Of a stretch of DNA of 33,640 bases, positions 1 to 33,640 are shown piece by piece. The notes under the pieces are model-generated. The model searched no databases and had not been told where the DNA came from. It saw only the letters and a list, made by a program, of their open reading frames with translations. The number at the start of each line of letters is the position of its first letter. Position 1 is the stretch's first letter. The DNA comes from Candidatus Rokuibacteriota bacterium (GTDB lineage: Bacteria; Methylomirabilota; Methylomirabilia; Rokubacteriales; CSP1-6), in NCBI GenBank assembly GCA_016179965.1, contig JACPCF010000022.1, positions 1-33,640 of the forward strand, read 5' to 3'. Position numbers and translations under genes: made by a program.

Positions 1-1
1 G

Positions 2-823
2 GTTGATCCCGATCGTCACCTCCGCCACGTCCTCGGGGCGGATCGAATGGACGTGTCGCAGTTCCAGGAGCGCGGCGATGATCGAGTGGGTGCAGGCGCA
101 CGACGGGTACGGCTTGACCGCCACGCCGGTCGTGAGGATCTTCCAGGGCGAGCCGAGGCACTCGAGTGTGGCCGCCGGATTCTCCGTCTGGCTTCCCAGT
201 ACCCGCAGGTAGCCCTGGGGCCCCTCGAGGGCGATCTCCGACCCCGTGAAGCCTTCACGCGCGAGGAGCGCGGCCAGCAAGCCGCTCCGCGCCGCGTGGC
301 CGGCGTGGAAGGGCTTGGTCATCGTCCCGAAGTTCTCCTTGAGCCCCGAGGCCTGCGAGGCGGCGATGGCCAGCGCGTGACGGATCTCGCTCGGATCGAG
401 GCCCAGGAGCTTGGACGCCGCCGCCGCGGCGCCCAGCGTGCCGAGGGTCGAGGTCGCGTGCCACCCGCGGGCGTAGTGGGCGGGGTTCATGGCCTCACCG
501 AGCGCGGTTTCCACTACGCTCGGGTGGCCCATCAGGGCGAAGTTGGTGTCGTCGAAGTCCAGCGCGTGGCCGGCGGTACCGTTGGCCAGCGCCGCCCAGA
601 CGCCGCCGGTCCGGAGCCGCGTGCCGAGGACGGTGCAGAGCGGCGCGCCCCCTTCGGCCTCGGCGAGGCGCTGGACGATCAGGGCCGCCGGCTCCACCGA
701 CCCCGCCAGCATCACCCCGACGCTGTCCAGGATCGCGCCCTTGGCGGCGTCGATCGCGGCGGGGGGCAGGTCCTCCCAGCGGCTCTTGACGATGAACTCG
801 GCGAGACGGGCGGTGGCACCCAT
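2..823 (-). CDS. MmgE/PrpD family protein (2-methylcitrate dehydratase-like), 3' truncated by window edge
   Basis: The ORF track misses this gene because it runs off the window edge. Reading the minus strand from ATG 823-821 gives MGATARLAEFIVKSRWEDLP and then an open frame of about 274 codons. It contains ANGTAGHALDFDDT, the signature region of the MmgE/PrpD fold; the H-x-x-D-F-D-D part lies in the active site of 2-methylcitrate and cis-aconitate dehydratases. The family is usually about 450 residues, so roughly the last 40% lies outside the window. The start is 3 nt after the stop of the upstream alpha/beta hydrolase, so the two are probably co-transcribed. Family membership is firm. The substrate is not: many paralogues act outside the methylcitrate cycle, and no prpB or prpC is visible here. 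Confidence 0.88.
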   Translation of the reverse strand, partial: MGATARLAEFIVKSRWEDLPPAAIDAAKGAILDSVGVMLAGSVEPAALIVQRLAEAEGGAPLCTVLGTRLRTGGVWAALANGTAGHALDFDDTNFALMGHPSVVETALGEAMNPAHYARGWHATSTLGTLGAAAAASKLLGLDPSEIRHALAIAASQASGLKENFGTMTKPFHAGHAARSGLLAALLAREGFTGSEIALEGPQGYLRVLGSQTENPAATLECLGSPWKILTTGVAVKPYPSCACTHSIIAALLELRHVHSIRPEDVAEVTIGIN

Positions 824-826
824 CGG

Positions 827-1609
827 TCAGAGCCTCGGCGCCAGGAAATCGAGGATGGCGTGGTTGAAGGCCTCGGGCTGATCCACGTTGGCCCCATGGC
901 CGGCCTTCGGGATGACGACGTGCACGGCGCCGGGGATCTTCCGGGCCATGGCCTCCGCGGCCGCCAGAAAGTCGGTGTCGTCGGCGCCCACCAGCACCAG
1001 CGTGGGGACACGGATCTCCGGGAGCCGGTCAATGAGCCGGCTGTCGGGAATGACGAGCACCTTCCGGTTCACGTGGGCCAGGCTGGTCGGATCGTGCTGG
1101 AGCATGATCTCCGGGGCCGTGTAGTAATCCAGCTCGGCGTACTTGCTCCGCGCGAAGGCCGGCATGCCGCCCTCCTCGAGGAGCCGGGCCACGACCTCCC
1201 GGGAGCGCGTCCACTGGGCGCGCCGCTCGGGGTTCCTGAACCCCGGCCCGGTGTCGGCGAGGATCAGCGCGCGAACTCTCTCGGGATGCTTGAAGTAGTA
1301 GGTCAGCGCGATCACCCCGCCCATCGAGAGCCCGCCCACGATGGTGGCCTCCGCGTCGAGGTGGTCGAGGAGCGCCCGGAGGTCGTCGGCGAAGATGTCG
1401 TGGGAATACAGATCGGCGCTCCGGGGGCTCTCGCTCCGCCAGTGGCCTCGGGCATCGTAAAGGATCAGCCGGTACTTGGCGGAAAGAGCCGGGATCTGGG
1501 GCTTCCAGCTCTCGGCCGTCCCGGCGAATCCGTGCATCAGCACCAGGGGCGTTCCCTGGCCATGGACCTCGTAGTACAGCTTGATCCCGTTCAGGACCGC
1601 CGTGGACAT
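827..1609 (-). CDS. Alpha/beta hydrolase fold protein
   Basis: This is a 260-residue single-domain alpha/beta hydrolase, close to the usual length for the 3-oxoadipate enol-lactonase/epoxide hydrolase type. The oxyanion segment is LVLMHGFAG (about residues 22-30). The nucleophile elbow is GGLSMGG with Ser about 95. The acid lies in VLVGADDTDF (about 205-215) and the catalytic His in KAGHGANVDQPEAFN near the C-terminus. YDARGHWRS stands where relatives usually have DxRGHGxS, so a Trp replaces a Gly. There is no signal peptide, so it should be cytoplasmic. It lies just upstream of the MmgE/PrpD gene in the same direction, which suggests a small catabolic operon, and is divergent from the hydrolase starting at 1700. 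The substrate cannot be named from sequence. Confidence 0.9.
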   Translation of the reverse strand: MSTAVLNGIKLYYEVHGQGTPLVLMHGFAGTAESWKPQIPALSAKYRLILYDARGHWRSESPRSADLYSHDIFADDLRALLDHLDAEATIVGGLSMGGVIALTYYFKHPERVRALILADTGPGFRNPERRAQWTRSREVVARLLEEGGMPAFARSKYAELDYYTAPEIMLQHDPTSLAHVNRKVLVIPDSRLIDRLPEIRVPTLVLVGADDTDFLAAAEAMARKIPGAVHVVIPKAGHGANVDQPEAFNHAILDFLAPRL

Positions 1610-1686
1610 GGCGACCCTATGCTAGCACACGGCTCAGTGCTCGGAGACCCGCTCGATCTTCATCGCCCGCCTCCGACCGTTCATTC

Positions 1687-1692
1687 TATAAT
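1687..1692 (+). promoter_or_regulatory. Perfect -10 hexamer placed for a leaderless transcript
   Basis: TATAAT lies only 7 nt before the ATG at 1700. Initiation about 7 nt downstream of the hexamer would fall on or next to the A of the start codon. There is no Shine-Dalgarno-like sequence before this ATG, which fits a leaderless mRNA. A matching -35 is not clear, so the call is tentative. Confidence 0.4.
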
Positions 1693-1699
1693 CCTGGCG

Positions 1700-2485
1700 A
1701 TGCGAAGGTCACTTGTCGTGCTCGGCGTCCTGGCGTGGCTCACCGTTCAGTCTGTGGCGGAGGCTACCGGCGTCAGAGAGAGGGCGGTGGAGTACGCCGG
1801 CAGCGAGGGCGCCATGTCGGCGGGCTTGTACGTGCCGGAGGGCGGCTCCAAGCGGGCGGGAGTCCTTGTGCTCCACGGGATCGATGGGCCGCAGCCGGTG
1901 ATCGAGGCGTTCGCTCGAAGCCTGGCGGCCGAGGGGTTCGTGACGCTGACGCCGGATCTCTTCAGCCTGCACGAGTTCGGCGGCGAAGGGCGGGTGGATC
2001 ACCCGCTCATCCTCGGCGATCTGGCGGGCGCCCTGGCCTTTCTCAAGCGGCAGCCCGAGGTGGACCCGGATCGCATCGGCGTCGTGGGGTTCTCCTTCGG
2101 GGGGCGGCTGGCGGTGCTCGCGGCGGCCCTCCACCCCCAGATCCGAGCGGCGGTCAACTACTACGGCGTGGCGTCGTTTCAGCAACTGGCCAACCGCCGC
2201 GAGGTCGGCGACCGCGCCCTCCGCTCCGTTCCCCTGACCGAGCGGGTTGACGCGATCCGGTCCGCTGTCCTCATCCAGCATGGCGAGGCGGATCAGACGA
2301 ACCCAGTTGAGCAGGGGGGCCTGCTCCACGCGGCGCTGGCCCGCGCAGGGAAGCGGGGCCTCCTCTACACCTATCCGGGGGCGGACCACGTCTTCAACTT
2401 CCCCGGGAGCCGGCACCATCCCGAGGCGGCGCGCCTGTCCTGGGAGCGGACCGTCATCTTCCTCCGGGAGCATCTGGGGAGATGA
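1700..2485 (+). CDS. Exported dienelactone hydrolase family protein
   Basis: The track ORF begins at 47, but the true start is ATG 1700, giving 261 residues beginning MRRSLVVLGVLAWLTV. This is a Sec signal peptide with a likely cut after SVAEA (about residue 22). The mature part is a dienelactone hydrolase-type alpha/beta hydrolase. It has VLVLHGIDGP near the oxyanion loop, the elbow GVVGFSFGG, an acid in GEADQTNP and a His in YPGADHVFNFPG. Classical dienelactone hydrolase has Cys in G-x-C-x-G-G; here the nucleophile is Ser, so it may be a general esterase rather than a true DLH. It probably acts in the periplasm. It is transcribed divergently from the hydrolase ending at 827. Family is secure, substrate unknown. 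Confidence 0.88.
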   Translation: MRRSLVVLGVLAWLTVQSVAEATGVRERAVEYAGSEGAMSAGLYVPEGGSKRAGVLVLHGIDGPQPVIEAFARSLAAEGFVTLTPDLFSLHEFGGEGRVDHPLILGDLAGALAFLKRQPEVDPDRIGVVGFSFGGRLAVLAAALHPQIRAAVNYYGVASFQQLANRREVGDRALRSVPLTERVDAIRSAVLIQHGEADQTNPVEQGGLLHAALARAGKRGLLYTYPGADHVFNFPGSRHHPEAARLSWERTVIFLREHLGR

Positions 2486-2568
2486 GCGACCTCGCGGACG
2501 TGATGACCGGGCTGCGTGGGCAACATCGGAGATCGGGCATGAGAATCACTTCGAGCGATGTTCCGGAG

Positions 2569-2628
2569 GGGGCGGGCTGTGCGGGCCCCTCGCCGAAGGG
2601 CGAGGGAGAGACCCGGGGTGCCCGCCCC
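2569..2628. repeat. Nested GC-rich inverted repeat (REP-like) before the VOC gene
   Basis: Three sets of complementary arms nest around one centre. The outer 9-bp arms are GGGGCGGGC (2569-2577) and GCCCGCCCC (2620-2628). A 4-bp pair is CGGG (2582-2585) with CCCG (2612-2615). The inner 8-bp arms are CCCTCGCC (2587-2594) and GGCGAGGG (2599-2606) around a GAAG loop. There is no T-tract on either strand, so it does not look like an intrinsic terminator. It ends 5 nt before the start codon of the next gene and so may affect translation. It may instead be a genome-wide repetitive palindrome. Confidence 0.7.
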
Positions 2629-2633
2629 AGGTG

Positions 2634-3572
2634 ATGATAGAGACCCTCGCCTACGTGGCGCTCGTCGTCAGCGACGTCGAGGCAGCGGCCGCCATGTTCG
2701 AGCGCGACTTCGGGCTTCGCCTCACGGACTGCGCCGTGGGCAAGAGCGGACGCCGGGCGCCGGTGCTGAGCGTCGGTCTAAGCGCCCTGGCGCTCTTTCC
2801 GCCGGGGGATCCGTTCGTCGGCGGCCAGTCGAAGCCGGGCATCCACCACATCGCCCTTGGCATGAAGGATCTGTCGGCGGCGGCCCGTGCTGCGACGGCC
2901 GCGGGTGTCCCCGTCGCGGACGCGGAGCCGGGCGAGGGCCTCAACGGGACGCGCCGGGTGTTGCTTTCTCCGGAGGCGACCGCCGGAGTGAGGACGTATC
3001 TTTCAGAGCCCCTCCCGGTCGAACGCGCGCGCGGAGGCTTCGTCGAGCGCATCGACCACCTGGGCGTGGCCAGCGCTGACAACGGCGCGGCCATCGAGGC
3101 GTTCGTGACGCGCCTCGGCTGCCGCCTCGAGAGCACCCAGACGGACGTGGAGGCGCAGATCGCGGTCGAGAGCTTCACGTCGGACAAGTACGGGGTCGTC
3201 TATCACACGCGGCCGCCCGAACCGGTGGGTGGGCTCCGCGCGGCGTTCGTCACCGTGGGCGACTCAGAACTGGAGTTTCTGCAGGAATTCGATCCGCGGG
3301 CGGGCCCCCGGGTGGCTCGCGATCGGCCCGGGACCACCCGGCAGGACCAGGGCGCGATCGCGCGCTTCATCGCCACGCGCGGGGCGGGCCTCCACCACGT
3401 GGCGCTGAAGGTGACTGACATCAACGGCGCCCTCGCCGCTGTCGGGCGGGCGGGTCACTCGCTCATCGATACGGTCGGGCGCCCCGGGTCGCGCCGGGCG
3501 CTGATCGGCTTCATCCACCCGAAGAGCCTTTACGGGGTGCTCCTGCATCTCGTCCAGCGCGAGGAGGCCTGA
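2634..3572 (+). CDS. VOC (vicinal oxygen chelate) family protein with tandem domains
   Basis: The protein has 312 residues from ATG 2634; an in-frame GTG lies one codon earlier. The track start at 2247 is inside the upstream gene in another frame. Two glyoxalase/bleomycin-resistance-type regions can be seen. The first begins at residue 4 (LAYVALVVSDVEAAAAMF) and includes GIHHIALGMKDL. The second begins near 140 (VERIDHLGVASADN) and includes LHHVALKVTDI and the closing strand SLYGVLLHLVQ. The second half resembles methylmalonyl-CoA epimerase and 4-hydroxyphenylpyruvate dioxygenase in its His-bearing strands and in ELEFLQEFDP. It is therefore probably a cytoplasmic metal-dependent epimerase, lyase or dioxygenase. 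No neighbour narrows the substrate. The start is set by the first domain strand, since no good Shine-Dalgarno sequence is present. Confidence 0.85.
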   Translation: MIETLAYVALVVSDVEAAAAMFERDFGLRLTDCAVGKSGRRAPVLSVGLSALALFPPGDPFVGGQSKPGIHHIALGMKDLSAAARAATAAGVPVADAEPGEGLNGTRRVLLSPEATAGVRTYLSEPLPVERARGGFVERIDHLGVASADNGAAIEAFVTRLGCRLESTQTDVEAQIAVESFTSDKYGVVYHTRPPEPVGGLRAAFVTVGDSELEFLQEFDPRAGPRVARDRPGTTRQDQGAIARFIATRGAGLHHVALKVTDINGALAAVGRAGHSLIDTVGRPGSRRALIGFIHPKSLYGVLLHLVQREEA

Positions 3573-3575
3573 AGG

Positions 3576-3607
3576 AAAACGGGGCTGCGGATTCCTCCGC
3601 AACCCCG
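3576..3607 (-). terminator. Intrinsic terminator of the tRNA-Ala transcript
   Basis: A 12-position stem with one mismatch is formed by CGGGGCTGCGGA (3580-3591) and TCCGCAACCCCG (3596-3607) with a TTCC loop. On the minus strand the hairpin is followed by TTTTCC, so it ends transcription of the tRNA upstream. In the plus direction no T-run follows, but it could still hinder readthrough from the VOC gene. Confidence 0.75.
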
Positions 3608-3617
3608 CGAGAAGAAA

Positions 3618-3693
<76 letters not shown>

Positions 3694-3705
3694 GCCGCGT
3701 CGGCT

Positions 3706-3734
3706 ACGTTACCGGGCGGGGGTGGATTTGTCAA
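3706..3734 (-). promoter_or_regulatory. Sigma-70-type promoter of tRNA-Ala
   Basis: On the minus strand a perfect -35 TTGACA (3734-3729) is followed by a 17-nt spacer and the -10 TAACGT (3711-3706). The tRNA begins 12 nt after the -10, leaving a leader of about 5 nt, typical for a stable RNA gene. Confidence 0.8.
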
Positions 3735-3779
3735 GAATTGGTGGGAACTTGCTGGCGTGCAGGGGGTTGGTGAAGGCCG

Positions 3780-4847
3780 TCAGGACAATCTGTGACCTGG
3801 AGGAGATCCGAGTGGTGCCGGGGAGGGGATTCGAACCCCTACGCCCTTGCGGGCACCGCGTTTTGAGCGCGGCGAGTCTACCAGTTTCTCCACCCCGGCT
3901 CTTTTCCGTTCGGCGGACCTTGAGGCGGTGATTGGTATAGTACAGCCAGCCGAATCGTACAGCCAGCCGACCCTTGGCCTTCCAACGGGACGCTTGCGAA
4001 TGTGCCCCAGCGGCTTGAGAAACGGTTCCGCCTTTGCGCGTTTCCGGGCCAGGCACGGGACCGTTGGGGCATAGTAGATCCAGCGGAGCAGTTCCATCGA
4101 TTCCCGCTTGGCGTAGCAGAGGCGCCATAGGGGGTGGCGGCGCCACGCCGTGCTCACAGTGATCGTGCCCGTAATGCCAAGCAACCGGTACGTTGTGCTT
4201 TGCACCCACTCCAGGAAGGGCTGGCTGGCCGAGACGAGTTCGACGTATAGCCGGTCGTAGACGTACCGGTGGTTCTTGGCGGCGTGATACAGATCGATGT
4301 ACACCGTGACCGATCCGTCACCGTCGATACAGCCTCGGAGGAAATCTCGGAAGCATTTGTCCGGCACGCGAAGGGAGCCAAGCCGGAAGCTCTTCGCCGG
4401 CATCAGTCCAATGCTCAGCAACCACAGATAGAAGAGGCGATCGGTCCATTGAAGCCGATGGTAGAGCTGCCCCCGGCCGTTCGCGACTCTGCTGATCGGA
4501 GCCGTGAGGTCGAGGCAGGATCGCGCGGTCTCGAGCATGTCGATGTCTTTCGACGTGATGCTGAGCGACCGACCATTTCCGGACAGGTTTCCATCCGCCG
4601 TGAGCAGCCCGACGGCCCACGCCAACTCTGGCGCCCACTCGGGTTTTTCGTGTGTGCATCTAGACCCAATGCGTCGAGCACCCGGCACGGGTCCTCGCGG
4701 CCGTCTTGTGATGCCGAGTTCGGCCATCCGCCGTCGGATCGTCGTCGGGGCGGAGCCAAGGCGCTGCGATATCTGCTCGATTGTCAACCGACGGTCGACG
4801 TAGAGCTCGCCTAGCTCATCGGCAGCGATCGTCGGGCGGGCACGCAC
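3780..4847 (-). CDS. LAGLIDADG homing endonuclease with N-terminal HTH; frame reads through tRNA-Leu
   Basis: Start GTG 4847 is chosen because CGGAGGT lies 6-7 nt before it; the track uses TTG 4865. The product is 355 residues. Residues about 10-48 look like a resolvase-type helix-turn-helix (LTIEQISQRLGSAPTTIRRR). Two LAGLIDADG motifs follow, AWAVGLLTADGNLS (about 76-89) and FLRGCIDGDGSV (about 169-180). Each keeps the acidic residue that binds catalytic Mg, so the enzyme may be active as a monomer. The core ends near IYYAPTVPCLARKRAKAEPF (about 257-276). From about residue 317 the frame simply translates tRNA-Leu(CAA) and stops at 3780, so the last 40 or so residues are unlikely to be conserved. 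A 17-bp tandem duplication at 3940-3970 changes frame within the C-terminal tail. It is probably free-standing and mobile: the neighbours are tRNA genes, and no intron or intein splice junction was seen. Confidence 0.85.
   Translation of the reverse strand: MRARPTIAADELGELYVDRRLTIEQISQRLGSAPTTIRRRMAELGITRRPRGPVPGARRIGSRCTHEKPEWAPELAWAVGLLTADGNLSGNGRSLSITSKDIDMLETARSCLDLTAPISRVANGRGQLYHRLQWTDRLFYLWLLSIGLMPAKSFRLGSLRVPDKCFRDFLRGCIDGDGSVTVYIDLYHAAKNHRYVYDRLYVELVSASQPFLEWVQSTTYRLLGITGTITVSTAWRRHPLWRLCYAKRESMELLRWIYYAPTVPCLARKRAKAEPFLKPLGHIRKRPVGRPRVGWLYDSAGCTIPITASRSAERKRAGVEKLVDSPRSKRGARKGVGVRIPSPAPLGSPPGHRLS
3813..3899 (-). tRNA. tRNA-Leu (anticodon CAA)
   Basis: This is a complete class II tRNA of 87 nt with CCA encoded, on the minus strand. 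The acceptor GCCGGGG pairs perfectly with CCCCGGC. The anticodon stem CCGCG/CGCGG holds the loop CTCAAAA, giving anticodon CAA (codon UUG). The long variable arm is TGCCCGCAAGGGCGT and the T-arm AGGGG-TTCGAAT-CCCCT. It lies wholly inside the 3' part of the homing-endonuclease reading frame on the same strand. No clear promoter of its own was found, so it may depend on transcription through the endonuclease gene. Confidence 0.97.
3940..3970. repeat. 17-bp tandem direct duplication at the 3' end of the endonuclease frame
   Basis: GTACAGCCAGCCGA occurs at 3940-3953 and again at 3957-3970, a period of 17 bp. Because 17 is not a multiple of 3, the duplication shifts the endonuclease frame. With one copy the gene would read on to a stop at 3709; with two it stops at 3780. 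It lies just upstream of tRNA-Leu. Confidence 0.9.
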
Positions 4848-4958
4848 GGGGGACCTCCGCCCCAACGCTAAGGCGCGGCGGGCGGCCCGTCAATGTCTTG
4901 GTTTGTAGACGCCCTAAGACGCCAGCACGCCGAGTGCCGTGTCAAGCGCGCGTAACAA

Positions 4959-4991
4959 GGCCGTAGGGGTTCGACTCCCCTCGGCGGCACC
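4959..4991 (+). pseudogene. Orphan 3' half of a tRNA (Leu-like)
   Basis: The sequence holds a perfect T-arm (AGGGG-TTCGACT-CCCCT, 4965-4981) followed by the acceptor 3' strand CGGCGGC, a discriminator A, and CCG in place of CCA. The expected 5' acceptor strand GCCGCCG is absent from the 100 nt upstream, and no matching D and anticodon arms can be folded. It resembles the 3' end of tRNA-Leu(CAA) at 3813 but differs in the acceptor and lies on the opposite strand. It looks like a tRNA that lost its 5' half, possibly when the endonuclease element arrived. Confidence 0.65.
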
Positions 4992-5294
4992 GCCCCTTCG
5001 AAGGGCCTGAATCGACGCGCAGATGACCTCCGGGTTCGTTGGCCGGATATTGGGCGAAAATGACATGTCCGGTGCGTTTTTCTGGAACGGGGGACGGGGC
5101 GCGGAGCCCCGAGTCTCCTTCAGCATCGTCGGACACCCGGCCTGCACGAGGAGTGTCAGGGCCAGGGGACCGACCATGATGCGGGCGAACGTTCGGCGTG
5201 TCATGGGCTTTGCAAATCCGCGACCGGCCTGTCGGGTTCCCGGGGGGCGGTCGGCAGCCTTTCTTTCAGGCGCCTTCCGGTGCTGAGACCGGTG
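4992..5294. other. Intergenic stretch without a convincing gene
   Basis: About 300 nt separate the tRNA remnant from the nuo promoter. A minus-strand ORF (4914-5204) starts MTRRTFARIMVGPLALTLL, which looks like an export signal. It then enters low-complexity sequence and the tRNA remnant, so at best it is a gene stump. A short hairpin CGGGGC/GCCCCG sits at 5095-5111. The segment around 5055-5075 (GCGAAAATGACATGTCCGG) recalls some insertion-sequence ends, but no partner repeat or transposase was found. Confidence 0.4.
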
Positions 5295-5303
5295 TGGTAT
5301 AGT
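5295..5303 (+). promoter_or_regulatory. Extended -10 promoter of the nuo operon
   Basis: TGGTATAGT contains the extended -10 TG followed by the hexamer TATAGT at 5298-5303. It lies 35 nt before the nuoA ATG. The -35 region is weak, which an extended -10 can offset. The leader would be about 29 nt and carries CAGGA as a ribosome-binding site upstream of ATG 5339. Confidence 0.6.
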
Positions 5304-5338
5304 GTGAAACGGTTCCCAAGCATCCTCAGGATAAACGA

Positions 5339-5688
5339 ATGTCCGATTACGTTCCCGTGCTGATCTACGCCGCGTTCATCCTCGCGTTCGCGGTGACCTC
5401 GCTCGGCGTGGCGGCTCTCCTCAGGCCGAGCCGGTCGTACGACGCTAAGCTCTTGAATTACGAGTGCGGCTCCGAGCCGATCGGCGCGGCCTGGGTCCAG
5501 TTTCCCGTCGGGTTCTACCTGGTCGCGCTGGTGTTCCTCCTGTTCGACGTCCTCGCGGTCTTCCTCTTCCCCTGGGCGCTGACCCTGCGCGACTTGGGGC
5601 TGGCCGCCTTCTGGGCGATGGCGCTCTTCCTCTTCATCCTCTCGCTCGGCTGGCTCTACGCCTACCGAGAAGGGATGCTCGATTGGAA

Positions 5689-5692
<4 letters not shown>
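5339..5692 (+). CDS. nuoA: NADH-quinone oxidoreductase subunit A
   Basis: The 117-residue product is a normal NuoA: a small membrane subunit with three transmembrane helices (about 8-28, 60-82 and 88-108). The loop between helices 1 and 2 contains YECGSEPIG, the conserved segment with the Cys near the quinone site. [17 protein letters not shown] and the acidic residues around it are typical of the family. It is the first gene of the nuo operon, and its stop overlaps the nuoB start (GTGA). Confidence 0.96.
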
Positions 5693-6321
<629 letters not shown>

Positions 6322-6353
6322 AGCCGTGCCGATAACCATTGCATCCCCGCGTT

Positions 6354-6434
6354 CTCGGTTCTCGCCGATCCTCACGTACAACTGCGTACGCTCCGGTCGG
6401 CTCGTCCCTCGGGCCTTGGGCTGCTCGGTTCTCG
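6354..6434. repeat. Structured repeat element between nuoB and nuoC
   Basis: The 11-bp direct repeat CTCGGTTCTCG occurs at 6354-6364 and 6424-6434. Between the copies is an imperfect hairpin: outer arms GCCGA (6364-6368) and TCGGC (6397-6401), inner arms CGTAC (6375-6379) and GTACG (6386-6390). No T-tract follows. It occupies most of the only sizeable gap inside the nuo operon and looks like a small REP-like repeat. Confidence 0.6.
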
Positions 6435-6455
6435 TCCCGGCTCGGACCTGACCCC

Positions 6456-6908
6456 GTGACCCCCGACCGCGCGATCTCCCTCGTCCAGGAGCGGTTTGGC
6501 CTCCAGGCCGCCGGCGAGGGGCGCTATCTCACTGTCGAAGGGGTTCCGGTCGAGCGCTGGCAGGAGTTCTTCCGCTTCGCCAAGGAGACGCTGGGCTGCC
6601 GCTTCTTCTCGTTCCTCACGGCCGTGGACTGGAAGGAGCAGGGGCTGGAGGTCGTTTGCCGCGTCGAGAATCTGGAGGACGGCGTGGGGATGCTGGCCAA
6701 GGCCCGGCTCGCGCCGGACGCGCGCTGCCCGTCTCTCACCGGGCTGTATCGCGGCGCGGACTGGATGGAGCGCGAGTGCTACGACATGTTCGGCGTGCGC
6801 TTCGAGGGCCACCCGGACCTCCGGCGAATCCTCCTCTCCCAAGACTGGGAGGGGTACCCGCTCCGGAAGGACTACGCCGTGGATACTCCTCACCCGCCCT
6901 ATCGATAA
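6456..6908 (+). CDS. nuoC: NADH-quinone oxidoreductase subunit C
   Basis: NuoC is the 30-kDa-type subunit of the complex I connecting module. The track starts at 6339, but those residues translate the upstream repeat. GTG 6456 gives [15 protein letters not shown] and a 150-residue protein, short but normal for a stand-alone NuoC. The family signature [18 protein letters not shown] is present, followed by [11 protein letters not shown] near the C-terminus. No strong ribosome-binding site precedes the GTG, so this start is likely rather than certain. Confidence 0.92.
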
Positions 6909-6920
6909 AAGGAGGCGCCC

Positions 6921-7565
6921 ATGATTTACGAGCTCAGGACCTACACGCTGATCCCCGGAACGGAGGCCGAGTATCTCCAGCTCTCGCGCGACATCGGGCG
7001 CAAGACCCGCGGCGACAAGTACGGCAAGCTCGAAGGGGCGTGGACGACCGAGTTCGGCACGCTGAACCAGTACGTCCACCTCTGGAGCTTTGCCGATCTC
7101 AACGAGCGAGAGCGTCTGCGCAAGGCGATGGCGCAGGACGAGGGGTGGACCAAGGAATACCTGCCGAAGATCCGCCCAATGCTCCTAGCGCAGGAGAACA
7201 AGATCCTCTACGCGGTGGATGGCGTTCCGCTCACACCTCCCATCGGCGCCGGCCGGCACGTGTACGAGCTCCGGACGTACCGCACCCCTGTGGGCAAGGC
7301 ACCGGAGTGGCTCGGCCACTTCAAGGCCATTCTGCCGACGCGCGAGAAGTACTCGAAGATCGTCGGGCTCTGGACCACGGACATCGGCGGGCTCAACCAG
7401 GTCGTGCACCTCTGGGCGTACAGCGATCTGAATCACCGCGCCGAGGTGCGGGCGAAGGCGGTCCAGGATCCGGAGTGGCAGGCGTTTCTCAAGAAGGGAT
7501 ACCCGCTGCTGGCGGAGATGCACTCGACGATCCTGACCCCGGCGGAGACTTCTCCGCTCCAGTAG
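6921..7565 (+). CDS. Tandem NIPSNAP-domain protein inside the nuo operon
   Basis: The 214-residue product contains two NIPSNAP (ferredoxin-like barrel) domains. One starts at MIYELRTYTLIPGTEAEYL and the other near residue 113 at HVYELRTYRTPVGKAPEW. Each has the paired strand motif: LNQYVHLWSFADLNER in the first and LNQVVHLWAYSDLNHR in the second. There is no signal peptide or membrane segment. A strong ribosome-binding site AAAGGAGG lies 6 nt upstream, better than those of the nuo genes. It sits 12 nt after nuoC and 3 nt before nuoD, so it is co-transcribed with complex I. NIPSNAP proteins are of uncertain function; a role in assembly or stability of this complex is an inference from position only. 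Confidence 0.92.
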   Translation: MIYELRTYTLIPGTEAEYLQLSRDIGRKTRGDKYGKLEGAWTTEFGTLNQYVHLWSFADLNERERLRKAMAQDEGWTKEYLPKIRPMLLAQENKILYAVDGVPLTPPIGAGRHVYELRTYRTPVGKAPEWLGHFKAILPTREKYSKIVGLWTTDIGGLNQVVHLWAYSDLNHRAEVRAKAVQDPEWQAFLKKGYPLLAEMHSTILTPAETSPLQ

Positions 7566-7568
7566 CCC

Positions 7569-8732
7569 ATGGCCGATCCCGAAGCGCGCAAGGTCATCGA
7601 GCTCGGCTACGGGGGGAACGAGCGCCTCGTGATGAACATGGGGCCGCAGCACCCCTCCGCCCACGGGGTCTTCCGGATGATCCTCACCCTGGAGGGGGAG
7701 ACCATCGCGGCCCTGGACTCGGTGATCGGCTACCTCCACCGCTGCCACGAGAAGCTCGGCGAGACGCTCACGTACGCCCAGTACCCCTCCATCGCGTCGA
7801 AGACCGACTACGTGGCGGCCATGACCTCGGAGCTCGCCTACGTCCTGGCCGCCGAGAAGATCGGGAAGATCGAGGTCCCCAAGCGGGCGCAGTACCTCCG
7901 CGTCCTGGTGGCCGAGCTCCAGCGGGTCGCGTCGCACTGCCTCTGGCTCGGCACCTGGTGCCTGGACATTGGCGGCGCGCTCGGCGGCGGCGCCACCGTC
8001 TTCCTCTACTGCTTCCGCGAGCGGGAGATGGTGCTGGACCTGTTCGAGTCGCTGACGGGCGCCCGGCTCCTCTACGGCTTTCACCAAGTCGGCGGCGTGC
8101 GGTACGACCTGCCGGAGGGATGGGCCCAGCGCTGCCGTGACACGGTGGACCGCATCGACCAGCGGCTGGACGAGTACGAAAGCATGCTCGAGTCGAACAC
8201 GGCCTTCCTCATCCGCTCCCAGCGCGTCGGCGTGATCTCCAGGGAGCTGGCCCAGGAGGTTGGCATCGCGGGGCCGCTCCTCCGCGGCTCGGGCGTGGAC
8301 TTCGACATCCGGCGCGACGACCCGTACTCCTCGTATGCGGATTTCGACTTCAAGATTCCCGTAGAGGAAGCGGGCGATTGCTACGCGAGATACCGGGTGA
8401 GGATGCAGGAATTCAGGGAATCCATCAAGATCGTCCGCCAGGCGCTGGACGGGCTGCCGGAGGGGCCCATCTCCTCGCGGCCAGCCTTGAAGTCGGTGGG
8501 GCAGGTGAGGATCCCCAAGGGCGAGGCCTACGCGCGGGTGGAGGGGCCGCGCGGCGAGGTGGGCTGCTACCTGATCGCGGACGGGAGCCCCAAGCCGTAC
8601 CGGATGAAGTGGCGCGGGGCCTCCTTCTCAAACCTCTCCATCCTTCCGCACATCGTGCCGGGCCACAAGGTGGCCGACGTGGTCGCCATCATGGGGTCGG
8701 TGGATCCGGTCTTCGGCGAGGTGGATCGCTGA
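7569..8732 (+). CDS. nuoD: NADH-quinone oxidoreductase subunit D
   Basis: NuoD is the 49-kDa-type subunit, related to the [NiFe]-hydrogenase large subunit; it forms the quinone pocket with NuoB and NuoH. The product is 387 residues. NMGPQHPSAHGVFRMIL near the N-terminus holds the quinone-pocket His loop. Further conserved segments are YLHRCHEKLGE, RVEGPRGEVGCYL and the C-terminal DPVFGEVDR. The hydrogenase metal-binding cysteines are absent, as expected. ATG 7569 follows the NIPSNAP stop by 3 nt, and the stop overlaps the nuoH ATG by 1 nt. In many operons nuoE, F and G would follow; here nuoH does. Confidence 0.97.
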   Translation: MADPEARKVIELGYGGNERLVMNMGPQHPSAHGVFRMILTLEGETIAALDSVIGYLHRCHEKLGETLTYAQYPSIASKTDYVAAMTSELAYVLAAEKIGKIEVPKRAQYLRVLVAELQRVASHCLWLGTWCLDIGGALGGGATVFLYCFREREMVLDLFESLTGARLLYGFHQVGGVRYDLPEGWAQRCRDTVDRIDQRLDEYESMLESNTAFLIRSQRVGVISRELAQEVGIAGPLLRGSGVDFDIRRDDPYSSYADFDFKIPVEEAGDCYARYRVRMQEFRESIKIVRQALDGLPEGPISSRPALKSVGQVRIPKGEAYARVEGPRGEVGCYLIADGSPKPYRMKWRGASFSNLSILPHIVPGHKVADVVAIMGSVDPVFGEVDR

Positions 8733-9709
8733 TGCGGGACGTCCTCGCCGCCTTCATTCTGCTCAACGCGGTCGTGCTGATCGTCACGTACCTCACGTAC
8801 GTGGAGCGCAAGTTCGCAGCCCGGATGCAGTCGCGGATCGGGCCCTACCGGGTGGGGCGCCCCCACGGGTGGCTCCAGCCCATCGCCGACGCGATCAAGC
8901 TCGTGATCAAGGAGGACATCATCCCGGCGCTGGCCGACCGGCCCGTCTACAACCTGGCGCCGATCGTCTTCCTGATCCCCTCGCTCCTCATCTTCGCCAC
9001 GATCCCCTTCGCCCCGGGCCTGGGACTCGCGGATCTGAACATCGGCCTCCTGTTTTTCCTGGCCGTTTCCTCCCTCGAGATCGTGGGCCTCTTCATGGGC
9101 GGCTGGGGCTCCAACAACAAGTACGCGCTGCTGTCGGCGATGCGCGGGGTCAACCAGATCATCTCCTACGAGGTGCCGTTCGTCCTGACCGCGCTGATCC
9201 CGGTTCTCCTGGCCGGCTCGCTCCAGCTCTCGGCCATCGTGGAGGCGCAACGGGGGCTCTGGTTCGTGGCCTATCCGGTCCTCGGGCAGCTCGCCTTCAT
9301 CGCCTTCGTCATCGCCACGATCGCCTCGGAGAACCGGGTGCCGTTCGACATCCTCGAGGCCGAGTCGGAGCTCGTGGCCGGCTTCCGCGTGGAGTACAGC
9401 GGGATGAAGTTCGCCCTGATCCAACTGGCGGAGTACACGCACATGTTCGGCGTTTCGTGCCTGGGGGCGCTGCTCTTCCTCGGCGGCTGGCTCGGCCCGG
9501 GGAGCGCCCATCCCGTCGTGGGCGCCGCCTGGTTCCTCCTGAAGGCCCTCTTCATCTTCCTCCTCGTGACGTGGGTGCGCTGGAGCTTCGTCCGGATCCG
9601 GGTGGACCAGATCCTGGGCCTCTCTTGGAAGGTGCTGCTCCCGGCGACGCTGATCCTCCTCATGGCCACCGGGTTCTGGGTGGCGTTGAGAAGTGGCCAT
9701 GTCGCGTAA
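8732..9709 (+). CDS. nuoH: NADH-quinone oxidoreductase subunit H
   Basis: NuoH is the membrane subunit that links the quinone site to the proton-pumping arm. The start is ATG 8732, overlapping the nuoD stop (TGATG); the track start at 8378 is inside nuoD. The 325-residue product has about eight transmembrane helices. The conserved loops YVERKFAARMQSRIGPYRVG and EAESELVAGFRVEYSG are present, including the glutamate-rich funnel proposed to couple quinone chemistry to proton movement. Length and motifs are normal. Confidence 0.97.
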   Translation: MRDVLAAFILLNAVVLIVTYLTYVERKFAARMQSRIGPYRVGRPHGWLQPIADAIKLVIKEDIIPALADRPVYNLAPIVFLIPSLLIFATIPFAPGLGLADLNIGLLFFLAVSSLEIVGLFMGGWGSNNKYALLSAMRGVNQIISYEVPFVLTALIPVLLAGSLQLSAIVEAQRGLWFVAYPVLGQLAFIAFVIATIASENRVPFDILEAESELVAGFRVEYSGMKFALIQLAEYTHMFGVSCLGALLFLGGWLGPGSAHPVVGAAWFLLKALFIFLLVTWVRWSFVRIRVDQILGLSWKVLLPATLILLMATGFWVALRSGHVA

Positions 9710-10226
9710 CGGGACGGGGTTCTGGGGGGAGACCTGGCAGACGGCCCGCGCCGTGGCGGCGGCCATGACGATCACCCTGAAGAACTTGTTCAGAAAGCCG
9801 GTGACGGTCCACTACCCCGACGTCGTCCGCCCCTATCCCGACCGCCTCCGAGGAATCCTGGCGCTCATCTACGACGAGACGGGGGAGGAGGCCTGCATCG
9901 GGTGCCGGCTCTGCGAGTACGTCTGCCCGCCCCAGGTGATCAAGGTGGAGATGCTCAAGGGGGAGAAGCGCAATTACGCGAAGACCTTCACGCTGGAGCT
10001 CTACGCCTGCGAGTTCTGCGAGCTCTGCGTCCAGGTCTGCCCGACGGACGCCATCATCATGCTGAAGACCTTCGACCTGGCCACCTCGGACCGCCGCGAG
10101 ATGCTCCTCGACAAGGATCGCCTCCACGCTCTGGGGAAGCAGTTCGAGAACTCCTGGGCCACCGGGACCAAGCTGAGGGAGATGCAGGCGCCGCCGAAAA
10201 CGGCAAAGGCGGAGGCCAAGGAGTGA
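9699..10226 (+). CDS. nuoI: NADH-quinone oxidoreductase subunit I (two 4Fe-4S clusters)
   Basis: NuoI is the ferredoxin-like subunit carrying clusters N6a and N6b. Both complete motifs are present, CIGCRLCEYVCPP and CEFCELCVQVCPTDAI. ATG 9699 gives 175 residues; an in-frame GTG two codons earlier (9693) is also possible. The gene overlaps the end of nuoH by 11 nt and its stop overlaps nuoJ (GTGA). With no NuoEFG in the operon, these clusters could be the entry point for electrons from a ferredoxin or another donor; that is an inference. Confidence 0.96.
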   Translation: MSRNGTGFWGETWQTARAVAAAMTITLKNLFRKPVTVHYPDVVRPYPDRLRGILALIYDETGEEACIGCRLCEYVCPPQVIKVEMLKGEKRNYAKTFTLELYACEFCELCVQVCPTDAIIMLKTFDLATSDRREMLLDKDRLHALGKQFENSWATGTKLREMQAPPKTAKAEAKE

Positions 10227-10717
10227 CCCTCGAGGCGGCGGGCTTCTGGGGGCTGGCCCCGGTGCTCCTGGCCTCCAGTCTCGCCGTCGTCCTTTCCAAG
10301 AACCTTTTCCACTCGGTTCTCTACCTGGCGCTGGCGCTGGTCGCCACCGCCGGCGTGTTCCTCCTCCTCCAGGCCGAATTCCTGGCCGCGGTCCAGGTCC
10401 TCCTCTACGCCGGCGGCGTGATCACGATCGTGGTCTTCGCCATCGTCGTCACGGAGCGGCTCGTGGGGGAGCGGCTGGCCCAGACGAACCGCGGGGTGAT
10501 CAACGGGGGGCTCATCTCCCTGGCGGTGCTGATCTGGATCGTCGTCTTCATTGCCGGGGCTCAACTCCCCCGGACGGCGCCGCCCCCGCCGGGAGACCTG
10601 ACCCAGGCCATCGGGCGGGACCTCCTCACCCGCTTCGTGCTGCCGTTCGAGCTCCTGGCGGTGCTCTTCCTGGCGGGGCTTCTCGGCGCGCTCTTCTTCG
10701 CGCGGAAAGAGGAGTGA
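10223..10717 (+). CDS. nuoJ: NADH-quinone oxidoreductase subunit J
   Basis: GTG 10223 overlaps the nuoI stop; the track start at 9902 is inside nuoI in another frame. The 164-residue product has about five transmembrane helices. VLLYAGGVITIVVFAIV is the conserved third helix of NuoJ with the pi-bulge region, and LFHSVLYLALALVATAGVFLL is the helix before it. The C-terminus ends GALFFARKEE. Confidence 0.95.
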   Translation: MTLEAAGFWGLAPVLLASSLAVVLSKNLFHSVLYLALALVATAGVFLLLQAEFLAAVQVLLYAGGVITIVVFAIVVTERLVGERLAQTNRGVINGGLISLAVLIWIVVFIAGAQLPRTAPPPPGDLTQAIGRDLLTRFVLPFELLAVLFLAGLLGALFFARKEE

Positions 10718-11016
10718 TGGGGCTCCAGCCCTACCTGATCCTGGCGGCCTGCCTCTTCGCGATCGGCCTCTTCGGCGTCCTGACGCGGCGGAACGCCATC
10801 GGGATCCTCCTGGGGATCGAGCTGATGCTCAACGCGGTCAACATCAATCTTGTCGCCTTCGCCCGCTACGCCGCGGATCCGGCGGGGCTGATTTTCACGC
10901 TCTTCACCATTTCCATCACCGTCGCCGAGGTCGCCCTGGGGCTCGCCATCGTCATTCTGATCTTCCGGGTCCGGCTCACGGTGGAGGCCGACCATCTGGA
11001 TCTGTTAAAAGGTTGA
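10717..11016 (+). CDS. nuoK: NADH-quinone oxidoreductase subunit K
   Basis: NuoK is a three-helix membrane subunit related to MnhC/MrpC antiporter proteins. ATG 10717 overlaps the nuoJ stop (TGATG) and gives 99 residues; the track uses the GTG one codon earlier. The helices carry the buried glutamates used in proton transfer, in GILLGIELMLNAVNINLVAF and ITVAEVALGLAIVI. Length is normal. The gap to nuoL is 24 nt. Confidence 0.96.
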   Translation: MGLQPYLILAACLFAIGLFGVLTRRNAIGILLGIELMLNAVNINLVAFARYAADPAGLIFTLFTISITVAEVALGLAIVILIFRVRLTVEADHLDLLKG

Positions 11017-11040
11017 TTTCACTGGGCTGATCTACTCCCC

Positions 11041-12864
11041 ATGATCAACGCCGGCACGCTGGCCCTGGCGGCCCTGGGGCTGCCCTTTGGCTCGTTCGTC
11101 CTCCTCGCGGTGATTCCGCCGCTCCGGCGCGCCGGCCGGGCTGCAGGAGCGCTGAGCATTGCCGCCACCGGCGGCTCACTCCTGGCCTCGCTGATCCTCT
11201 GGCGAGGTCTCCCTGGTCAGCCGGTCGAGCTCCAGTGGAGCTGGCTCCCGGCCGAGAGCGGCCCCATGGCCAGCGTTGGCGTCCTCGTGGACCCCCTGGC
11301 GGCAAAGATGCTCGTCCTGGTGGCGCTGGTCTCGTTCCTCGTCCAGCTCTACTCGCTGGGATATCTGGAGCAGGAGACGGCCCCCGCGCTCGGGCGCTAC
11401 TTCGCCTACCACTCGCTCTTCGCCTTCTCGATGATCGGCCTGGTGCTCGCCTCGAACTTCCTCCAGATGTTCATCTTCTGGGAGCTGGTGGGGCTCTGCT
11501 CCTACCTCCTGATCGGCTTCTGGTACGACAAGCCCGAGGCGGCGCGCGCGGCCGTGAAGGCGTTCTGGGTGACGAAAGCGGGGGACCTCGGGTTCATCAT
11601 CGGGATCGTGCTGCTCTGGGGGCAGGCGGGGACCTTCAACTTTATCGAGCTGTTCGCGATGGCCTCGGGCAAGACGCTTCCGGCGGCGGGGCTCGGCCTC
11701 ATCATGTTCCTCATTTATCTGGGCGCGGTCGGCAAGAGTGCTCAGTTCCCCCTCCACGTCTGGCTCCCCGACGCCATGGAGGGCCCGACGCCGGTCTCGG
11801 CCCTGATCCACGCGGCCACGATGGTGGCGGCCGGCGTGTACCTGGTCAGCCGCGTCTATCCGCTCTTCCTGCTGACCCCCGACGTCCTCGCGCTGATCGC
11901 CTGGGTGGGGGCCTTTACCGCGCTCCTGGCCGCCACGTTGGGGCTCGTCCAGGCCGACATCAAACGCGTGCTGGCCTATTCCACCGTCTCGCAGTTGGGC
12001 TACATGATGGCGGCCCTCGGCGCCGGCGCGGCGGCGGCGGGCTTCTTCCACCTCCTGACCCACGGCCTCTTCAAGGCGCTCCTCTTCCTGGGCGCCGGTG
12101 CGGTGATCCACGCCGTGGGGACCAACGACATCTGGCAGATGGGGCGCCTCGGGCGGGCGATGCCGCAGACCGCGATCGTGTTTCTCGTGGGGACGCTGGC
12201 CCTGGCGGGCATCTGGCCGCTGGCCGGGTTTTTCTCCAAGGACGCCGTCCTCGCCGGCGTCTGGGAGGGCGGGCTTACGGTGCCGTTCCTCATGCTGGCC
12301 GTGACGGTCTTCCTCACGGCCTTCTACATGTTCCGGGTCGTTTTCGTCGTCTTCTTCGGGAGCGGCCACGCCGAGGGCCACCCCCACGACGCGCCGCTCG
12401 TCATGACCGTGCCGCTCTGGATCCTCGCGATTCTCACCGTGGGGGCGGGAATCCGGCTCGCCGTCGGCGGAGATGAGGGAGCCCACAGCCCCGGCTGGGT
12501 GCCCTGGCTGTCTTCAGCCCTGGCCGTGGCGGGGATCGCGGGGGCGTGGCTCACCTACCAGAGAGGCACGGTGAGCGCCGACGCTCTGGTGCGGGCGTTC
12601 CGGCCACTCTATTTCGCCGCCGTCAAGAAGTTCTGGCTGGACGACCTCTACGGCGCGATCTACCGCGGCGTCTTCCTCGGCGTCTCGTGGGGCGTGGGGT
12701 GGGTGGACCGCTACCTGGTGGACGGCGTGGTGAATCTGGCGAGCGCCTGGACCCTCCGCTGGGGCGACCGCTTGAGACAGATCCAGACAGGGCGGGCGCA
12801 GGACTACCTCTACGGCGTCGCCCTCGGCCTCCTCCTCGTGATCGTCTGGAGCTACTGGCGCTGA
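11041..12864 (+). CDS. nuoL: NADH-quinone oxidoreductase subunit L (antiporter-like)
   Basis: NuoL is the distal antiporter-like proton-pumping subunit. The product is 607 residues with about 15-16 transmembrane helices. Key segments are the Glu helix FIFWELVGLCSYLLIGFW, the Lys in VTKAGDLGFIIG, the discontinuous-helix motif HVWLPDAMEGPTPVSALIHA and the second-half region STVSQLGYMMAALG. The C-terminal extension (about 500-607) would include the lateral helix that clamps NuoM and NuoN. The stop overlaps the nuoM ATG by 1 nt. Confidence 0.97.
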   Translation: MINAGTLALAALGLPFGSFVLLAVIPPLRRAGRAAGALSIAATGGSLLASLILWRGLPGQPVELQWSWLPAESGPMASVGVLVDPLAAKMLVLVALVSFLVQLYSLGYLEQETAPALGRYFAYHSLFAFSMIGLVLASNFLQMFIFWELVGLCSYLLIGFWYDKPEAARAAVKAFWVTKAGDLGFIIGIVLLWGQAGTFNFIELFAMASGKTLPAAGLGLIMFLIYLGAVGKSAQFPLHVWLPDAMEGPTPVSALIHAATMVAAGVYLVSRVYPLFLLTPDVLALIAWVGAFTALLAATLGLVQADIKRVLAYSTVSQLGYMMAALGAGAAAAGFFHLLTHGLFKALLFLGAGAVIHAVGTNDIWQMGRLGRAMPQTAIVFLVGTLALAGIWPLAGFFSKDAVLAGVWEGGLTVPFLMLAVTVFLTAFYMFRVVFVVFFGSGHAEGHPHDAPLVMTVPLWILAILTVGAGIRLAVGGDEGAHSPGWVPWLSSALAVAGIAGAWLTYQRGTVSADALVRAFRPLYFAAVKKFWLDDLYGAIYRGVFLGVSWGVGWVDRYLVDGVVNLASAWTLRWGDRLRQIQTGRAQDYLYGVALGLLLVIVWSYWR

Positions 12865-14408
12865 TGGGCTGCAACGGGATTCCCCTCCTCACGCTGATCA
12901 CCTGGGCGCCCTTCCTGGGAGCCGTGCTCATCATGTTCACCGCCCGTCATCATCCCCTGGCCGTGCGGTTGATCGCGGCGGTGACCACCGGCATCTCGCT
13001 CGTGCTGTCGGTGGTGGTCTATCTTGGGTACGACACCGACGCGGCGGGGTTTCAGTGCTACGAGAAGATCCCGCTGGTGCCCGCGCTCGGGATTTCCTAC
13101 GAGGTGGGCGCCGACGGGATCAGCCTCATCCTGGTGCTCCTCACGGCCATCATCATCTTCTCCGGCGTCTTCGCCTCGTGGACCATCCAGACGCGGAGCC
13201 AGGAGTTCTACGCGCTCCTGCTGGTCCTCGTGACGGGCGTCTTCGGCGTCTTCGTCTCGCTCGACCTCTTCGTCTTCTTCCTCTTCTACGAGCTCGCGGT
13301 CCTGCCCATGTACCTCCTGATCGGGATCTGGGGGACGTCGGCCCAGATCCGGCCGCGGGGGATCTTCGCGTGGGCGATGCGGGAGACGGGGGTCGGGTCC
13401 AAGGAGTACGCCGCGATGAAGCTGACCCTCTACCTGCTGCTCGGGTCGGCCTTTATCCTGGTGGGGATCCTCGCCCTCTACATGGCCGCGGGCGGCTCCT
13501 CCTTCTCCTTCCTCGAGCTGGAGGGCGCCGCCTTCGACCCGGTGCTCCAGCGGTGGGTGTTCCTGCTCTTCTACGTGGGGTTCGGGGTCCTGGCGGGGAT
13601 CTGGCCGCTCCACACCTGGTCCCCCGACGGCCACGCCTCGGCTCCCACCGCCGTCTCCATGCTTCACGCCGGCGTGCTGATGAAGCTGGGCGCCTACGGC
13701 GTGGTGAGGATGGGGATGGGGCTGCTGCCCGAGGGGACGCACGACTGGGTGCCGCTCGTGGGCACGATCGCGACCATCAACATCGTCTACGGCGCGCTCT
13801 CGGCCATGGCCCAGACCGACCTCAAGTACGTGATCGCCTACTCGTCGGTCTCGCACATGGGGATCGTGATGCTGGGGGCCGCGACGCTGACCGAGGCCGG
13901 GCTGAACGGCTCGGTTTTCCAGATGTTCGCCCACGGGATCATGACCGGCCTCTTCTTCGCGCTCGTCGGCCTGGTCTATGAAAAGGCGCACTCGCGGGAG
14001 ATCTCCAAGATGGGCGGCTTCGGCCGCATGATGCCGGGGATCGCCACGGCGTTCACCCTCGGAGGCCTGTCGTCGCTGGGGCTGCCCGCGACGGCGGGGT
14101 TCGTGGCCGAGTTCCTCACGTTCCTGGGCGCCTGGCGCTCGGCCCACGCCTGGTGGCTCTTCCCCGCGGTGGCCGGGACGTTCCTCACGGCCATCTACGT
14201 CCTCCGCGTGGTGAAGCAGATCTTCTGGGGTCCCGCCCCGGCCCACGGCGAGTTCCATGATCTCCCCGACGCTCGCGGGCCCGAGTGGGTGGCGCTGGTG
14301 CTCCTCATGTTCGTGATCGTCCTCTTCGGCATGGTGCCGGCAATCGCCATCGGCCCCATCGATACTGCCACGGTCCCGTTGCTGACCCGGCTGGGGATCC
14401 GCCCATGA
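12864..14408 (+). CDS. nuoM: NADH-quinone oxidoreductase subunit M (antiporter-like), with a loop insertion
   Basis: NuoM is the second antiporter-like pump. ATG 12864 overlaps the nuoL stop; the track start at 12546 is inside nuoL. The product is 514 residues. The Glu helix FFLFYELAVLPMYLLIGIWG, the discontinuous-helix segment HTWSPDGHASAPTAVSMLHA and the SSVSHMGIVMLG region are present. After IGIWG the protein carries about 20 extra residues (SAQIRPRGIFAWAMRETGVG) before the usual EYAAMKLTLYLLLGS, where many NuoM have only a short GxxRE link. The stop overlaps nuoN by 4 nt (ATGA). Confidence 0.96.
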   Translation: MGCNGIPLLTLITWAPFLGAVLIMFTARHHPLAVRLIAAVTTGISLVLSVVVYLGYDTDAAGFQCYEKIPLVPALGISYEVGADGISLILVLLTAIIIFSGVFASWTIQTRSQEFYALLLVLVTGVFGVFVSLDLFVFFLFYELAVLPMYLLIGIWGTSAQIRPRGIFAWAMRETGVGSKEYAAMKLTLYLLLGSAFILVGILALYMAAGGSSFSFLELEGAAFDPVLQRWVFLLFYVGFGVLAGIWPLHTWSPDGHASAPTAVSMLHAGVLMKLGAYGVVRMGMGLLPEGTHDWVPLVGTIATINIVYGALSAMAQTDLKYVIAYSSVSHMGIVMLGAATLTEAGLNGSVFQMFAHGIMTGLFFALVGLVYEKAHSREISKMGGFGRMMPGIATAFTLGGLSSLGLPATAGFVAEFLTFLGAWRSAHAWWLFPAVAGTFLTAIYVLRVVKQIFWGPAPAHGEFHDLPDARGPEWVALVLLMFVIVLFGMVPAIAIGPIDTATVPLLTRLGIRP

Positions 14409-15817
14409 GTGCGCTGGCCCTCGAGATCGGGCTGGGGCTCCTGATGCTGGGCGTCTTCGCGGTGGGCCTGGTCGCCCGCGGCGACGCTCGCCGAATCGCC
14501 GGGCTGCTCTCGGCCGTCGGCGTGCTTGCCCTGACCGTCGGCTCGTTCTTCCTCGAGCCTCTGCCCGCCGGGACCCGCGCTGCCTTCGTCCTGGACGGCC
14601 TCGCGCTCTTCGCCAAGCAGCTCTTCCTCGTGGCGACTTTCATCGGGATCCTCGGCTCGCTGTCGCTCCCGGACCCCGCGTTCCGCCGTCGGGCGCCGGA
14701 GTACTACCTACTGCTCCTGGCCTCGCTCCTCGGGATGCTCGTCCTGGCGGGAGCGCGGGAGCTGATCCTGCTCTTCGTGGCCTTCGAGCTGATGTCCATC
14801 CCGCTCTATATTCTTTCGGGCTTCTTGAAGCGAGAGGATGTCGCCGTGGAGGCAGCGCTGAAGTTCTTCCTCGTCGGGACCGTCTCGTCGGCCATCCTGG
14901 CCTACGGGCTCTCCTTCGTCTACGGCGCGAGCGGGACCACCGACCTGGCCGGCGTGGCGCGGGCCCTGGCGGTGCCCGGCCCGCTTCTCATCCTCGGCAT
15001 GCTGCTCGTGCTGGGCGGCTTCGGGTTCAAGATCGCCGCCTTTCCGTTCCACATGTGGGTGCCCGACACCTACGAGGCCGCCAGCACGCCCTTCGTGGCC
15101 TGGCTCTCGGTGGCGCCGAAGGCCGCGGGGTTCGTGGCGCTCTTCCGCGTCTACCTCGAGGGAGTGGGGGACACCGTCGCGCTCTGGGTGCCGGTCGTGG
15201 CCGGGCTCGCGGCGATCACGATGGTGGCCGGGAACCTGATGGCCCTGCCCCAGCAGAACAGCAAGCGCCTCCTGGCCTACTCGGGGATCGCCCACATCGG
15301 CTACATGCTGGTCGGCCTCGCCGCCGTGTCGGCGTCGGGAACGGCCATGGTGCTCTTCTACCTGGTGGCGTACGTCTTCGGGAACATGGGCGCGTTCCTG
15401 GTGGTCGAGAGCGTGGCCCAGGCGGAGGGCGGCTCGGCGCACCTGGATGCGCTCCGCGGCCTGGCGCAGCGCTCACCGCTCCTGGCGCTGGCCATGCTGC
15501 TCTGCCTCCTGTCGCTCGGGGGAATTCCCTTCGTGGCCGGCTTCTGGGCCAAGCTCTACGTCTTCTGGGCCGCCGCCCAGGCCGGACTCTACTGGCTCGT
15601 GCTTGTGGGGGCTGTCCTCACGGTGGTGGCGCTCTTCTATTACCTGATCCTGGCCCGGCGCATGTACATCGAAGCGCCTCAGCGGCCCGGCCGGATTCCC
15701 GTGTCGCCGCCTCTCGCGCTGGCCATCCTCATCTGCGCCCTGGGCGTCGTGGGCCTCGGCGTCTATCCGAAGCCGCTGGTGGAGCTGGCGCTCCGCGTCG
15801 CCAACGGCCTGTTCTGA
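14405..15817 (+). CDS. nuoN: NADH-quinone oxidoreductase subunit N (antiporter-like)
   Basis: NuoN is the antiporter-like pump nearest the core and the last gene of the operon. ATG 14405 overlaps the nuoM stop; the track start at 14285 is inside nuoM. The 470-residue product contains LFVAFELMSIPLYILSGFLK (Glu helix), AALKFFLVGTVSSAILAYG (Lys helix), FPFHMWVPDTYEAASTPFVA (discontinuous helix) and LAYSGIAHIGYMLVGLAA. Length is normal. No clear intrinsic terminator follows; the next 70 nt contain no gene and lead into the tetR promoter. Confidence 0.97.
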   Translation: MSALALEIGLGLLMLGVFAVGLVARGDARRIAGLLSAVGVLALTVGSFFLEPLPAGTRAAFVLDGLALFAKQLFLVATFIGILGSLSLPDPAFRRRAPEYYLLLLASLLGMLVLAGARELILLFVAFELMSIPLYILSGFLKREDVAVEAALKFFLVGTVSSAILAYGLSFVYGASGTTDLAGVARALAVPGPLLILGMLLVLGGFGFKIAAFPFHMWVPDTYEAASTPFVAWLSVAPKAAGFVALFRVYLEGVGDTVALWVPVVAGLAAITMVAGNLMALPQQNSKRLLAYSGIAHIGYMLVGLAAVSASGTAMVLFYLVAYVFGNMGAFLVVESVAQAEGGSAHLDALRGLAQRSPLLALAMLLCLLSLGGIPFVAGFWAKLYVFWAAAQAGLYWLVLVGAVLTVVALFYYLILARRMYIEAPQRPGRIPVSPPLALAILICALGVVGLGVYPKPLVELALRVANGLF

Positions 15818-15890
15818 GAGGTCGTGCGTCACCGAAGGGCGCGCTCCTGGTTCCGCAAGCACTTGAAATCATAAGGGAAGAATCCACTCC

Positions 15891-15919
15891 TTGACGGTGC
15901 TCATCTAATGGGTTAGATT
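15891..15919 (+). promoter_or_regulatory. Promoter of the TetR-ECF-selenoprotein unit
   Basis: A -35 TTGACG (15891-15896) and a -10 TAGATT (15914-15919) are separated by 17 nt. The start point would fall near 15926, inside the palindrome at 15921-15940. That arrangement fits repression by the product of the first gene. Confidence 0.65.
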
Positions 15920-15920
15920 A

Positions 15921-15940
15921 TGTACCGACCGGTTGGTACA
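15921..15940. promoter_or_regulatory. 20-bp palindromic operator, probably for the adjacent TetR regulator
   Basis: TGTACCGACCGGTTGGTACA is a 20-bp palindrome with one mismatched pair. The ACCGACCGGT core is of a kind often bound by TetR/AcrR repressors. It overlaps the predicted transcription start and ends 5 nt before the tetR ATG, so autorepression is likely. Confidence 0.7.
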
Positions 15941-15945
15941 GAGCT

Positions 15946-16566
15946 ATGACGACTGCTGCCAAGACTGATAAACCCGCCCGGGAGCAGATCCTGGACGCCG
16001 CCACGCGGCTGATGCACGTGAGCGGCTACCGCGGGACCTCGCTGGACGATGTCCTGAAGGAGAGCGGGGTCGGCAAGGGCAACTTCTACTACTACTTCAA
16101 GAGCAAGGAGGAGCTCGGCTACGCGATTCTGGACCGGATCGTCCAGGGGTTCCTGGAACGGACCCTCGCGCCGAGCTTTGCCGACCCGAGCCACGCGCCG
16201 CTGGAAAAGATCCAGCGCTTCTTTGATTCCATCCTTGAGAGCCAGCGGCAGCGGAACTGCGTGGGTGGATGTTTCATGGGGAATCTAGCCTCCGAGCTCT
16301 CCGACGTGCACGAGGGGTTTCGCCGGCGCTTGACCGACGTCTTCACCCGCTGGCGCGAGAAGTTCACCGAGGCGTTGACGCACGCCCAGGCCGACGGAAC
16401 CCTTACCGCGGCGTGCGATCCGGCGCGGCTCGCCCATTTCCTCGTCGCGTCCCTCGAAGGCGCGATCTTGATGACCAAGGTCACGAAGGAAATCCAGGTG
16501 ATGGAAACGTGCGTGGGGGAGCTCAAAGCGCACCTGGCGCTCTACGCGACGGGAGCGCAGTCGTGA
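15946..16566 (+). CDS. TetR/AcrR family transcriptional regulator
   Basis: The 206-residue product has a TetR N-terminal DNA-binding domain (about residues 12-60). It contains QILDAATRLMHVSGYRGTSL and the recognition helix region SGVGKGNFYYYFKSKEEL. The C-terminal part (about 75-205) is a helical ligand-binding and dimer domain, with CVGGCFMGNLASELSD resembling the AcrR/QacR-like C-terminal group. The palindrome just upstream is probably its own operator. Its stop overlaps the GTG start of the ECF sigma gene (GTGA), so the two are translationally coupled. The inducer cannot be predicted. Confidence 0.94.
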   Translation: MTTAAKTDKPAREQILDAATRLMHVSGYRGTSLDDVLKESGVGKGNFYYYFKSKEELGYAILDRIVQGFLERTLAPSFADPSHAPLEKIQRFFDSILESQRQRNCVGGCFMGNLASELSDVHEGFRRRLTDVFTRWREKFTEALTHAQADGTLTAACDPARLAHFLVASLEGAILMTKVTKEIQVMETCVGELKAHLALYATGAQS

Positions 16567-17213
16567 CCCCCCAGACGCTGGAGGCTCGCGCAATGGCCCG
16601 GCGGGCTCTTCGGGAAGGGACCAAGCGCGACCGCGACGAGGCCCTGGTGCGCCGACTCAGGCGCGAGGAGCCCGGCGCGGCCGAATCGCTCGTGAGGGAG
16701 TACGGGGACCGGGTCTACCGGCTCGCGTTTCGAATCACGGGCAACCAGGAGGACGCCGAGGAGGTGGCCCAGGACGCGCTCTGGACGGCGGCCCGGAAGA
16801 TCGGGACGTTCAAGGGCGAATCGGCGTTCGGAAGCTGGCTCTACCGGATCACGGCGAACACCGCCTACCAGAAGCTCCGGGGGCGGCGCGGCCGGGACCA
16901 CGCCGAAATCTCCTGGGACGCGCTGCTGCCGCACTTCGATCAGAACGGCCAGCACGCCGAGCCCGTGGAGGACTGGTCCGGGAAGGTGGGGGAGCCGATC
17001 CTCAACCGCGAGCTCCGCGATGTCCTGAGCGCCGCCGTGGACGCCCTGCCTCCCGACTACCGCACGGCGTTTCTCCTCCACGACGTGGAGGGGATGCCGA
17101 ATCGGGAGATCGCCCGGTCCCTCGGCATCAGCCTCCCCGCGGTGAAGTCCCGCGTCCACCGGTCGCGGCTCTTCCTCCGCCAGCGGCTGGGGCGCTACCT
17201 AGCCGTGGCCTAA
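16563..17213 (+). CDS. RNA polymerase ECF-type sigma factor
   Basis: GTG 16563 overlaps the tetR stop and gives 216 residues; ATG 16593 is an in-frame alternative. Region 2 is visible as YRLAFRITGNQEDAEEVAQD and GSWLYRITANTAYQKLR, the core-binding and -10 recognition parts. Region 4 is LPPDYRTAFLLHDVEGMPNR followed by the HTH IARSLGISLPAVKSRVHRSR. No sigma region 1.1 or region 3 is present, as usual for the ECF group. No zinc-finger anti-sigma gene follows, unlike most RpoE-type loci; the next gene, 7 nt on, is the selenoprotein. Regulation may therefore come through TetR. Its target promoters are unknown. Confidence 0.92.
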   Translation: MTPQTLEARAMARRALREGTKRDRDEALVRRLRREEPGAAESLVREYGDRVYRLAFRITGNQEDAEEVAQDALWTAARKIGTFKGESAFGSWLYRITANTAYQKLRGRRGRDHAEISWDALLPHFDQNGQHAEPVEDWSGKVGEPILNRELRDVLSAAVDALPPDYRTAFLLHDVEGMPNREIARSLGISLPAVKSRVHRSRLFLRQRLGRYLAVA

Positions 17214-17220
17214 CGGATCC

Positions 17221-18084
17221 ATGCCGCCCGTGAAGAGCGACGCGCGCTGGCTGGCGGAGTTCCGCTCCCAGTACGCCGCGTGGTGGCCGGAGGCCGAGCC
17301 CCTGATCGCCCAGCACCAGTACGGGCCGGCCTTCAAGACCTATCCCTGGCCGACCTTTGCCGAAACGCCGTGGACGCCCCTCGGGAAACCCGTGGCCCAG
17401 AGCACCGTGGCCGTCGTCACGACCGGAGGGCTCTACCGCCCCGGCATTGATCCGCCCTTCGGCGGCGAGGCGCCCGAGGGCGATTGGGGGTTCCGCGCGT
17501 TGCCCCGCGACGTGGACCTCTCCGGGCTCGCCATCGGCCACCCGCACTTCGCGCATGAGGTGGCCGAGGCGGATATGAACACGATCTTTCCCCTCCGGCG
17601 GCTGGCCGAGCTGGAAGCGGCGGGCGTCATCGGCCGCCTGGCGCCGACCCACTACAGCACGATGGGCTACGTCACCCGCGCCGCCGACTTGGCGGCCGAG
17701 ACGGCTCCGGCCATCGCCGCAGGGATGAAGGCCGAGGGGGTGGACGTCGCCCTCGTCATTCCCGTCTGACCGGTCTGCCACCAGTCCGGCGGACTGGTGC
17801 AGCGGGAGATCGAAGCCTGGGGGATTTCCACCATCTCCCTTTCGAACAACCCCGCCGCCACCGCGCGCGTGAATCCGCCCCGGTGGGTGCACGTGCGCTT
17901 CCCGCGCGGGAGTATGCTGGGAGAACCCGGCAACCGCGACAAGCAGCTCGCCGTTCTCCGCGAGACCCTCGCCGCGCTGGAAACGATCCGGGAGCCGGGC
18001 GGCCACGTCTCGCTCCCGTACCGCTGGGAGGCCCCGCCGGTGATGTGGCGGGGCAAGCCCCTCGTCGAGGGCTCCTACACCTAG
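17221..18084 (+). CDS. GrdB/PrdB-family selenoprotein with UGA-encoded selenocysteine (U183)
   Basis: The track splits this gene into 17221-17769 and 17797-18084, but both are the same frame interrupted only by TGA at 17767-17769. Read as selenocysteine, it gives one 287-residue protein with ALVIPV-U-PVCHQSGGLVQR across the join, a U-x-x-C redox motif. The N-terminal half contains TTGGLYRP, FRALPRDVDLSGLAIGHPHF and ADMNTIFPLRRLAELEAAGV. The C-terminal half has VRFPRGSMLGEPGN. From memory, these match the family of selenoprotein B of glycine/sarcosine/betaine reductase and D-proline reductase, in which Cys homologues also occur. A SECIS-like hairpin follows the UGA. No other grd or prd genes are nearby, so a Stickland reductase complex is unlikely; a stand-alone reductase or thiol-redox role is an inference. 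The gene follows the ECF sigma by 7 nt. Confidence 0.85.
17775..17802 (+). promoter_or_regulatory. Bacterial SECIS-like stem-loop after the in-frame UGA
   Basis: CACCAGTCC (17779-17787) pairs perfectly with GGACTGGTG (17791-17799) around a GGC apical loop. CTG (17775-17777) and CAG (17800-17802) extend the stem past one bulged C. The loop begins 18 nt after the UGA and opens with G, matching the known layout of bacterial SECIS elements, which lie inside the coding region directly downstream of the Sec codon. Confidence 0.75.
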
Positions 18085-18089
18085 CGCCG

Positions 18090-18125
18090 GGCCGAGAGGT
18101 AATCGGGCCTCGGCCTTGACTTTTT
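18090..18125 (+). terminator. Likely intrinsic terminator after the selenoprotein gene
   Basis: GGCCGAG (18090-18096) pairs with CTCGGCC (18109-18115) across a 12-nt loop and is followed by TTGACTTTTT. It begins 5 nt after the selenoprotein stop. It would end the tetR-ECF-selenoprotein transcript and separate it from rplU. The loop is rather large and the T-run is interrupted, so strength is uncertain. Confidence 0.55.
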
Positions 18126-18145
18126 CGGCCGCTTCGTGGTCGAAT
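18116..18145 (+). promoter_or_regulatory. Possible promoter of rplU-rpmA-obgE
   Basis: TTGACT (18116-18121) and TCGAAT (18140-18145) are separated by 18 nt. Initiation would be only a few nt before the rplU ATG at 18155. The elements overlap the upstream terminator. Some promoter is expected here, since a terminator precedes a ribosomal-protein operon. Confidence 0.4.
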
Positions 18146-18154
18146 ATGAAGGCT

Positions 18155-18466
18155 ATGGAAGCCGTGATTGCGGTTGGCGGGAAGCAGTACCGGGTGTCCC
18201 CCGGGCAGGTAATCCGCGTGGAGCGGTTGCCCCAGGCCGAGCCGGGCCCGGTGGAGTTCAGGAACGTCCTCTTCACCAACCGGGACGGTCAGGTGACCGT
18301 CGGGGCGAAGGCCCTGGCCAAGGCAAAGGTGGTCGGTGAGGTGCTGGGGCACGGCAGGGCCGCCAAGGTCACCGTGGTGAAGTTCAAGAAGCGGAAGAAC
18401 TACCGGCGCAAGCGAGGGCATCGCCAGCCCTTCACGTCGGTCCGCATCACGACAATCGAGGTGTAG
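18155..18466 (+). CDS. rplU: 50S ribosomal protein L21
   Basis: L21 binds 23S rRNA in the large subunit. ATG 18155 gives [20 protein letters not shown], the normal L21 N-terminus, and a 103-residue protein. ATG 18146 or the track start at 18116 would add residues not seen in the family. The C-terminal [18 protein letters not shown] is the conserved rRNA-binding segment. It stands 4 nt before rpmA in the usual rplU-rpmA-obgE order. Confidence 0.95.
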
Positions 18467-18470
18467 GAGC

Positions 18471-20906
<2,436 letters not shown>

Positions 20907-20924
20907 CGTGCGGGAGGGATGAGC

Positions 20925-22181
20925 ATGGACATCCGGGAGATGGTGGAAGCCAAGGCGCGGGCGGCCAAGGAGGCGGCCCGGGCGCTGGCCCTCTGCTCGA
21001 CCAAGCTGAAGAACGACGCCCTCTTCCAGATGGCACGCGGCCTGGAAGAAAAGGGCGCCACGATCCTCGAGGCGAACCGGGGGGATCTCGATCGCGCCCG
21101 GAGCCAGGGCCATCCGCGCGCCTTCCTGGATCGCCTGACCCTGACCGAGGCCCGCCTCGAGGAGATGGCGGCGGGGCTCCGTCAGGTGGCCGCGCTCCCC
21201 GATCCGGTCGGGAAGACCGTGGAAGTCTGGCGCCGCCCCAACGGGATCGAGATCGCCCGGGTGCGCGTCCCGCTCGGCGTGATCGGGTTCATCTACGAGT
21301 CGCGCCCCAACGTCACCGCCGACGCCGCTGGGCTCTGCCTGAAGGCGGGGAATGCGGTCATCCTCCGGGGCGGCAGCGACGCGCTCGAATCCAACGCGAT
21401 GCTCGCCACCGTGCTCGCCAAGTCCGTGGAGAAGGCGGGCGTTCCGCCGGAGGCGATCCAGTTCATCGACACCCCCGACCGCGATGCCGTCCTGGCCCTT
21501 CTCGGCCTGGACCGCTACATCGACCTGATCATCCCGCGCGGCGGGGAGGAGTTCGTCCGGCTGGTCGCCGAGCGGTCCACGGTGCCGATCCTCAAGCACG
21601 ACAAAGGGCTCTGTCACGTCTTCGTGGACGAGGACGCCGACCTGGCCATGGCCGTCGAGATCGCCGTGAACGCGAAGGTCCAGCGCCCGAGCGTCTGCAA
21701 CGCTATGGAAACGCTCCTGGTCCATCGGGCTGTGGCCACCCGCTTCCTCCCCGCGCTGGCCCCGCGGCTCCTGGAGGCGGGGGTGGAGGTCCGGGGGTGT
21801 CCCGCGACGCGGGCCCTCATCCCCGAGGCGCGTCCCGCGAGCGACGCCGACTGGGACACCGAATACCTCGACCTGATCCTCTCGGTGAAGGTGGTGGAGA
21901 ACTTTGAAGAGGCGGTCGCCCACGTTCGCGCCCACGGCTCCGGCCTGGCCGAAGCTATCGTGACCAGCAATTACCGGCGGGCGCGCCGGTTCACCCAGGA
22001 GGTGGACGCGGCGTGCGTGCTCGTGAACGCCTCGACCCGCCTGGTGGACGGCGGGCAGTTCGGCATGGGCGCCGAGATGGGCATCTCGACCTCCAAGCTC
22101 CACGCGCGCGGCCCGGTCGGCGTGGAGGAGCTGACGACCACGAAGTTCGTGGTGTTCGGCGACGGCCAGGTGCGGGAGTAG
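20925..22181 (+). CDS. proA: Gamma-glutamyl phosphate reductase
   Basis: ProA reduces glutamyl-5-phosphate to the semialdehyde, the step after ProB. The start is ATG 20925, because GGGAGG at 20912-20917 then has a 7-nt spacing; ATG 20919 (track) would leave 1 nt. The product has 418 residues. It is an aldehyde-dehydrogenase-fold protein with VPLGVIGFIYESRPNVTADA, LCLKAGNAVILRGGSDALES and the catalytic Cys in RPSVCNAMETLLVH. The C-terminal RLVDGGQFGMGAEMGISTSK is also typical. Length is normal, and it follows proB by 18 nt. Confidence 0.96.
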   Translation: MDIREMVEAKARAAKEAARALALCSTKLKNDALFQMARGLEEKGATILEANRGDLDRARSQGHPRAFLDRLTLTEARLEEMAAGLRQVAALPDPVGKTVEVWRRPNGIEIARVRVPLGVIGFIYESRPNVTADAAGLCLKAGNAVILRGGSDALESNAMLATVLAKSVEKAGVPPEAIQFIDTPDRDAVLALLGLDRYIDLIIPRGGEEFVRLVAERSTVPILKHDKGLCHVFVDEDADLAMAVEIAVNAKVQRPSVCNAMETLLVHRAVATRFLPALAPRLLEAGVEVRGCPATRALIPEARPASDADWDTEYLDLILSVKVVENFEEAVAHVRAHGSGLAEAIVTSNYRRARRFTQEVDAACVLVNASTRLVDGGQFGMGAEMGISTSKLHARGPVGVEELTTTKFVVFGDGQVRE

Positions 22182-22188
22182 GCCGGCG

Positions 22189-22869
22189 TTGCCGCGCGTC
22201 GGGGTCTTCGGAGGGTCGTTCAACCCCATCCACCTGGGTCACCTGCTGCTGGCCGAAGACATCTTGGAGCTCCTCGGGCTCGACCGGATCCTCTTCGTGC
22301 CCGCCGCCGCGCCGCCCCACAAACCCCCGCGCGGGCTCGCCCCGGCCCAGGACCGCTACGCCATGACCGAGCTCGCCATCCGCGGCAACCCCCGGTTTGC
22401 CATCTCCGACCTCGAGCTCCGTCGTCCCGGCCCGTCGTACACGGTGGACACGCTCGAGGCGCTGCGGCGAGAGGGCGGGCCCGACGGGACGTTCTTCCTC
22501 CTCATCGGCTCCGAAACCTTCCTGGACCTCCTCTCGTGGAAGGAGCCACAGCGACTGGCCCAGCTCGCCCGCCTGCTGGTCATCCCGCGAGCCGAGTCCG
22601 GCTTCGATCCCGACGGAGTCCAGGCGCAGAAGGTGCTGGCGGAGATCGGCCAGGAGCGCTGGATCCAGGTTCCACCGGCCCTCTCGGCGGCGCAGCCCGC
22701 GGACAAGGGAGTCCTCCTCGTGGCCGCCACCTCGCTGCCGATCTCCTCCTCCGACCTCCGGCGGCGCGCCCGGGAAGGCCGGTCGCTGACGTACCGCGTG
22801 CCGCAGGCCGTCAGCTCCTACATCCTCGAGCGCCGGCTCTACCGCGAGGAGGGCTCATGGCCGCGCTGA
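22189..22869 (+). CDS. nadD: Nicotinate-nucleotide adenylyltransferase
   Basis: NadD joins nicotinate mononucleotide and ATP to form deamido-NAD in NAD synthesis. The 226-residue product starts with TTG 22189, 7 nt after proA; no better start precedes the first strand RVGVFGGSFNPIHLGHLLLA. That segment contains the nucleotidyltransferase GxFxPxHxGH motif. The C-terminal SLPISSSDLRRRAREG is the matching ISSTxIR motif. FVPAAAPPHKPPRG and FLLIGSETFLDLLSWK are also characteristic. The end overlaps rsfS by 13 nt. Confidence 0.94.
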   Translation: MPRVGVFGGSFNPIHLGHLLLAEDILELLGLDRILFVPAAAPPHKPPRGLAPAQDRYAMTELAIRGNPRFAISDLELRRPGPSYTVDTLEALRREGGPDGTFFLLIGSETFLDLLSWKEPQRLAQLARLLVIPRAESGFDPDGVQAQKVLAEIGQERWIQVPPALSAAQPADKGVLLVAATSLPISSSDLRRRAREGRSLTYRVPQAVSSYILERRLYREEGSWPR

Positions 22870-23210
22870 CGGCCGCGGACAAGGTCCGCCTCGGCGCGCG
22901 GACGGCGCTGGACAAGAGGGCCATCGGCCTCGTGGTGCTGGACCTGCAGGGCATCTCGGGGGTCGCGGACTTCTTCCTGATCTGCAGCGGCAGCTCGACC
23001 ACCCAGATGGAAACGATCGTCGAGGCGATCCGCCAGGCCCTCAAGGCGGAAGGGGTCCGCCAGCACCACGGCGAGGGAACCCCCGAGAGCGGCTGGCTCC
23101 TGCTGGATTACGGCGACGTGGTCGTGCACGTCTTTCTCGACGCGACGCGGGAGTTCTACGCGCTCGAGCGTCTCTGGGGCGACGCGCCGCTGCTCTCGGT
23201 CGAGCGCTGA
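22857..23210 (+). CDS. rsfS: Ribosomal silencing factor RsfS (Iojap family)
   Basis: RsfS binds L14 on the 50S subunit and blocks subunit joining when nutrients are scarce. The start is ATG 22857, inside the 3' end of nadD; the track start at 22536 is inside nadD in another frame. The 117-residue product shows DKRAIGLVVLDLQGISGVAD, FLICSGSSTTQMETIVEAI, EGTPESGWLLLDYGDVVVHV and FYALERLWGDA, all typical. nadD-rsfS is a common pairing. It is probably the last gene of the operon that begins at rplU. Confidence 0.95.
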   Translation: MAALTAADKVRLGARTALDKRAIGLVVLDLQGISGVADFFLICSGSSTTQMETIVEAIRQALKAEGVRQHHGEGTPESGWLLLDYGDVVVHVFLDATREFYALERLWGDAPLLSVER

Positions 23211-23212
23211 GG

Positions 23213-23241
23213 TTGATTTCCTTGACAGGCCATGGTAGCGT
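23213..23241 (+). promoter_or_regulatory. Possible promoter of the DksA/TraR-type gene
   Basis: TTGATT (23213-23218) and TAGCGT (23236-23241) are separated by 17 nt, leaving a leader of about 40 nt before ATG 23288. A TTGACA also occurs at 23222-23227, but no -10 lies at the right distance from it. Confidence 0.4.
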
Positions 23242-23287
23242 ATGCCCTCAAAACCGACGGGGGTCCCCCCGCGGCGAGGAGGGAGCG

Positions 23288-23653
23288 ATGAGGAAGGATC
23301 GGCTGGCTCACTACCGGAAGATCCTGCTGGAGAAGCACCGCCAGTTGGTCGAAGAGGTGGGGAAGAGCGCCCTCTACGGCAAGGGCCAGGAGGACGACTC
23401 GATCAAGGATCTCGGCGATCAGGCCACCACGGCCTACACGCGCGAGTTTCTCTTCGAGCTCGGGAACGGGGACCGGCGCCTCCTCAAAGAGGTGGTGACC
23501 GCGCTCCAGAAGCTCGACGAGGGCTCCTTCGGCTCCTGCGAGCGGTGCGGCGAGGTCATCGCCGAGAAACGCCTGGAGGCCCTTCCCTTTGCCCGCTACT
23601 GCATCGGCTGCCAGCGCGCGATCGAAGAAGAGGAGCGGATGGCCACCGGGTAA
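23288..23653 (+). CDS. TraR/DksA family zinc-finger protein
   Basis: The start is ATG 23288 with GAGGAGGGA upstream; the track start at 23213 lies in the promoter region. The 121-residue product begins with a coiled-coil helix (about 1-40) and has DLGDQA (about 42-47), matching the DxxDxA tip motif by which DksA acts in the RNA polymerase secondary channel. A long helix then leads to a four-cysteine zinc finger, CERCGEVIAEKRLEALPF and CIGC. It is shorter than E. coli DksA (151 residues), as are many DksA-like proteins. A role with ppGpp in transcription control is likely by family but not proven. It is followed 9 nt later by the LapA/LapB-like gene. Confidence 0.9.
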   Translation: MRKDRLAHYRKILLEKHRQLVEEVGKSALYGKGQEDDSIKDLGDQATTAYTREFLFELGNGDRRLLKEVVTALQKLDEGSFGSCERCGEVIAEKRLEALPFARYCIGCQRAIEEEERMATG

Positions 23654-23662
23654 GGCCTCACC

Positions 23663-24949
23663 GTGTCACCCCGCCTCGGTCTCCTGCTGGCCCTCCTCTT
23701 CGGTGCCTTCGTCGCGTATCTCACCTCCCTGAACACTGGGCGCGTCCGACTTTCGCTCTCCCCAGACTGGCAGTACGACCTGCCGCTGATGGCGCTCGTG
23801 GTGGGGGTCTTCCTCGCTGGCGCGTGCGTCGCCCTCTTCCTGACCCTCCTGCGCGACCTGAGCCGCTCGTTCCGGGACTACACGGTGGCGCGCCGCGCGC
23901 GGCGGGAGGAGAGCCTCGCCGACCTCTACCATCGGGGCGTGGATGCCCAGCTGGCGGGGAAGGTGGAGGCGGCCGCCGAAACCTATCAGGAGCTGCTCGC
24001 GCGGGAGCCGGGGCACGCCGAAGCGCACCTCCGGCTCGGTGAGCTGGCCCGCGCCCGGAACGATCATCAGGCGGCGCTGGATCACCACCTGCAGGCGCTC
24101 CGGGGCGAGGAGCGCGGGGACACGCTCCTGGCCGTTGCCCTCGATTATCAGCGGAGCGGGCGCGGGGACGAGGCCCTGGCCACCTATCGCCGCATCCTCG
24201 ACCGCGACCGCACCCACCTGACGGCGCTTCGCGCGATCCGCGACCTGGCGCTCCAGCAGGGACGCTGGAGCGAGGCGCTCGGGGCCCAGCAACGGCTCGT
24301 GGACCTCGTGACGGAGGGCGAGCGGCCGGTGGAGCTGGACTGGCTCGCCGCGCTCCACTACGAGATCGGCAAGGGGCTCCTCGCCGACGGGAAGACTCAG
24401 GACGCCCTGGGTCACTTCAAGGAATCGCTCAAGGTCAGCCGCGGCTTCCTCCCGGCCCACGTGGCGCTGGGCGATGCCCACCTCAAGGCCGGCGATCAGC
24501 GGGAGGCCATCAGGACCTGGGAGCGGGCGACGGAGGTCACCCCGGCCCTCGTCCTCCTCCGTCGGCTGGAGGAGGTGTACCGCGCCGAGGGGCGGCCGAG
24601 CCGGATGATCGCCCTCTACCAGGACGCCGCGACGCGGGCGCCCCAGGACCTGGCGCTGGCGTTCGCGCTGGGGCGCGTGTACTTCGAGCTCGAGATGCTC
24701 GACGAGGCCGCGGACCAGTTTCAGAAGGTGGAGGTCCGGACGCCGGACTTCGCCCCGCTGCATGCCTACCTTGGCGCGATCTTCGAGCGGCGGGGGCAGG
24801 TCGCCGATGCCTTCCAGGAATACCGGCGGGCCCTCACGCTGACGCAGACCTTCGAGTGGCCGCACCGGTGCTCCGCCTGCGGGCTCGCGCACGGCCACTG
24901 GCAGGATCGCTGTCCGGGCTGCGGCCGCTGGAACACCTCCCAGCCCTGA
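23663..24949 (+). CDS. LapA-LapB-like fusion: membrane anchor, TPR repeats, C-terminal zinc ribbon
   Basis: The 428-residue product starts at GTG 23663. Residues 1-70 look like a LapA/DUF1049 module with two transmembrane helices (LGLLLALLFGAFVAYLTSLN and LMALVVGVFLAGACVALFLT). A basic linker and about eight TPR-type repeats follow (about 88-395), for example ALDHHLQALRG and DALGHFKESLKVSRGFLPAH. The C-terminus is a rubredoxin-like metal site, RCSACGLAHGHWQDRCPGCG. TPR repeats plus that ribbon are the layout of LapB/YciM, which in Gram-negative bacteria controls LpxC turnover and LPS assembly. In E. coli lapA and lapB are separate neighbouring genes. The homology is good; the LPS function is inferred. 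Confidence 0.85.
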   Translation: MSPRLGLLLALLFGAFVAYLTSLNTGRVRLSLSPDWQYDLPLMALVVGVFLAGACVALFLTLLRDLSRSFRDYTVARRARREESLADLYHRGVDAQLAGKVEAAAETYQELLAREPGHAEAHLRLGELARARNDHQAALDHHLQALRGEERGDTLLAVALDYQRSGRGDEALATYRRILDRDRTHLTALRAIRDLALQQGRWSEALGAQQRLVDLVTEGERPVELDWLAALHYEIGKGLLADGKTQDALGHFKESLKVSRGFLPAHVALGDAHLKAGDQREAIRTWERATEVTPALVLLRRLEEVYRAEGRPSRMIALYQDAATRAPQDLALAFALGRVYFELEMLDEAADQFQKVEVRTPDFAPLHAYLGAIFERRGQVADAFQEYRRALTLTQTFEWPHRCSACGLAHGHWQDRCPGCGRWNTSQP

Positions 24950-24959
24950 CCCGCTTCCC

Positions 24960-25697
24960 GTGTGGCGGGAGTGGGCCCTCGCGCTCGTCGATCTGCTCCT
25001 GCCTCCGTTCTGCCCGCTTTGTCGCGCGCGCCTCGACGAGGGGCGCCGGGATCCGCTGTGCGGATCCTGCTGGGATCGGCTGGAACGGCTGTCCCCGCCG
25101 TACTGCCGCACCTGCGGGCGCCCGTTCCCGAGGTTTGACCCCGGGGGCGCTCCGGAGGCCGGGCCGTGCGAGCCGTGCCGGCGCCGGCGCCCGCGCTTTT
25201 CCTACGCCCGCGCCGCGACGCTCTACGGCGAGCGCGTGCGCGAGGCGGTGCACGCCCTGAAATTCCAGGGCAAGACGGCTCTGGCCCGCCCCTTAGGGGA
25301 TCTCATGGCCGAGGTCGGGTCCATGGTGCTGCCGGTGGCCGCGGTGGATTGCCTGGTGCCGGTTCCCCTGCATCCCTCCCGCGAGGCCGAGCGGGGCTTC
25401 AACCAGTCGGTGCTCCTGGCGCGGCGGGTGAGCCGTCGCTGGGGGGTTCCGGTCGAGCCGCGGGCGCTCCGGCGCCGGCGCTCCACGCCCTCGCAGACCG
25501 ACCTCGACGCCGAGGAGCGCCGGGCGAACGTGAAGGACGCCTTTCAGGTGTGCCGTTCCAGGGCGGTGGACGGCCGGCACGTGCTGCTGATCGACGACGT
25601 CTTCACCACCGGCGCCACCGTCTCCGAGTGCGCGCGGGTCTTGCTGGAGGCGGGCGCGCGCACCGTCGGGGTTCTGACCGTCGCGCGCGTCGCGTAG
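24960..25697 (+). CDS. ComF family phosphoribosyltransferase-like protein
   Basis: The 245-residue product starts at GTG 24960. The N-terminal part has paired cysteines forming a zinc-binding module: FCPLCRARL, LCGSCW, YCRTCG and CEPCRR (about 16-80). The C-terminal part is a type I phosphoribosyltransferase domain with the PRPP loop VLLIDDVFTTGATVSECARV near 212-231 and CLVPVPLHPSREAERGFNQS before it. ComF proteins take part in DNA uptake in naturally competent bacteria, but the gene is widespread and its biochemical role is unclear. No other competence genes are in the window. Confidence 0.92.
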   Translation: MWREWALALVDLLLPPFCPLCRARLDEGRRDPLCGSCWDRLERLSPPYCRTCGRPFPRFDPGGAPEAGPCEPCRRRRPRFSYARAATLYGERVREAVHALKFQGKTALARPLGDLMAEVGSMVLPVAAVDCLVPVPLHPSREAERGFNQSVLLARRVSRRWGVPVEPRALRRRRSTPSQTDLDAEERRANVKDAFQVCRSRAVDGRHVLLIDDVFTTGATVSECARVLLEAGARTVGVLTVARVA

Positions 25698-25701
25698 GCC
25701 A

Positions 25702-26767
<1,066 letters not shown>

Positions 26768-26795
26768 GCCAGAGCGCTCGCCGGCGCCAGCCGAC

Positions 26796-28022
26796 ATGGC
26801 CAAGCTGAGCGTCGAGGATCTCGACCTCGGGGGAAAGCGGATTTTCCTGAGGGTGGATCTGAACGTCCCGCTCGCGGGCCCCCCGCCAGAGGCTGCGGGC
26901 CCCCAGCCGGAGGCTGGGGAGCGGCAGGTCGCCGACGACACCCGCCTCCAGGCCGCCCTCCCGACGCTCCAGCACTGCGTGAAATCCGGCGCCGCGGTGA
27001 TCCTCGCCTCCCACCTGGGGCGCCCAAAGGGGAAGCCGGACCCGAAGTACTCGCTGGCGCCGGTGGCCAAGCGTCTTGAGGAGCTGCTGGGCCAGCCGGT
27101 TCCGCTCGCTGCCGACTGCGTCGGCGACGCAGTGGAAGCCCAAACGCGCTCGCTCGGACCCGGCCAGGTGCTCCTGCTGGAAAATCTCCGCTTCCACCCG
27201 GAGGAGGAAGCCAACGATCCCGTCTTTGCCGGGGCGCTTGCGAGGCTGGCAGACTGCTACGCCAACGACGCCTTCGCCGCGGCCCACCGGGCCCATGCCT
27301 CCATCGAGGCGATCACCCGCTACCTGTCGCCGGCGGTCGCCGGCTTCCTCATGCGTCGGGAGCTCGAGGCGCTCGGGCGGATCCTGGACCGGCCGGAGCG
27401 CCCCCTGGTCGCGATCCTGGGCGGCGCCAAAGTCTCGGACAAGCTCGCGCTGGTGGAGCGTCTGGTCCAACAGGTGGACGCGGTGCTGATCGGCGGCGGC
27501 ATGGCCTTCACCTTCCTGCGCGCCCTCGGCCACGGCGTGGGCCGCTCGCTGGTGGAGCCGGACCGGATCGAGCTGGCGCGGCGCGTCCTGGGAGAGGCCA
27601 GCCGGCGCGGGACGCAGGTGGGGCTTCCCGTGGATGCCGTGGTGGCCGAAAGCCCCGATGACGTCGAGAGTCGGGCTGTCGGCGTCCGCGAAATGCCGGA
27701 GGACCTCATGGGGCTGGACATCGGCCCCCTGACGCTGGCCCGTTTCACCGCCGGTCTCCGCGGGGCGAAGACCATCGTCTGGAACGGCCCCATGGGCGTC
27801 TTCGAGCGCTCGCGCTTCGCCCGGGGCACCGTGGAGCTGGCCCGGGCTGTGGCGGCCTCGGGCGCGTTTTCAGTGGTCGGGGGCGGCGACACGGTGGCCG
27901 CCGTCCACCAGGCCGGGGTGGCCGAGAAAATCGGTTACCTCTCCACCGCCGGCGGGGCGTTCCTCGAATTTCTCGAGGGGCGGGTGCTTCCCGGCGTCGC
28001 CGCGCTCACGGACCGGCCGTAA
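26796..28022 (+). CDS. pgk: Phosphoglycerate kinase, with a short Pro-rich insertion
   Basis: PGK makes ATP from 1,3-bisphosphoglycerate. The 408-residue product contains KRIFLRVDLNVPL, SHLGRPKGKPDPKYSLAPV, LLLENLRFHPEEEANDPVFA, YANDAFAAAHRAHASIEAI, GGAKVSDKLALVERL and the C-terminal VVGGGDTVAAVHQAG. Between NVPL and DDTRLQAALPT it carries about 16 extra residues, GPPPEAAGPQPEAGERQ, where most PGKs have a short turn. The DNA there is a degenerate repeat, so it looks like a local expansion in a surface loop. The stop overlaps the tpiA start by 1 nt. Confidence 0.96.
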   Translation: MAKLSVEDLDLGGKRIFLRVDLNVPLAGPPPEAAGPQPEAGERQVADDTRLQAALPTLQHCVKSGAAVILASHLGRPKGKPDPKYSLAPVAKRLEELLGQPVPLAADCVGDAVEAQTRSLGPGQVLLLENLRFHPEEEANDPVFAGALARLADCYANDAFAAAHRAHASIEAITRYLSPAVAGFLMRRELEALGRILDRPERPLVAILGGAKVSDKLALVERLVQQVDAVLIGGGMAFTFLRALGHGVGRSLVEPDRIELARRVLGEASRRGTQVGLPVDAVVAESPDDVESRAVGVREMPEDLMGLDIGPLTLARFTAGLRGAKTIVWNGPMGVFERSRFARGTVELARAVAASGAFSVVGGGDTVAAVHQAGVAEKIGYLSTAGGAFLEFLEGRVLPGVAALTDRP

Positions 28023-28804
28023 TGCGCGCTGCCCTGCTGGTGGCCAACTGGAAGATGCATGGAACGCTGGGCGAGGCCCGAGCTCTGGCGACCTCGGTGA
28101 GGGACGGGATCAAGCGGCCGCGCGGGGTCGAGGTGGTGCTTTGCCCGCCCTTCACCGCGCTCCCCGCCGTCGCCGAGGTCCTGGCCGGGTCGCCCATCGG
28201 CCTGGGAGCCCAGAACTGCCACTGGGAGGTCACTGGCGCGTTCACCGGCGAGGTGTCGCCGGCCATGCTGGCGGACCTCGGCTGCCGCCTGGTTATCGTC
28301 GGCCACTCGGAGCGGCGCCAGCACTTCGGCGAGATCGACGCGCAGGTCAACCTGAAGCTGCGGGCGGCCCTCGCTCATGGACTCACGCCGCTCCTGTGCG
28401 TGGGAGAATCCGCCGACGAGAGGCGTCAGGGGCTGACGTTCACCGTCGTCGAGGGGCAGCTCCGGGCGGGCCTCGGGGGGGTCTCGCCTGACGACCTCGG
28501 ACGGTGTATTGTGGCGTATGAGCCCGTCTGGGCGATCGGAACGGGGGTCAACGCCACCCCCACTCAGGCCTCAGAGGTTCATGGTTACCTGCGTGGGCTC
28601 CTGTCGGAGCTGGCCTCCAAGGAGATCGCCGAGACGGTCCGGATCCTGTACGGGGGGAGCGTCAAGCCCGACAACGCGGGGGAGCTCTGCCGGGAGCCCG
28701 AGATCGACGGCGCTCTCGTGGGGGGCGCCAGCCTTCAGGCTCAAGCGTTTCTCGGCATCGTCAGGAAGGCCGCGGCCCGCGGCGGCGCGACTCCCAAGGA
28801 GTAA
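28022..28804 (+). CDS. tpiA: Triosephosphate isomerase
   Basis: TpiA interconverts dihydroxyacetone phosphate and glyceraldehyde-3-phosphate. ATG 28022 overlaps the pgk stop (TAATG). The 260-residue TIM barrel has all catalytic parts: the N-terminal Lys in LLVANWKMHG, the His in VIVGHSERRQHFGE, the Glu in VAYEPVWAIGTG and the phosphate-binding LYGGSVKPDNAGEL. Length is normal. Confidence 0.97.
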   Translation: MRAALLVANWKMHGTLGEARALATSVRDGIKRPRGVEVVLCPPFTALPAVAEVLAGSPIGLGAQNCHWEVTGAFTGEVSPAMLADLGCRLVIVGHSERRQHFGEIDAQVNLKLRAALAHGLTPLLCVGESADERRQGLTFTVVEGQLRAGLGGVSPDDLGRCIVAYEPVWAIGTGVNATPTQASEVHGYLRGLLSELASKEIAETVRILYGGSVKPDNAGELCREPEIDGALVGGASLQAQAFLGIVRKAAARGGATPKE

Positions 28805-28807
28805 GGT

Positions 28808-29107
28808 GTGTACACTCTGCTCGTCATCGTGCACGTGGTCGTGAGCCTCGCCATCATCGCCATCGTGTTGCTCCAGGCCGGCAAGGGCGCCGACATCGGA
28901 TCAGCCTTCGGCGGCGCGGGCAGCCAGACCGTCTTTGGCTCCATGACAACGCCCACCCTCCTGGGTAAGATCACCACGGTCGTGGCCCTCATGTTCATGC
29001 TGACATCTTTCAGCCTGGCCATGCTGGCGTCCCGTCGGGCGGCCTCGGTCATGACCCAGCCCGCCCCCGTCCAGCAACCCGCGACGCCGCCGGGTGGTCA
29101 GAAGTGA
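28808..29107 (+). CDS. secG: Protein translocase subunit SecG
   Basis: SecG is the small accessory subunit of the SecYEG channel. The 99-residue product starts at GTG 28808, 3 nt after tpiA. It has two transmembrane helices (YTLLVIVHVVVSLAIIAIVL and TVVALMFMLTSFSLAMLA) joined by the conserved loop QAGKGADIGSAFGGAGSQTV. The C-terminal tail is Pro- and Gln-rich (QPAPVQQPATPP). tpiA-secG is a common gene order. The stop overlaps the next gene's GTG by 4 nt. Confidence 0.95.
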   Translation: MYTLLVIVHVVVSLAIIAIVLLQAGKGADIGSAFGGAGSQTVFGSMTTPTLLGKITTVVALMFMLTSFSLAMLASRRAASVMTQPAPVQQPATPPGGQK

Positions 29108-30750
29108 AGCGCGCGTCCTGGCGTGACCTGCTCGTTGGGGTCTCCCTCCTCGCGCTGGCGGGCTGCGGCATAGAGGTGGAAGGGAAGGGGGACGCCCACC
29201 CGGCGCCGGCGCCGCCGGCCTACGGCGATACCTTCGTCGAGGCCTCCATCGCCGACATCCAGGGGTTGATTCCCAACATCACCTCCGACGGCGCCTCCCA
29301 CGAGATCGGGAACCTGATCTACGACGGGCTCATCAAGCGCGACCGGGACCTGAACCTCGTCCCCAGTCTGGCCGAATCGTGGCAGATCTCCCGGGACTGT
29401 CTGACCCTCGTGTTCAAGCTCCGCAAGGACGCCAAGTGGCACGACGGGTGGCTGTTCACCGCGGACGACGTGCGCTTCACCTACGAGACCATGATCCATC
29501 CGAAGACCCCGACCGCCTACAAGGAAGATTTCCTGCAGGTCAAGGACGTCGAAGCCCTCGACCCCTTCACCGTCCGCGTCACCTACGCCAAGCCCTTCGC
29601 CCAGGCGCTGGAGACGTGGCAGATGTGGATGCTGCCCCGGCACCAGCTGGCCGGGTACGTCCAGGGGGGTGTCCTGCGCGAGGCGCCGCAGAACCGCCAG
29701 CCGGTCGGGAACGGCGCCTACCGGTTCGTGGAGTGGAAGAGCGGGGAGAAAGTCGTCCTGGCGGCCAACCCGGATTACTTCGAGGGAAAGCCGTACCTCT
29801 CGCGGATCGTGTACCGGATCATCCCCAGCCAGTCCACGATCTTCCTCGAGCTGAAGGCCAAGGGCGTGGACTACGCCGGCCTCACGGCCATCCAGTTCGT
29901 CCGGCAGACCAACTATCCCGCGTTCCGCAAGGCCTACTCCAAATATCAGTACCCGGCCAACGCGTACACCTACTTCGGCTTCAACCTCAAGGATCCGCGC
30001 TTCGCCGACCGGCGCGTCCGGCAGGCCTTCGCCCACGCCATTAACAAACAGGAGCTGATCGACGGCGTGGTCCTCGGGCTGGCGCGCGAGGCGACGGGAC
30101 CGTACAAGCCCGGGACCTGGGCCTATAACCCCAACGTGGCGCGGTATCCCTACGATCCGGCCCGGGCGAAGGCGCTGCTCGCCACGGCGGGGTGGAAGGA
30201 CACCGACGGAGACGGGGTACTCGACAAGGACGGCCAGCCCTTTTCGTTCACGATCCTGACCAACCAGGGGAACGAGGAGCGGAAGAAGATCGCCGAGATC
30301 ATCCAGCAGCGCCTCCGGGAGATCGGGGTGGCGGCCGAGATCCGCACGCTCGAATGGGCCTCCTTCATCAAGGAGTTCGTCAAGAAGCGGCGCTTCGAGG
30401 CGATCATCCTCGGCTGGGGGATCGGCCTCGACCCGGATCAGTACGACGTCTGGCACTCCTCCAAGACCGGGCCGGACGAGCTGAACCACGTCTCCTACGT
30501 GAACGCCGAGGCGGACCGCATGCTGGAGGTGGGGCGCGCCTCCTGCCAGCGCGACGAGCGGAAAAAGTACTACGATCGGTTCCAGGAGATCCTGGCGGAG
30601 GACCAACCGATCGTCTTCCTCTATTTCCGGGACGCCCTGCCGGTCGTGTCCTCGCGCGTGCGCGGGATCGAGTCGTCCCCCAACGGCATCACCTACAACT
30701 TCATCAGGTGGTACGTCCCGAAAGGGCTGCAGCGGTACACCGCCGGCTAG
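29104..30750 (+). CDS. Peptide-type ABC transporter substrate-binding lipoprotein (SBP family 5)
   Basis: The 548-residue product starts at GTG 29104, overlapping secG. It has a lipoprotein signal, LLVGVSLLALAGC, with the Cys at residue 21. The mature part is a family 5 extracellular solute-binding protein of the DppA/OppA type. It includes SHEIGNLIYDGLIKRDRDLN, LVFKLRKDAKWHDGWLFTAD and VRFTYETMIHPKTPTAYKED; VGNGAYRFVEWKSGEK and RRVRQAFAHAINKQELIDGV follow. Two permease genes follow directly. Such systems import peptides, but also nickel, glutathione or sugars, so the cargo is unknown. Overlap with secG suggests it can be transcribed from the gap promoter. Confidence 0.93.
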   Translation: MKRASWRDLLVGVSLLALAGCGIEVEGKGDAHPAPAPPAYGDTFVEASIADIQGLIPNITSDGASHEIGNLIYDGLIKRDRDLNLVPSLAESWQISRDCLTLVFKLRKDAKWHDGWLFTADDVRFTYETMIHPKTPTAYKEDFLQVKDVEALDPFTVRVTYAKPFAQALETWQMWMLPRHQLAGYVQGGVLREAPQNRQPVGNGAYRFVEWKSGEKVVLAANPDYFEGKPYLSRIVYRIIPSQSTIFLELKAKGVDYAGLTAIQFVRQTNYPAFRKAYSKYQYPANAYTYFGFNLKDPRFADRRVRQAFAHAINKQELIDGVVLGLAREATGPYKPGTWAYNPNVARYPYDPARAKALLATAGWKDTDGDGVLDKDGQPFSFTILTNQGNEERKKIAEIIQQRLREIGVAAEIRTLEWASFIKEFVKKRRFEAIILGWGIGLDPDQYDVWHSSKTGPDELNHVSYVNAEADRMLEVGRASCQRDERKKYYDRFQEILAEDQPIVFLYFRDALPVVSSRVRGIESSPNGITYNFIRWYVPKGLQRYTAG

Positions 30751-31743
30751 ATGCTCACCTACGCGCTCCGGCGGCTCGCGCTGGCCCTCCCACTCCTGAT
30801 CGGCATCACCTTCATCTCCTTCTTTGTGATCCAGCTCGCCCCCGGGGGGCCGTTTGATTTCCTCATCAATCCCGACGTCGCCAAGCTGGATCCGAAGATC
30901 GTCAAGCAGCTCGAGGAGGCCTACGATCTCGACAAACCCATCCACATCCAGTACTGGAACTGGCTCAATCGGATCGCGCGGCTGGACTTCGGCCGCTCCT
31001 TCGCCCCCGACGGCAAGCCGGTGCTCCAGAAGATCAGCGAGCGCCTGCCGATCACGCTCTTTCTGAACGTCATCGAGATGCTGCTGATTCTAGCCCTGGC
31101 GGTCCCGATCGGTGTCCTCTCCGCGACCCGCCAGTACTCCATCTTCGACAAGGTCACCACCGTGTTCGTGTTCGCGGGGTTCGCTACCCCGGATTTCTGG
31201 CTCGCCCTGCTGCTCATGATCCTGTTCGGCGTCCAGCTCGGCTGGCTGCCGATCTCCGGCCTCCGCGACATCAACTGGGAGTACCTGTCCTTCTGGAAGC
31301 AGCAGTGGGACTTCCTGAAGCACCTGATCCTGCCTATCACGGTGGCCACGTTTGGCGGCCTTGCCGGGTTCTCGCGCTACATGCGTCAGAGCATGCTCGA
31401 AGTGATCCGGCAGGAGTACGTCCAGACGGCGCGCGCCAAGGGGCTCTCCGAGCAGACCGTGATCGGCAAGCACGCCCTCCGAAACGCGCTCCTCCCGGTC
31501 GTGACGATCCTGGGGCTGTCGCTGCCGGGGCTGATCGGCGGCAGCGTGATCGTCGAGTCGATCTTCGCCATCCCGGGGATGGGGCAGCTGATGGTGCAGG
31601 CGGTCTTCTCGCGCGACTACCCGGTGATCATGGGGAACCTGGTCATCGTGTCCACTCTCACGCTCGTCGCCAACCTCCTGGCCGACATCTCCTACGGGCT
31701 GGTGGACCCGCGCATCCGGGTCGGCCGCCGCGGAAGGCGGTGA
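30751..31743 (+). CDS. ABC transporter permease (DppB/OppB type)
   Basis: This 330-residue inner-membrane permease begins immediately after the stop of the binding protein. It has the DppB-type N-terminus ([20 protein letters not shown]) and about six transmembrane helices. The EAA-like cytoplasmic loop that contacts the ATPase is seen around [20 protein letters not shown] followed by [34 protein letters not shown] and [11 protein letters not shown] at the end are typical. It pairs with the DppC-type permease next door. Confidence 0.95.
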
Positions 31744-31747
31744 CGGG

Positions 31748-32641
31748 ATGGCCCCGCGCTCCCGCGGCGAGATCCGGCTGTTCTGGCGGACGTTCTCCCG
31801 CAACCAGCTGGCCTGTGTGGGAGGGGTGGTCGTGGGACTCCTGGTGCTCCTGGCGGTGTTCGCGCCGGTCCTGTCCCCCCACGACCCGAACCGCCACGAC
31901 GTCAAGAAGGTCCTCGCGCCCCCCTCCCGGGCCCACCCGCTTGGGACGGATCAGATCGGCCGCGACGTGCTCTCGCGGATCCTGTACGGCTCGCGGGTGT
32001 CGCTGGCCGTCGGGTTCGTCTCGGTGGGCATCGCCACGGCGGTCGGCGTGCTCCTGGGCGCCTCGTCCGGCTACCACGGGGGGGTCGTGGACGGGGTGAT
32101 CATGCGCCTCGTGGACCTGATGCTCGTCTTCCCGCGCTTCTTTCTCCTGCTCGCCGTCCTGGCCTTCCTCCAGCCGTCGATCTGGACCATCATGGCGGTG
32201 ATCGGGCTCACCGGGTGGATGGGGGTGGCGCGCCTGGTCCGCGCGGAATTTCTGTCGCTCAAGGAGCGCGAGTTCGTGATCTGGTCGCAGTCCATCGGCG
32301 CGAGCGCCTTCCGGATCATCTGGCGGCACATCCTTCCCAACGCGATGCCCCCGGTGCTCGTGGCTATGACGCTCGGGATCCCCGCCGCCATCCTCACCGA
32401 GTCGGGCCTCTCCTTCCTCGGTCTCGGCGTCCAGCCCCCCTACGCCACGTGGGGGAACATCCTCAACGATGGCAAGGACTCCATCGAGATCGCGTGGTGG
32501 CTGTCCCTCTACCCGGGCCTCGCGATCCTGATCACGGTGCTCTCCTACAACCTGCTGGGCGAGGGAATCCGGGACGCGCTCGACCCGCGCCTCCGGCAGG
32601 CCGTCGGCCGCTTCGTCCACCTCGTCCACCTCGGGAGGTAG
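31748..32641 (+). CDS. ABC transporter permease (DppC/OppC type)
   Basis: This 297-residue permease is the partner of the preceding one, 4 nt downstream. The N-terminal helix LACVGGVVVGLLVLLAVFAP and the segment HPLGTDQIGRDVLSRILYGS are signatures of the DppC group. The ATPase-contact loop is REFVIWSQSIGASAFRIIWR followed by HILPNAMPPVLV. LTESGLSFLGLGVQPPYATW is also typical. No ATPase gene (dppD or dppF type) appears before the window ends; one may lie beyond or elsewhere. The last codons include a ribosome-binding sequence for the next gene. Confidence 0.95.
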   Translation: MAPRSRGEIRLFWRTFSRNQLACVGGVVVGLLVLLAVFAPVLSPHDPNRHDVKKVLAPPSRAHPLGTDQIGRDVLSRILYGSRVSLAVGFVSVGIATAVGVLLGASSGYHGGVVDGVIMRLVDLMLVFPRFFLLLAVLAFLQPSIWTIMAVIGLTGWMGVARLVRAEFLSLKEREFVIWSQSIGASAFRIIWRHILPNAMPPVLVAMTLGIPAAILTESGLSFLGLGVQPPYATWGNILNDGKDSIEIAWWLSLYPGLAILITVLSYNLLGEGIRDALDPRLRQAVGRFVHLVHLGR

Positions 32642-32644
32642 GCG

Positions 32645-33622
32645 CTGGAGCTCGTCTCCCGCCGCCGCTTCCTGGGGCTCCTGGCCGGAGCCACGGCCGG
32701 ATGCGCGGCGCCGGTCGTGAAAACCTCCCGCGAGGAAGTGGCCGCGTTCCCGCTCCTGGACGCTCACTCTCACTACGTCGGGCGCCGGGCGGAGGGCGCC
32801 GGCTACACGGTGGCCGACCTCCTCGCCGCGATGGACGCGGCGGGGATCCGGCGCATGGTGGTCCTCGGATTCGGTCGGGAGGTCGTGCCCCAGCTCGCGC
32901 GCCAGTATCCCGACAGGTTCATCCCCTCCTACGCCGGCGACGTTTCCTTCGGGGCTCGCCAGCTCCGCGGCGAGATCCGGGACGGGACCGATCCGCGGGT
33001 CGTGGACGCGATCGGGGAGGAGTTCGAAGCGGCCCTCCAGAGCGGACGCTACCGAGGCGTGGGCGAGATTCACACCTACGCGCTCCCGATTCCCTCGGCG
33101 ACAACTGGCGGGGCGCCGGCGCCGGGCTCCACCATTTCTCCGGATTCCCCCCTGGTCCGTCGCCTGCTGGAGCTGGCCGGCCGCTACGGGGTGCCCATCA
33201 ACATCCACTGCGAGAACTACGGCGCGGCGGAAATGGCGCGGGCGGTGCGCGCTCACCCGAAGACGCGCGTGGTCTGGGCCCACACCGGCAGCGTGCTGAG
33301 CCCCACGGAGATCCGACGCTTCCTGGACGAGCTCCCGAATCTCTCCTTCGACCTCTCGACGAAGAATCCGGCCTGCTGCCCGCGCGGGTTCCGCGAGCAC
33401 CCGCTGATCGTGACGGGCGGGGCGCTGGAAGAGTCCTGGCGCGCCCTCCTGGAGGGCTATCCCGATCGGGTGCTCGTGGGCGTCGATTTCTTCTCGACGG
33501 CGCATCTGGCCCGAGCGCGAGACGCGGGGGAGTACCTGCGGGGGATCCTCAGCCAGCTCACCCCGGCCACGGCCCGCAAGCTCGCCTTCGAGAACGCCGC
33601 GCGCCTCTACGGCCTGCGCTAG
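32645..33622 (+). CDS. Amidohydrolase (TIM-barrel metal-dependent hydrolase) with Tat/lipoprotein signal and probable CTG start
   Basis: The track starts at GTG 32717, but the open frame upstream encodes LELVSRRRFLGLLAGATAGC, a twin-arginine motif, hydrophobic stretch and lipobox-like Cys. The only plausible initiator for it is CTG 32645, 5 nt after GGGAGG, giving 325 residues. The core is a PF04909-like amidohydrolase. Metal and catalytic residues are in LLDAHSHYVG, YRGVGEIHTY, INIHCENYG, VVWAHTGSV and VGVDFFST. It is probably exported folded and lipid-anchored. It directly follows the peptide-type importer and may process the imported compound or its precursor; that link is inferred. If translation instead starts at 32717, the protein is a cytoplasmic 301-mer. 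Confidence 0.82.
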   Translation: MELVSRRRFLGLLAGATAGCAAPVVKTSREEVAAFPLLDAHSHYVGRRAEGAGYTVADLLAAMDAAGIRRMVVLGFGREVVPQLARQYPDRFIPSYAGDVSFGARQLRGEIRDGTDPRVVDAIGEEFEAALQSGRYRGVGEIHTYALPIPSATTGGAPAPGSTISPDSPLVRRLLELAGRYGVPINIHCENYGAAEMARAVRAHPKTRVVWAHTGSVLSPTEIRRFLDELPNLSFDLSTKNPACCPRGFREHPLIVTGGALEESWRALLEGYPDRVLVGVDFFSTAHLARARDAGEYLRGILSQLTPATARKLAFENAARLYGLR

Positions 33623-33637
33623 TCGGCCTGCGCTAGT
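33610..33637. repeat. 14-bp tandem duplication over the amidohydrolase stop codon
   Basis: CGGCCTGCGCTAGT occurs twice in a row, at 33610-33623 and 33624-33637, the first copy including the stop TAG at 33620-33622. It lies 3 nt from the window end. It may be a true duplication or an assembly effect if the contig ends here. Confidence 0.85.
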
Positions 33638-33640
33638 CGT

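Follow-up and report, generated by a model that had tools for sequence, protein, structure and literature searches.

A two-domain NIPSNAP gene at the nuoC-nuoD junction of the Rokubacterial 11-subunit complex I operon

In Candidatus Rokubacteria (Rokuibacteriota), the nuoC-nuoD junction of an 11-subunit complex I operon holds a gene for a two-domain NIPSNAP protein. This gene has been kept by purifying selection across the lineage, although the complex can do without it. Our preferred reading, to which we give a probability of about 0.45, is that the product is a small-molecule pocket protein or enzyme that is not essential, is co-expressed with the complex and works beside it, and is not a structural subunit. 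Animal members of the NIPSNAP family are associated with mitochondria, and what they do biochemically is still unsettled. A lineage-wide, selectively maintained NIPSNAP gene in an 11-subunit nuo operon is a specific setting in which a respiratory role could be tested.

The NIPSNAP gene and its host operon

The window, that is, the whole stretch of 33,640 nucleotides that was analysed, encodes on its forward strand all 11 core subunits of complex I: nuoA (5339-5692; PF00507, E 6e-32), nuoB (5689-6321, GTG start; PF01058, E 1.8e-31, and NuoB models), nuoC (6456-6908; PF00329, E 3.6e-36, and NuoC_fam), nuoD (7569-8732; PF00346, E 3.3e-93, and NF004739 above its cut-off), nuoH (8732-9709; PF00146, E 2.2e-111), nuoI (9693-10226, with two 4Fe-4S motifs; Fer4_7 and related domains), nuoJ (10223-10717; PF00499), nuoK (10714-11016; PF00420), nuoL (11041-12864; PF00361 and PF00662), nuoM (12864-14408; PF00361) and nuoN (14405-15817; PF00361). 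For nuoC we chose a GTG start within a longer frame that begins with TTG at 6339. A TetR-like gene (PF16925) lies downstream of nuoN.

A domain search of the window found no NuoE, NuoF or NuoG in the operon, and neither NuoF nor NuoG was found in the Nuo1 regions of the relatives G022 and G011. Elsewhere in the source genome, a second nuo cluster on contig C92 carries NuoF and NuoG, and the NuoF matches of this genome fall on contigs C92 and C78 only. The latter, a 3.1-kb contig, holds at its end a partial second NuoE-NuoF-like frame (locus L079, 2200-3122), apart from the C92 cluster; the product of this frame could be a diaphorase that serves either the headless complex or some other enzyme.

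The NIPSNAP open reading frame (6921-7565, forward strand) starts with ATG and encodes 214 amino acids. It matches PF07978 twice (E 1.3e-55), with 186 bits for the whole protein against a curated cut-off of 22.3, and with 104.5 and 85.3 bits for its halves taken separately. The earlier note spoke of a tandem NIPSNAP gene, which is apt for the two domains but not for the gene, which is a single reading frame. An assembly-wide search of the source assembly (2.99 Mb) found this one NIPSNAP only. Its tight insertion, also claimed in that note, was borne out by the coordinates, with 12 nt between the nuoC stop (6908) and the NIPSNAP start and 3 nt between the NIPSNAP stop and the nuoD start (7569). 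A Shine-Dalgarno sequence, AGGAGG (6910-6915, forward strand), lies 5 nt before the ATG and gives an anti-Shine-Dalgarno pairing of -11.6 kcal/mol, compared with +0.6 for nuoD, which is without a usable one. The strongest of the remaining operon starts scored, nuoH aside, is that of nuoJ (-9.5), and GAGGTGG stands upstream of the nuoH ATG at 8732; the earlier note's view that the NIPSNAP gene has the operon's best ribosome-binding site is correct or close to a tie.

Other features of the window lie outside the operon. On the reverse strand, a reading frame with a LAGLIDADG_3 domain (3780-4865; E 1.3e-9) overlaps a tRNA-Leu(caa) (3813-3899), with a tRNA-Ala (3618-3693, also reverse) close by, an arrangement of a homing-endonuclease-like gene beside tRNA genes. 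A short reading frame at 17221-17769 matches the C-terminal part of the glycine/sarcosine/betaine reductase selenoprotein B (GRDB, E 2e-11).

Distribution, origin and variants

We reconstructed the nuoC-nuoD junction in all relatives with both genes on one contig, including G075 through its locus L125, the two being matched by contig coordinates; nearly all of these Candidatus Rokubacteria/Rokuibacteriota genomes are metagenome-assembled genomes in contigs. NIPSNAP fills the slot in 50 of the 52 Rokubacterial genomes whose junction could be read, in 24 genera and three families. Such a survey of related genomes had been proposed in the earlier note, with an insertion unique to this genome or absent from close relatives as the outcome that would speak against its claim; the survey confirmed a fixed position instead. 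The slot is empty in G011, where nuoC and nuoD overlap (TGATG), and in G074, where they are 11 nt apart. Because genomes of the same genus as each carry the gene, these cases are most simply read as two clean losses. None of the five sister-order nuo clusters that were read has a NIPSNAP between nuoC and nuoD, and among 35 genomes outside the order only one has any NIPSNAP at E <= 1e-25, with 35% identity.

Scanning 84,980 species genomes returned 549 relatives, and the best 80 loci were retained for inspection. All nuo-linked loci among these 80 are Rokubacterial, while the 37 loci from Pseudomonadota (mostly from Alphaproteobacteria, 43-55% identical) and the two from Chloroflexota (contigs L098 and L115, 66-67% identical to the window protein) show no nuo genes over flanks of up to 6 kb. 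In the maximum-likelihood tree, a Rokubacterial clade of 47 rows, which takes in both Chloroflexota sequences, is separated from Pseudomonadota with an SH-aLRT of 99. The two Chloroflexota proteins are probably transfers out of Rokubacteria or come from mis-binned contigs. Since the slot is filled almost throughout Rokubacteria and in no other group that was looked at, recruitment can be placed in the Rokubacterial lineage, and the simplest reading is that it took place once, in the Rokubacterial ancestor. A literature search found no publication joining NIPSNAP with NADH-quinone oxidoreductase or with a bacterial nuo operon.

The NIPSNAP dN/dS is about 0.12-0.2, like that of nuoC, which indicates purifying selection. 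The content of the slot varies. G018 carries a divergent B-type NIPSNAP in tandem with the A-type, and G021 and G022 carry the B-type alone, 49-50% identical to the window protein. The NuoD and NuoC of G021 and G022 are 93-94% and 84-86% identical to those of the window, against 93% and 87% in G001, an A-type genome of the same genus as the source genome; by these identities, both subunits appear hardly more diverged in the B-type genomes than in A-type relatives. In G037 the protein has one domain and 104 amino acids. Two further candidates were discarded: the apparent NIPSNAP-NuoD fusion of G034 (one 638-aa frame) is due to a deletion that frameshifts the NIPSNAP C-terminus, so that the frame continues into nuoD, and the short NIPSNAP of G024 reflects an internal deletion in one metagenome-assembled genome, the gene being intact in the sister genomes G076 and G077. 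In G025 the spacer between nuoC and NIPSNAP is 286 nt long (L053, about 3290-3590) and is made up of repeats of some tens of bases with a repeating GASRRTSRGVPPRRPRRAKDA-like translation; other relatives differ.

Copies of the same clade also occur outside nuo, with neighbours whose functions we assigned by domain matches. A B-type copy in G016 lies amid genes for TctA, an AMP-ligase and a periplasmic binding protein, and in genus g19 a copy adjoins genes for a glyoxalase/dioxygenase-superfamily protein and a periplasmic binding protein. This catabolic context is not uniform, because other copies adjoin unrelated genes, namely gltX and an MFS gene in G036 and the PNPase gene on a Chloroflexota contig. 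A second clade NIPSNAP copy in G032 lies next to, and in divergent orientation to, a gene for a UbiA-type prenyltransferase (PF01040; L088, 6398-7030 and 7557-9491), a neighbour that possibly hints at prenylated or quinone chemistry.

Predicted fold and conserved residues

The AlphaFold2 model of the window protein (pLDDT 92.4, pTM 0.88) consists of two beta-alpha-beta-beta-alpha-alpha-beta modules. Together with the matches to solved NIPSNAP structures, it identifies ferredoxin-like alpha+beta modules of the dimeric alpha-beta-barrel type. The domains, which match PF07978 well above its cut-off, have relatives by sequence among the bacterial NIPSNAPs of solved structure (1vqs, 1vqy, 2ap6, 5ixu, 5kak and 5k9f), and by fold they match 1vqy, 2ap6 and 5ixu, the solved domains superposing on the model with an rmsd of 1.3-2.6 A. 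These solved NIPSNAPs are single domains of about 100 amino acids, whereas the window protein is a two-domain chain from a nuo operon. Taken as a whole chain, the model matches putative monooxygenases (3f44, 3mcs), an anthrone-oxidase-like protein (5f9p), PenE (9kdp) and a coproheme decarboxylase. With the first four the predicted likeness extends over the whole pseudo-dimer (TM-score 0.64-0.71) and is one of fold only, the sequence identity being 7-12%; for all of these proteins, the decarboxylase included, it is about 12% or less.

Nearly all conserved residues are shared with the wider family: of the columns conserved in the nuo-linked A-type proteins, 36 are conserved in relatives outside nuo too, and 34 of these 36 are kept in the B-type. 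These shared columns include E4, R6, Y8, W41, N49, H53 and W55, and most of their counterparts in the second half, while only four conserved columns are specific to the Rokubacterial clade. From the alternation of residues along the strands, the conserved polar and aromatic residues probably line a pocket. The protein has no cysteines and no Fe-S motif, and its Pfam domains are NIPSNAP only.

Possible roles and comparison with known systems

On the reading that we prefer, a soluble, cysteine-free dimeric alpha-beta-barrel chain, whose two NIPSNAP modules would form a pseudo-dimer with a conserved polar and aromatic set in each half, presumably entered the operon of a complex I without the NuoEFG head in a single event, in the ancestor of Rokubacteriales. 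Its strong ribosome-binding site would drive its own translation, and close coupling may help to feed the poorly initiated nuoD. The protein would act as an auxiliary enzyme or bind a small molecule, lipophilic or aromatic, that is tied to respiration, with the quinone pool as the prime candidate, and selection would keep the gene in the operon even though the complex can manage without it. Quinone chemistry suggests itself on account of the operon and of the quinone-forming oxidases, such as anthrone oxidases and quinol monooxygenases, that the dimeric alpha-beta-barrel fold includes. Two points stand against this reading: the near-universal fixed position exceeds what a free-standing enzyme strictly needs, and the predicted fold alone gives no chemistry, the best whole-chain enzyme matches being 10-12% identical.

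The same position could reflect a lineage-specific accessory subunit or assembly factor on the peripheral arm (NuoB, NuoC, NuoD and NuoI) of the headless complex, perhaps near the site of NuoEFG, an explanation that we find possible but doubtful. It would fit a gene that holds the nuoC-nuoD slot in 50 of 52 genomes, with a strong Shine-Dalgarno sequence in all 50 relatives scored (each at -6 or below, median -8.8), evolving at about the pace of NuoC in an operon that lacks NuoEFG. An accessory subunit should nevertheless be present wherever the core complex is encoded, and this one is absent from the five sister-order clusters and from G011 and G074, where nuoC and nuoD are otherwise normally joined. 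Moreover, a version only 50% identical can take the slot with no visible change in NuoC or NuoD, the version in G037 has a single domain, only four conserved columns are specific to the nuo clade, and the apparent fusion with NuoD is a frameshifting deletion. In sum, it is the position of the gene that argues for a subunit or assembly factor, a role we regard with some scepticism. The step taken in the earlier note from a fixed position to a role with complex I is weakened by the clean losses, the swap, the few specific residues and the copies outside nuo, although the position itself is fixed; the roles it named, in assembly, quinone handling or quality control, are possible. Narrower still, and rather unlikely in our view, is a dedicated partner of the headless Rokubacterial complex that docks at the peripheral arm or the quinone entry and acts on quinones or on assembly. 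If this were true, it would provide a bacterial NIPSNAP with a defined respiratory role and a clue to what the mitochondrial family does.

A metabolic passenger gene, biochemically unconnected with complex I, is also unlikely; on this view the gene would have entered the operon and persisted there for the sake of co-expression, or for a strong ribosome-binding site that now leads nuoD. The weak nuoD Shine-Dalgarno of most relatives (median -3.1, against -8.8 for NIPSNAP), the NIPSNAP stops and nuoD starts that often overlap or lie within 15 nt, the clade copies outside nuo and the two clean losses are what such a passenger would lead one to expect. However, the two genes are more than 30 nt apart in 18 genomes, so that coupling is weak there, and the nuoD Shine-Dalgarno is equally weak in G011 and G074, so the NIPSNAP gene is not needed to lead nuoD. 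Translational coupling may contribute to retention of the gene, but as the sole reason it is unlikely. Drift would, in addition, be expected across 24 genera, yet purifying selection acts on the codons. That the protein stands in for the missing NuoEFG as an electron-input module is very improbable, and we reject this idea. Although an operon of 11 subunits leaves the direct electron donor open (PMC11238625), a protein without cysteines cannot supply Fe-S electron input; it has no redox motif and no domain other than NIPSNAP, there is no Fe-S or flavin electron carrier among the leading fold matches, and two genomes manage without the gene. The Rokubacterial genomes provide a natural comparison set of knock-outs (G011, G074), swaps (G021, G022), a double (G018) and a half-size version (G037).

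Animal NIPSNAP1/2 share the family name with the window protein and are linked to mitochondria, the site of complex I, where they take part in mitochondrial quality control (PMC10824736). The nearest relatives found for the Rokubacterial clade are mainly Alphaproteobacterial and lie outside nuo. Several phyla have 11-subunit complex I-like enzymes that lack NuoEFG; both the direct electron donor and the partners of these enzymes are open questions (PMC11238625). Like the 11-subunit operons of Desulfitobacterium hafniense (PMC11238625), the window operon comprises subunits A-D and H-N. It differs from them in the extra NIPSNAP gene between nuoC and nuoD, and its source organism differs in having a second nuo cluster that carries NuoF and NuoG.
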